A stretch of DNA of 64,000 nt, taken from Plasmopara viticola (Eukaryota; Oomycota; Peronosporomycetes; Peronosporales; Peronosporaceae). Both the position numbers and the translations under genes were made by a program. The stretch is from NCBI GenBank assembly GCA_001695595.3, contig MBPM02000021.1:620001-684000 (forward strand). The letters run 5' to 3'. Below the pieces are notes generated by a model. The model did no database searches, was not told where the DNA came from, and saw only the letters and a program-made list of their open reading frames with translations. Shown piece after piece: positions 1 through 64,000 of the stretch; positions within the stretch are counted from its first letter, which is position 1; each line of letters starts with the position of its first letter.

Positions 1-2420
1 AACCTCAAGACGAGTAATTATTCTAAGCCCAAGTCGGAAACGCAGTGGGTGAGGTACTATGTGACTTTCTCACCACCGAATACCAGCGCAAGTCACCTTT
101 TTCACCCAATATCTAAAAAACAAATTCGACAAGCAAGAAGAGTGAATACCTTACAGGTTGATACTACAAGGCCTATGTAGACCGTAGCGCCAAGCAAAAC
201 GCTATCCAGGTTTGTACGTCACTCAGGCTTTCCGAAAGCAACTTCTCACGTGGTATATAAAAGCGTCGCTTTGCTCAAAACACTCGTAGTACGAGCGCAA
301 CTACACGGCTGCTATGCGAGTGCTCTAAAACTGCATCCAATAATTATATTTAGTTTAGCCGTCATCGTATAAAGCCTGGAAATAAGGGTGACCTGTACCC
401 AACATCAAATGCTTTTGATACTACTTAGCACTGTCAGCATCACAGTTTAATAAAGGCACTTATTCCGAAGATGGGCGACACTTAAAAGGATAACAATCCG
501 AAAGCCAACTCTTTTAGGCAAAGAATTCATATCTCTGACCTTGAAGTGCAATTTGATGACCCGGTGGATCGAAGACAACTCAACTCCGTAATCTCTCGGC
601 TTAGACAGATTGCCGAGCCAGATGCTGAGCTCAAAACGTAACTTCTGAGTGTGTTGTTGGATTTTACTTCTATCTCACGCCGGCGTGCGACTAGACGACA
701 GTGGACTACATGGCAAATGCCCGTTTTTGGCTGCCAGCTACGTCCTTGTCCCATTAATCGATTGAATTCTTAAGAAAGGTCACAACAGCCCAGAATTAAC
801 TCATCTTTGTCCATGCCTAGTAAATGAAATAGCTTTGTGTAGTCAAATTCCTCCACTTCTGACGGAAGCATGTCAGTTTTTGTTGGTTGCTGAGTCTGTG
901 CTTGAAGTGAAATTCCTCTCGAAGTGAGATTCCAATCGCTTCGATTAATATCTCTTCCTAGATTTATAAAGCTGAGAACGAGGCAAGCTTAATCTTTCAC
1001 CATCCATGAGCGCACACACCTTGACTTGTTCTTAGAGTGGCGCCCCAGTAATGAGTCCCATTAACTTCTTTCGACACGAAAGCCCAAGCTTTACTGATAC
1101 TCAAAATCTGTTTTAAGTAATGTTGCTCTCAACTATATAGCATTATGGTAGCGGTTCTGCGTGTGGGTGCGCAACGTTTGGTCCGACCTCCTATTAAAAG
1201 GATCGCGAGCGCAACTCTGACCTACTTCCCGCGATCAAATTGTTATTTTCTTTTCCTTAATTCAGAAGAGGAAGTTCTTTTTCTTCAATGGTGGTGACCT
1301 TACGATTTACCAGCTTATACTCCAGATCAAATGCTACTTCAAGGGATGCATGAGATTACACTATATTGTGTAAGCCCTCGAACATAATTTTTGCTTGCAT
1401 ATCTTGAATACCAACACTCGCACCTGGAGGCGTGCAAGAAAGTCAAGCATTTTCAGTGGATGACTATTTTCTCTTTCAAATCTTTTTAATCGACATAGAT
1501 AAGTACAGGATGATCAGGCGTGTGGCGCTAAATTTTCTTGATTAAAAGGTTGGGCTAAACGCTTGCTAACACACACAAGTGAGAAATTAATTCAATATAG
1601 TATTTGTGCCCTGGGATCACATCGAAAAGCAGCATTTTTTCCGGTAATGTTTCAGTTTTACTGGCGCTAGTATTTTTTTAGCAAACGAGACAGGCATAAA
1701 CTCCATCAAGGAAATCATGAGTAAAAAATTGACGGCTTCCATAATTGGGGATTCACTCTGCAAACAAGTTAAATTTACTACGGTTATAGACAGCTTACCA
1801 ATATCCCACCAAGCACGTAACTTTATAGATTTCAAAAAGAGTCGATGGTAGAGGCAAATCAAACTTTTTTCAGGCACTGACAGAATTGCTTTTCCTAAAT
1901 GACTTGGATGAGCAGTTCTTGCCCTATAGGACCCAGAGTAATGAGGGTCTAGTCTGGCTTTAAGTGCTGTCGATCGCCATAAACTCTGCTTTGGCTGCGA
2001 CAAGCAAGCGCGCATTATCTGGATATTAAAGGGTTGTGCAAGAGTTCTAAAGGGTTGTTGATAGATATCGCGTCTTCAGAGCCAGGGAAGCGCTGGACTA
2101 TAAGAAATAAAAATAACCTCATTAAGGGTGCATGAGTGATAAGCACTGTAGGACTAAGCTGTTTGGAGGCTGACAGCTCTAAAAAGAAATCAGCAACGGA
2201 GAAGACGTTGTTTGTACACTTGAGTTTACAAAGTTACCAAACCCCAGTTTTGTATTTTGACAGACTCCTGTGCGTCGCAAAATTTTGCTTGCCTGCAAAA
2301 GATACCGTCAACCAACATAGGTTGATGACGCTTTCAAAGAGAGCAACGAAGGTAAGACAACCTTATTTTAAATGGCAATTGAAATTGTTTTGGACATTTT
2401 TAAAATTTGAACTGGACCTG
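1..2420. other. Gene-poor AT-rich stretch, no supported gene
   Basis: I see no gene here. The open frames are short (at most about 130 codons), are present on both strands, and carry no family motif, signal peptide plus domain, or splice-linked continuation. The base composition matches the other intergenic parts of the window. It could hold old transposon or gene debris too decayed to recognise by eye. Confidence 0.5.
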
Positions 2421-3065
2421 CCTTGAGGAATTGAATGCTTTGGCTGCAAGAACTTGAAAAATTGAAAGCTTTGGCTGCAACATGTTCTTATACTTCTGTT
2501 GAGTATACGGCTTCTTTAAAAGAAAGCCTGAGCAAGTAAATGCTCGAGATTAATATGGGAGATACTGAAGTGACAAATGCTCGTTTTTAGGCAGACGTAG
2601 TAACGTCTTTAGAACCTCGTTTGCGGATACCCAAGATCAACTAGCATCACTGGCTGCTGAAGACGCTAAACTTAGCATTCTAGTTATGGGCAGCATACAA
2701 TTATTGAAAAAAAGCTCAGAGACAACAAGTGCTGGTGGCAAGGTTCCGTGGAGTGGTACCGTCAAAAAGCCAAAATAGCTTAGAGGCGAAGCTCTAAATG
2801 TAGAAATCTGTATTGAGAACGCAAACACATCCACCATTTTGGACGAAAATTAGCCATATGGACAGTGTACGTTGCGCCTTGGCTCAGATATCCTCAAAGA
2901 TCCCAAAGATCTAGTACACCCTTTACTATGAAGCTTCTTGAATTGACATTCGATGACCTTCAAAAATATTCTTGCCGGATAGAAGAGTCATGCACGAAAT
3001 TACCCTCGCGCTATACATGTTACAAGGCAACACCTACTGCCACAAAGACAGTGTTTACGAGATAA
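2400..3065 (+). pseudogene. Relic of an unidentified protein gene, possibly coiled-coil
   Basis: Between 2430 and 2860 the + strand gives short stretches in shifting frames that read like a helical, Leu/Ala/Glu/Lys-rich protein (for example LEKLKALAAT, then TQDQLASLAAEDAKLS), interrupted by stops. A frame from 2865 to 3065 may be a further piece. I do not recognise the family. The broken frames suggest a dead gene fragment, though chance open stretches cannot be excluded. Confidence 0.25.
2427..2482. repeat. Short direct duplication, two copies
   Basis: The string AATTGAA(T/A)GCTTTGGCTGCAA occurs twice about 34 bp apart. The repeat lies inside the coiled-coil-like relic and could be a remnant of heptad-type coding repetition or a simple slippage duplication. 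Confidence 0.5.
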
Positions 3066-4870
3066 CGGTAATTTGCATGGTGCAAACATCGAAACCTCCG
3101 CACTCATCACCAACTTTTCGTGGTTAAAAATCGTACGGGACGTGATGATGCCTTTGCGCTTATACTACACTGAACAGTACAACGGTATCTACACATCCTC
3201 TCACCAATGTTTTTGCTTTCCGCCAACGTTATAGGCGACATAGCGTTGAAGGAAGAGCGTTTCGCGTAACGAATTCTTTGTAAGTAAGACGTACAGTATC
3301 AATATGAATCATTCATCCGATTGTGAGAGTCCAATATATCAACGAGAAAGCTTTGTTACTTACATATGTGTTGACGACTATCAGTCAATAAAATGTGCAG
3401 TTGTGGGAAAACGAGGCTGCCATAATTTGAGCAGACCACGTGAAAGTAGAAGCTACCTTCGTCAGGCCTTCGCCACATTCAAAAGTATTTAATTGATTAG
3501 GCTCAACTGATGTATTTGATAAATACAGCGCAAGTCTTGCAACTTTTTGTGCGATCGACTGAAAAGGACATTGAGCAGTGCCGGAGAAGACAGCATCGAG
3601 ATGCGTGTGAAAAATTAAGAAAAGCCTCTCGCAAGCTCGAGCTGTTCTACCTTTACCGGACAAACACTTGCCGTTTAACGGCGTTCGAGACGCTTTCGAC
3701 TATACCATCAGATGCGCTGTATTGCAACTTGAAAGAGATGGACGTGAGCGCGTCATCTCGTTCCACTTCAGGCAGCTTATGTCGTTTAAATTTTTTATCG
3801 TTCATGACATATCAAAACTTTCCATTAACTATTTCTAAGCTTTAGGCCCTTGTCAATCTTTTAAAGACCATGCATTTAAAAGAACATACTTCCCACTTTC
3901 TTCAAGAATGGTAATCTATTTGTCATACTTTGCAATGTATATTTGTCATACTAGTTACAATTCTGATGACCTATTGTGCTCGCCAAAGCGCCTTCGGGCA
4001 GGCCATACTTTAAGCTGGCTCACACAGTAAATTTGAAACTTCTTGCAACGAACAAATTTTGTAAGCATATATAGCGGATGCCAGATTAGAGTCTTCAATG
4101 CGTTTCTTCATCGCTGATAAAAACGCCAAAGTCAAGCGGACAGTCTTGACAGCGATCACAATTGCATTGCTGTGAGAAGGCAAATTATCGTATAAGTATT
4201 AATCAAAGCAGGCAGATCAAGGTCAAGTCGTTGCTTCAAATGACAAAGACCTTACGATACGTATACTTCTGGAGGCATATAATAGTCAGGTAACGGTCAT
4301 TTAGGCCGAGCAAAAAATGTTGGTTTTTACACCAATTTGGTGGCCCCACATGTACAAGTAAGTGGTCGAAACCTCTGTTAGAATGCATTTAGATGTCGTT
4401 AGCCCAACACTTGTATCCCAATTCTAGCCAGCCAAAAGTCGCTAATATTATGCTCAATTTAAGCTCCATATGCTCGTAAAACACGAAACGCTCGGGAGAA
4501 GTAGTATTGTAATCAGGTCTCTTGATCAGCATTCGCTACCTCATTAATGTAAAATTGGCTTCCCTTCCCTCCAAAAAAGAGATCCTATTGGTCCATCGTG
4601 TGCTACCTGAGCATCAACCATTAAGACTCCAGAATTTTAGCTCCTGGGCTATTAAACACACGCTCCATGGACAGCCTTTTAAGACTTATAATCCAAATCG
4701 CTTTATTAAAGGGAAGCGGGAATACTAAGTGTTGATTTAAGCAGAAAAGATCCACAAAGGCGCTAGAATACAAGACTGTATAGCAGCATCAATATCGTAT
4801 GAGGAAACCTTAAAGATGGCCAATGCAATATTAAAAAAACGGGGTTATTGCCAACGCGAGCTTTAAACTA
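3066..4870. other. Gene-poor stretch, no supported gene
   Basis: Several frames of 60-110 codons overlap on both strands around 3300-3850. None shows a recognisable domain, and they contradict each other, so I leave them unannotated. Nothing else is evident. Confidence 0.4.
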
Positions 4871-4872
4871 AT

Positions 4873-5505
4873 ATGCACCTCTACTGAAGGCGCGCATCTA
4901 CCATGTTAGGCTAAAGCGCTGATCGGATGTCACCTGACACGTACTGCTGCAGTTCAAAACGTAGACCGCACCTATATCCATTCCCATCGTCAAGTGAAAT
5001 TAAAAAGAGGGAAAGACATTAAGAGGTAGTTACGCAGCCATGACCAAACAATTTAGAGAGAACAGCTCGTTTACTCAACCCACGTCAATAATATTTCATG
5101 CGCTCGAACGAGAATCGCATGTTTCTTGTCGACTAAGTCAAGTGTGCTATGCACTGTACATCCTGTCCTGTTGCTTACAGAAATACGCGTGCTTTAAATC
5201 AATATCCACATCTAGTGAAGGCAATGAAGATGCGTATTTTTGTGTTAGGCTAAAGCGCTGATTGGATGTCACTCGACACGTACTGCTGCAGCTACAAAAA
5301 GCTGACCGAACTATATCCATTTCCATCGTCTAGCCAGATTCATAAGGGAGATAGACACTTACAGGTACTTTCGTATCCATACCCGACCACTTTAAAAGAG
5401 GATAGCTCGTTTGCTCAACTTCGGTCAATAATGTTTCATGCTCTCGAACGAGGATGTGATAATTCTTGTCGACTGTACATCCTGTCTCGTTGCTTATAGA
5501 AAACG
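4873..5505 (+). repeat. Degenerate tandem duplication, unit about 335 bp
   Basis: The string GTTAGGCTAAAGCGCTGAT begins one unit near 4909 and another near 5243, and each is followed by the same landmarks in order: CGACACGTACTGCTGCAG or a close variant, TATATCCATT, AGCTCGTTTACTC or its variant, GTCAATAAT.TTTCATGC, CTCGAACGAG and CTTGTCGACT. The sequence before the first unit (near 4873) resembles the end of that unit (near 5205), so the array once had at least a partial third unit. The copies differ by many substitutions and small indels, so the duplication is old. The frames at 5040-5261 and 5266-5499 are products of the repetition and have no known domain. Confidence 0.75.
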
Positions 5506-6378
5506 GCGTCTGTGCCGGGATGGGAGCCTCATTTAATTCTCCTCATGTGTGATTGATGCGCCATTGCTATACAGCTTTCTGACACAGAATAACGGCACGA
5601 TACGTGAGATTCCTTCCTGTGAACCGCTTTCGCCTTGTGCCCCGCAAGCCAGAGACCGAGGTTTCTTTGATGTTTAGTCAGATTTAATTTGTGCTGTGCA
5701 ATCGAGTAAAGAACATTAGAAAAAAAAGTATTGTGCGTTTAGCTCTCATCTGTTTGATGTTCATGGTAAGCAAAGACGTCCTACCAAGAACGAGATGCAA
5801 AAGTGGGTGGATTCTAAAAGAGAGGCCGGAACAGTATTTCTACCCACTTGATGAAGACTTGTAAAATTCTGTTTATTATATAAAGCCGGTATATCCTGAC
5901 AATCTGACATTTCAAATTGTCATATTTTGAAATACTGCCAGTCCGATTGTGCCATATTTTATACTAATTGTCAACGCCAGGAGCAAGTGAGTCAAGCAGT
6001 TTCTAACTGAATTATTGCATGAGCCGTCATATGGGCCCATTGAGAAAGGGGCTACAAGGGAAAAAGTATCATTTCTTGCTGAGTTTGAATAGCGTGTCGT
6101 CATGATTGGCATTATTGGGCTTTAAGTCTACAAACAATCCAGACAAAACCCCAAAAATATTTAAGTCCTTATTATCTTAAAGCGCAGCGTTCAAGCACAT
6201 AGGCTGAAATTTTTTAGGTAGACATTAACAGATGTACATTCTATTGAGAATAAAGTGATTCTGCAAACCCTAAAATCAGGATGCTCAACCATTCAATTTC
6301 TGATGCGGCACTTGAAGGTGCAAATACATCCGGGCTATGTGACGTCGACTGAGAAATTAACTTGAATATGTATACAGT
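5506..6378. other. Intergenic, left flank of the palindrome
   Basis: No supported gene. The sequence is AT-rich with scattered stops in all frames, up to the point near 6379 where similarity to the right arm of the inverted duplication begins. Confidence 0.45.
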
Positions 6379-6412
6379 TGTTTACTGGCTATTGAGATCC
6401 GGGGGAGGCGCA

Positions 6413-6428
6413 GCTCATTTTCGATTCG
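6413..6428 (+). promoter_or_regulatory. Oomycete-type initiator (Inr) before the left effector
   Basis: GCTCATTTTCGATTCG fits the first ten positions of the oomycete initiator consensus GCTCATTYYNCAWTTT and lies about 47 bp before the effector ATG, a normal distance for a short leader. The right arm has GCACATTTTCGATTCG at the matching place, so the core TCATT is lost there. Confidence 0.55.
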
Positions 6429-6459
6429 TACTCGACCAAGTTGCGACTGTAAAGACGAC

Positions 6460-6936
6460 ATGCGTCACATTTTTCTTGTCGTCGTGTTCCTGCTTGCGTA
6501 CGCAGCACGTCTCCAATGTCTAATAAGCGCGACCAACGCTGCAGTGAGTGTCAAGCCGGGGCCCCATGCAGGTCGGGGCTTAAAGGGAAGCACCACATCA
6601 ATGAGCGTCAACGTGGAGGACGAAGAAAGAGGGCTTTCAGACATGCTAAAAAGATTGCGTTCAATGCTTTTTGATGCGAACTCTGCCACCGAAGGCCACG
6701 TGTTTGGAAAGGACGCCAAATCCACCAAAAGTGTTAAAGTTGCTGGTGCTGCTTCAGACGTCAAGAAGGTTGGTCAGCTCCGACACATGTGGAATCAGAT
6801 CAAAAAGATTGAGGTCAAAGGCGATGTCAAGTATATGGTCATCATTTACGCGCTTCTCGTTTTGAGTACAATTGGTATTCTCGGGACTGCAGTCGCAATT
6901 AATCACAATGTCTCGAGTCAGTATATTCACGAGTAG
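6460..6936 (+). CDS. Secreted EER effector candidate, left copy
   Basis: The product is a 158-residue protein. Residues 1-22 are a hydrophobic signal peptide. An RXLR-like site follows at residues 39-42 as RGLK (the final Arg is missing), and an intact acidic EER motif lies at 55-57. This order and spacing are those of oomycete host-translocated effectors. Residues 58-120 are charged and probably helical, and residues 124-147 form one hydrophobic segment that could anchor the protein in a host membrane, followed by a short tail. There is no intron. The ATG at 6460 was chosen because it opens the signal peptide and is shared with the right copy. The neighbour downstream on the same strand is a decayed family gene. 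The function inside the host is unknown, and no WY-domain pattern is visible. Confidence 0.8.
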   Translation: MRHIFLVVVFLLAYAARLQCLISATNAAVSVKPGPHAGRGLKGSTTSMSVNVEDEERGLSDMLKRLRSMLFDANSATEGHVFGKDAKSTKSVKVAGAASDVKKVGQLRHMWNQIKKIEVKGDVKYMVIIYALLVLSTIGILGTAVAINHNVSSQYIHE

Positions 6937-6979
6937 AAATGAAGTAAAGTTTAAAGTAAAAGCACTTTCTCCTGTCTCT

Positions 6980-7966
6980 CCTAATGAACGAAAGCGACTG
7001 TCTCGGCGAATAAAAAGCCAAACGCTTGCGATGCATCGAAGCAAACCAGCAGATTTTGCAGTTTTTGACTGCATTTTTATCCACGTCGCGCCCAGCTCGT
7101 TTCAGCATCAAAGATCAAAAAAAAGTTTGTGAAACCTGTCAGGAGAACAAGACGCGTACAGAGTTTACAACAGAAACGACATACAGCGGCACAACTTAGT
7201 TGTAACGTCACCAGCAGCCAACTAGTGCACAGAACAAAAAACAACAAATGGAAGTGCGGCATCGTAAGCGATGGAATTTGAAGCATGAGCAAGGGTTTTA
7301 ACGAGTACTCAAGAAATACCCACCTCAGATTGACTTGCCTTTTGTATACCCATGTCAATTATATTGGTCATGTGATACTGCCGAGATGCAAAGCATACCG
7401 ATTGCGTTTGACTTGTTCCACTCGCGCTGTCTTGGGATTCAACTGCTTCCTTTGGAAAAACGGACAGTGGTACAGGCGCTCTGCCCTTCAGGGACGACAA
7501 TGCGAATTTTTTCGATACTAATATTATCATGTGGAAAAATGCGTTTCATTGTTTGTGAGCAAGGACTGCAACTTGCTGTACGACAAAATGATGATGACCG
7601 GACCGAAGGGCGTTACCCTTGATTGGAGGATTCGTCAAGGGATATCATCAGCAATGCTACAGCGATTGCATCAGGTAGAACGAGGGAATGAAGAATGGAG
7701 GATTGATGACACGTATTATACGAGCGAAGTGTCCAGTACCACTCCTTTGCCACTTTTTTTACAACACGCCACGGTGGGATCCATCATGAATGCAATATTG
7801 GCTTTAAGATGAAGTTATTGTAAAAGGGACCGTACAGCCCGAGTCCGATATCTTGGTCGATCGATTACATTCCAGTGGCAACTCATTGATATTGCCTCGA
7901 TGGACTGGAACGGACTGCGTTCTGTACTTTGTAAGTCATAATGACGGAATAGGCGGGTTCAAGGGA
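6980..7966 (+). pseudogene. Decayed copy of the 34.7-35.6 kb gene family, left arm
   Basis: Pieces of the protein encoded at 34686-35637 can be followed here in order but in different frames: the region after LFHSRCLGIQLLP (matching FHQRCLGTQLLP in the intact gene), the stretch ending QALCP, then after a frame change the VSLFV / IDDTYY / PLPLFLQHAT part, and finally the RVRYLGRS / FQWQLID module near 7835-7905. The frameshifts and stops are shared by both palindrome arms, so the gene was already dead before the inverted duplication. It begins only about 50 bp after the effector stop. Confidence 0.75.
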
Positions 7967-8163
7967 GGTTACGACGAAATTTGCGATAAACAAATTGAAT
8001 ATTACAACAAAAACTGTACTTTCCAAGATAAATAATTTTTAACAGTGCAGCAAAAATCCACTTTTATTTTGTATAATAACCAGACACATTCCAGTCGAAA
8101 TTAGCCGTAAGTCATCGTGCTTTGGCGCAAAATTGCTGTTGCTGCACCATCACCACATTCCAG
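7967..8163. other. Spacer at the palindrome centre
   Basis: About 197 bp that are not shared by the two arms separate them. A frame running from the left arm continues to 8035 and has no known domain. The spacer is AT-rich and contains the duplicated word CACATTCCAGTC (near 8087 and 8154). I see no target-site duplication or transposon end. Confidence 0.6.
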
Positions 8164-9140
8164 TCCCTTGAACCCGCCTATTCCGTCATTATGACTTACA
8201 AAGTACAGAACGCAGTCCGTTCCAGTCCATCGAGGCAATATCAATGAGTTGCACCGGAATGTAATCGATCGACCAAGATATCGGACTCGGGCTGTACGGT
8301 CCCTTTTACAATAAATTCATCTTAAAGCCAATATTGCATTCATGATGGATCCCACCGTGGCGTGTTGTAAAAAAAGTGGCAAAGGAGTGGTACTTGACAC
8401 TTTGCTCGTATAATACGTGTCATCAATCCTCCATTCTTCATTCCCTCGTTCTACCTGATGCAATCGCTGTAGCATTGCCGATGATATCCCTTGACGAATC
8501 CTTCAATCAAGGGTAACGCGCTTCGGTCCGGTCATCATCATTTTGTCGTACAGCAAGTTGCAGTCCTTGCTCACAAACAATGAAACGCATTTTTCCACAT
8601 GATAATATTAGTATCGAAAAAATTCGCATTGTCGTCCCTGAAGGGCAGAGCGCCTGTACCACTGTCCGTTTTTCCAAAGGAAGCAGTTGAATCCCAAGAC
8701 AGCGCGAGTGGAACAAGTCAAACGCAATCGGTATGCTTTGCATCTCGGCAGTATCACATGACCAATATAATTGACATGGGTATACAAAAGGCAAGTCAAT
8801 CTGAGGTGGGTATTTCTTGAGTACTCGTTGAAACTCTTGCTCATGCTTTAAACTCCATCGCTTACGATGCCGCACTTCCATTTGTTGTTTTTTAATCTTT
8901 GCACTAGTTGGCTGCTGGTGACGTTGCAGTTAAGTTGTGCCGCTGTATGTCGTTTCTGTTGTAAAGTCTGTACGCGTCTTGACCTCCTGACTGGTTTCAC
9001 GAACTTTGTCCCCTTGGATGCTGAAACGAGCTTGGCGCGATGTAAAAAAAGTTTGCCGATTTGAAAATTGCAACATCTCTTGGCTTGCTTCGATGCGTCG
9101 CAAGCGTTTGGCTTTATATTTGCCGATACAGTCGCTTTCA
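8164..9140 (-). pseudogene. Decayed copy of the 34.7-35.6 kb gene family, right arm
   Basis: This copy has the same disrupted structure as the left-arm copy. The N-terminal part is better preserved and reads YKAKRLRRIEASQEMLQ, which aligns with YEAKRQRRIELNQKKLQ near the start of the intact gene. A 124-codon open piece at 8507-8881 covers the middle of the protein before the shared frame change. There is no continuous reading frame, so it is not expected to make a full protein. Confidence 0.75.
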
Positions 9141-9182
9141 GAGACAGGAGGAAGTGCTTTTGATTTGAACTTTATTTTATTT

Positions 9183-9659
9183 CTACTCGTGAATATACTG
9201 ATTCGAGATATTGCGATTAATCGCGAATACAGTCCCGAGAATTCCAAGTACACTTAGGATACAAATCACGTAAATGATGGCCAAATACTTGACATTGCCT
9301 TTGTACTCAACATTTTTGATCTGATTCCACATGTGTCGGAGCTGACCAACCTTCTTGGCGTTTGAAGCAGCACCAGCAGCTTTAACACTTTTGGTGGATT
9401 TGGCGTCCTTTTTCAACGCCTGGCCTTTGGTGGCAGAGTTCGCATCGAAAAGCATTGAACGCAACCTTTTTAGCATATCTGAAAGCCCTCTTTCTTCGTC
9501 GTCCACGTTGACGCTCATTGATGTGGTGCTTCCGTCTAAGTCCCGACCTGCATGAGGCCCCGGCTTGGCACCCACTGCAGCGTTGGTCACGCTTATTAGG
9601 CCTTGAAGACGTGCTGCATACGCAAGCAGGAGCACGACGACAAGAGGAATTTGACGCAT
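9183..9659 (-). CDS. Secreted EER effector candidate, right copy
   Basis: This 158-residue paralogue of the left effector has no indels relative to it. The signal peptide covers residues 1-22, the degenerate RXLR site reads RDLD at 39-42, EER is at 55-57 and the hydrophobic segment is at about 124-147. The frame is open for 19 codons upstream of the chosen ATG, but the shared signal peptide supports the start at 9659. By eye about 35 residues differ from the left copy. The changes are dense in the C-terminal membrane segment, residues 78-83 and the RXLR site, and nearly absent from residues 54-77. The initiator core upstream is altered (GCACATT), so expression may be weaker or different. Confidence 0.78.
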   Translation of the reverse strand: MRQIPLVVVLLLAYAARLQGLISVTNAAVGAKPGPHAGRDLDGSTTSMSVNVDDEERGLSDMLKRLRSMLFDANSATKGQALKKDAKSTKSVKAAGAASNAKKVGQLRHMWNQIKNVEYKGNVKYLAIIYVICILSVLGILGTVFAINRNISNQYIHE

Positions 9660-9730
9660 GTCGTCTTCACAGTCGCAACTTGGTCGAGTACGAATCGAAA
9701 ATGTGCCGGAACTCAATAGCCAGTTAACAA

Positions 9731-10375
9731 AATCGAGTCAGATTTCGTCACACAACCAGGATGTATTTCTACAGTCTTGAATGAAAAGGCTCGTTGGACA
9801 ACAATCGCATGAAAAATATAGGAGGGTGGAGAAGTACGTTACACCAATGCATGTATGTTTGTATCGTGGAAAGGCTGCCGTCGCAAAATTCTTTGCAAAG
9901 TCAAACGCAGAGTGGCACTAATAGCGCTTGTCTGGGTGACAAATGGACCGTGTAAAAAAGTGACTTATACGACAAAGATATTGAGTTATGGATCTTTGCA
10001 ACGAAACAATACTGCGTCAATAAGCGTCACTTGATGGCAACATATTCGTCAGACATTGTGATGCTAATCTCAAGTAATTTAGGAAAACTCGTTAAAAATT
10101 GATACCATGCCTGTATTGATAAACGTGCACAAGACGTGAGCACAATATCAAATTAGATTGCGCACATGGTTCAGGCCTAAGAACTTTGAGTATTATCTTC
10201 GAGAGGGGACTTTTTTAAAAAAAATCACGAGTACGTCTGCATAATCCAAGACTTGATGTTCCAAACTGAATTAGAAATCAGTAATTTTAAATAGGGGTTC
10301 TCTTTTCAATGGATTGCGGGAAGAAGTCGCAAAGAATACTAAGGAAGCAAGTCCGAGTACTATCCTGTAGATCAT
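9731..10375. other. Intergenic, right flank of the palindrome
   Basis: No supported gene or element. There are only short frames in AT-rich sequence. Confidence 0.45.
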
Positions 10376-10379
10376 TGAA

Positions 10380-12920
10380 GTTGCCTCAACTGCGAGGTTG
10401 CACATTTCTCGAGTGGACCAAATCGTATATCGACAAAGTCGTTCAAGACGGTCCATAGATTCGGGCTATAATGCAAACAAGGCGAAACCTCAGAATCCAG
10501 ACGTTCTCAAAAGAAGGACGTTAAAAAGGACAACCGGACTAAATCGGCAACATGTAACAATTGTAGCATCGCCAGCCACATATGTACCTCTCGTAAACGT
10601 AAGAAAGCGGATCGTTATATGAAAGGTGCACTTCGTCGTCAACCCGCATGATTCTGATAAGACTGATCGCTTTTAAAATCAAGGATCGGAATTACTCAAG
10701 GATAACTCGACCTATGAAACTTTACGCAAGTATGCGGACACAGTATCTTGCACAATGCATCAAAGTGAGACATGCTCAGTAGGGAAAGGAACCGCGCACA
10801 AAATTTCGCTCTAGCCGATATCGCCCAAAAAATGGTGACAGAATCTTAAAAGCGCAGGACAATCCTAAAATAAAGCAAAAAGATTGTTTAAGCACGCATT
10901 ATCCGATCAAGTACGTCTGCCATTCCGGCATCAACGGTTTGAGTCGAATAAACTGAAGGATGGCGCATTGTGCACAATTATTATCGGCCAAAACTAGTGA
11001 CGCTATGTCCGGAAGTCATTTAATTTCGTGCAAGAACCCGCTTTAGTGTAACTATCAAATTTAATTGCGTATATCGGATATTCCATTTACCTCTATGGTC
11101 TATTTGAGTATCTTGTCACTCTCATGGGAATAACGGAAGACCGGATACATTTAATTTGCTTTTGCGAAAAGTCTTTCGAGATTAAAAGGATGAGATGAGA
11201 AATTTCCATGACGACATGTACGGGTTCACACAAAGTGAAGATGCTCCAGACCACGTTTTGGCTTGAGATCGTGTACTCTAACGATGTGAAATTAGCACCT
11301 CTACATTCAGTTGTCAAAGTGTGCCTTTTGTGTTGATAAAATCCCGTGCCCAAATGTTTTTGACGGTCGAAAAGGCGTTCAAATGGACTCTGCCACGATG
11401 AAATCATCCCGGAATGGCCTGGCTCAAGTAAAAGAATCATGAAATGCTTCTTAGGCACAACATACTATGTCTCGAGGTTTGCAGGACCACTTCACAATAC
11501 TACAAAGTGAAAACATCCTCGAATAGCGATTGAGCTATCGTACGATCAACCAAGCTGCTTCACCGAACTCAAGTGTTGTTTGGCGCTTCCACTTGCTCTG
11601 TGTATTCCATACTATTCGATACTATTTTGTATCCGAATGAACGCCTCGATCTTTGCGATCGTGTTAGTCTTGTTGCAGAGGATGGAGATATAGCGCCCCG
11701 TTGTTATTACTGGCTGGGAGAAAAAGCCAGCCAAGCTAAAGTACCCTGTTAGTGAGCAAGAGCTACTTGCAATCATGCATGCGCTGAAAGAATGGTGTGT
11801 GTATCTTTGTAATTGACACTTCACGGTCGGAATGGATAAAAAAATATTGAGATGACCTTGATGCAAAAGACTACCATTCGCAAAGTGGCTCGACGGTCCA
11901 ATAAGCTTGCTGAACTTCGGCCTCTTCTTAATTTCATAGCACCGTGGCTGATGCATTGTTACGCAATTCAAAACTTGAGAGTAAAGCTGCCCAAGTTTGC
12001 TTGCTAGATCTGCTGGAAGCGGCTAAGAATCGCCAGATCGCGGAGACAATCAGAACAAACAAGGCTGTAGTCAGTGTAAAGATCTACAGTAATCATCGAG
12101 GAGCCGAAAAATAGAAGTGAATAAGCCAAAATTTTGATTGCAGGATGGTATTTAATGTTATCAAGCAGTGGTAGGAAAGAAAAGAAATATTTTCTCAGAA
12201 ATGAAGATGAGACTTTACGGCTGTAAATTTCAGAAGACGAAGAATTAAAAGGAGTCTCGTCATCTGCAAAAACCATGAATCATTTTTGGTAGGCCGCCCA
12301 GGATTTTACAAGACCGCGTCAAAAGTACTACTGACCAAAATTGGCGAAGTGTATCCAGCGCTATGCCAACACATGCGAAATGTGTCAGCGCAACAAGGTT
12401 AGGCAGACCAAATCGCCGGGATTGGTTCAATCTCTGGATGTTCCAAGAGGCATATGGGTAGACATTGCAATGGACTTTATTTACCGAAGACCAAAATTGG
12501 TTATAATGCCGTCATGGTGATTGTTGATCGCATTCCTAAAAAGGGTCAAATTCGTCGCTACGAAGACAACAAGGGAATTGTAGTATTCGCAAAGGCTTTC
12601 ACGAAGAAATCGCAAAGACCATGGCATATCAAAGACCATTTTGTCCGACCGAGACACCAAATTCGCATATAAGTTATGGCAAGCAATCGTGTCGGTCGTG
12701 AAAACGCAACACAATTTGGCTTCGGCCTTTAGACAAACGGAAAGGACTAACAGTTTTTGTGAAAATTGTTACAGGCTCCGTCGATCGAGTCACTTAAAAC
12801 CCCCGCCATTTCCTTTGATCAGTTTCTCAGTATCATGTCTAGGTCTTTGGGTACATAATCGATCATTGACACCGGTGATACCATTATATGCACTTAAATG
12901 TACAATAGAGGGTTAGAGGT
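10380..12920 (+). mobile_element. Degenerate Ty3/gypsy-like retrotransposon, + strand
   Basis: The pieces occur in element order. A gag-type zinc knuckle remnant near 10540-10600 reads TCNNCSIASHIC. Reverse-transcriptase remnants lie at about 11090-11420, with TFNLLLRKVFRD and later CAFCVDKIPC in another frame. An RNase H remnant near 11730-11800 reads YPVSEQELLAIMHALKEW. An integrase remnant at about 12290-12790 contains CEMCQRNK of the zinc-binding module followed by DRDTKFAYKLWQAI of the catalytic core. Stops and frameshifts are frequent, and no LTR pair was recognised, so the element is dead and probably old. Confidence 0.8.
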
Positions 12921-13890
12921 TGTAGCTAGTGCATAGATAATTTATGATACTACATCATGCTATCCACTTATTTCGTACAATTACCCTCTTTGAGCAAAGA
13001 CTACGACAACCTCGCCGAGATAGAGATCACCTTCGGCACTATTCTGCGCGTAGCCTCTCCCTAAGCACATTTTCTAGTGCATCAGCGTCTTGGAGCCAAG
13101 GCAAAGCTGGCTTATCGATCGTTTACGTGTCCTTTCAACGTCACAATAATCAATAATTTACACGCTTCCAGCACTAACTAGTGTGTTGGTCATTTTGCGT
13201 AACTAAGTCCTCCTAACAGCTTGGGTTGAGACCCCAACGGTAACTTGTCCGACAAACTCATCACGATCGGCAAAGTGTATTTTTATTCGCAGATTTCCAT
13301 CTAGACTCTAAGTACAGGTCTTTCAGACAATTGTGCACTTCATAATCACCAATTAAATTTGCTGGAAGACAACTTATTGCTCAAGAAGGGATCCTTTACC
13401 TTGCTGCTTCAATTTCTTGCTTAATTTTGACGTGATTTTTTATAGAGAATATCTTCTACTCGGAGAATACCGAATTGGCGATACGAGGTGCGATCGTTTG
13501 CGCGTGGTAGTGGGGCTGTCATGAGTCCACTTGATCTAGATCGTGATTTTCAGCGTGCGAGGAGACGAAATCTTAGTATTCATCCTACTTTCATCACGCT
13601 AATTTAAGGCAGACTTCCATGTCGGATCACTCTATTGGCATTAATCGAAAAAACACACATTTTTATCCCTTTTCGGTCGTTGCATTATTACACACTTAAA
13701 TCGATAAATACCTTGCAGCCAAATAAGAAATCTATATTCTCCCCGTACAAAAGGACACGATTCACAAAGCAAAAATGAACAAAAAAACAATGTCGGCATG
13801 GATCAAAGTCAATTAGATGAACTTATCGAATTGTTGACGACTTTCATTGTAAAGCCTGTCTAACAAGTGCAGTGAAAACCACAGGGATGA
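12921..13890. other. Gene-poor stretch after the + strand retroelement
   Basis: No supported gene. It may include the degraded 3' end of the retroelement, but I could not identify an LTR or polypurine tract with confidence. Confidence 0.35.
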
Positions 13891-13891
13891 G

Positions 13892-14326
13892 TTATGCAAT
13901 ATTTCTGAACTTTAATGTCTTTTTTGCAAGGTGTGTATTGTTGCTGAGAATATCGGATGATGAGGCTGTGCTCATCAGCTCGGCAACACGTGCTTTAATC
14001 TCTTCAACGAAGGCGAGGTCCACAAACTGAACGCCTTCAGGGCCCAGCACGAATTCAAGACCTGTCCGCAACGGCAATGCCGCTTTCGCCGATGGACGTA
14101 AGTCGACTTCAGCTGTCTTGTTCGAATAGATGGGGCACAGAAGTGAATATGGGGGGACATTTGATTCAGCCGTTGGAGGCATGAAAAAACCTTCATAAGG
14201 CTTAATGATGCGGCACATCGCGACTAGTGGCTTCAAGCTTGATGATTTTTGTTTGTTAGTACCGATGAAAAGGGGAAATGGTGGTGCCCGAAAGGAGCCA
14301 CAAAGTGGTTTAAGTTGGACGAGGTT
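13892..14326 (-). CDS. Unidentified open frame, possible terminal exon
   Basis: The minus-strand frame is open from 14326 down to the stop at 13892, with the first ATG near 14218 (about 108 codons from there). The predicted sequence has moderate complexity, with motifs such as APPFPLFIGTNK and GLEFVLGPEGVQFVDLAFVEEI, and looks more protein-like than the surrounding shadows. I recognise no family. It lies about 300 bp downstream of the kinase gene on the same strand and could be a separate small gene, a terminal exon or a relic. Confidence 0.3.
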   Translation of the reverse strand, partial: NLVQLKPLCGSFRAPPFPLFIGTNKQKSSSLKPLVAMCRIIKPYEGFFMPPTAESNVPPYSLLCPIYSNKTAEVDLRPSAKAALPLRTGLEFVLGPEGVQFVDLAFVEEIKARVAELMSTASSSDILSNNTHLAKKTLKFRNIA

Positions 14327-14521
14327 TCATGCCCAGGGCACAATAAACCTACTTACCGCTGAAAATAGTACTAATTTTCACTATAATAAAAAACAATAGT
14401 ATCAAGTTCCTTGCCGGTGTACTATAGACAGTGTATAATTAGCTAATGCAACATTGAGTCCGTTGGTTAATTCCGCTGTATAACGAGCATACTGCTGGTC
14501 GGATAACGGACTTTTAGCGTC

Positions 14522-15403
14522 TTAGTATGACGTATCCAACGCTCCATGCTCTAGCACCTGGGCGATCGTCAGTCGCTTCCGCGGATCGATCTGCAACATG
14601 CTAGATAATAGCTCCACAGCGCTTGCTGATATAAATGGCGTAAGGCCCCATGACTGTAGGATCGCCTTTACACCAACTTGTTGTAATATTCGAAACGACT
14701 TGATTGACGTTGATGCCAATGGCACGAGCGGTGAGCCTGTGAGCATAATGAAGAAGACGATCCCCAGCGACCAAATATCGGCCACCTTTGGGTCGTATGT
14801 TTCACCCGCAACGACCTCGGGCGCCATGTAGTATTTCTTGCCCGCTTGGTGACCACGAGCGCTAGCTGCACGTGTTGCGAGCCCAAAGTCGCCTAATTTA
14901 ATCCCACCACGATGTAGCATAATGTTTTCGAGTGAAATATCTCGATGTGCGATTCCGTGCTTGTGTAGAAATGCGAGTCCTGCACCAATTTGGGAAAGAA
15001 CAATCAGTGCAGTCGAACATGCCATAGTGCGTTGTTTCCGTTTGCTGAGATAGTCGTACAAATCGCCATCTGCACAATATTCCATCACAAGAGAGAGCGT
15101 ATTTTCGTCAAGAAACGAGTCCTTGTATTGAACTAGATTCGGATGCCCTCCCGCTGTTTGTATGATCTTGCCAATTTCTTTCTCCACAAACGGATTGTCA
15201 AAAGTGTGGCTATCGGACGGTAAATCCTGTATCACGCTTGCCAAGCGCTCGAGTGACACTTGTTTTACGACGACAAAAGACGAGGGTGCCGTATTCGGTT
15301 CTAATTTGCAGTCAATCTGCGTGTCTTCGCAAGCAACGACACACCCGAAAAGTGTAACGCTGAGATCTCGAGTAATTTGGTAGCGTTCGTGGAGCATTTG
15401 CAT
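14522..15403 (-). CDS. Protein kinase, Ser/Thr type
   Basis: This intronless gene encodes 293 residues spanning one kinase domain and little else. Visible landmarks are the ATP-binding Lys at about 47 (VVVKQ), the alpha-C Glu near 74-76, the hinge MEYCADGDL at about 107, the catalytic loop HRDISLEN at 153-160, DFG at 172-174, APE at 194-196 and the conserved DIWSLG after it. The glycine loop is poorly conserved (LSVTLFGCV). The usual Lys two positions after the catalytic Asp is Ser here (HRDIS instead of HRDLK), which may lower activity. ATGs at 15403 and 15397 are both possible starts. The substrate is unknown. It is a stand-alone gene between transposon-rich tracts. Confidence 0.85.
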   Translation of the reverse strand: MQMLHERYQITRDLSVTLFGCVVACEDTQIDCKLEPNTAPSSFVVVKQVSLERLASVIQDLPSDSHTFDNPFVEKEIGKIIQTAGGHPNLVQYKDSFLDENTLSLVMEYCADGDLYDYLSKRKQRTMACSTALIVLSQIGAGLAFLHKHGIAHRDISLENIMLHRGGIKLGDFGLATRAASARGHQAGKKYYMAPEVVAGETYDPKVADIWSLGIVFFIMLTGSPLVPLASTSIKSFRILQQVGVKAILQSWGLTPFISASAVELLSSMLQIDPRKRLTIAQVLEHGALDTSY

Positions 15404-18400
15404 GACAGTTGATGTGGTGAAGTGACGATCTTAATAAATGTTAAGTGTTCCAGTAGGACCAACGGATTTACTTTTCCGATATTGAGTATCGATTTTGGCC
15501 ATGGCGTCGTCAAGTCTTATCCAAAAGCCAAGTTTCTGCTCGTTCGTCATCTCTCCGTTAAATCATGCGAACAAGCGTTTGTCACGGGTTAGAGATGCAT
15601 TATCGCATGTTCAAAGGCCAGCGTAACGTTATCGTTTGACATATCAAGGGGCTGATTATGCGTTAAAATATGGCTTCGATATCAATACTATTTTTGGCTC
15701 GCTCGCAACTAATTTAAATAATATCATTTTTAGCAGAGCCGACACTGCATACGCATTTCTTACATGTTTTTTTCGCGAAATGTTTAGAGCGCATCAAGCG
15801 CCGGATCTTTCTAAAAACAATATTTTTCAATCGTGCACAGTAGGTTCAGTTTAAGTCTTTTGGGCTATCATGGGGATATATGAAGCAAGACGTACCGACG
15901 CACAACGCCATTTTGATCAAATTTCGACCAAACGGCTTACCGTTAAAATAGCAGCTCGCACTATACATAGCTATGTGATCTTTCGGTGAGCGAGTCCTTT
16001 CTGTATTTAGTCTTAAGATCCGAAGCTTTCAATAGAGCGCTGTTAAAATGATTTGCATACATGCGCTTTTTATCGTGCAATTGACTCCTTTTTTAAATAT
16101 GGTAAAATCTAATATGCACAATTTGTGAGCAACATACAATCATCCAATGAGCGATCAATCACCGTTCTTCAAAGCACCTTGCGAGAATCTAACTTTTACT
16201 AGCAAAGGGCTCCCTTCACTAGACTTGATTGTATTCAACTGACGATAATTAAACTTTCTGTATTATTATTTACAACAAAAGTCGTTTATGACGAAACAGA
16301 TACATATAAGAGCTGACTTTGACCGGGACCTTTCAAAATTTTCCCCGAAGAAGAAGGCTCCGCCTTTTACCTGAGACACTACTCTTTGTTTGATAAAGGT
16401 TACATCTAAGCTATGGGTAGTATGCTTTAGTTGTTCGCCTTCCTGAGACCGCACAAGTAAGATAAGCCCTAGTTGAGGCTCCCCTCCCACCGAGGGGAAA
16501 CGCGCGTCTATCGCTCAACCTCGTCCGGTGGTCCTCAGACCCCTCTGTCCTCAGGTGATGATGTGATGAGCGTTTGTTTGACTAAATCTCTGAGTTTGCT
16601 TAAATTTTAGGTTCATGCCAACAATCTAAGGGCCGTGTAAGCTCTTTGAAGATTTCCGACTTGTTGTCAGACTTTTTGATACAGCAAAACGTCTCACACT
16701 AAAGAACAGGGATATTTATGACCGGGGATATATTTTTGCCCCGAAGTGTCAAGCCGTCGAAATAAAGGGCCAGGAGGATCGGCGTAAAGTATAAGACGAT
16801 ACATTACTTCGATGATATGAGTGGTTGAAGTCGCTAACGCTGTAGGTTAACGCCTGTGCTTCTCGCTTACCGGCACAAACTGCATCCCGTGAAAGGTACA
16901 CTTACTCTTTGGAGAGCAAATATGACGAGGGGAGGATCTACTATCCCGCCAATGCTGGCATTGGAGTCAAGCAGTACGCTTATTTGCTTCGCGCGCTATG
17001 AGGGCTGTTTTAGGCCACTCCCCTCCCGGCATCTATGAACGTAGCTGAGAAGTTGAGATGAGATTTTCACAGTGCAACTGTGTGACGATTATGCGCGTTA
17101 TCAAAGTTTAGAGATTTACTCGTCATCATAAAAAGCTTAAGCATCAAGAGTGTCTTGTACTCGGTATGTGGATTTTCATGGGGTTTAATCACTGACTTTA
17201 TTCGACAGGCCGTTTCTGAATTTAGATTAAACTTAAAGGTGCAACAAATAAAACTCAGCACCTCGGGTGGAGCATTTTCTAACATTGAGCTTACCTGGTA
17301 AACAACTCCGAGGTGTCTCAGCTGTTAAGCCAGGATTTAAGACTCAATCTTCGTGTGTAAGTTGAGAAATTTCAGCGCTTTACGATACGAAACGCTTGTG
17401 TCAGAGTCAATGCGATTGCTCCCACGGGCTTTGCGCTGGAACTTGATAGTACCAATTTTAAAAAAGGCCCCGGATGCCCATGAGGCTGTCTCTACTTCTT
17501 GGTGCTCTTCACATGAAAGTACCCCGGCTTTAACAGTCAAGGGCCCTCAGGATGATTAATCTATTTCTGGTTTTGTACCGGATTCAAGAAACCTCAGCTT
17601 CTGTGTACCCGGACGTACAAGCTTGAAATTGTTCTTGAGGTTAAATAATTCGACCGTAGCTTCATTGAAGCAGAAATTGACCCTTGAGACATGTTTGACT
17701 ATGTGACCTTTGAGTCTCATAATAGGATAAGCTTATGCGCGTTTGCGTGCGTATGTGGTCTTTGCGCTGCGTTGGGACATCGCCTTTTTTCGTTTTGAGG
17801 TCTTAGCTTGATCGACTGCTACAAACAAGAAGCTCACTTTTGAATGCAAATTCAACCGTATCGACCCACGAAATTGGATGTCTCAGTGCACATACTATGC
17901 AGTGTGCTTTATAGCACACTATTGACATTTCCGTTTGCATCGTCTGATCTTTAAATCTGAGAATACGCTTGTTTTATGTAGCGGCAATCTTCAGGCTCCA
18001 ATTCGACATCATATCCGAAATATCATGAAATTTAATCGTAAACAGCCTTTCTATTTTCTTCCCTGTCATTCCGATCGGAGCAGGTACTAAATGTAGTCTA
18101 TTGTTTAGCGAAGCACAAACATCGTTATGCCTGTATTGCCATACAATTCCGCTAGACGGAGAAAAATTTAGACTTAAGAATCTACAAGACGGATAAGATC
18201 TGTAAGAAAGCCGGCGTATGAGCCGCACTTTGTACTCTTTGACGAGGTTCGTATATTTGTCAGCTCACTTGGAAAGATATAGCAAGCGATATATTGTAGA
18301 GTCCAAAAAATCAATTCGTTCGGCCCAAATTGCCGCTAATTATCGCATTATGAAACCTCGTGGTCCGGCTTTTTTTCACTTGGTACAACGCCTTGGAATG

Positions 18401-19540
18401 GATCTGCCGGTCTAGACCGTGTCCACTCTTAACGATACAACAGCGATCGCTGTCGAAAAAGGTTAGCGAGTCATTTTTGGCATCTTTTCGTGCAATAAAT
18501 TTACATTAAGGGCTCTGAATTAATTTACAGCTTAACCACTTATGACTTTGTTTGCTGGTTGACACTGTTGGCTTTGCTGAAGAACGATATTAATCATACT
18601 CGTTGGGGCCTATCTTCTCAGCACCTCTGCTCCCCAATAGAAGTTTTCGATAATAAAAATAAAGTTAGATAAGAAGTTTGACGCTCTTGAATACTCTCAA
18701 ATTGAAAGTGGACTTAAAGCGGTGTTTTGCCTCGTACTGAACGTCAAAATTGTGCGGTGTGGTATCGTGAGTCCTAAAACATGACAATGTTAAATACATC
18801 AAAACAACACAGACTCGTTAAAAACCTTCAATGGGAAAGCCACACAGAATTAATAAAGCAATTATAAACTGCTCTAGATAAATGCAATGCAACTTATATT
18901 ATTTTTTACGTTGATGTCTCAAAAGGAGAATAATAATGTAAATGCTGGAAGTTGAGTGCAAAGAATCACCAAACTCTTGACAACAGCGCATTGTTTTCAA
19001 GTAGTGAATTGATTAACGCATTTTCCATTATATCTGAAAAGTGCAAACAAACAAAAATAGACGCCGAATCTAGTGAATGGAAGCAGCGCAGTAGAGGCGT
19101 TCAATAGAGGTGGCACAAATCACATTATAAATTATAAATTCTGGCTTATCGCCGACCATCAACTTATTGTTGTCAGCAATACAATTTACCAACAGGTAAC
19201 TTCGCGATTTCGAATGTATTCAATTCTTCTGTTATAGAGACATGGGTTCAGCCGATGCACAGCGTGTACATGTACTCGCCCAATGGTATCGATGTTTTGC
19301 AAACTCACAGCTAGGTAATTTTTGTGAATAATTAGTAGATTAGCGGTCTCAAAGAAGGCTATCGACTCTAAACAATGTCTCGATGAAATACTAGATTGTT
19401 GCAAAATAGCGCCACAAATAGCACAAGAATAATTATGTACTTTAATTCCGATTTTTTTTGCAGAACTTTAAAATATAGCCTTGTCCAAAAAATTGGTTGA
19501 TAAACCTTGTTCTCTTACGCAACGCAAATTCAAATGGTGA
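15404..19540. other. Gene-poor stretch of about 4 kb, no supported gene
   Basis: Only short contradictory frames are present. Some GC-richer islands (for example near 16480-16560 and 17400-17560) look like remnants of LTRs or other repeats, but I found no matching partner in the window and no coding motif. I see no RNA gene here. Confidence 0.4.
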
Positions 19541-19545
19541 AAATC

Positions 19546-22500
19546 CTAAGATTTTTTTATCAGCCCGAAAAGGCATCTTACAAAACCACCTTTAAGATGT
19601 ATTAAAGAAATAAATACAAGATCAGTTGAAGTTGTCGATAATGAATCATGCGCTTTACCTTCTGTTCCTGTTGGTCTACGAAGTAAAAGGACATAGCAAC
19701 TCGGCGGTTTGTAGTCTATTGCTATAGAACACATTACTTCTGCAATCCGGTTTGACCGTAAAATGACAAACGAGAAGATACACACGCCATACTTCAGCGC
19801 ATGCATGATTGCAAGTAGCTTCTGCGCACGAACAGGTTTGATAGCTTGGCTGTCTTCAACTCTCCCTTTACAAGACCCACTTTATTGCGAAAATCGAGGC
19901 GTTCACCTGATTAACGAAGGATTTTAGCAAACATGGAACACTAAGAGCAAGTGGAAGCGCCAAGCGACACTTGAAGTTGTTGAAGTAGCTTAGTTTATGG
20001 CATGAGAGTTCGATAGCTTTTTGGGCACATCTTTGCTTTACACTGTTATGGAGTGCTCCTGCTAATTGCGCAAATTCCTTGTAGATCCTTGAGACATGAA
20101 CTGTAGTGTCCAAGAAGCAGTCCATTTGCCATTTTGTCCTGGACACAAGCCATTCTACGGTAATTTTAGCCTTATCGAGGTCCATTCGGACGCCTATTCA
20201 ACCGACAAAGTCGTATAGGCATGAAATGCCACCGGCTCTCTAAAATCTTGATGAAAAGTTGCTCTTCTTCACTTCGTTCAGTACACGATTCAAAGCCGTA
20301 ACGTGGTCTGCGGCGACATCTTCACTTTGCTTGAGTCATTAAAAAGCTCCTATCATAATTTTGAATCCCGAACACCTTTCCGAAAAAGACAGTCAACCAT
20401 ACCTGGGCTATTGCTTAATCTCATAAAAGTGACGGGATATTGAAGCTTCCATCTGGATCCGAAAAACGACAGATGCGATATCGTTTTTACGCAATTTAAC
20501 CCGATAGAAACTTTTAGGTAGGTCCATGCACAAAAATCAATAAATTTCAGACATGGCGTCAAATGTGTCTTTCATACGCGGTTATATTCCTACCGGCAGG
20601 ATTGTCGCTTGATTCAGCTGACGATAATCATGCACAACACGCCAACCTACGGCCTCCTTGACACAAAACGTTGATGCCGTAAACGCAGGCGTACTTGGTC
20701 GAGAATGCCTGCCTAAATTATCTCTCTGGTGCATTCTTGATTTACCCTGCGCTGTTTGAGACTCAAGCACCATTTCTTGAAGAATATCGGTTTGGTGTCA
20801 TGCTTGAGAAAATAATTCGTGATTAGTATCTTCTTGTACAGGAGGTAACTCGTTAGAAAGCTCTGTGCAAGATATTGTGTCCGTATACTTGCGTAGCTTT
20901 TCATACGCCGGAATGTCCTTAAATATTTATCAACCTTGATCTTTGAAGCAATAAGCCTTCTAAGAATTTTGCGGGTTGGTGACAAAGCCTCCTTCAATGT
21001 CCTTGTCGTGACGCAACATTCAAAGGGACTGGTGTGAGGAAACTAGCTGAGTCATTTCTGCCGGCCGTGCATTATTGCCAATACAGATCGAAAATGTCGC
21101 TGCTCTGATTAATGCGAGACTTGCGTTAATTAGCATTAAACCTGTCTGGACATTGATTCTGCTGGTTTATTTGGATTGCCGTGTGGTATTTCGTGTTGAT
21201 ACGAGAGGCCATGCGCCCTGTAGCTTAGTTGATATTTGGTGTTTTCTCACGAAGCTGTATCATGCCGATGACAACATCCTTATTTTCATAAACAGGCATG
21301 ACTTGGAACGTTTTCCATTTTACAAGAGAGCCAGGTACTTGCCATGTGCACAATTTGTCGAGGGCTCAAGGGCTGGTGGAAACCAAGGTCGACTTGCATC
21401 ATCTCTCCCTTGGTCACCTCAAGCTCAAGTTTTTTCACCAAGCCTTCGAATACACTGTTAAAATTGCATCCATGATTGATAAAGACGGTGATGGGGACCT
21501 CTTGACCAGCTTTAAAAGTGCCTGAGCTTTTGCTTTAGGGAGAGCATAGAGTGCGATTTAAAAACATCGAATTACTGTCTATGTTTAGTATTGGTAATTG
21601 CAGAAAATGTGGCCGACGACGCCGCAATAGTTGCATGTAGTAAGGTTAATTCAGTCGTCATTTTTGTCGTTCTTCTTTTAAAATCACTCTGGTTTTGAGG
21701 CTGTGACTTGTTCGCACTATAGACCGATTCTATAGATTTTAGTCTTTTATTTAAACGTCTGATCTTCCTTTTATAGAGAAAAATGTGACGAGAGTGGGAC
21801 TCGAACCTACATCTTCAGATTATAAGTCTAATGAAATACCTGATACTCCATCTTATAAGTGCTGATGGATGCTAATAATGCGCCAGAAATTGTATGTTCG
21901 TAATTTGTTTAAAGGAAACATTGCTTGACTGGCAGCGTCATGTTTGAAGTGGCCGAAACACGATTTGGTCTGCTCGAGTAATGAGCAGACTCGAAGCCGA
22001 AGCCAGCTTCAATGGCCTCCTGGAGAGTACTCGGACGTCTAAGTGATCTTCTTTGCGGTCTCTTTCCGTAATAATTGTTGAGAAATAAGCCGTGTTTAAT
22101 TTTCACTATCTTCAGTTCCATTTGGGACAACAAGTCATGGAATTTTGAGATGTGCTTGTGGCTAATTTCTCTTTTTATGTAAGCCATCCAATTCCAAAGA
22201 CAATACTCAAAATTATTAGATATGAAGTGTGTGCGCAGCTGAGGTTTGAGCAGTGTCAAGTCTTGTGGTCATTTGTGCGCTCGCAGTTGGATATAAAGGC
22301 TCGATATACATTTAGCGCGGACTTGCCTACTTTTTTTAATGAAAAGTCTGACGACTCTGTTATCATCAGTGGCGTTCATTGATGTTGCATGTTTCTTCGC
22401 AATAATCCATAGATCAAAATCTTGGCCTTCTACTACGCCTTTCTTGACGCGACGAGAAACTTTAAGCGTTGCTTTGTTTCTGCTGAAGGGGTTGAATAAG

Positions 22501-22725
22501 CCCGAGTGGTTGAATTTTTTTTTGTCAGTGCCACTTGAGGAGTCAGCGCTCGTGAATTCGAGCCCGACGCTGGCCGCAAAGTTTTATTGTCGTCAAAATC
22601 GCTTATTCTGTTCTGTTGACGGAGTCTTGAGTTTGAAGATGGGCACTCAATCGGACGGCTTCTTTGTTGAGCCATACTTGTTAAACTTTTTAGCGTGCTT
22701 TGTAGACCTGAATACAACCACAAGG
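19546..22725 (-). mobile_element. Degenerate Ty3/gypsy-like retrotransposon, - strand
   Basis: Read on the minus strand, the pieces are in the order gag, zinc knuckle, reverse transcriptase, RNase H connection. Gag remnants at 22259-21909 contain LRTHFISNNFEYCLWN and later TLQEAIEAGFGFESAHYSS. A CCHC-like knuckle near 21640-21590 reads CNYCGVVGHIFC. The reverse transcriptase at 20773-20440 contains FCVKEAVGWRVVHDYRQLN and then, in another frame, FLCMDLPKSFYRVKLR. The connection domain at 20185-19868 contains KITVEWLVSRTKW and TTVHVSRIYKEFAQLAG. The frames are broken repeatedly. No integrase or LTR pair was recognised, so the element is truncated or too decayed. Confidence 0.82.
21785..21868 (-). 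pseudogene. tRNA-like relic, anticodon reads UAU (Ile)
   Basis: On the minus strand the 3' half of a tRNA is recognisable. The anticodon arm TTAGA-CTTATAA-TCTGA would place UAU as anticodon, the T arm reads GTAGG-TTCGAGT-CCCAC, and the 3' acceptor strand is TCTCGTCA. The expected 5' acceptor strand and a proper D arm are not present upstream, where only a weakly similar AGATGG...TATCAGG remains. This fits a decayed tRNA gene or a tRNA-derived SINE fragment, inserted within the gypsy element. No A-box/B-box scoring was done. Confidence 0.5.
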
Positions 22726-24600
22726 AAAAATTGGATATAATTAAATATTTTACTGTCTACGTTTTTTGTACAAACCTATTGAGTGGTCTAACAAATCTTC
22801 TAAAAGCTTTTTGGCTTGCTACTTCCGACGCTTTCGGCTTTAAGTGATGTCGTGCATCAAGCCCCTGGCGTCTAAGTCCGTACAATCCGATAATTTTGTT
22901 TCGAATGAGTCGGGAAAGCTTCAGCTGTTTAATACTTGTTAACTACAAGTCCTGTCGAAGTTTGTCGAACGGCTCGTTAGAACTCGGTGGTGTTTGTAGA
23001 CAGATTTGTGGGCTCTTTAATCCTTCGCTTTTCCATAAAGCAAAGCTGACTGAAGCAGCTGAGCAGGAATGACTGTAGATCAAGCATAATCAAGTGAGCG
23101 ACTATCAGGCAGTTGTTCTACGTGTTTTGAGCAGCGGAGCAGAAATTCACCAATGGGTAACCCGAAAAATTTTCGAGCGTTGGTCCACACTAGCCTGCAG
23201 CCACACCAGAACATTGAGATCAATGTGATAAGATTTACCTTTTGCAATCTAGTTCTTCCTACAATGTAGCGGTACTAATGTTTACAAGATGGCTCGCTTC
23301 TCACTGTGTGATCACAAACACACTTATCTTAAAGTCTTGAATATAGCATTGGGCTTATATGCAATGCAATCAGGAAGGAAGCTTTTTGAAGGTCGGTTGT
23401 TGACCGAGACTTGGGCGGTGAGCGATGCGATGCGAATGGAAAATGTTAGTTGCTTAAAGCAGGTTGAGAAGTGATACTGATTGAAGAACATTTAATGACT
23501 CTTGCCTTACTTCAGCTTCACTGATGGCTTCCAACCATCTACTGCTACCTTCTAGAGGCAATCATTTTTCTATACTCCATTGGGCTTTTTATACTGTCTG
23601 GATTATTGTCACACATTTCGGTCTCTCGACTCCCAATAATTATTGACTATACCTTGCCTATTATCTGTGACTATGACCTATGGAAAATGCTAATGCTTAT
23701 GCTCTTCGGAGCAATATGGTTATATAGCGTAACGGCTGTTATCGGCAAATCTGCCGGTGACGAATCTTACGTCACAGTCCGCCTGATCTCAGTAAGGTTC
23801 TGTGTCGACTTGGTCATACCTACACGACTAGACACAATCTACCGACGTCAGACAACTTTGTTGGACCTTGGACTTTTTGATTGTCGCTTTGTTGTCTCCT
23901 AGTCCCACATTTCTACTATTGGGGCGCTTCGCCTGTAGAAAACAATGACAGCTCCGGGTGTGTCGACTGACACCTTAAAGGCTCTTAGATCAGACACACA
24001 ATTCAAAAATAAAATAAACTTATTGTCACAATTGCGATTACTAATTTTGCTCCGATTTAAAATGCAGGCAAATTGTATACTCATAAATACTGTTTGCACT
24101 CAATACAGTCGTAGAAATTGTGATTCATTGCGCACTTTGATTTGTGAAAGAGAACAGTCGTTTACTAAAATTTTGATCACATTCCAAGTTGTAGTGATGC
24201 CATGGTATTCTGAGCGGCATAATCGTTGCTAGTTCTAGTCGGCGTTATAAAAAGCTATAGGTACACATTATTTGAGGGGAATTTTTGTCAATCAAACTCG
24301 GTAAAGGTCTTTTTGAAATGAAGAAAAGATATATGCTAAGTCTTGGTGATCTTTGTCAAAGGAGAGGTTGTCATTAGATGTTCTTAAAGCCGAAATTTGG
24401 ATTTGTGACAAGAACAGCACAATGCAAGTTAAAACCTAAATAGTAACTTTGTCACAGAACTACGTTTTTTTTGGCCATACCGAAGGTCTGTAATTAGCTC
24501 TCTCGTGTTGTCTTTTAAGGTTACTACTGTGCAACACTGGCATTGCGAGCGATCAAACAACGACCTCGCTAAAGGAAGCCAACGAAACCTCCAAAATTCT
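22726..24600. other. Gene-poor stretch, no supported gene
   Basis: AT-rich sequence with scattered short frames on both strands. The longest (23606-23902 +, 98 codons) has no recognisable domain and no splice-linked extension. Nothing else is seen. Confidence 0.4.
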
Positions 24601-24605
24601 TCACA

Positions 24606-25423
24606 TTACCAAGGAAGTTCAACAGCTCGAACTTTCTTGTCGGCATTAAAAAATTTCCCCGTGTCCTCTAACGTCAATTTCGTCAGAATCTTTGCCATAG
24701 TCTCTGCTGATTCTGACGGTTTCAAGTAGCCTTTGTGATCAGTCATATCAGTGGAGACGTACCCAGGATTGATAGTCACGAGTCCAATGTTACGTTTCCG
24801 TAGACTCACTGCCATTGAGCGCATGACCATGTTCAACGCCGCCTTGGACGCAGTGTACCCAAACGCTTTGCCAAAAAACGCCTTCATTTTTGGCGTATTG
24901 TTGCTGATGCTACCCAAAGTTGTGTTGAGCTGCGCGCTATAAGCAGCCCCGTTGGCCTTAGCGGCCAGTTCAAGGTTCGGCAATAGAGCACGAGTTGTTA
25001 GAAACGGACCGATGGCATTCACTTCGTACTGCCGCAACAAGTCTTCCTTTGTAGCAGACATAAAGTCGTCGTGTACCCATAGCCCCGCATTGTTGATAAG
25101 AAGATCAATGGGTACATTCTTGAGTTGCTGCGCAGCCTCAAGAACAGAGGTTTGGTCACTGGTGTCTAGTGTCACAATTCGGGAAGGCGCGAGGGCTTTG
25201 AGCTGAACCAAAATGTTAAAACATCGTATTAGAAAGAGAAAGGAGCCCAATTTTTCTGTACCTGGTCAGTATTACTACTGGCTCGGGCCGTCCCAATAAC
25301 GTTCCATTTGGCGTTTGCAAAGTATTGCGCTAATGCAAGACCAATGCTACGCGTGCTACCCGTGATAAGTACCGTTTTCGTGACAGACTGCATGACAGGA
25401 AGAAGAGAATACTGCAGTGGCAC
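24606..25423 (-). CDS. Short-chain dehydrogenase/reductase, two exons
   Basis: The exon model is 25423-25262 and 25202-24606, with a 59-nt GT-AG intron between two phase-0 codons, giving 252 residues. It is a classical SDR of about normal length. The cofactor motif TGSTRSIG lies near residue 20, the NNAG motif follows the beta-4 strand (LLINNAGLWV), the catalytic Ser is in LGSIS, the YTASK signature gives the catalytic Tyr and Lys, and PGYVSTDM follows. It should reduce or oxidise a carbonyl/alcohol with NAD(P)H in the cytosol. It resembles the carbonyl-reductase/sniffer and C-factor branch, but the substrate cannot be told. An alternative start is the second Met at residue 11, closer to the Rossmann fold. 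The gene shares its strand with the NmrA-like gene upstream. Confidence 0.88.
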
Positions 25424-25684
25424 TTTGAGTCTAGAATTCGTTGTGAGGGTTCGCTGTTTTTAATGGGTGATTTGTCCTTTCCTCGTTGTAAAAAGATCTC
25501 TAACGGATGCAGTATCTGTACAATAATTACCGCACATTGTATGTTCTATTACAGACAGAACATTGCATACTTTCTTAAAAGGTAAATCTTAATTTATTAA
25601 CTCAATAATTGACCAAGTCATAGTCTGCGACCATAAAGCGTGGCAATAACATCTTAGCTTTCATCTCCTATGTCCACACAGACA

Positions 25685-26656
25685 CTAATTTGGATCAGTA
25701 CGTGGCCACGCGTCGGAATAATCAGCTACAAAATCACTAAATGTGCGTGGCGTGTGGCCCAGCAGTTTCTCTATCACCTCCGTCTCGACGTGTTGTTGGG
25801 CACCAGCTTCCAACGCACGAACAACTCCGATTTCCTCTTCAATAGCATCACCAGGTACACCTCGTACCCACCGCGCAGGTTGCACAGCCCACAACGGAAA
25901 ATATGAAAATGTGACCTCGTCTTGTATCCCAAGGGACAATACTTTGGCAACTTCTTTAAAAGTTAACGCTTCGGGTCCCGTCAACTTATACAAACCTCCA
26001 AGGGCATTTTTAACGAGCAACACACTTATGCATTCCGCCACATCCAACGGATGAATAAAGGCAATACGTCCTGTTTTAACGCTAATGGACAGTGTCCGTC
26101 CGCGTATCAAGTTGAATAGTCGCCCTCGTAAAAAAGCGTCCATGCCTGTAGGAGCTCGTACAATCGTCAACTTCTCTGTCCCAGAACAAAGTGTCTTCTC
26201 TAACTTCTCCTCCAGCCTCCAATTTTCTCTCCCTGCGGTGGATTTAGATTGCTCTTCCACAAACCCTTCAGTCCAAGATAACTTGACAACCCGGTGGTCC
26301 TTTGAGACGAGAGATGCCACGTTATGCTCGCAATGGCACCACTCGCTCGTCAACTCACTTACTTGATTAATGACCTCATCTCCACAGCCACTAGCAGCTA
26401 ATATAGCACCATCACATCGCCTAAGAGCTTCGCCAAGATCTCGAGAGTTGGACCAATCCGGAATCGGCTCGTGTTCGTGAGAGACTAACAGACTGGGAAA
26501 AGAAAGACGGAGGGAACGCTCAAGGTCCCGAGAAGTGGCAGCTATAAGAAAATTTACATTGTGCGCGCATGAAGAAGAGAGAGATGATGTAAAGTGGAGC
26601 AGCGAGGACGCAAAGGACAGCGAACGGCGTGTAATGGGTAGCAGAAACGTCGGCAT
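25685..26656 (-). CDS. NmrA-like NAD(P)-binding oxidoreductase family protein
   Basis: This 323-residue protein is encoded in one exon. The middle and C-terminal parts follow the NmrA/atypical-SDR plan: an insert with IVRAPTGMDAFL, then IAFIHPLDVAE, GLYKLTGPEALTFKEVAKVLS and a C-terminal HTPRTFSDFVADY, which matches the end of many NmrA-like epimerase/reductase proteins. The N-terminal glycine-rich dinucleotide motif (GxxGxxG) is not visible. The first 45 residues are Ser/Leu-rich, so either cofactor binding is altered or an upstream exon is missing from this model. The substrate is unknown. It diverges from the transporter gene, and their starts share an upstream region of about 200 bp before the riboswitch leader. 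Confidence 0.7.
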   Translation of the reverse strand: MPTFLLPITRRSLSFASSLLHFTSSLSSSCAHNVNFLIAATSRDLERSLRLSFPSLLVSHEHEPIPDWSNSRDLGEALRRCDGAILAASGCGDEVINQVSELTSEWCHCEHNVASLVSKDHRVVKLSWTEGFVEEQSKSTAGRENWRLEEKLEKTLCSGTEKLTIVRAPTGMDAFLRGRLFNLIRGRTLSISVKTGRIAFIHPLDVAECISVLLVKNALGGLYKLTGPEALTFKEVAKVLSLGIQDEVTFSYFPLWAVQPARWVRGVPGDAIEEEIGVVRALEAGAQQHVETEVIEKLLGHTPRTFSDFVADYSDAWPRTDPN

Positions 26657-26872
26657 CTTGAATGAATCCGATCTGTGACATTAAACGGAGCTACTTAACA
26701 GCTCGCGTCGGGGAATATTCCATCGTTATATTTCCCGGAAACAAGAATTTTGCTGAGACTTTACATGCTCCGTTGATTGGCTGGAATTTTACAATACTAT
26801 TGGTTTAGCTGCCCTTCTTCTTCTGTACGTAGTAGCATTCTCTTGATTCTTGTCGTCCTCTTCGTGGAGAGT

Positions 26873-27138
26873 GTATGTAAATTGACAAATCAATCAGCGA
26901 GGGGTGCCGATTGCCAGCCATGGACGAGTTCCATGCGTTGACCGGCTGAGATAAAACCCTTAGAACCTGATCCGGTTCATACCGGCGGAGGGACTGCTGC
27001 TCTTCTTTTTGTTGACGTTGCATGTGTCTTTGTGTCTACTATGTCCATTGCGATGGTCTAGATTTTCTACAGGTAACAATGATTTTACACTTACAGATAG
27101 ATTGTCATTTTGATTGATTTATATATAAACACCCACAG
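26873..27138 (+). promoter_or_regulatory. Candidate alternatively spliced leader intron containing the aptamer
   Basis: A good donor GTATGT starts at 26873. TTCTACAG ends at 27072 and ACCCACAG ends at 27138, 10 bases before the transporter ATG. At 27073 the sequence GTAACA could also act as a donor, giving an inner 66-nt intron (27073-27138). Retained sequence contains several upstream ATGs (26920, 27022, 27042, 27053, 27079), all out of frame or quickly stopped. Skipping or keeping parts of this leader would therefore decide whether the transporter is translated. Splice use is inferred, not observed. Confidence 0.55.
26895..26999 (+). promoter_or_regulatory. TPP riboswitch (THI-element) aptamer
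   Basis: All the conserved blocks of the thiamine pyrophosphate aptamer occur in order and spacing: GGGGTGCC (26901-26908), GGCTGAGA (26944-26951), ACCC (26956-26959), GAACCTGATCCGGTTC (26963-26978) and CGGAGGGA (26986-26993). Helices can be drawn: P1 CAGCG/TGCTG (26895-26899 with 26995-26999), P2 GCC/GGC (26906-26908 with 26944-26946), P3 hairpin CATGGA/TCCATG (26919-26924 with 26930-26935), a CCC/GGG pairing around the 3' arm, and P5 CCGG/CCGG (26972-26975 with 26982-26985). It lies on the sense strand in the leader of the transporter that begins at 27149. In known eukaryotic cases TPP binding controls splicing or 3' processing of thiamine genes. Here a GTATGT donor lies just upstream and two acceptors just downstream. 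Confidence 0.95.
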
Positions 27139-27148
27139 GTTTGTCGCG

Positions 27149-28719
27149 ATGCTCGCGAGTGGCGTCACGTACGGTGTCATGGCTACAACTCTACTCCTTG
27201 TCACTTTTTACGCCGTCATTATCAGTCGACGGATGGAAATTAATTCGGTCTCAACTTTTGTCAGGTACTTTAGCTGCCATTTCTATTTTCTCAATTGCCC
27301 ACTTAATAACAAGCTTTTTTAGTGCCAAAAACTCGACCACAACCTTGCGCTTAGCCTGGTGTCTCTTTTCCGCTGGCATTGGAGCTGGCACGCTCTTTTC
27401 GTTTCCTCAAATTGGGGTCGATGCCGGATCGTGGGGTGTCATTGGCTATGCGTTGTCTGGGGTCGTGGGTATGCTCGTGTTGGCTCTCGTTGGGCCATAC
27501 ATGCGCTCGGCTTTGGGTGAAAATGTTACCATGACAGACGTCGTGTCGACTCAATTTGGGTACATTATGCAACTTTACATTGGGTTTATTTCAATGTTTT
27601 ACCAATTCATTTGCCTGGCTTCGGAGTACACTTCAATTGCACAATTGACGACAATGATGTCACCGAACGCTCGACCAATTATTACAATACTTATTGTGGC
27701 ATTTCTCACAAACTTGTACTTGACTATTGGCGGGCTGCGTGCAAGTCTTGCTACTGATGTATGGCAAGGGATTGGTGTCGTCGGTCTCGTTGCTGTCGTA
27801 TGTATTGCAATGTTTTTTCACGTTTCCATTCCAGATGGTGCATGGTCAGACACGAACGTGGCGGCCTTCACGACTTCGGGCTTTGAAACACTCGTGACAT
27901 TAAATATTGCCGTCACAGCTGCCAATCTCTTTTTCACGGGCTTCTGGCAACGCGTGTATGCCGCTTACGACAATAAAACGCTACGCAATGCGTCATATAT
28001 TGCTAGCTGCATTATTGCATTGTTTACAGTGGCTCTTGCAATGGCTGGTATGGTTTCATACCTCGCGTATCCGGATGGAGATTTGTTTTTTGCGATTCTG
28101 ATCGACATGGGCCAAGGTTGGCAAGTGCTGATCATTGTTGTTATTGCCATGTTATCGAGTGGCGTGTCCGACTCGATCCAGATGGGCCTCGTAGCTGAGC
28201 TGACGACATGTTTCCCAAAGCTTTCGCTTTTACGCGCACGGATTATTTGCGGTAAGTGCAACTCTTTTTACCAACATAGTATTGTGCTGATTAATCTTGC
28301 AATTATTGATAGTACTTTTGAATGCGCCGGCTATTGCCATTGGCTACCAACAGTATGATATATTAACGCTCTACTTAATTGCTGATTTATTGTGTACGGC
28401 TGCGGTGGGTCCAATGTTGTTGTGCACTTGGAAACGTGCAACTCGCTGTGGAGCGTTGGCTGGAAGTGCTGCTGGCTTGGTTACAATCTTCATTTGCGGA
28501 GTCATTATGCAGGGCAAGTTTATGGGTGGCTTTATATGGTTCATTTTGCCGGAAGGTCTGTACTCGCAAAATAGCATGATTACTTTTATTGCCACACTTA
28601 TTGTCCCGCCAGTGGTTTCTGTGGGTGTGTCTTTGTTGACGGAATCAAAAGAGGATGAAGAGACCAAAGACGACAGCTTTCTGATTGAACTATCTCCCTT
28701 CCAGGAAAAAGCGACCTAA
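27149..28719 (+). CDS. Sodium:solute symporter-type transporter, predicted thiamine-regulated
   Basis: The exon model is 27149-27264, 27323-28251 and 28313-28719, with GT-AG introns of 58 and 61 nt whose phases restore the frame (AG+T gives Ser, G+TA gives Val). The product is 483 residues with many hydrophobic helices. Features typical of the SSS/urea-transporter-like fold include WCLFSAGIGAGTLFSFPQ, IGGLRASLATDVWQG, and a late VIAMLSSGVSDSIQMG segment. The C-terminus is a short acidic cytosolic tail. It should be a plasma-membrane, cation-coupled uptake carrier. The TPP aptamer in the leader implies that the cargo is thiamine or a thiamine precursor such as the pyrimidine moiety. This is inference from regulation, not from the protein itself. 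From memory, riboswitch-linked SSS transporters have been reported in microalgae. Confidence 0.85.
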
Positions 28720-29096
28720 TACATTGGGCTGCCACATATGATTAGAAAAGTAACTGAAAAAAGAATAGTATTGGTTTATGAACCGACATTTAATCGATTC
28801 TAGCCAAAAGTTGTGCAATAGGAATGTTATTGTCGTCTGTTTAGTAAGAGTAGTACATTTTAATTTGGTTTAACTCAGGAATTAAAACATCGAATACAGC
28901 CGAAAAGTGAGAAATGCAATACGATCGTTGTTATTTTACACGTAGAGCCAAACAAATTATCTACGAGGGCCAAGTGTGAGAGGATAGGCTACTATACAAG
29001 ACGCTTAAGTACGTAAATGTTGTCAGCAAATTGACACGCCAAGTTTTCTTTGGATCACAAGATTTCATCTCACCACACCGCAGCCCCCATTCCCGT
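28720..29096. other. Intergenic region between convergent genes
   Basis: This region holds the 3' ends of the transporter (+) and the RING-Tubby gene (-). It is AT-rich and I see no gene or clear polyadenylation consensus. Confidence 0.5.
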
Positions 29097-30890
29097 CTAA
29101 TCAAAGGTCACAAGGTGTGAGTCCATGCTACTCAATGCAATGGCAAAGGCTTGCACGGGCGTGAATGGGTGGGCATAGTCCATTGAATACACTTGACGGT
29201 CTTGTGTGCGTCCAAATAGCATGAGCGTCTTGTCCATATCGTCGGGATGGGACAACAAAAAGTTTTTCACTGAGGCAGCGGCCACACGACCACCAAAATC
29301 CAAGCAGTAAGCTTCGAGTGATTCAATCCAAACGGGCGGTTTGTTGATTAAGTGCAATGCACGAGCAGTGTCTGGGTTCTCCACTTGTGCTAAGATTGTG
29401 TCCTCCTTGGTCTCTGGTCTCCATGGCTGTACCATCCACGACGGTGTACCATCCACTGAGCTATCCACATTCTCTACAGGAGCTACCAGTGGCAAAACCA
29501 CTCGCATTTGGCGAGGAGATTTCCCAAATGTAGCTGCGTATTGTACTGCTCCGAGCTCAAGTGGTACCTCCCCCGTAATGTCGTACATTGTGTACTGGGA
29601 CCCCATGTAGTTCTTGTCCAATCGTGCTACTGGCACCGGTGCATTCAATGGATACACTCCTTCTTCACTCTGATTAGTCAAGAGATCTAAATTGGTCGCC
29701 AACGAGATGACAAAACTTACCGACATGTCGTACTGTCGGCGTCGCACAGCGGTACACAATAACGTGTCGGAATCTTGAGTATACAACTCATAGTTGCCAC
29801 CACCACGGGTCCGAATGTAACATTGCATCATGAGTGATTGGGGTGGCAACGGTGCCATGAGAAATTGTGCCAAGAAGGAGCTATTGAGTCTTGCAGTGCG
29901 TACCAACAATTGCCGCAGCGCCACATCAGCAGGTGGAGGCGGTTCCACAGGTGCTTGGTCACATGCCCCAACGTGATCTCTTAGACTTGCTTTTTTCATC
30001 ACTTCCGAACAATACGGACACGATACTTTCATCTCATTGGCCATTCGTTGCGCATGACGCGACGTTGCCAAGAGGGAAAAGCCAATGGCTTCCCGACACA
30101 TGGGACATGACCCACGTTCACCTACCCAGCGTTCAATGCAATCTTTGCAAAAAATCTGGCCACAACAAGTGGCTTCCGTGGCGTTCGTAAACACTTCTTG
30201 GCAAATGGCACACTCGAGCATCTTGCGCGTATTTTCCAAAGCTTCAAGTTGCTCATCGCGCGGAATGGGCTTGAGCATCGGGTAGGCGAGGGTACTCACG
30301 AGGTTACTCGCCGCTAATGCCGAGGCAGCAGTGCGTTGCCCCAAGTGGCGGCTTTTCAGAGCCGAGTGAATCTCAAAGAGCATGTCGACGACGTCCCCCA
30401 CACTATGGTGCGTCTCAGTCGGCTCGGCTTCCGGCTCGGCTTCCGGTTCAACTTGGTCGTGTTCATCCACCACGTCCATTTCCTCGTGTTGATTGCTAGA
30501 GATGGGAAAAAAGCGCGTCCCCAAAGTCGAAGTGTCTTCCTCAATTACCACGTGACGTTCACTCTGACGTCGGACGTGCCGACTACTTGCCATGAGATCC
30601 ACCAGCCCTTCTCCATCCGCAAAGAAACTCGAGACTTCAATGTCCATGTCAAAGCGCTTGTGACGAGGCGTGACGCGTGGACTGCTCCGGGGGGACAGGA
30701 GAATGAGTTCACTCAACGTACGTGTTCGATGCATTTTGTTGCTGTGCTTTGGCATTGTGACGACACGAAGACGGCGCTGGGCAAACCGAGAAGCGGCGAT
30801 GGGCGCTGCACGTGCTTCCGTCGTCCCAATGCTGCTGCTTGGACTTGGCTCGCCAGAGAGACTGGGCGTCGGGATGAATGTCGCTGCCAT
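29097..30890 (-). CDS. RING finger plus Tubby C-terminal domain protein
   Basis: The gene is a single exon of 597 residues. Residues 1-200 are low complexity, with an acidic EAEPEAEP stretch near 150. A RING-type zinc finger lies at 227-265 (C227/C230, C242/C243, C248/C251, C262/C265). The usual fourth-ligand His is Gln in CCGQIFC. A second TRAF-like zinc motif follows at 291-310 (C291-x2-C294, H306, C310). From about 355 to the end is a Tubby fold: YIRTRGGG, VPLELGAVQYAATFGK-type strands, LDFGGRVAAASVKNF and a final FAIALSSMDSHL, the classic Tubby ending. RING suggests ubiquitin E3 ligase activity, and Tubby domains bind phosphoinositides, so it is probably a membrane-associated E3. RING, TRAF-type zinc finger and Tubby together are unusual outside oomycetes as far as I know. 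Confidence 0.88.
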   Translation of the reverse strand: MAATFIPTPSLSGEPSPSSSIGTTEARAAPIAASRFAQRRLRVVTMPKHSNKMHRTRTLSELILLSPRSSPRVTPRHKRFDMDIEVSSFFADGEGLVDLMASSRHVRRQSERHVVIEEDTSTLGTRFFPISSNQHEEMDVVDEHDQVEPEAEPEAEPTETHHSVGDVVDMLFEIHSALKSRHLGQRTAASALAASNLVSTLAYPMLKPIPRDEQLEALENTRKMLECAICQEVFTNATEATCCGQIFCKDCIERWVGERGSCPMCREAIGFSLLATSRHAQRMANEMKVSCPYCSEVMKKASLRDHVGACDQAPVEPPPPADVALRQLLVRTARLNSSFLAQFLMAPLPPQSLMMQCYIRTRGGGNYELYTQDSDTLLCTAVRRRQYDMSVSFVISLATNLDLLTNQSEEGVYPLNAPVPVARLDKNYMGSQYTMYDITGEVPLELGAVQYAATFGKSPRQMRVVLPLVAPVENVDSSVDGTPSWMVQPWRPETKEDTILAQVENPDTARALHLINKPPVWIESLEAYCLDFGGRVAAASVKNFLLSHPDDMDKTLMLFGRTQDRQVYSMDYAHPFTPVQAFAIALSSMDSHLVTFD

Positions 30891-30936
30891 TGCACTGTGT
30901 CGAAAGTGTGCAAAAATTGACTCTCAAGAATGAAGG

Positions 30937-31359
30937 TCAGTGGCTGGCTCGAGCAAAATCCGCAAATGACTCGACCTGTTGCCGTGTCGAATCGTGGACC
31001 AGTATGGCTCCTATCTCGTGCTCGATAGTTAAACCAAGTCTAAACGTCTGCCCTTCCCCTGTACTTCCGTCCTCTCGACTCGATCGAACCCTTGAGTGTT
31101 GTAACACCGTCTCTTCCACAATGCAGGTCTGAACCGAGCTTTGCGATTGGTATGAGAAAAGGGAGGCAGAGGTGCGGAGGCCTTGAAATAGTGTAGTCTC
31201 CATACGAATTGACCGGCGTGGCCATAGTCGCTTGGGTTTCCTAATTGTACCAAGTAAAAGAGGTCCATGCAAAAACGTTGCGGGTACGATGGCAAACGGT
31301 TTCAGTAGCTGAGCTGATGGGTGAGTGTTGACAATTGGCAAATATTTGGCCGTAGACAT
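30937..31359 (-). CDS. Hypothetical small protein upstream of RING-Tubby
   Basis: This 140-residue frame is on the same strand as the RING-Tubby gene and ends 46 bp before its ATG. The C-terminal half (TFRLGLTIEHEIGAILVHDS, then QQVESFADFARASH) looks like folded protein rather than random translation. The N-terminus is basic with some hydrophobic residues and could be a weak mitochondrial presequence. I recognise no family. The close spacing leaves little room for a separate promoter for the downstream gene, so this may instead be leader sequence that happens to be open. Confidence 0.4.
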   Translation of the reverse strand: MSTAKYLPIVNTHPSAQLLKPFAIVPATFLHGPLLLGTIRKPKRLWPRRSIRMETTLFQGLRTSASLFSYQSQSSVQTCIVEETVLQHSRVRSSREDGSTGEGQTFRLGLTIEHEIGAILVHDSTRQQVESFADFARASH

Positions 31360-31918
31360 CCAGTTTCAATGACCAGATAGAGTGCTTTAGATCTCTTGCT
31401 TTGAAACGCTTTTAGGTAGTGGAGAAGCTCCACTGCAATAGGCCATTTAATTAATTACTATCACTAGGCTGCAGTCGAGATGGTGGAGGGACGCAACCAA
31501 TCTTCGAAAACGAACAAGAGTTTGGCACATTCGGATAATAGAAGAACGAGAGCTGTGTGTGACGTTACAATCATTGGTACCGGTACCTACAGCATATAGT
31601 GGGTCTTATACCTACAACATTACTAGGTATATCAGAAACAGCTGAGAGTTTGGTGCACAATGAAAAAAGCATCTCCATATAACTCAAATGCTTTCTCGCT
31701 CCTCTTACTGAGTTGCAACAGCACGCTATCCTGAGCCGTGAATTTTAGTGTCAAAGCATCACAAATCAAGCTAAGCAGAGCGCGATATTTTTTGACGCTG
31801 TAACTTTAGTAAGGTTGCATAATATAGCAATAAGGTTTTCTTGAGCTAAATTTTCAGTCTGTTATTGAGAAAAGCAGATAGATACCTTTGTATATAAATA
31901 GACTACAAAGACGCTTTA
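31360..31918. other. Intergenic, no supported gene
   Basis: AT-rich sequence between the small ORF and the 3' end of the thioredoxin-like ferredoxin gene. Nothing recognisable is seen. Confidence 0.5.
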
Positions 31919-33111
31919 TCAGCTCGAAATCCTTTCCTTTACTGCTTGCAGCATTTCTTGGACAGTAAGACCTAGGCGACCACGCCAAAGCTCATACACC
32001 CGTAACGGATCTTCGTCATTTACCGCCTTAAACATGTTTTTTGCCTTTTCTTCGTCGTTTAGTAGCCCAAACCAGTCACCACGAGGGTAAACAATGCAAT
32101 TTGCAGCGTGTCGGTGGCCACCGTAGTGGCTGGAGATCCACAAATTGAGCGGTTTTTTGGCGTCAGGTGCCATATTTTTGAGCCACTGTAAAAGTTTTGG
32201 TCCCATACACCCGCAACGTTCGTCTCTGAGTAAAAATTAGAATCAACTTCGAAAACATAGCATTCCTGCAGTACCACACATGTACCTTGTAGTATGGCCA
32301 CACACCAACATGTGGTAAGCCTTTTCCATTCGCAAATACTGCAAATTTCTATTGCCAAATTATAAAAGCTTAAGCCTTCAAAGTACCACGATCCCTCCTA
32401 CCACCAACTCAAGCAACTTACTCGTGTTTTAGCATTGCTTCAAAATTCAGCTTTTCCTCCATTGACTTGCTTACCAACATGGAGACTACAATAGAGCTCA
32501 CAACGTCAATAATAAAATTGTTATTTACAACATTTTGACTTACTTTGTGAAGGAACCACATTATACACACGCAGAGAGTCTGGATACACTACAATGTCAT
32601 GTGCGCCTCCTTCTCGCCTCCCTGTCGGTATTTCACCATTTTTATGCAGTGTACCGGTAAACATACCAAAGTATGGAATTGCAGCTGTCACGAGCAACGG
32701 GCTCGTTTTTGCCATGGTGCTGTCCCCACCGTATAGATCCTTTAATGCGGTCATGTACCAGCTTAAAATGTGCTTTGGCGATTGCTCTAATCTCGCTGAC
32801 CAAGCGTTTGGATCAGTGTCCTCTGGCTCCACAATCACATAGTGACGCTTATAGTATCGCACTGAGCCTTCAATGAACAATGCGTCGCGCATCTCCGATC
32901 TTGTAGTGTCTTCACCAGTAGCTGCCAAACGTCGCTGAAGTCGCTCATCGCGGCGCGCAGCGATCTCTTCTGGCGTCAAACGCCTTCCAAGCTGTAAAGC
33001 ATCAGTGCCAAAGAACTGGGGGTAGAAACGGATGGACTGTGGACGTCGAAAACGTGAGCTGCCGAGGTACGTAACAGTGCGGAGCATGGTAGCATGGTTG
33101 AATGTTTTCAT
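31919..33111 (-). CDS. Thioredoxin-like [2Fe-2S] protein, Apd1/Aim32 (sucrase/ferredoxin-like) family, four exons
   Basis: The exon model is 33111-32544, 32485-32422, 32348-32286 and 32225-31919. The introns are 58, 73 and 60 nt with GT-AG borders, and every junction keeps the frame, giving 333 residues. The diagnostic iron-sulfur motif C-x8-C then H-x-G-x-H is complete: C227 and C236 in VCGHTTRDERCG, and H265/H269 in SHYGGH, followed by the family strand NCIVYPRGDWFG. The N-terminus (residues 1-35) is rich in Arg and Ser and lacks acidic residues, which suggests mitochondrial import. The family has redox and metal-homeostasis roles; yeast Aim32 is mitochondrial. The first and last exons look like separate small ORFs without the splicing model, and the motif appears only after joining. 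Exact function here is unknown. Confidence 0.85.
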
Positions 33112-34685
33112 GGTACTATACTAAGATATAGTCTGATTTTAGTTCAAGGCGGTACTATTTTCTCTTGTCTTTAATAAGGGACTACAAAAGAAGGCTAACC
33201 GGTATAGCTTTTGGTATAGCCACCGGGGGATGCGCCAGTTTAACAATCTTACCGTGGCTAATGCCAAAAAGATGCCGAGCCTTGATTCTGACCTTTTAAC
33301 CAAGCGAAAGCTAGGCACGCAATACGTATAAGTTCAAATATAATATCATTGGTTAAATACAGCATTAGAGAGGGTTTGGCCAGCATTCCTTGCTCTAGCC
33401 AAGCCAAAAAAGAGGTACTCTCACGTAGTTAAATGAAAACAGGTCACTTGGCGTGTCCTTTAATCAAATTGGCAGGTAACAATGCGTTACGATGCAGAGT
33501 TAATGACGCTACAAATTGATAATATCGATCTGTACCGCACACTTATTGTTTGATTTAAAGCTGGTCGAATTAAGGGAGGGGGCTATACCTGAGCTATACC
33601 AGTGGCTCTAAAGAATCGTGTGCTTCTATCGCAGTGTCGCTATTACATGCCCGATATTTTACGATATCCTTCAAAGCTCGAAGAATTGCCCCCTTCCGAG
33701 TCACACTACCAATAGCAGCGATCTTTCGTTTCGGTCTTCGTGAGGATTTCAAGTGGTATAGATATTATCAATGCATGTGTTACCATCGTAAAGTGTATCT
33801 TTTCATTGTAATTTGTGCGACTGAAGCAAGGTCTTACTCTGGTCCTTAATGTTGGTCGCAATTTTATTAGAACGTTTTTGTAGTCTCGACGCCGATTTTG
33901 AGGACACAAATTTCTTGCACGTAGACTTAAATTTGCGATGAAATAGTGCCATTTCCATCGTTAAGACACCTTTCGTCCATTTCCAGTCATAGCTACTGAA
34001 CAACGCCTGTGTCTTCGAGAGTCAAAGAGATGTCTGAAGATACTTGCTAAATTTAAATGCTTACGCAGTGCTTACGGTGTTGCTGGGAAGATAGGACTGA
34101 TGAGAAATGATGGAGATTTCTAGATCGAGGTTAAGCCAGTACGCTGATATTTGTCCTGAAGCACTTTAGGTGACGCATTTTTCGGATCGCAGCAATCCAA
34201 TATAATCGTCACGGACTGTATTCAATTTACAGATGCTCAAACAATACTACTCTTCAAATACCATATTGAAATATCTTGAAATGACAGTAACGCTTGAAAA
34301 ATCTGGTAGATTGGCTCTTGTAACCCTTGCTAGACCTCGATTACACACTGCACCCCGAACCGCCGGGGTTCGACAGATGAGAAAAGACCATTCGATTCGT
34401 CTTGAACACGGTAAGGGGGTAAACTATTCGCGTAGATGCTTGGCTATTAAGTGGTACCAGTTTTTAGAAGGTCACACATTGTTTAACACAGAGAAGGCGT
34501 TTTGATGAATGACTCGAAGTGTGCAATAGATCTAGAATTTCATAAAATGTACACTTTTGCCTCTATGCGACATGTATCCTATTACTATACCTACATTTAA
34601 TATGATCTGCAATCAAATAAAGCCGAGAAAGAGGATGCACCTGTCATATACAATCAAGTCAGGTAATCCTTCCACAATACATATC
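33112..34685. other. Intergenic stretch, possible retroelement debris
   Basis: No supported gene. A frame near 34233-34505 ends with WYQFLEGHTLFNTEKAF, faintly similar to the RNase H entry of gypsy elements, but nothing else of an element is next to it. Confidence 0.35.
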
Positions 34686-35637
34686 TTAGCCGTTCGACAA
34701 TGCAGTCATTATTTCCTTCCACTGTAACAAGTGTGCGTCGAGCAATTGCCACCGAAACTCCAACGGTTTTGACGCAGGTCGGTGACCAAGGTATCCCAGC
34801 TGACCGCAGTAAACATAAGGACCCTGTCAAGACATCATGCCTGAGTCAATTAAGACGCAGCCACTGCAACTTTTCTGGTCGTCATCGCACCTGTGTCTGT
34901 CGAAGGAACAATAGCAAGGGGTCCACATGCTTCTCTTCCTTGTCGTCGTACGTATTATCGAATCTCAAGCGCTCGTCTCCTCTCTTTGTGCCTCGTAATC
35001 TCGTTACCAATGGTGACTCCTCATGCCACCTATTTTGTCCAAACCATTGAAAATGCACTACACTGCGTCCATCTATCGTTTCCTGATGAAATACATTGTC
35101 ATAGAACGAGTCGCTTTCGACATTCACAAACAACACGATCGCATTCTTCCACGGTTGGACACCACTCATTTTTGAAAATTTGGCCACGAATTCAGGAGGG
35201 CACAAGGTCTGCATGACTGTTTGTTTACCTACAGGTAGCAGCTGCGTCCCTAGACATCGTTGATGAAATGCCTCGACTTCAATATCGATCTGGGAGCTGG
35301 TGAGGTGCACTTTCTTGACTTGATTCGACGCCAATTGCTCCGCTACAGGCAAGTCCAAGGACTGGATCGTCTTTGTCTCAATTCGCTTACAATGAGATGG
35401 TGGCACATTTACTTCCATGATGGCTTCGTTCTTCATGTCTGGAACTTTCACAGCATCTTCGCGCTGCTGACGCTGACGCAGTGATCTTCGCACAGGATGC
35501 GAGTTTTGGCACACTTTCTTTGTACTTTTAATCAAGTGAGTACGTTGTATAAGTCTGTGCACATCTAACGCCTGCAGCTTTTTCTGATTGAGCTCAATGC
35601 GACGCTGGCGCTTGGCTTCATACTCGCTCAGCTCCAT
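34686..35637 (-). CDS. Orphan-family protein with a C-terminal reader-like module, two exons (intact copy)
   Basis: The exon model is 35637-34891 and 34823-34686. A 67-nt GT-AG intron follows a CAG codon and phase is kept, giving 294 residues. Residues 1-30 (SEYEAKRQRRIELNQKKLQ) resemble the opening of WDR76/CMR1-like and some zinc-finger proteins. The middle is basic. The second half has FHQRCLGTQLLP, VHFQWFGQNRWHEESP, LLLFLRQ and, across the splice, GPYVYCGQLGYLGHRP and LEFRWQLLD. The pattern (F/V)-W-x-x-Q-x..ESP..LF-R..Y-x-G-x-x-x-Y-L-G..P-x-x-F-x-W-x-L is reminiscent of DUF3427/SRA-like modules attached to helicases and nucleases, but this is only a resemblance. Two dead copies lie in the palindrome arms. 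The start is 92 bp from the divergent GAA1 ATG. Confidence 0.7.
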
Positions 35638-35729
35638 TGCCTTTGTTTCTAATGGATACTACATAAGATTAGAAACGTTTCTATCTTTGCTACGAATCAA
35701 AACACGTTTCTATTTGCCGATTCAACCTC
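35638..35729. promoter_or_regulatory. Probable bidirectional promoter, 92 bp
   Basis: Only 92 bp separate the start codons of the orphan-family gene (-) and GAA1 (+). Both leaders and promoters must fit here or overlap the opposite coding sequence. The stretch is AT-rich, with no TATA box I would trust. Confidence 0.5.
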
Positions 35730-38235
35730 ATGAAGCTCACACCGCGTGCAAAGGTGCGACGCGCGCTTCTCCGTCTCGGCGACTACATCGCGTCTCACTG
35801 TCTCTCACTATGGTACACGACTCCCGCTCTCCTTCTCCATCCATCTCGTCATATATTTATGTATGCTGTTATCGTATCTGCTAGCTGGGGGACCTATTTC
35901 TTAGGGCTCATCTGGCTCTTATTGCATCCAGCAATCACTCTGACGACCGGTACTTTATTCCAACCCTATTTCTTCGTGCCTCCTTGTACTCAACCACCTT
36001 ATGGTATACCGCGACAGGAGAACTCAAGTGCCGTGGAACGTATATGTCTGAGAATGCGTTACTTATCGACCTCATGGAAGCACGAGCTAGTCCTCAAGAC
36101 GCCCAGTCCGCTCTAAATTTTCATCAAAAGCTGCTCAATCTGCCGGATTTGACTCAAACTGGCTGCAAAGACAATTGTTCGCTCGTGCTGGACTGGCTGG
36201 ACACGCAATTACGGGAGCTGGACCGCGTCGAAGCTTACAAGCACGTGTTTCAGACCGGCGATGCGTCCCCAGCACGTACGAATCTATACGGCATTCTACG
36301 AGCGTCCCCACTTGCTGATGGAAAGGTACGAGCTGTAAGCTTGGGCTACTCTATGACCGGTACTAAGTGTCGTTAGGAAGCCATCGTGCTTGTCACACAC
36401 TACCGTACTGTCGGTACAAACAGTGGTGACTATTCTAGCTTAGCCGTAGGATTGGCACTCGTCCAGTACCTTGCACGAGCCAAGTGGCTAGCAAAGGACA
36501 TTATTCTCCTCGCTGCAGATGGTAAAGTGAACTTTAATAACTTTGTAGTTGATTATTTGACGGTTGGAGCATTGTAGATGGGGAGTTAAATGGAAGCGAC
36601 GGGTATAGTCCTGGAACAGAAGCTTGGTTGCAAGCGTACCATCTGGATCCAGTCAATAGTGGCATGTATGGAGTCCTGCCCATGCGTGCCGGGATCATTC
36701 GAGCTGCAATTAATCTAGAGACTCTGGAACATTCGCATCTGGTGGATGCCGTCGGAATTTACACGGCGGGCATGAATGGCCAGCTGCCCAATCTCGATCT
36801 TGTCAACACAGCTGTTCGTGCGTTGCGGCAGCACCGGATTCCTACGCTTTTAGATCGTGCTGATACTAAACGCAGTCAGGGGGGTGGCCTTGCAACGGTG
36901 ATGGAGATCGTCTCGAGTTTGAGTGGAAAGTATCTTCCATTGAAATTAAAGAACAGTACGCGCAAGTATCTGACGAACCTCAAGGGAATGCTTCACTTTA
37001 TGACGACACTAGCATCTGGACCCTCGGGACCTCACGCGAACTTTATCAGCTACAATATCGACAGTATCACGCTAGCGTTGACACAGAGTCAAGCTTTGCA
37101 TGGCCGTCCACTTGATACGCATGATGTTCTACGATCCATTGAGATGGTAGTTCGAGCACTGAGCAATCTTGAAGAGAAGCTGCACCAGTCGTTTTACCTC
37201 TATGTTTTACCCAGCACGTCGACTTTTGTATCTGTGGGTGAGTACATTTACGCTTTGCTTCTGGTCACGTCACCGGCGATCGCTCACATGCTGCACTTGG
37301 CAACGCAAACGACTGGAATGCGTGTGGCTTTCGCGTTGACTGTTTTCCTCCTCGTCGAAGCTCTTTGTGTGCTTCTTGTATTTGTGATTTGCAACTATTT
37401 CGCTACGCCGACGGCATTGTTGCAAACATTCAGCTCCAGCGATACGTCTGCTACAAAATGGATTGTGCTGGCAAGTGCCATCTCTGTGGCTCAAGTTTCG
37501 ATTCTACTAGTGGGAATGCCTGCTTTGCGTTCTATTACGAGCTTTTCAGGCTGCGTTGATATGTACGACTGGAGAAACCGAGTGACGATGTACGAATCGC
37601 AACAGCAACAAAAAGATGCAAAAGATTCTGCATTCGACGCTGAAAAAGCTGGCAAAAGTACCCAAACAAAGGTTAGCGATGACATTCCGCCGCTTGACAT
37701 AGGTTGGCGCGCCATTAAATTCATGAAAATGGCCTTGTTAGTGTACGTTTGCGCTGATGGGATACGTCTAAGTGTCTCTATCTAACGACAGTTTTCGATA
37801 TATGTCATCTATTCAGATACGCCCACTGCATTATTGGTATATTAAATTATCCATTGGCTCTTTTTGGGGCCATCCCTATGGTCCAGTTTGCGCGCGTGGT
37901 ACCATCCAACACGACCACAGTACCCAAAAGTATCTACAATGGTCTATGGCTCTTCATTTCCTCCCCCCTTGTCCTTTTGATCATGCTGTTATGCTATCGT
38001 CAAGGTAAGGACACTTTTGCTTGATGACGGTGAAGATGACACGATTACTAAGCTGCGTATTCGTCTAGATTCGACAACTGCTTTATCTTATGCCATCGAT
38101 AGCTTTGCTCAGCGGACTAACTTGCTGACTCTGATGTATACTTGTTGTATCTACGTTTCGGTTCACACTTTGTCGCTTGTAGTTTGGTTTTATCCGACTG
38201 GTGTGCCTTCAGAGCAAAAGAACAAGCTGGAATAG
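35730..38235 (+). CDS. GAA1: GPI transamidase subunit GAA1/GPAA1, six exons
   Basis: The exon model is 35730-35949, 36018-36325, 36377-36521, 36578-37742, 37817-38004 and 38069-38235. All introns are GT-AG, 51-74 nt, and phases match at each junction, giving 730 residues. GAA1 is the subunit of the ER GPI transamidase complex that presents the GPI anchor for transfer to protein C-termini. Visible features are a cytosolic N-terminus, the first membrane helix at about 45-70, the luminal block with TYMSENALL, the EAIVLVTHYRT and LALVQYLA parts of the M28-peptidase-like fold, PGTEAWLQAYH, and several C-terminal helices including ALLVYAHCIIGILNYPLALFGA, seen only after joining exons 4 and 5. If the last intron is not removed the protein stops at 38024 instead. 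Slightly longer than usual for the family. Confidence 0.85.
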
Positions 38236-40432
38236 CGAATACATGCATGCAGCCAGTCTTTGTTTCAACATTTCTTGCCCGCCAGTGTTTCCATGGATGG
38301 TCCCTTGATATCTTAATTAACTACTGAAAGTGTCATCGAACGGCCCGATAATGGCGTGCTTCGAATGGAAAAGATGGTAAGTTGAAGTGAAACATTTGAC
38401 TTCCTACATACCTGCTGTCTTGCTATAGATGAAAGCGGATTTACGGATGCCACGACTAGATTTTTCACGTTTCCTCGCTTGTTCACCTGCTTCTGTTCAC
38501 GAAGTCGAAGCACGTGCCGTTAGACGTACAGTTGATGAGATCGAGTTTAACGTTTATCAATCGAATGCTAACGCGAAGTACAAGATCTCAAGGCCTGAAT
38601 CGTGTTGAAGTGTGCGCTGAGGCGGTGTCGTCTTTAGGGTGGTTCGCGTCAACGCAATTTGAATGATTTGTACCGCTGCGCGCAGATTTGATTGCAAGGT
38701 TTGATTTCGCTGTTTGGAGGAAAACAAGTTTGTATAAATCGACAGAATGGGTGCATTTGGTATGAGATTTGGTCTTTAATCGACTACCAAGCGTCTTCCA
38801 CATCCGATAAAAATCAACTAGCATCTTTACAGCGACAATGAACCTCACACCATATATCTTGCCTCTCGTCGAGACCTACCGGGCACGAGGCCTAGTCAAG
38901 CCGAATATGCAGATACAACAAAACTTAAGACAGCAATTTCATATCTCCTTCCAGCAGCTAAGCGAGTAAACATTTCCCACCATCGATTGCCCCTAGCATC
39001 TTTTCTATCGTCAGCAATTCTTGCACGTCACCCGTCGGGTCAGCGTGGATCGTCCTCTACGACTTATCACTCGTCGACCTTTTGGAATTAACAAGATTTG
39101 TTTAAAATGCTTTGGAGCTGCAGCCAACGCGTAATTTTTTAAAGACCAACTCCAGCAAAGTCCGAGTGGTGATTTGTTTCCTCCGGCTAAGTCTCGAGCC
39201 GCGACTTTTTTGGAAAAAGGGCCGCCGAGATCTCGAAGATCGACGCAAACAGGATCAAAGAGTTGGCCACGACGTTTGTGTCGGATTCAGTTAGCAACGA
39301 AACGGCTGACTTGGAGACAGTCGGAGTTGGCAAGATTGATGAAATAGTCGACACCACACCGACTCTGGCGAAGTAAGTCTAGGAACGTCAAAAAGGAAGA
39401 CGAAAACGAATTCTTGATTGCTGAGACGACTTGGAAGCGGTACTAGATGCCTGTTTGGATTTCGACGAGATCGGAGTGCAACCAGCTGGTTTGTGTTTAA
39501 TACAAAGTATGCACTGTAAGATGCTACACACGAGAGCAGCAAGCACAAATATACATGCAAAGTAGAGACGCATGTTCACTTTTAGTCGGTAAGTTTAGGA
39601 GCCGCTCCTGAGCAACCGATCCCGCTAGATTTCGGCCCCAAGTTCTAGATGGCTATTGCAATAAGACCAGCGCCAGCATTGCAATTTTTTTAAAGAAGGC
39701 TGTTTTTATGGCTTGATCGTGGCTGTACAGTGCACTTTTTTAAAGAAAGATGACGCCGATCTGCACGACATGGAAGTGACCAGAATGAATACAAACGAAG
39801 GCAGAGGTGCTGATAGCACTGCTCACAATGAAAAGGTGTTCGTTGACGTGGAGTGCAGTAACTTTGCTGCAGAGAGCAAGAAGGGAGAGAGCGCGATACT
39901 GACGACCCTCAAGGTTATTTTTTATCGTGTTGACTAAGGAGGTGTTTATGAAGGGTCTCAGGAAAGAGTAGCAACTAATGCAGACAATGTGAACAAGGTT
40001 GACAGTGGTGATGATAGCAATTTTGACTCAGATCCGATCAATCAAGACGTCATGAAAGACGATGAGAAGGTTGCCGATGTAAAGAGATACTAGAATGTGC
40101 CGTTGGATGAAGACATCTTCGACCTGTTGATCCGACAGGTCAAATAATCCTTGGCATCCTAACGATTGGATCTTTAAAGAGCATAGAAACAGCATTGATG
40201 ATAGAGATTTAAACCTTGCGGTCCTGAGACCTTTGAATGTGTCTTCATACCACACGATCGTAGCCAACGACGTCGTGTCTTCCTTCACCACGTAGCACAC
40301 TTGCAGGCAGTACGTGTGACAAGTAGTGAAGATTGCAATCTACCCAATCGCTACTTTTGATCGCGACGGCTCAATGCCATGCGTCGCTTCATCGTGTCGA
40401 ATTAATCTTCTCTTGTCGAGTCCCTTCAAAGC
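38236..40432. other. Gene debris between GAA1 and the dynein gene
   Basis: Several protein-like scraps occur on the + strand but do not join into a gene. Near 38340-38605 a piece with RPDNGVLRMEKM, a 51-nt GT-AG intron-like gap and MPRLDFSRFLAC ends at a stop. At 38838-38970 there is MNLTPYILPLVETYRARG. Acidic fragments lie near 39260-39380 and 39713-40090. They may be remains of one or more dead genes. I do not recognise any family. Confidence 0.35.
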
Positions 40433-43400
40433 ATGGCCTCCCCATCAAGCGCTCGAATCAGCATGGACAGTAGCACCAAGCAACTCCAGAGCAGCAAACG
40501 CGATGTTCCTGGTCGGTCGCGGCTATTCAATCCCTCCATGTCGCAATCCAGTCGACGCGTGAATGCAAGTGTCGCGAACGTCAACGGTGGACCGTCCGGC
40601 AACGGCTCCAAGCATTCGACGCGCGTGTATCTAAACGGCGTTGATGTCACACCCCAATCGTTGCTCGTGAGTCGCATCAAGTCGACACCCACCGCTACGG
40701 TGAGAAAGAAAACCAAAGGAGACCAAAGCAGTCGTTCGAAAGCTTCGCGTGGACACGGCTCTTTGACGACGGCCTCGATCACTAACCCCAGTTTTCTCGC
40801 AAGCAATGCGTCCTCTTCATCCGCAGAACGCGACTCGGACAGTGAAAGTTCGTCTTCAAAAGGGGATCCCATCAAGACGCACAAGACGTATCGAAAAGAG
40901 ATGAAAACGGGGGTTGAGGAGATGCATGCGAGTTCAACCGCGACTGGATTGATCAATCAGGTGGAAGAGGAGGCGACGAAAGCGACGGCGATCGTGACGC
41001 CGATTGATCCCGACGAGTCTCAAGAAGAGAATGACAAACCTGGAACTGGCCTCGGTTTCAGTGTCGAACCTGGTGGTGCAACACATCGAGATGAGTGTCA
41101 AAACGTGGGATCAGGTCGATTGCGACACCAACCCGTGACAGTCAAGCTGCAAGAGACGGCGACGGACATGCTTTTGGAGCAACGCAGTGTTTGTGTGGCG
41201 CTCGATGCCCCGGAGTACAAGGCAGTGGTGGCGAGGAACAAGTGGTACCAAAGCGTGTGTGCCCAAAAGAAAGCAAGTGACAAGTACGTGGATGGGCGCA
41301 GTCAAACGCTGCAGTGGGCGCAAAAGGCCAAAGAAGTCATGACGGCGCCCCCGGCGACGCGTGACGCTGCGTGTATTGCCACGGCGTGGGATCTTTACGA
41401 CTGCAAAAAGCTTGAGGAAGACACAACCACAGACGTGGAGGACAGTGGCGTCAAAAAGATTGGTGCCGAGGCTGGGCCACGTACGACATCGAGTACCAGT
41501 CCGCCGAAAGAAGGCGTGACAGTAGGAGGCGAGGCAATGAGCGGAGGGGATTTTCTATTGAAAGAACAAATCAAAGAGATCGTTGACGCGACGTTAGTCT
41601 CTCCTGGTTGTGTCCTCGACGTCGACGGCGATATTGTCGCGGATCTACGCGCACGGAGGCATCGTGCCTCGAGACCCAGTCGCAAGACACGGGACCGCCA
41701 CAAGCCCACTAGTCAGTCGAGTCAAAAGTCTCGACCGTTTGATAGTCAACACTCGACAGTCCTGCGAAGCACGTACTTGTCGCGAACATCGAACGCGTCG
41801 ATTTTACGTGGCGATCACAGTAGCAGCAGTCTCTCCACGGGCGCGTCCCAAGATTTGGGTGGTCACACTGAAGCCGACGGTGCCAGTTCAGGTAGTGTCA
41901 CGGCGAGTTCCCAAGGTGGTCTGAGCGTGGCGAACGCGTCGCGTGCTGGTCGGGAACGCACCGGGGGCAGTGGCGAGCAAAAGGTCAACAACGTGTACGC
42001 TCAAGCCGATACGACTGTGGACCTCGGCGACATTATCGTTCGGCAACGAACGGCGCACGTCTTGCAGTCGTCGTCCCTCCTTCAAATGGTGAGTATCGTA
42101 GAACGTGCAATCCAGCAAAATGTCTACCACGACCAGCAAGTCAAGTACCGCAACTTACCGAATGTCCCGATCACTGCCCCCTTGTCACCTGGACCAATGC
42201 GCGACATGCACGTCTCGAACCCTGTCGACTCGACGAGCAGTGACGAGCTCGAGAAACTCTGGACGTTTCGCTGTGCGCTCACCCACAACCGATCGGTCGC
42301 GTGTCTTGCGTGGAATACAGCAAACGACGATCTCCTTGCAGTGTCGTACAGTCCCCCGACATCCCCGCCAAGTGGGTTAATACCCACTTCCTCGTCGCCT
42401 ACGTCGATCGTCCGACCAGGACCAAGTCCGCCGTCCTTGACCACCGCAAAAGACGGACTTGTGCTCTTTTGGTCCCTCACGAATCCCGAGTATCCCGACC
42501 GGATCTTTCCCGTACCCGTCAGCGCCACGTCCATCGCCTTTAGCGCCGTGCACCCGCACCTCCTCGCCGTCGGGTTTGTCGACGGGATCGTCGCCATCTA
42601 CGATACGCGAACAATCACGTCGTCGCCTGCCTCGACGGTCGCGACCCCGTCGCGTGGTCCACTCCCGATGGCCACGAGTGCTGGCACGAGCACGCGGCAT
42701 CTCCAGACGGTGTGGCAAGTAAAGTGGGTGCAACAGGGTGGCAGTGAACGCGTCGTCAGTGTCTCGGCCGACGGCCGCGTCGTCGAGTGGAGCCTCAAGA
42801 AAGGCTTGAGCGCCAGTGACCTCATGACGTTGAAACGGGTCGTCAACCCACTGTGTGGCACGGTCGGCCATGCGTCGGGTGGACGATCCGAGGGCGTGCT
42901 CTCTCAATTGGCCACGGGGCGAAGTCTCGCGTTTGCGAATCAAGACGATCCGTCCGTGTACTACGTCGGGACCCACGACGGAGTGATCCACAAGTGTTCC
43001 CTCTCGTACAATGAACAGTACTTGCACACGTATATTGGCCACGCGGGGCCCGTGTACCAAGTGCACGTGTCGCCCTTCTGTCGCGACGTCTTCCTCTCGT
43101 GTTCGGGGGATTGGAGTCTAAAAGTGTGGCATCAGAGCGAGGCGACTGGCAAAGCAATGCTCACGTTGCATTCCGTTGATCTGACCAGTGCCGTCCTTGA
43201 TGCCGCGTGGAGTCCCATGGACGCAGGACTCGTGGCGGCCGTGGCCGAAGACGGGCGCATTGAACTCTGGGACCTCTTTCAATCCACTTTGGACCCGATC
43301 GTGGGTTTTTTTCCGAAAAAGGACAGGACGACGCGGGTGAAAGTCGACCGGACGGCAAGCGATATGACACAAGATGGGGCGGAGGACGACCCGGACCCAA

Positions 43401-43654
43401 TTGTTGATGCGGACGACCACCAAACGACCAGCGTTGAAGTGCCGGTGGAGTGCACGACCGTTCTCTTTGCCCCGAAAGCCCCAGTCTTGGTTGTCGGCGA
43501 TTCGACTGGAGACGTGACCGTTTACCGAGTTCCAGCAAAAGGGACGCCGAGTGCCATTTGGACCCACGAGACCGTTGACGCAGTATCGTACAGGGAAGAA
43601 GAGGCAGCCAAGTTACTGCGTGCTATTCGTACGACTAGAGACCCTCAAACTTGA
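40433..43654 (+). CDS. DNAI4: Axonemal dynein intermediate chain, DNAI4/WDR78/IC138 type
   Basis: The gene is intronless and encodes 1073 residues. The N-terminal half is low-complexity and Ser/Thr-rich, and contains the conserved STRVYLNGVDVTPQSLL motif near residue 65 that marks this intermediate chain. From about 590 come the linker VYHDQQVKYRNLP, then LEKLWTFRCALTHNRSVACLAWN and at least five WD40 blades (for example GLVLFWSLTNPEYPDRIF, LLAVGFVDGIVAIYDTR, VSVSADGRVVEWSLKKG, SGDWSLKVWH, DGRIELWDLF). The protein belongs to the I1/f inner-arm dynein of motile flagella, where it regulates motor activity. The coding sequence is more GC-rich than its surroundings. An intact copy argues for flagellate zoospores. 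It is convergent with the AGC kinase gene, 115 bp apart. Confidence 0.88.
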   Translation: MASPSSARISMDSSTKQLQSSKRDVPGRSRLFNPSMSQSSRRVNASVANVNGGPSGNGSKHSTRVYLNGVDVTPQSLLVSRIKSTPTATVRKKTKGDQSSRSKASRGHGSLTTASITNPSFLASNASSSSAERDSDSESSSSKGDPIKTHKTYRKEMKTGVEEMHASSTATGLINQVEEEATKATAIVTPIDPDESQEENDKPGTGLGFSVEPGGATHRDECQNVGSGRLRHQPVTVKLQETATDMLLEQRSVCVALDAPEYKAVVARNKWYQSVCAQKKASDKYVDGRSQTLQWAQKAKEVMTAPPATRDAACIATAWDLYDCKKLEEDTTTDVEDSGVKKIGAEAGPRTTSSTSPPKEGVTVGGEAMSGGDFLLKEQIKEIVDATLVSPGCVLDVDGDIVADLRARRHRASRPSRKTRDRHKPTSQSSQKSRPFDSQHSTVLRSTYLSRTSNASILRGDHSSSSLSTGASQDLGGHTEADGASSGSVTASSQGGLSVANASRAGRERTGGSGEQKVNNVYAQADTTVDLGDIIVRQRTAHVLQSSSLLQMVSIVERAIQQNVYHDQQVKYRNLPNVPITAPLSPGPMRDMHVSNPVDSTSSDELEKLWTFRCALTHNRSVACLAWNTANDDLLAVSYSPPTSPPSGLIPTSSSPTSIVRPGPSPPSLTTAKDGLVLFWSLTNPEYPDRIFPVPVSATSIAFSAVHPHLLAVGFVDGIVAIYDTRTITSSPASTVATPSRGPLPMATSAGTSTRHLQTVWQVKWVQQGGSERVVSVSADGRVVEWSLKKGLSASDLMTLKRVVNPLCGTVGHASGGRSEGVLSQLATGRSLAFANQDDPSVYYVGTHDGVIHKCSLSYNEQYLHTYIGHAGPVYQVHVSPFCRDVFLSCSGDWSLKVWHQSEATGKAMLTLHSVDLTSAVLDAAWSPMDAGLVAAVAEDGRIELWDLFQSTLDPIVGFFPKKDRTTRVKVDRTASDMTQDGAEDDPDPIVDADDHQTTSVEVPVECTTVLFAPKAPVLVVGDSTGDVTVYRVPAKGTPSAIWTHETVDAVSYREEEAAKLLRAIRTTRDPQT

Positions 43655-43769
43655 TCTGGGGCCAGTGTGGTTTCTTAATTATTATATTCGCTCCAGTCAT
43701 TATTCTTTGTAAGGGTTAAATAACTTTACAATGACACGCTAACATGAAAATTGTATTGCTGACATAGAG

Positions 43770-44952
43770 TTAAAAATGATCGAACACATTGAAGGCAGCC
43801 CGATCTTCTCCATACAAAATGACTGAATCATCCACGGGCGAGTCTGGATACTCGTCAAAGTGCGTGTGATCCCCAGGTCCCCTCACCGGTGGCAAATATG
43901 GCGGCATTTCCGTGCATGTTAGCACCGAATTCCAATCTACTTTGGAGAAATACTTATGTTTCTTCACGTCGTCGGATCCGCCTCGTAAACATCCTGGACA
44001 TGAATCCAATACATTATGAAGAATTAAAAGTCGCGACAAAAAAAGGTGCCGTCAAGATCATGTCAGACGTACCCAATCGTTTTGTGCGGTCTTGCGATAG
44101 GAGCTTTTTGATGAGATCCTTGGCTCGCGAGTCAATGTGCTTGGGATAATCCACTTTGCCGTCCAAAATCTTTTGATAAATGCCAAACGGGTTTTCATCG
44201 TAAAACGGGGGGTAGCCCGCCAGCATCTCGTAAATCAGTACCCCCAATGCCCACCAATCCACTGACTTGCCATGTCCTTTGCTCTGAATAATCTCGGGGG
44301 CAAGGTACTCGGGAGTACCACAGAGCGTCCATGTCTTGTCCTCGACAATCTTCGCAAAACCGAAATCCGTAATCTTGAGGTATCCTTCAGCCGTAATCAG
44401 CAGATTCTCGGGCTTCAAATCGCGATAGATAATGTGCTGAGCATGCAGGTAGGCCAAAGCCGTGACTAATTGCGAGGCGTAGTAGCACGCCACATGCTCT
44501 GGAAAGCGTCCTTGACGTCGCAAGTACGAAAAGAGCTCTCCACCTTGCACGTACTCGAGCACAAGATACAGTCGCCGTTCGTCTTGAAAATGGCCCAAAT
44601 AATTCACAATAAACGGGTGCTGAATTTTGCTCAAAATTTCCACTTCACATTTGATATGATGCAATTGCTGTAACCGCAAAATTTCACTCTTTTTCAGGAT
44701 TTTCAGCGCACAAAACGACCCAGCGCCTTTATGTTGGACCAGACGCACACGTCCAAAGGTACCAGTGCCCAATGTTGCTAATATAGCAAAGTCGTTGAGT
44801 GTATACGCTTGTCGTACACGTACAACGTCAACAGGTGCAGCGGGGGAGATGGCGTTCATGGGTGCCCCCTTCTCGTTTAAAATGGTCTTTTTGCGAAACA
44901 TTGCGACTGCTATTGTCGCGCGAAGTGACTTGAAGGCTGGGGCAAGAGCCAA
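43770..44952 (-). CDS. cAMP-dependent-type AGC protein kinase catalytic subunit, two exons
   Basis: The exon model is 44952-44073 and 43993-43770 with a 79-nt GT-AG intron (G+GA gives Gly), giving 367 residues. All PKA landmarks are present: glycine loop LGTGTFGRV at about 61, Lys84 in ALKILKK, Glu103, YRDLKPEN with Asp178, DFG at 196-198, activation loop TWTLCGTPEYLAPE with the phosphorylatable Thr209, and VDWWALGVLIYEM. Exon 2 gives the AGC tail: GGSDDVKKHKYFSKVDW, PPYLPPV, FDEYPDSP, and an FxxF close to the C-terminus (FNVFDHF). Without the splice the first exon would end in a spurious tail. It phosphorylates Ser/Thr in basic contexts under control of regulatory subunits; in oomycetes cAMP/PKA signalling is linked to zoospore behaviour and development. 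Confidence 0.92.
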
Positions 44953-46180
44953 GGCAGCTCCGCGTTGGTTTCTGGGCGGTTATGTGACTTTGTGGCTATG
45001 GGACGATGGCTCGCGCGCAACTTTGGGAGCTCCCCGACGCTTCGGCTAGATCTTGACGCGAGACGTGAAATCAGATGGCATTTTTAGCAAGTCAGACGCC
45101 CATGGGAGGAAAGACAGGCTGATGATTGGAGGATATCAAGACTGGACCGGTCGTGTCCCGTCTGTGCAATTGCCAGAACGTGTAGGAGAAGGGTAGGTGT
45201 ACTTGCACTGACAGTTGGTCTCGAGCGTGAAATTTCTGACAAATTGATCGATTCGAGCATTATCAATCCGGACCAAAAGCCGCCAAAAAACGCGATGGAG
45301 TAAATTTGTCGCATATGATCCAACCATCCTTTTATGAGTAAAGAGCAATCGAAGTGAACCGTCATACCTTGCTGCTTGGTTGGCCAATGACGATTGACTA
45401 CGAAGCGACAGAGCGATTGCTCTCTCAATTGGTGATTATGCATCAAGGTCGGAGTTGCAAGGTCAGTCCTCGAAGTTGTGTAATGTTGTTCTGCGTGATA
45501 TCGGGAGAGAGCTTGCGTGTTGAAGGCCATGAGGGAAAAGATCAAACGATTGGGTTATTTCGACTTTCCCCTCGTATTAGTTACTTTCTCGAAAGGCTTT
45601 TATTCCGAATTTGATCACGAATGCTCGTACGAAGTAGCAGCACGGACTTACTACTCTAATATTAAAGAAAACGCATATAGTAGTCGAGTGTCCCATTCTG
45701 ACAATAATAACTGCTACCAACCTCCCTTCTTTCTACGATCGATGAACCTTTTCAGACCTTAAATCGACACTTAGGTCAACTATTCAGATGTGGAGTAGTT
45801 AGCATCGGTCCGCTTGATATTGTGTTGTGTTTCTACAGCCGTACGAATCGTAGTGATCGGCTAGTAATAAATTCTCAGTTGCAAATTTAAGAAAGAGAGC
45901 ACAACTTAAGAAACTAGTCTGTGCGCCATGGCCAATTCTCTTGGCAATGTAAAATCGACATTGGACCCTGTGTCGGCAACTTTTTCGGTCTCTGCTTTCG
46001 CAATTGGGGATTGGGGATATCCCTTGTACCAGGAGGATTCATAGCTCAAGTGACAATTACGACCACTACGCTAAGAAACTTGTCGGAAAGCTCATGACCA
46101 TTTAAGCTGGTATGACTGTTAGACCCACTGGCCATTCTCGGTCATGAAGACAGTTTCTACTGGACAGGCATTGACAGTCT
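44953..46180. other. Intergenic, upstream of the AGC kinase
   Basis: This contains the kinase promoter. Short frames on both strands between 45084 and 45760 have no domain and contradict each other. No gene is supported. Confidence 0.4.
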
Positions 46181-46219
46181 CGATCCCGTGACTCGCGTTT
46201 CAACACATCGTTTAAGCTC

Positions 46220-46600
46220 GTGCAATCGAAATGTACCCTCATGGGCAATCAAGGGGCCAACTACGTTTGCAATGTCGGTGACCAGCTCGTTTCGTGCAAT
46301 CGCACAGCAGAGCTACGACAAGGACTTGAGAATATGTGTCAGTACCAAGCGAGCTACGCGAGTTCCAACAATCATCGCTGGGCTCTCGACGACCGTTTCT
46401 CCATATACCGCATTGAGGATCCGGCTACCGGTGTGAGCACTGACATCTTTCCTATCGAGATGAACGAGGCTTTTGTCGCCGGATCGCACGGTGCCTGCTG
46501 TCGACGACCAGTCACCATGCATTGGACAGATACACAAAGCTATCTTCCAATCTCTATAAAGCTATTTTGCAATAACTATTTGCATTCAGATCAAGGCTAA
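46220..46600 (+). CDS. Unidentified Cys-rich open frame
   Basis: This 126-codon frame contains eight Cys, including a closing CC pair (KCTLMG, YVCNVGDQLVSCNRTAE, ENMCQYQ, GACCRRP, LFCNNY). The spacing suggests disulfides of an extracellular protein, but no signal peptide is visible in this frame. An upstream exon would be needed. It could be the 3' end of a secreted-protein gene or a relic. I do not recognise the family. Confidence 0.35.
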   Translation: MQSKCTLMGNQGANYVCNVGDQLVSCNRTAELRQGLENMCQYQASYASSNNHRWALDDRFSIYRIEDPATGVSTDIFPIEMNEAFVAGSHGACCRRPVTMHWTDTQSYLPISIKLFCNNYLHSDQG

Positions 46601-46765
46601 TTGCTCGACTACAGCAATCTCACCCATTTTTTTGCTATTGTTCCAGACATCCCTGAAAGACTCCTATCGCCACTCCCTCACATTCCACAAATCTACATCC
46701 ACTCCACTCGTCTACCATACGCCAATTTTCACCACGGCACTCTACACTACGCACGAATCATACTC

Positions 46766-48394
46766 TCAAACTTCGGTGCTCCCATCACTGCTATTCGAAT
46801 CCACTGTTTTTACAGTAGCTGCCTTTGACAAGCGTGTCAAGGAGCGACTACGATCACTATTGTCTGTCAGAGTGAAATCAATCGACCAACCCGACGAGCG
46901 CGTGAACCGAGATTTGCCAGACGCTCCACTGCCCGAACTGCCAAAATTCGAGAAATTGCTCGCTGACCACCCGCTGAGTGTGGTATCCCGGGTGTCGCGT
47001 GAAGGTTGGTCGTCCGTCTCGGAAGCCAAGACCGAGCTCCACGAGCTGCTGATTCGACTCCCGCTTGTCAACGATGAGCCTGATGAAAAGAATGCCGAGA
47101 CGCGGACGTTCCCAGTGTCTGATGACCCGTTCTGATTGTTTGCCATTCCATCGCATTTCGGCTTCGTCGCTGCAATCGTGGGTAGCGTTCCCAATTCATC
47201 GGCCGTCTCGCCACTGACCGAAGTCGATTTGGACGGACCGGTACCAACGAGTACTGTGCCATTGTAGCCCTTTTCAAGAAAAGAGTCATCGTGCATGAAG
47301 GTTGGGGACAGTCGCGCCGAGGAACGAAGGGCCCGGTTGTAGCCGTGTGGAAGTGGACTGTCGTCATCACTTTGATGCTTTTTTCGGCTGATCGCGACAA
47401 ACAACAAGGCTAGACCAATGATGCTTGCGAGTACACCAATGATCGCGACGACAGACCCCGTGTTTAATCCATCGTACGTGGCAGAGCTTGTATTGACATC
47501 GGAGAGACCACCGGGTTTCAAGAGTGGCCCCAGATTGTTTTTCCTATCGATGCTGTCTGTCAAACAACAATCAAGATTGTCGTCTTCCCTGCTGTATCGT
47601 GTCTCCTTGGTCACCTCCTCTCGATTGTCGTTACGGAACGGATCACCATTGCCTTCAATTGCGTCGAATTCATCCACAATATCATCAATGCTTGAGCTAA
47701 CGTGCACTTGCCCTGTAGTTGAATCGTCGTCACTTGCTCTCATCTCGATTAAAGGAGCGATTACCACACTCTCGCTGTTGCTACTTGAACCAAAAGACGC
47801 TGTCCACGCGGCAGGTGGCTCAGATTGAACAGGGACTCCAATGGACGGAGTGGCCAAGTCGTCAGTAGGGGCCACCATATCTGTATCGACAGATCCTGAA
47901 GTACTTTTACTAAGATCTGCTTTAGGTGTTGGCTCGATCGATGTCGGAAGAGAACCTTGCATCGTCGAATCTGTGTCAGAGTTCGACGAAGGTTCAAGAC
48001 CAGAAGATTTCGCTCGCCCCGCCACGTCAGAAAGAGCTCCGTCCACTGTAAAAGGAGGCAAAGCCTCGGCTTCTTCAGAAGCTTTTGTTGGTAGTAGATT
48101 TTGCGTCGGTGCTACTTCGGGGATCACTGTAGCCATCGAACCCTTGACCGGCTCGCCTCCTATCCTCCTTGGATCGGACCTTAACAACTGCGACCTTGTC
48201 AAGTCATCACTTGATTCTGTGAAAAATGGAGGTGACTCGACCTTGCTCACTTCCTCAAGCGCCAAGTCTGTCACTGTATTGGGCGCCTCGTTGGACGGAA
48301 AGAGGCGACGGTCGCGCAACCCTCCGCAATGCGTCACGACGACCGCCAGTACACTGCACGCGATGAAGGCACTTTGTCGTCTCTTGCGTTTCAT
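46766..48394 (-). CDS. Predicted type I membrane protein, Ser/Thr-rich ectodomain
   Basis: The gene is a single exon of 542 residues. It opens with a basic n-region MKRKRRQ and a hydrophobic core to about residue 20, consistent with a signal peptide. Residues 25-310 are disordered, acidic and Ser/Thr/Pro-rich, with one CC pair (DCCLTD near 275). One membrane helix lies at about 313-336 (SVVAIIGVLASIIGLALLF), followed by a basic stop-transfer RKKH and a Ser-rich tail of about 200 residues with many possible phosphosites. This is the layout of a cell-surface receptor-like or wall-sensor protein, but no ligand or enzyme domain is visible. No family recognised. Confidence 0.7.
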   Translation of the reverse strand: MKRKRRQSAFIACSVLAVVVTHCGGLRDRRLFPSNEAPNTVTDLALEEVSKVESPPFFTESSDDLTRSQLLRSDPRRIGGEPVKGSMATVIPEVAPTQNLLPTKASEEAEALPPFTVDGALSDVAGRAKSSGLEPSSNSDTDSTMQGSLPTSIEPTPKADLSKSTSGSVDTDMVAPTDDLATPSIGVPVQSEPPAAWTASFGSSSNSESVVIAPLIEMRASDDDSTTGQVHVSSSIDDIVDEFDAIEGNGDPFRNDNREEVTKETRYSREDDNLDCCLTDSIDRKNNLGPLLKPGGLSDVNTSSATYDGLNTGSVVAIIGVLASIIGLALLFVAISRKKHQSDDDSPLPHGYNRALRSSARLSPTFMHDDSFLEKGYNGTVLVGTGPSKSTSVSGETADELGTLPTIAATKPKCDGMANNQNGSSDTGNVRVSAFFSSGSSLTSGSRISSSWSSVLASETDDQPSRDTRDTTLSGWSASNFSNFGSSGSGASGKSRFTRSSGWSIDFTLTDNSDRSRSLTRLSKAATVKTVDSNSSDGSTEV

Positions 48395-49150
48395 CGCTGC
48401 CTCGTGCCAGCGCCGCTACCACGTGGACGTTAGTGGTGGAGTACGCGCGTTGTCGAAATCGCCTTAGGTTCAGTGACTGCACATAGTCCGTTGGAACTGG
48501 GCCTCTGCACTGACTAGACATTACGTTGTAGAGGAAGTATTGCGGAGGCGACGTGATTGGATTAGAGAGGGTAAGAGAAAGCAGGAGGAGCATACTTGCT
48601 CTGAGACGGGGAGCGTTGTATCAGTGCTATTTTTTTAAATATTATTATTGAGCGCTGAATCATTCAATGACTATTTGGAATCAAATTGAACATACATCTG
48701 CAGCATTAGTATTTGTATCCCCTCTGACTCGATATTTGTCGCGTATATACTTCGGAAGTAATATTACGCACAAAGTTATCGGCAATGCCTCTGATTCAGC
48801 TCTTGAGATTTTCGACAATGTTTGAGGTATTGCTTCAAAAGTTACAGCGCGAAGGTATGTATCAATGTAGGAGTGGTGCAACTAACCACCCGCTCCATAA
48901 AAACATGTCGCGGAAAAGGACAGTTTAGTATTTGAGACAAGACTTTAATTAGCAGATAATTGTTCAATTTGATAATACCGGTCCAAGCGGCTCATTTTGA
49001 TGAATAATCGTAGCAAAAATAGCAAGTTGAGTACTACTATCACGCAGGAATGCATATACCTTCACTGCACTTAACTGAATCATTTGCTGCATGTTAGTTT
49101 CAGCAGTCCCTTCGAACGGATCCTTCGCGCCTTGCAGACGAAGTGATGGA
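48395..49150. other. Intergenic, no supported gene
   Basis: This is the upstream region of the membrane protein gene and the 3' flank of the broken TPR gene. Nothing recognisable is seen. Confidence 0.45.
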
Positions 49151-51953
49151 TCATAGCACCAGCTGAGATACAGAGGCGATGACGTGCGATAAAGTGGACT
49201 CGGTTGGTGGTGCTAAATCCATCAAACCTTTCTGTAATCCACTGTTTGATCTTGTGCAAAATAAACCCAATCGATGCGCTCGATCGATGCGCTCGATAGA
49301 TGCGCTGCCCTCGAAGATAATTGACCCGTTTTTCCAGTGTTGCTTATAAACGTGCGCAAGAATGTACCCCGTGCCATTAATTATGTTGTCACGAAAAGGC
49401 CAAGTCAGTAACTTATCGAGCCCCATCAGTTTAATTACATGACCATAATCTGTTGCAAACGCAGAGCCTGCCGGCAAATTCGATTGCTTGAAAAATCCAA
49501 GGGCCGTATATAATATCATATCAAGCAACAATTTGCATTCGTGTGAAACATAATCAAGGATAGACGCCCCCAATACTTGCGTCGACCAATTCATACTGTA
49601 GCCATAGTACACACAATTGCCATAAATTGAGCACCGACGAGCAAGATCGTGAAAAATCTATTAGAGGTCAATCTTCGACCATGAGATTGTATACGGACGC
49701 AAACCTGCAATCCAAGACAAAAGCTCTTGATTTTCATGCTTTGTCACCGACGTTCCACGAATCGCCTTGACAACACCATACAGCACCTCGATATTCAGTT
49801 TATCTGTCAGTAACAACGCACGAAGATGACGTAATTTGCGTGCAAAATAAAGCCTAAACAAGTTCACAATCGAGACTTGGTCAATGGCAGTATTTGGCTT
49901 CTTTTCTTGTTCGACATGCTCTCCCAAAAGACTCGTAAACTTGACAACATTCAGCGCATATCTGGCGTTTTGCTCGTTCATTTGCTTCTTGCGTCGATTC
50001 TTTTCCGCTCTCGATTTGCCAAAGGTCAATCCTTGAGCTTTCGTGTCTAAAGTCTCAGTTTTTATTATCTTCGAGACCACACGAGATGCTCGAAGGTCGC
50101 CAGTGAGCAAGTACGCTGTCAAAATCTAGTCTATCAGTCGCGCGCCCACTGTCTTTAAACTCGTTCAAACAGCGTCTAGTGTTGCAAAACTCCAGGTCGG
50201 CAAGAGCCACACTTCCAAGCCACCCCATTTCAAACAATCTTGCGAGCCCAGCAGAGGAGCAATTACTTTGCATTTTGCAACTGCAAATGCACTCATTTGA
50301 GAGCCAACCAAGTGCAAGGGACCTTCCTGATCCGCACGTGGTTGCAAAGTGGCACAAATCAAGCTACTCAAGTCGTTAAATCCAATCGCAACGTGCGTCG
50401 TTCCAAAGAAATTGACTTCGGCTCGATTTGGATTATTGGCAAAGTTCGATCGGATTCGGGCATTGTATGCGGAACGAGCTTCCATCTGGTGGACACGCGG
50501 AGCCACGACATCAACAAAGGTTTCTTTCCTTCCTTTGGCTCGAAGAATCGCCAACGCAGCCGTTCCATGCCAATTTGAAGGTGTGTCCGTGGAGAGCTCG
50601 CGGAGGCTGAAAGTCCCAGACGCATCGTGGTTGCAAGCATTTCCATACGCGCAATGTACTGATCAATCGACTCGTCCTCCTTGTTAGCCAGCGTTGAGTA
50701 GAAATGCGTGGATTCTTCGTTAAAATTCGCAGAAACAATCCGGTCACAATGCCGGGCATCGCGCTCTTTGCGCTGTTCATTTGTCGATACCGTGGATACT
50801 TACTGCACCGTCTTTTGACGCATTGTCTGCTTTGATTATCGCCCCACTTCAGCTGCGATGCGAGTCGTGAATTTCTCGACTCGCTTTCGATATTCTATTG
50901 AGAAATCTGCCTCTGACACGACATTGTTCCGAATGGCTCCCAACTCATGGTTTGAAGCAAACCGACCTTTTGGAAACATGTTGCTCGACGGGTCCATGCC
51001 GTGGTATTTAGTTTATCAATACTACCCGCAACCGTGCAATTCAAGATTGCGAGCTCCAATCAAGGTAGCGGATTCTCGGCTGTATCAATACAAGTCTTGC
51101 ACGTTGCCACACTAAGATTCGGCACGTTAGTCGTGTATCAAGTGCACTGCAGCAATGTTGTTTAGGTACAAGCGACACGACCCGCGCGCACGAGAAAAGT
51201 GTCTGCACTTCTGTCTCGAAACACTGTTCTGCAGCTTGAAAAGCCTCTTGGCTAAAGTAATCGCATACTCTTTTTCGCCACGTATCCAAACCAGCTCGTG
51301 AGCGTCTAGCGTAGTGGCCACGAAACAAGCTCGCAAGCTCACATAAAGACGCTGCAAGTCGATACCATGCCTTGCTATACTCTGGATCAAGATGCGTGCA
51401 AACAGCTTTGGTGCATGCAACTGTTTTAACTGGAATCGACACGTGGCCAGAATCATAAACAATACTGCCATTTGCTTCACGTCCATTGCGACGGTCTCGA
51501 TTGCGCGTTCAGAACACGCCAACGCCCCGCGTCCTTGGTTCCTGGCGTTCACCACAGTAAAGTCTGGTGAACGCGTTGCCAAGTGTCTTCCACGCTGCAA
51601 ACTCTCGGACTTGTGACGTCTTCTAGTAAAAGCGTGGTGGATGCAAACCCGAAAAACGCATCATTGCATTGAAGAGGTACCGACCGCGATGATCAAAAGC
51701 TCCTGACTCAGTACCGGTTCAAGAATTCGAGGGATTTCGGGTCGTCAACAGGAGGTTTGGAATCCGTAGCAAAGGCAAAGGCCACGTGCGTCGTGTCCGA
51801 CGTCTCCTCGGCAAAATACCCGCCTGGGCGCACAAATCGAGCTCGGCTTTTCTGGAATCGGTCATTGAGCCCCTTTAGTGGGGGACCTTGAATTGCATCG
51901 TTTCGTTGATCCGCAACGATTTTTAAAGACTTTGGTGCGCTCATCTGTGCCAA
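49151..51953 (-). pseudogene. Broken gene for a TPR-containing protein, possibly a MYND/DUF4470-like family
   Basis: Protein-like segments run in order on the minus strand but in several frames. The N-terminal piece (51953-51708) contains TTHVAFAFATDS. A TPR-like helix pair in two frames near 51470-51330 has ATCRFQLKQ and then DPEYSKAWYRLAASLCEL. A middle piece (50554-50165) reads NFFGTTHVAIGFNDLSSLI, GPLHLVGSQMSAFAVAK and LEVWLLPTWSFATLDA. Two C-terminal pieces follow (50122-49661 and 49612-49151). The middle motifs resemble families where a DUF4470-like region follows TPR/MYND modules, but I am unsure. Some gaps could be introns, yet the frame changes within the TPR look like real frameshifts, so I call it a pseudogene. 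Confidence 0.55.
49270..49308. repeat. Three copies of a 13-bp repeat
   Basis: ATCGATGCGCTCG occurs twice head to tail, followed by a third, diverged copy ATAGATGCGCTGC. It lies inside the C-terminal piece of the broken TPR gene. Because 13 is not a multiple of three, each gain or loss of a unit shifts the frame. Confidence 0.85.
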
Positions 51954-54027
51954 CGTGCTTAGATACTGCAGGATGCAAACCGGGATAATACCGATAAAGC
52001 CACTCGATTACCGCAATTGTGCAACTTGAAAATATTAATCAATAAAGTGTTATTTAACTTACATGAAAGTGGCTGGGTCAATCTAAAATGACCAAATTAA
52101 TTCCGGAAAAGGTTGTTTCGGCTTTGACATGGAGTGTTTGCACCACAATTGGCCTCAGCACTTTAGGCTGCGCCTGAATTGTGGACTAAAAGCCTAAAAA
52201 AATTGCACACATCAGAGAGCTATACAAGCAAGGAAGGCTCTGACAGAGCCTCCACTTCATCGCGGGTGGAAGAGTGGGCCTATCGTTTTTCCTCGCTCGG
52301 TGGTTTTCAACTACAAATTGAGGTGGCTCTTCGCCCGCTAGGCTGTCAAGAAGATTTAAGTTATTGACGATATTTTAATAAAAAACATCAGTTGGACTTT
52401 AAATGCCAGGTGCGAAGGACTACATCTTCGAGGAACGAGCTTTGGGTAAATTCTCAATTGCTCTACTTCACAAAGAGATTCCGACGCCCATGATAGTGCT
52501 TGTGCTTCATTGAGCACCCTCCCATGGTTTGTAGCTTGTCGTGGTGGTCAAGGAGCGCTGGAGGAAAACACTGCCGTGCTGACCTCGCGCCATCTTTTTA
52601 GATACAGCATCTCCAGTGCGACCATAGGTACGCACGTGAGGCTGCTTCCGAAATGACCATGTTGGTCTATTCGTGGCTTCTCTGGCATTCCAAATGCCTC
52701 GGAGCTTAAAGGAGGAGATGGACTCTTTCGGGCTTGTCAATAAAGAGCTTTACAATTAACCCAGTCGATACACAACTTAGCGCGAGATCTCGTCCTAACG
52801 TCAGTCTGGTGACCGTTAACCCTAGCAGCCGTCTAAGTGCTTTCCCTCGCGCTTGCCTTACCAGTAAGGCCGGGCACATAGATAAAGTTTCTAATAGGTG
52901 CCAGAGCCACCAATAAACTCACATAAGACACGGAGTTTAGCGTCTCATGAGGCTCCCATGTAGTATTGATAAGTCGAGGGAGAGTTAAAAGTATTCTTCG
53001 CCATTTAAGGGCTGAAAGGTGGATGTTTGGGCGTTAAGTCTACATTATGACGCAAAGTAGAAACGACTAGAGTAGAGAACCAAGACGCATAAAGTAACCT
53101 TCGCGCTACAAGATTTGCTCCATGGCATAGCGCAGCTCACAGCTGTGATGACTTTGACTAGCAACTAATTCTGGAATTTTCTTTTGAAGATAGCATTCAT
53201 TAGCTTCGATCCAGACGTACGCAAACGACAAAGTCGCTCTTGTAACCGAACCGGATTTGGAGAGTCGAGCGCGCCATGTAGCGATTTGGACGACCCAATA
53301 CGCGACTCGCAAACTACTTAATGAGATTGAATGATTGATGATGATGAATCAACTCCGCAATGTTTTGCCGTGTTAGTGCGAGTGCAGTAGAAGCAGAGAA
53401 TAGCGCGGATCTAGCGACACTGTTAGTGAAGTAAATCTAGTGCACTGCAGAGCCTCCATTCCTTCGTGGCTCTCTTTCGACGCGAAGCTAGCGTTTGACA
53501 TTGAAAATCCGCCTAATGTGATGATTCCGCATGAAGTTGTCATCAAATAAATAATTAGTCCTATCGATTGTGTCAGCAGCAAAGCTTTATCAAGAATTTT
53601 CCAAATGTGAATTTTGGAGATTTTTGGCAAGTATGCCAAGCCTGTTAGTGAAACATATGACCGCTGCGCAGTGAGGAAGCTCAAACAGCCGGCGGAATGT
53701 CTAATGAATCTTTATATAATTCTAAAGGGAACTGCAACTTTAACTGCACTTGACTATTCACATATGATGAAGCTTACATAAAGCATGATTTCATTTTCAC
53801 CTAGCTCCGTTTTAGCAACGGCGACGATGGCTAGTACGCGAGTTGTACGATAGACGGTTTATTTGTCCGAAAAGCCTGCACTACGTCTATCAATTTTCCA
53901 ATAGAGTGTAGCGAATTGCGGCCTTTAAAGTCATGGCTCCTTTTCACTACTGTAATATGTGCATCATACTTAGCATTGTATTATTCTATAAAGTCTTGCT
54001 GGCGTTATGCTCTCAATCCGGATTTTT
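51954..54027. other. Gene-poor stretch, no supported gene
   Basis: Short frames only. Parts near 52740-52960 and 53100-53700 have the look of retroelement debris, but no motif is convincing and no terminal repeat pair was found. Confidence 0.4.
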
Positions 54028-55489
54028 TCACCGAGCCGACTGAGAGCGTAGTTGGGACTGAAGTTGCTGGATTTCAATCTGCATATCGTCTGTAAGTCGC
54101 GCCCATTTCTTCATTTCGCGCGTACTGACCTCGCTGATATTTTTAAGACTGGTCTCAATCGCAAAGCGCTCCTTGCGCATTGCTGTACGCTCTTGCAACA
54201 ACTGATAAATCATTTGATCTTTCACCCGTAAAAGACTCTCTAGATCACCTCGGTTCGGAAGCGGTGCCGAAACTGGCGGAACAGCAGGTGGAGGTGGGGC
54301 CAAAGGTGAAGCACACCAAGGCGGGTTGTTTTCTTTCGACTCCGTTTTCAAAAAAGTCTCGTAGTCTTTCATAGCAAGACATTCGGCCTCATCCTCAATT
54401 TTGTCCGCTTGGTCGAGAAACTGTTGCATCTCTCCCTGTGAAATATCACTTCCTATCGTACAAAAGCACCAGGTTAAAAGACCCTTTCACTTTCCATTTA
54501 AATCAAGTCTGACCTTTGTTCAAGTGTCGACGCACGTATCCGATCAGGTCGTCAAGCCGATCCAGATCATCTTCCATTGCCTCATATTGCTTCGTTTCCG
54601 CGATCTCTTGTCTACTACCAGTGTCGATCTCCTTCTCAGCAAAGTCAGTAAAAGGTATCGTCCTTGGTCTTCGCTTGGTCCAGCGACTGCTACTACATTG
54701 TTGTTGACGCTTCTTCTCTTCTCGTACAGTTTGCATACGCTGCACAAGACGCTCGCGCTGATCATACAATTCATCCTTGCATAATTTCCGCAAGCTCCGC
54801 AAAGCTGCTCGATATTCAACCTTGATCGCTTTTAAACTAGGTTGCGTATCTTTAACATTTGCAGTATCTATGACGTTTTCAGAGGCTGGTAAGCACTCTT
54901 CTTCTTGGACAGGTTCCAATGATCGGGACGCAATTGTCGTTTCTGGTGGAGCAAATGGTCGATAATTATTCTCCTCCACAAAAGCCTGCAGTTGCGCTTT
55001 GAAATCTGCAAAGAAGAGATGAAATTTATCCAAAGTGAGTGCCCCCTTTTGATCTTTGTCATATCGCTCGAAAAGCTGTCCAGCTTCAAATTCCGAATTC
55101 CTGTCGGCACGTTGGTACCCGAGCGGAATGCCACTGCTGTCTGTAAGTGATAGTGGTGGTCTTGGCACAGACGATATGCCCTTGACACTCGATGGGTCAG
55201 CATAATCTTTCAAGAGCTGTAAAAAGTCAAATCGCGTGAGCATTCCTGATCGATTCTGGTCATATCGACGAAAGAGCTGGATTGCGTCCGGGTCGTGAAC
55301 TACTGGGATTGAAGCAGTCGACGAGGCAATTGCGTCATCGAGCGCAGCTGCTGCATCAGTCTTGTCGCGTTCGGAAGAACGGGTTCGTTCTTTATGCTTG
55401 CTCTTGCGCTCTTTGTCTTTGCTCCGTGACGCTGCCTCGCCACTCTTTTTCGTGTGTTTCTTGTCATTTAAACTCTTGCTCGATGTCAT
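54028..55489 (-). CDS. EF-hand and coiled-coil protein, two exons
   Basis: The exon model is 55489-54514 and 54452-54028 with a 61-nt GT-AG intron (G+GA gives Gly), giving 466 residues. The start at 55489 (MTSSKSLND) was preferred over an in-frame ATG 48 codons upstream, because the extra part reads like a leader. Residues 5-45 are very basic (KDKERKSKHKERTRSSERDK). Two EF-hand-like loops follow, LFRRYDQNRSGMLTRFDF and LFERYDKDQKGALTLDKF. The second half is charged and helical, with a predicted coiled coil over the last 80 residues and a short PPPPAVPP linker before it. It probably binds Ca2+ and a scaffold. No closer assignment is possible. Confidence 0.75.
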
Positions 55490-57370
55490 GTGCGTCACAA
55501 AGGGCACGCTATTGAGTGTCAAGAACAATAATGCAGTCCAAAGAGGCCAAGGCAACAAAAATTGAGCATTGGCTAGGATTGATGTTCGTTTCTTTGGTGG
55601 TTCCAGACACACATCGCACAAAAGAAGTTTCAAATCGAACTTTGTGGCTCTTTAAGTCTTTTCCGTTTCATATGCCCAGAATCGCTTTGATTCGCCATTA
55701 CTGTCTTGTGGTACTTAAGATTAATGATGTCTGTGCTACAAAAGCCTCCATTATCGTAGTATGGGCTATTAAAAGTGCTATCGTAGCAGCGCATTGAGTA
55801 TATGTCGCCATGTATGATTTATTTAGAGCTTGTTCATAAAAAAAAATATTTGGAGGCAGCTGCAATGTCGAGTAGTACATCAACACGCCGTGGATGGTGG
55901 AACGGAGCACAATGCATGGTGGAGCTGTCGGTTTACAAGGTTGCGAAATTTGATTTTTTGAATTGTTCTTCCTTCTAGCTTCATCAGATTGTGATCGGCG
56001 TTGTTGATTGCACAAGTGAATCGTTTTGTATAAATTCATACAATACCGTCCTGTGTCAAGACTTAAACGTCAACAGCAAGTGGGTGAGGAGGGATGTTGA
56101 ACGAATTGAAAAGCAAGCTTTGCTGTGCTTAAAATTCCGTGGCTATAAAAGATCAGCAGATTTCCAGCTACCTTCGTGAATCACGTATCGTATTTCCGTC
56201 ATTAAATCACATTTGACCGACGTATATCGTATTGAATTCACATGTTAAAACACTGATTTCATATCAGCTGACTGCTTGTATCTTCACAGACAAAAATCAT
56301 GGCTTCTTGGTATCGGTATTTGCCTTGAACTAATAGCAAACCCAAGTACTAATACGCAGCAAATAAAAGCTTCAAATCAATCATGCATACGCATTGGAGT
56401 TAACGGATCGATTTATCGATTGATGCGTGCAATATAGGCATCCATTCTTTCATTTACTACACCTAAGAATACACGATTGTCTACATGAATTTCTTTCAAC
56501 CCCACAACAAAGGCTTCATCGAGCCCGTAACAGCGGATTTAACTTAATATCGGTATAATTCCTTGCGAGGAACATAGCCCGAGCGGACCTCTGCGAACCA
56601 TCAAAATGTTGGAGTAACGCAACTGAAAAGACAAGTTTAAGCACGCAATTGAGCTCGGCCTCCCACAAACACAGACCGATCCCTACGCAACCGCAACTTG
56701 TGCGCTGATAACGAAGAGGTGCTCAAGCAACGTTATATCTCATGCATTGTGCTACTACCTGACGCTCTACGCACTGGCGCCAATAGCCAGTAAGTCACTT
56801 TTACGCTACAATTAAGGCGCACCGTCTGAAGTGAGACAAACTAAATGTTGCAGTCGTACCCAAACGAAAACGACTTTAAAATTGATTTTTGCATTTATAA
56901 GCTGTCGTAGTATAATTCTTAAAAATATATTTTTTTAATTTAGGCAATTAGATAGGTCTAAGTGCACGAGGCAATGCGCTGACCAAAAGTACCGGTATAG
57001 TTAAGTTCTCTTAGTTGCGAGTAATTGGTACAAAAAAACTCTTGCAACCATCTCATGACAGAAAACAAGCTAGATACAGTGTAGACAATATGTCGGTGGG
57101 TTGCTTAATCTCGTTCACACCACAAATGTGCGACATGCAGCTTCAAACCACCACAAAACAATCTAACAAAAACTTGGATACTTTATGAACAAGTCAGTTC
57201 ACCACGTATATTGCAAGCTAGAGACATCGCAGCTTGATATCGGTATTGTCGGTACGATCCACGTGGTCGATTGCATCAGCGTGCTGCTCATTTGTGAAAG
57301 AATGGCGCCTCGTCTTGAGCCCGGAACCTTCCCCACACTTTTCATTTCGCCGCTTCGTTGACCAAACTCC
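55490..57370. other. Intergenic stretch, no supported gene
   Basis: This is AT-rich, and short frames on both strands have no domain. It holds the upstream regions of the EF-hand gene (-) and the ankyrin gene (+). No repeat or RNA gene is seen. Confidence 0.45.
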
Positions 57371-59221
57371 ATGCGGATTTTCTCCCGTGATACCATCACG
57401 GATTTTGTGCGGAGGGGGGACCTCGCAGGCGTTCGTCGTCGCCTGGAAAAGGGTGACAATGTCAACGAACGCCGAAGCTTTAACAATACGCCACTGATTG
57501 AGGCAGCGCGGTACAATGTCGTCAATATTCTAGAGCTCTTGATCACGTATGGGGCCGACCTAGAGCTCACGAACTCGAACGACCTCACAGCGCTCCATGC
57601 TGCGATTGACGAGAAGAGGAGTGCTACTGCTATTGTCTTGGCGCAACATGGCGCAAGTGCGAATCACGTGGGACTCTTTGGTCGAACACCACTACAATGT
57701 GCAGTTATGAGAGAGTTACTTGACGTCACCGCCGTGCTTCTCGCACACGGAGCGGATCCGTTGGTCGTAAGCGACTCTGGGAAAACTGCGATCGAGTATG
57801 TTCGAGCGGGACCAAAGGCGGAGGATTTTGAAAAACTTTTAACGGCGTACACGAGTGTACGAGCAGCGATTGGCGCAATGAATGCCGATGCAATGACCGT
57901 GTGTTTGCGGGAAGTCTTGACAGGGGATCGAACAGCCAATATCTCGAGTATTGACGCAGCTATGCAACTAAAGCATGCAGAGGCAGTGACAATCCTTCTT
58001 CAAATGTCGTTGGCTTCTGAGACGCTTGTGGAAATGGTGGAGACGTACAAAGTTGTAGAGCAGGAAGTGAAAGAGACAGTGGATGCGCAATGGCGGCAGG
58101 AATTAGGACATCTTGGAGAGGACTTTGGAAGGGGGGTATTGACATTAGTTATGAATTCAGGCGACGTTGAATTGCTCAAGCAGCTTGTGGAAGACTCGAC
58201 AGGGTCGAATTGGATTCAAAATCTTCGACTCAGTAATGGGTGGACACCACTCCATCTAGCAGCTTCACAAACCAATTTCGCGCTGGTTCGGTACCTTCTC
58301 GTCGACTGCGGCTGTAACCCGCTGCTGCTGTCTCCTGGTGGTAGAACAGCATTCGATAATGCGGTCGAGCTAGACAGAGACAGCCGAGTTTCGTGTCTCC
58401 TCAGGGAACATATCAAGCAGCGTGCATTTTGGGAGCGTGCGACGTTGATATTAAAGGAATCGGATGTCTCCGTGACGAGATTGCGCCCACTAATGAGCTT
58501 GATGACCAGTGTCTACGATCTTCAGGTCCTTTTTGGCTTAGGGTTTCGAACGCTTAGTTCTGTTGAGATGCACGCTATCCTGTCCGAAGCTTTTGACGAA
58601 GTTATTCGAGCCAAACTTGTCGTTGATGATCAATCCACAGCTTTTTTAAAGCTCGCACTTCGAATTTGCCGACGTGAAAATATCATAACCGAAGTGGAAC
58701 AATTAAAATGGGATTTAAAAGTGACCAAAGTGAGAGGGGAAAGCTTGGTCTGGGATCGCGAAATCAAGCGCTCGCTCCTTGTGATTGCATGTACATTTAG
58801 AAAAGCAGACAAGAACTTAATGCTGCTACAAAAGCAATTCAACTTGCTGCGAGAAAAGCTTCATCAAAGATCGGGTCAGGGCAAGATCCAGTCTCACACC
58901 CGCCAACAGTGGCTTTCCCTTCTGTTTGTGGCACTGATTCTGTGTGGATGCCCGGGTTACAAGGACGGATTTGGTGCCATGTGCAACCCGGCAAAGTTTC
59001 TGGCCATGATGAGTGCAGACAACGTGGAGAACTTTCTTGCTGGAATCATCAACGCGTTTCATTTTAAGAGCGAGTTCAAAGCAGTACTGGTTCACTCGGG
59101 TATAGATCCGATGGAGCTAGCACTCGTGCTTCGGGATGTTGCTAAATGTCAACTTCCTGAAAGTGTAAGGACCAAGATTTTTCCTTGGAAACTCTCTGAT
59201 CGAGTAATTATAAGCACTTGA
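57371..59221 (+). CDS. Ankyrin-repeat protein
   Basis: The gene is intronless and encodes 616 residues. Residues 5-150 hold four recognisable ankyrin repeats (for example TPLIEAARYNVVNILELLITYGADLE-type, LTALHAAIDEKRSATAIVLAQHGA and RTPLQCAVMRELLDVTAVLLAHGA shortened here). A separate repeat pair lies near 290-345, beginning GWTPLHLAASQTNFALVRYLL. The rest is helical with no named domain, and a hydrophobic stretch WLSLLFVALILCG near 515 may be a buried helix rather than a membrane segment. There is no signal peptide. It is probably a cytosolic scaffold; the partner is unknown. Confidence 0.85.
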   Translation: MRIFSRDTITDFVRRGDLAGVRRRLEKGDNVNERRSFNNTPLIEAARYNVVNILELLITYGADLELTNSNDLTALHAAIDEKRSATAIVLAQHGASANHVGLFGRTPLQCAVMRELLDVTAVLLAHGADPLVVSDSGKTAIEYVRAGPKAEDFEKLLTAYTSVRAAIGAMNADAMTVCLREVLTGDRTANISSIDAAMQLKHAEAVTILLQMSLASETLVEMVETYKVVEQEVKETVDAQWRQELGHLGEDFGRGVLTLVMNSGDVELLKQLVEDSTGSNWIQNLRLSNGWTPLHLAASQTNFALVRYLLVDCGCNPLLLSPGGRTAFDNAVELDRDSRVSCLLREHIKQRAFWERATLILKESDVSVTRLRPLMSLMTSVYDLQVLFGLGFRTLSSVEMHAILSEAFDEVIRAKLVVDDQSTAFLKLALRICRRENIITEVEQLKWDLKVTKVRGESLVWDREIKRSLLVIACTFRKADKNLMLLQKQFNLLREKLHQRSGQGKIQSHTRQQWLSLLFVALILCGCPGYKDGFGAMCNPAKFLAMMSADNVENFLAGIINAFHFKSEFKAVLVHSGIDPMELALVLRDVAKCQLPESVRTKIFPWKLSDRVIIST

Positions 59222-59309
59222 TTTTGATGTTGTCATGAATTTCGCCATGAGCATCAGACGTGGTTTAGTAAATGCAGTAAAACGCCAGGAGCAGTTCCGA
59301 TTCAAAGCT

Positions 59310-59647
59310 CGTGGGGTCCAGTGAAGAGAAAGATGGGCTTGCTTACCACCTGAAATCGCAAGTTGTACAAGCGTTTCGATGAAGCAAAGTAGTGTTTTGT
59401 AAATAATCCAGATGACTGCAGGCGAAGCACTATAGTTCTTTCCTGTTTTAGCGCCGTGGAAGTAGTAAATTAAAATGTGAGTAGTAACATTAGATAAGAG
59501 CTCACCGAAGACTAGCAAAAAAAACTTCTTAAAGCGAGCAGCTCCCGGCATGTTTACAAATATTTTCGTCATGCAGCACTCCGGACGTTGCCAGAACAAT
59601 GTATGAATAGTTAAGTAAAGCCAAAGGACAACCATAATATCGTACAT
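59310..59647 (-). CDS. Possible small multi-pass membrane protein or exon
   Basis: From the ATG at 59647 the frame encodes three hydrophobic segments in about 100 residues (IMVVLWLYLTIHTLFW; FFLLVFGELLSNVTTHILIYYF; AVIWIIYKTLLCFIETLVQLAI). A GTAAGC donor lies just after the third helix, near 59344. Beyond it the frame runs antisense into the end of the ankyrin gene, which is unlikely to be coding. It may be one exon of a small membrane-protein gene whose last exon I cannot place. Hydrophobicity alone is weak evidence. Confidence 0.35.
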
Positions 59648-59803
59648 CAACTAAGCGGTGATTTGACCACTACAAATTTTTCGCCGGTAGTTTTGTGAAC
59701 CATAGCGTACGATTTAAATCACAACCTTAGTGCCGAATGTCATACAAAACTCTACCCGGGCATAGCACGATCAAATAGCCCATTATGCTACGGAACGCAA
59801 AAG

Positions 59804-62800
59804 TTAGTCGCCTGTAGAAACAGATGCCGACGCTGATGCAGCATTACTAAACAATATTGAAAGCAATTGACTCTCCTTGTACTCCACGGCATATCGTTCG
59901 ACAATCTCGTCCACCAGCTTCTTCCGAGTTGGGTATGGTCGTACATACAACATGGTCTGCACTCACTCAAAAAAGTAAGAAAATTATACTAAGCAATCAT
60001 TACAAACATTAGTCACCTGAGAGCGACAAACTCGGTTTGCATTCATGGCTGTTTGGCGCACAAGTCGTGCGAGGTCCACCTGATGAAGTACCATGCCCGA
60101 CTGCAACGGCCCGAACGGAGGGACTTTGTCTTTTGTGTAAATTTTGATCAAGAACAAGCCCCGTTGTGATTTTCGTAAGGGATAAATTACAATCTGCACG
60201 TCGTTGAAGTGACTCGTGATCGTCGATGGATCATAGTTTTGGGTAGCATTGTCACTCCAGACAATATGCACGTAGTCATTACCCACGTGTCTCTTCTTAT
60301 CAATCTGCTGAGGATCAGACGGCTTAGTGGGCATCATCGTCACGACGTGATAGATTAATTCACTATGAGAACTTGCGTAGTACAGTGCTGAACGGCCATT
60401 GGAAAGACTTTTTGGGTTGGCGTCTAAGCCACCAACAAAGCCACGATGAGACTGCATGTCTATCTGCCAGCCAAGTTGTGACAAGAACTTTTCATAAGCT
60501 TGACTGCCCTTCTCATTGTGAAGGATTTCCTGCTGAGTGTGTTGCTTCTTGCCCACGTAGATCACCCCGATCTTCATTGTTTCTCGCGTCGGGCTTTTGT
60601 CTAAGTGTTTGAGCGATCGCTCTAATTTCGGTCCGTGTTCCAGCAGCTTTAACGTCGTTTTCTTTACTGACTCACCATGAAGAGATGGCAGCAATCCAGC
60701 TTGAGACAAGAATAGGCGGCAGATGTCGAGTGCACCCACGCGGCTGTCCTTCAAAGTTCCTGTAGTGACTTGATGTAAGCGGCTCAACCCACTTGCGCCA
60801 GGCTTCGTCATTCGTGCAAGTTGCTCGTCAGAATTTCGCTTAAGCAGCGCCAAATGCGACACGCGTGCATTTAGTTCCATAATCGAGAATGAGTCAAAGA
60901 GCGCAAGCTGCGGAGGAATTGACACGGCACTTGAGCTGTTTTTGCTGCTACAAGAACTTGTCATTGATGCAGCTGGTGGCTGATCCATCGATTCAACGTA
61001 CTTATCCATCAATCCCGATTTATTAAACACTTCGTACTCAGCGAATGCCATTGCAGGGTGAAAAAGTGCACCCGGAAGACAAAATGATGGTTCGTTTAAA
61101 CCGTTCGAGGATTCCGTTGTCGCGGCTCGCAATGCGGATTGAGCATTGTGAATTTGCATCTGAATATCCGAGACAACAGTTGACGGAAATAATAGCTTTT
61201 TGCCTCCTTCGGCAGTCAAAAACTCCCAGTATATGACGCTAGCTTGGCCTAAGCGGTCCGTTGGGACGGACGTGCGCTCATATTTTTTCACGGCGTCGCA
61301 GAAATCCACCAGTTCCTTAGCTTCCGCAAGGTCGTATTTGGTCAAAAAAGCCTTAAGCTGCGAATAGCACTCTTCGTCATGAATCAGGCGTTGCAAAAAC
61401 GAAAAACCAGCCGCTAAAGCCGAGTCCATCGAAAGTGGACTTTTCGAAGGTGTCACATCCATCAGATTGTACCGCATCATTGCATAACGACCACCTAATA
61501 GCGTCTTGTCAGTCGTATCCCCGCCACAGTCACGAAAGATCATTGGGACGCTATCAAGTATAAGATCAAGTAGACAACGCTCATCATCCAAGCTGCCAAC
61601 ATTCGGCTCATTTATTGACATATCAAAGAGACCACAGATGGTTGTGGTTGTACGTCGCTTAAACTTCGATTCTGATTGGAGAGGACATGAACAAATCATT
61701 TTCTGTGGCTCGTCAGTAGTTGAGACAGCCACACCCGTTTGATTGCGCTCTTCGTTTTGCTTAGCGATACGTTCAAGACGTTCATAACGTTCGTCTTTGT
61801 TTCCACCTCCAGGCATTTTTTCAATCTCAGAGGTCCGTGTCTTGTCTTTTTTCTTTGCGTCTCCGTTTTCCTTACCCGACAAGGCGGCGCCGTCGTCATG
61901 GAATACGTAGGCACTTTTGCTCAGACACAAATTATTGGCAAGGACAGCTCGTTCATGTTCCCATGAGACTTGACGAGCCTCGAGCTTGACACCCAAACTT
62001 GGTCCACTCTTGGCGTCCGATGGTGCACCCTTCAACCGAGGTTTATCTCCACCACAAGCTTTGCATACTACCCCCGCTTCGTCAATGCGTTTAAAGTCCA
62101 CCTGGACAGCACCACTGGGTCGAAAACGCGTCATCGATTGAGAATTTGGATCTGTTTGCAAATTCAATTCACTTTCTAATGAGCTTTTGTCACTCTTAGC
62201 TTCATAATTAAGCTCTAAGTCAGGTCTCATCGTGCTAGTGAGCCCATGAGTACCACTATTCATCACAGCAGGTGTAATTTCCCATGTAAATAGGCCCGTC
62301 ATATCTCGTACAATAAATTGCGCACAAAGCGAATCCAAACTGCCAATGACACTAAACACGAGTGAATCCATGAAAACAAAATTTAGCGCAGCGGGCAGCG
62401 AATCCTTCTCTCCCTTCTCCCGTGCATCGTCCAGCTCATTTAATCCAGAGCAATCCGATACCATTTGATCCACACCGGCAGGAGATGGAAAACCATTAAT
62501 ATGGTGGAGCAAGTGCATAAGCAACCCCTCGGCTGCAACAGCAGTTTCTTCAAAGCATTTCAGCCAGATATGACCTGGTTCCTTGTCTAAAGATGAGCGC
62601 ATTTGCAGGCCCAAAAATAATAGCGGCATCGACATGCGTCGTTCCAAAGTACGCGCACGCTCTACCTCCCGTTGCCACTCTCCATCTGGAAGCGTCCCTA
62701 CCAAAGCAGCTTCTATGGCACTGAATACGAGCTTTTTCACATCTGCATCTTGCAAAATATCGGTGCGATGCATAATCCAGAAACGCAAGCATTCAAAGAT

Positions 62801-64000
62801 TGCACTTGTCTTTTGAACGATCAACCGAAGCGCTGGAATCTCCTGTTCTCGTTGAGCAGACACTGATGGGTTGACCGGGCTTTTCGTCGAGCTCAATGGA
62901 GTAGACACAGGAGTACTAGGCGCCGCCGGTTTGAGCTTATTCTTAAGTTTACTAAAAGCATCCGTTGATTCGCTAGAATTACTGGCTGAGCTCTCGACTC
63001 GACTTACCCTCGAATTTTCACTCCCGCGGCGTGCAACATGAGTGCTCGAAAGGTGCGAGCTATTTGTAAGATTTGATCCAGTTAAGGCAGCCGATTTTGA
63101 ATTAGATCCGCTGCCATCAATTGATGTGTCGACTGCATTCGTACGTTCCATCGCTGCCTGCACTTCAATCGAGGCTTCTTCCACTTGCTGTTGCGCAAAA
63201 ACAGCGAGCGTCATGATAATTCGTGCTACGAGTGAAGGCTCAAACCTATTCACTTCTTCATGATAATCCGATAAATCCTGCAAAATCGTGAGTGCAGCCA
63301 TAGAAATAGAAAAATCTCTATCTTGGCACACATCCACAAGATAGACCACCCATTCGGACAAGTGAATTGGATCCACCACATGTGCTCCAGTTTTATTAAA
63401 ATTAAGATTCATCACGACGAGACAATACAACCCCCACAACGCTTTAGTTTTTATATCCACAATGTCGGTAAACGGAAGTTGCGCAATCCGTAATAGAATG
63501 CGGCCAACAATCACGTGAAATTCGTCTAGTGTCTCCGGAATTTCACCGATGATGTCTTGCATTAATGGAAGCTCGTCTACGCTGCAGACACCCATAATCT
63601 TTTGTTTCCAGCGCACAAATTCTTGGTTTGGAAACCGTTTTGGAAGCTCAATAATCGCAAACACAACGTCAAGTGCAGCGTTAAGTTCATTATTCCACTC
63701 AGATGATTTTACTTGAGATTTTTCCGCCCGGCTCCAAATATTTTTGACAATGATCTCATCCACTGCATACAAGTACGCAGGTACGAGAATGTTTAAACCC
63801 TCCAAATTCATGGAAAATAGCACTGAGGATTTTTGCAATACAGTGGAAACTACCACACCAGATGGTGAAGTAATTCCTTTGAATAACACGCGAGCAACAA
63901 CGGTAAGGTGACCGCGTGTGACTGTATTCATGCAGCGAACCGAACAGAGTCTACACAGCGCTACGATGGCAGTGCAACGTGAGCTTTGGAAGTCCGATGC
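59804..64000 (-). CDS. Rap/Ral-GAP domain protein (RalGAP-alpha/tuberin type), 5' end outside the window
   Basis: The 3' exons are >64000-60017 and 59956-59804, joined by a 60-nt GT-AG intron between whole codons. The visible part is at least 1355 residues from the Met at 63931, but the frame stays open to the window edge with protein-like sequence, so the true start is probably further out. The N-terminal part is helical solenoid with low-complexity Ser-rich inserts. The C-terminal GAP domain has KIGVIYVGKKQHTQQEIL, the catalytic Asn-thumb region HVGNDYVHIVWSDN, and VIYPLRKSQRGLFLIKI. The last exon adds the terminal helix LYVRPYPTRKKLVDEIVERY. Such proteins stimulate GTP hydrolysis by Ral, Rap or Rheb and act in growth and nutrient signalling. 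Which GTPase is used here is unknown. Confidence 0.88.

Follow-up and report, generated by a model that had tools for sequence, protein, structure and literature searches.

A probable TPP riboswitch ahead of an SSSP-type transporter gene in the grapevine downy mildew Plasmopara viticola

Known riboswitch-linked transporters and the Plasmopara viticola locus

The closest described systems come from the oomycetes themselves. Mukherjee et al. (2018, PMC5882874) reported TPP riboswitches for 15 oomycete genomes out of 17, 37 in total, placed on NMT1, THI4 and HMP kinase genes, on a group of urea transporters in two species of Phytophthora and on a widespread sodium-symporter group, while riboswitches of Phytophthora had been noted, and SSSP named, by McRose et al. 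(2014, PMC4260697). The sodium-symporter riboswitches of the former study share their aptamer class, gene kind and organism group with the locus described here. An earlier note on this DNA considered what an oomycete riboswitch tied to a transporter would imply; in view of these two papers such a case is not new, and since PMC5882874 already reports oomycete sodium-symporter TPP riboswitches, our locus is well supported but not new in kind. The main text of PMC5882874 does not mention Plasmopara, and of the papers listed in literature searches none was seen, from its listing, to describe a Plasmopara TPP riboswitch. What is new here is the species, a model of the leader, an argument on the cargo, a P4-P5 hairpin with exact bacterial counterparts and, in what seems to be a thiamine auxotroph, an uptake gene that is linked to TPP and present in one copy.

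Algal and diatom SSSP genes (McRose et al. 2014, PMC4260697; Llavero-Pasquina et al. 2022, PMC9544697) likewise pair an SSS transporter with a TPP aptamer, a likeness that we draw from their published descriptions. The diatom aptamers, however, sit in 3′ UTRs and showed no riboswitch activity when tested, whereas the aptamer considered here lies in a 5′ leader; in the two diatoms studied, which are also stramenopiles, the exception to this inactivity was a down-regulation of TpSSSP by about one-third with one supplement (PMC9544697). In fungi, DUR31/NCU01977 (PMC5997356) is also an SLC5-family thiamin transporter, and its TPP-riboswitch intron is spliced in a thiamin-dependent manner, but the protein is related to the urea transporter DUR3 and the riboswitch intron is found inside the coding part.

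We analysed a stretch of 64,000 nucleotides of P. viticola DNA (the window; GC content 45.3%). In a cmscan comparison with 4227 Rfam families, the TPP aptamer family RF00059 matched positions 26890-27011 of the forward strand with 71.4 bits (E 4.5e-12; gathering score 54.3 bits), and across the region 26600-27400 (801 bases) no other family matched at E ≤ 1. The match is not truncated and covers 105 of the 105 model positions. The earlier note had proposed a TPP riboswitch with conserved blocks and drawable helices and had named an Infernal search with RF00059 as the check; the proposal is borne out, the score exceeding the gathering threshold and the whole model being aligned. The alignment contains the conserved CUGAGA and ACCUGAU...GCGnAGGGA elements and the helices P1 to P5, with P1 formed by 26895-26899 and 26995-26999, an insert of 26 nt in P3 (26914-26939), and an L5 of UUCAUA in place of the consensus UUAAUA, the same variant occurring in bacterial SSSP aptamers. 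Two of the model pairs lettered on both sides are non-standard, A26910-C26942 and G26969-G26988, and the second is consistent with a non-canonical G-G pairing marked for TPP-bound aptamers in PMC5882874. The interval first proposed, 26895..27149, is now seen to run from the start of P1 to the main ATG of the following gene, which lies on the same (sense) strand 149 nt from P1, in agreement with the distance of about 150 bp originally given.

The aptamer appears to be alone in its genome. A search of 92,937,831 bases in 358 contigs, with scores computed for 49 of 2415 first-look candidates, found no second RF00059 match at E ≤ 0.001, and a DNA search with positions 26840-27148 as query returned the window itself as sole match. 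Within the limits of a covariance model, it is close to certain that the leader RNA folds a TPP aptamer, and the element at 26890-27011 is well supported, by its sequence, as a genuine and presumably vitamin-B1-sensing switch.

The gene downstream (27149..28719, forward strand) has an open frame of 483 amino acids from the ATG at 27149 to a stop at 28719 once two introns, 27265-27322 and 28252-28312 (58 and 61 nt), are removed. An uninterrupted 483-amino-acid protein (P0001) has 100% (rounded) identity to this gene model, with one Ser/Thr difference visible, and the longest contig behind it measures 1839 bp, which fits a spliced transcript. The description of the product as SSS-like in the earlier note has held up, although single profiles recover it poorly: TIGR00813 (NCBIfam) matched with 40.4 bits (E 1.9e-10) against a cut-off of 184, and Pfam gave no match at 1e-3 for the window protein and none at 0.01 for P0001. 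Since the ortholog of Plasmopara halstedii passes PF00474 (24.5 against a cut-off of 22.8), we attribute the failure of the window protein at curated cut-offs to profile sensitivity. The single sequence found no match in the PDB at E ≤ 1, and a profile of 35 relatives found 16 sequences at E ≤ 0.001, all of them SSS/SLC5 by name (SGLT1, SGLT2, vSGLT, DUR3, choline and multivitamin transporters, and a putative sodium:solute symporter), so that membership of the SSS/SLC5 family is clear from this search.

Among the best 120 of 259 protein matches, 41 (P0002-P0042) had 51-91% identity to the transporter, and those of them with names came from Phytophthora, Plasmopara, Bremia, Peronospora, Pythium, Globisporangium or Lagenidium, or bore a bare symporter name; the P. 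halstedii protein was the best named ortholog at 91%, and the oomycete orthologs P0002-P0015 spanned 73-91%. These orthologs in Phytophthora, downy mildews and Pythium confirm the suggestion, made from the letters of the window, of an oomycete genome. After a gap came P0043-P0120 at 30-36%, bacterial wherever an organism was named, many being unnamed, and no algal protein was named among these best 120 matches. We found no second copy of the transporter gene in the P. viticola genome and no relatives in IMG/VR.

The leader and its possible control by splicing

The candidate transcript start is an initiator-like GCATTCT at 26835, which we take to resemble the oomycete Inr; an ATG at 26765 would join the leader if transcription began above that position. 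Listing of splice sites gave candidate donors at 26825 (TCT/GTACGT), 26873 (AGT/GTATGT) and 27073 (CAG/GTAACA) and candidate acceptors at 27072, 27096 and 27138. The donor at 26873 and the acceptor at 27138 (CCCACAG/GTT) would delimit a long leader intron of 266 nt (26873..27138, forward strand) that holds the whole aptamer, while the donor at 27073 with the same acceptor would define an alternative short intron of 66 nt (27073..27138, forward strand) whose removal leaves the aptamer in place. Counted from 26836, the leader without 26873-27138 has 47 nt and 0 ATGs, the leader without 27073-27138 has 247 nt and six upstream ATGs, including those at 26920 (in the aptamer) and 27022, and the unspliced leader has seven. 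Removal of 26873-27072 leaves one upstream ATG and removal of 26873-27096 leaves none. The junction 27072/27073 could serve as acceptor and donor at once (CTACAG/GTAACA), and the long intron could thus also be removed stepwise. Two upstream ORFs deserve mention, both on the forward strand and both taken from translation of the putative isoforms: one of 9 codons (26920..26949) that starts in the P3 insert in the context ccagccATGG, and one of 51 codons (27022..27243) that arises if 27073-27138 is removed, joining 27022-27072 to 27139-27243, and that crosses the main start out of frame.

Our main reading, to which as a whole chain including the splicing step we give a probability of about 0.55, is that the one SSSP-type thiamine transporter gene of a thiamine-auxotrophic downy mildew carries a working TPP riboswitch in its 5′ leader. 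When TPP is scarce, 26872 would be joined to 27139, the aptamer and every upstream ATG would disappear and the transporter would be made. With ample TPP, the aptamer would be folded and would work against this joining, so that the donor at 27073 or none would be used and the aptamer would stay in the transcript, where upstream ORFs, one of them overlapping the main start, would stop translation. That this RNA controls the transporter gene at all is something we infer from sequence; that TPP lowers expression of the gene is very probable, and that it does so through splicing seems somewhat probable from the anatomy of the leader and from related systems. In PMC5882874, oomycete riboswitches in 5′-UTR introns, transporters among them, were assigned to a splicing Type I, and our leader model follows the logic of that type and would give repression by TPP. 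The arrangement is not quite the same: Type I has alternative donors on either side of an upstream ORF, whereas in our leader model it is the aptamer that stands between the two donors.

The stretch ACCUG at 26965-26969 might act as a switch element; it would be part of J2-4/P4 in the bound aptamer and is complementary to the donor CAG/GU (27070-27074) in the free RNA. U1 snRNA reads CAG/GU with the same five letters as this stretch. In folds of the free RNA the ACCUG:CAGGU pairing, which is exclusive with P4, had a probability of 0.39, a value reached by 2 of 300 flank shuffles, but it ranged from 0.00 to 0.80 over 30 choices of ends and was 0.02 in another single fold, and we regard it as a weak lead offered by modelling. 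Over the same 30 choices, accessibility of the donor at 27073 showed no net change, with a mean unpaired probability of 0.39-0.49 in the free RNA and 0.33-0.48 with the aptamer enforced. The donor at 26873 became freer with the aptamer enforced (from 0.20-0.30 to 0.41-0.50 in nine folds starting at 26780, 26800 and 26820), which is the opposite of what the splicing model needs, while the fold of 26836-27160 gave 0.20 free and 0.13 enforced; three folds starting at 26880 say nothing on this donor, which falls outside them. A switch in which the two ends of the intron pair with each other (26863-26892 and 27099-27137) was rejected, the -18.6 kcal/mol of this duplex being equalled or bettered by 115 of 2000 shuffled pairs. 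A clear donor-accessibility switch was thus not seen in the folds.

These folds leave some room for an aptamer that binds TPP and regulates without alternative splicing, by blocking scanning or initiation or by altering mRNA stability. Such a Type IV was proposed in PMC5882874, and the seven upstream ATGs of the unspliced leader would suit it; yet a GTATGT donor stands ahead of the aptamer with acceptors behind it, the gene has coding introns of 58 and 61 nt, and the same paper places oomycete 5′-UTR-intron riboswitches, transporters included, in the splicing Type I, so we consider this alternative a minority possibility. It is less likely still that the aptamer survives as a conserved relic, or that it senses TPP but leaves this gene unregulated, the situation described for diatom THIC. 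In diatoms, neither the THIC nor the SSSP aptamers behaved as riboswitches under the conditions tested (PMC9544697), but the P. viticola aptamer has kept its helices and binding motifs at 71.4 bits, where a useless leader would be expected to decay, and 15 of 17 oomycetes have TPP riboswitches, counted on any gene (PMC5882874).

Thiamine as the probable cargo

The statement in the earlier note that the transporter carries no thiamine signature proved too weak. The closest non-oomycete relatives among the matches listed are bacterial SSSP genes linked to riboswitches: at 77 of the 80 loci of the best bacterial relatives an RF00059 match at gathering score stands at the 5′ end of the gene, and 78 of 80 are reached if locus L021 is included, whose match of 48.1 bits falls below the cut-off. 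The remaining two loci, L057 and L066, both from Marinobacter, had no RF00059 match at E ≤ 1. As background, 15 of these bacterial genomes, taken whole (about 59.7 Mb), held 41 RF00059 matches, 38 of them over the cut-off, or about 2.7 per genome, and against this figure the association of riboswitch and transporter in 77 of 80 loci is not due to chance. Many of the 80 loci belong to Halomonadaceae and are hence not independent, and the matched loci also include members titled Comamonadaceae, Actinomycetota, Nitriliruptoraceae, Euzebyales and Streptosporangiales. One other gathering-score match was present in the bacterial loci, at a DAO-family oxidoreductase gene (L034, 4816-4911). We equate these bacterial genes with the published SSSP/ThiV genes through the mention of Marinobacter and TPP riboswitches in PMC4260697, rather than through comparison with a named SSSP sequence.

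The P. viticola genome has a thiamin pyrophosphokinase (TPK) with both domains, while searches that ignore introns found no match in it to NMT1/THI5, ThiE, HET kinase or ThiC. The THI4 profile gave five matches, two over the 26.2-bit cut-off and a third together with its neighbours, but none of the five extends beyond profile positions 13-57 of 235; we read them as a nucleotide-binding stretch of other proteins and not as THI4. Two matches to PF08543 passed the cut-off. One (L092) was rejected as an HMP kinase and is read as a pfkB-family sugar kinase, with 184.8 bits to PF00294; the other (L093) matches in part and is of uncertain kind, resembling a pyridoxal kinase by eye. The published P. 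viticola assembly contains 95.7% of BUSCO genes (Dussert et al. 2019, PMC6660063), and with intron-blind searches this makes the absence of the synthesis genes strong without being absolute. It agrees with the thiamine requirement of Phytophthora, three strains of which grow with thiamine, TMP or TPP and not with HMP or HET, and in which homologs of THI4, THI5, THI6 and THI20 were not found, as stated in PMC10499793. From its genome sequence, this downy mildew is an apparent thiamine auxotroph.

An organism that has no means of joining the pyrimidine to the thiazole would find its useful cargo in thiamine itself. The Phaeodactylum SSSP knockout, which fails to take up thiamine (PMC9544697), supports this cargo and supplies, together with the riboswitches of 77 of the 80 bacterial relatives, the thiamine connection that the earlier note had missed. 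The cargo may vary within the SSSP/ThiV family, since ThiV of SAR11 was described as a likely HMP transporter (PMC11452348), and a P. viticola transporter importing a precursor (HMP or AmMP) instead of thiamine would draw on that case and on the partial PF08543 match L093, which leaves an HMP kinase possible. With ThiE, HET kinase, THI5 and ThiC all lacking a match in the genome, though, HMP could not be joined to thiazole, and the three Phytophthora strains did not grow on HMP or HET (PMC10499793); we consider precursor import improbable and thiamine the likely cargo. From homology, the bacterial riboswitch association and the missing synthesis genes, there is a strong case that the gene encodes a sodium:solute symporter importing thiamine. 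An obligate biotroph without thiamine synthesis and with one TPP-linked candidate uptake gene would make dependence on the grapevine host testable, and an organism without ThiE bears on the cargo of SSSP-type symporters generally, because the useful cargo there is thiamine itself.

Bacterial likeness and the origin of the switch

The bacterial SSSP/ThiV genes (of Halomonadaceae, Comamonadaceae, Actinomycetota and others) differ from the oomycete copy in their setting: the bacterial switch presumably acts on translation or transcription, while the oomycete aptamer sits among splice sites. A chance match or contaminating bacterial DNA, for which nothing but the bacterial appearance of P4-P5 could speak, is refuted by the E-value of 4.5e-12, by the two introns of the gene, by the oomycete orthologs P0002-P0015 at 73-91% identity and by the position of the locus on a scaffold of the 92.94 Mb genome beside genes that encode eukaryotic domains, Gaa1 and Rap-GAP among them.

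The P4-P5 stretch of the aptamer (27 nt, 26965..26991, forward strand) is identical in 14 of 78 bacterial SSSP aptamers. In comparison, none of the 13 distinct P4-P5 strings that a stricter pattern retained from other aptamers of the same bacterial genomes was identical to it, nor was any of the 15 distinct strings found with a looser pattern; these other aptamers were drawn from 30 loci among the 41 genomic matches, the 11 matches without a locus being left out. In likeness to the P4-P5 stretch of P. viticola, 18 distinct SSSP strings had a mean of 0.918 and the 13 others a mean of 0.821 (p 0.0002), the comparison having been chosen after the strings had been seen. A greater likeness of the whole aptamer core to the bacterial SSSP aptamers was rejected, 68 distinct SSSP cores having a mean of 0.627 and the 13 others 0.650 (one-sided p 0.82). 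With the P4-P5 stretch closer and the whole core not, joint descent of switch and gene is a lead only, and oomycete aptamers were described as most like cyanobacterial ones (PMC5882874).

It is a speculative and rather doubtful proposal that the oomycetes acquired riboswitch and transporter jointly, in a single cassette from a bacterium with SSSP/ThiV-kind genes, and that the bacterial switch was then rewired into a splicing switch by the gain of donors, acceptors and upstream ORFs around the aptamer, such that its ACCUG would compete for a donor. The P4-P5 stretch that also occurs in bacterial SSSP aptamers offers a lead on how eukaryotes gained this riboswitch. The exact 27-mer was not found in IMG/VR contigs; it occurred in 1 of 369 genomes from the class of the bacterial genome G003, namely in G003 itself, at an SSSP gene (locus L112). 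The two sets of bacterial aptamers also differed in a short motif, with GCGG in place of GCGT in 77 of the 78 SSSP aptamers as against 4 of the 13 others.

A possible recursive leader splice site and other features of the window

Within the inferred leader intron (26873-27138, + strand), the sequence CTACAG|GTAACA at 27067-27078 presents, at 27072/27073, a single point usable as both acceptor and donor. Recursive splice sites look like this and, judging from the sequence, splicing through this point might take out the long leader intron in two steps. On the opposite strand lies a 323-aa ORF (25685-26656, - strand), for which the Pfam scan gave no match. About 230 nt separate its start from the aptamer, and this ORF and the transporter gene may have a divergent promoter in common. 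The Pfam scan also placed a RING finger and a C-terminal Tubby domain in a 597-aa protein (29097-30890, - strand). A tRNA-Ile with anticodon TAT (21785-21857, - strand) has a modest Rfam score (38.7 bits vs 29).

Bacterial SSSP loci

Of the 80 bacterial loci examined, all but two, L057 and L066, have a TPP riboswitch match at E <= 1; these two are Marinobacter SSSP genes. Six neighbouring ORFs were scanned against Pfam, and no thiamine family was found among them: three had no family, while the other three matched MalT/LuxR, peptidase C39 and ExbD. At another bacterial locus, L034, a second TPP riboswitch (4816-4911) was found downstream of the SSSP gene, at a gene for an oxidoreductase of the DAO family, of which ThiO is a member.

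Oomycete transporters

At about residue 320 of P0001 (the protein matching the window transporter), alignment A1 sets the bacterial stretch ASSVDT against LSSGVSDS in P0001 and LASSVADS in Pythium oligandrum. This is where sodium binds in SSS proteins, so the coupling to ions may differ.

Among the matches listed (120 of 259), P0003-P0011 have 77-87% identity to the window transporter, and P0012 and P0015-P0018 have 68-78%; on these sequences, Phytophthora seems to possess two SSSP groups, corresponding to these two sets. One of the two apparent groups was seen in the P. viticola genome. P0042, a Peronospora effusa protein model, combines 82% identity across 44% of the transporter with PF17919 and PF17917, the reverse transcriptase and RNase H domains of retrotransposons, and may be either a fused gene model or an insertion.
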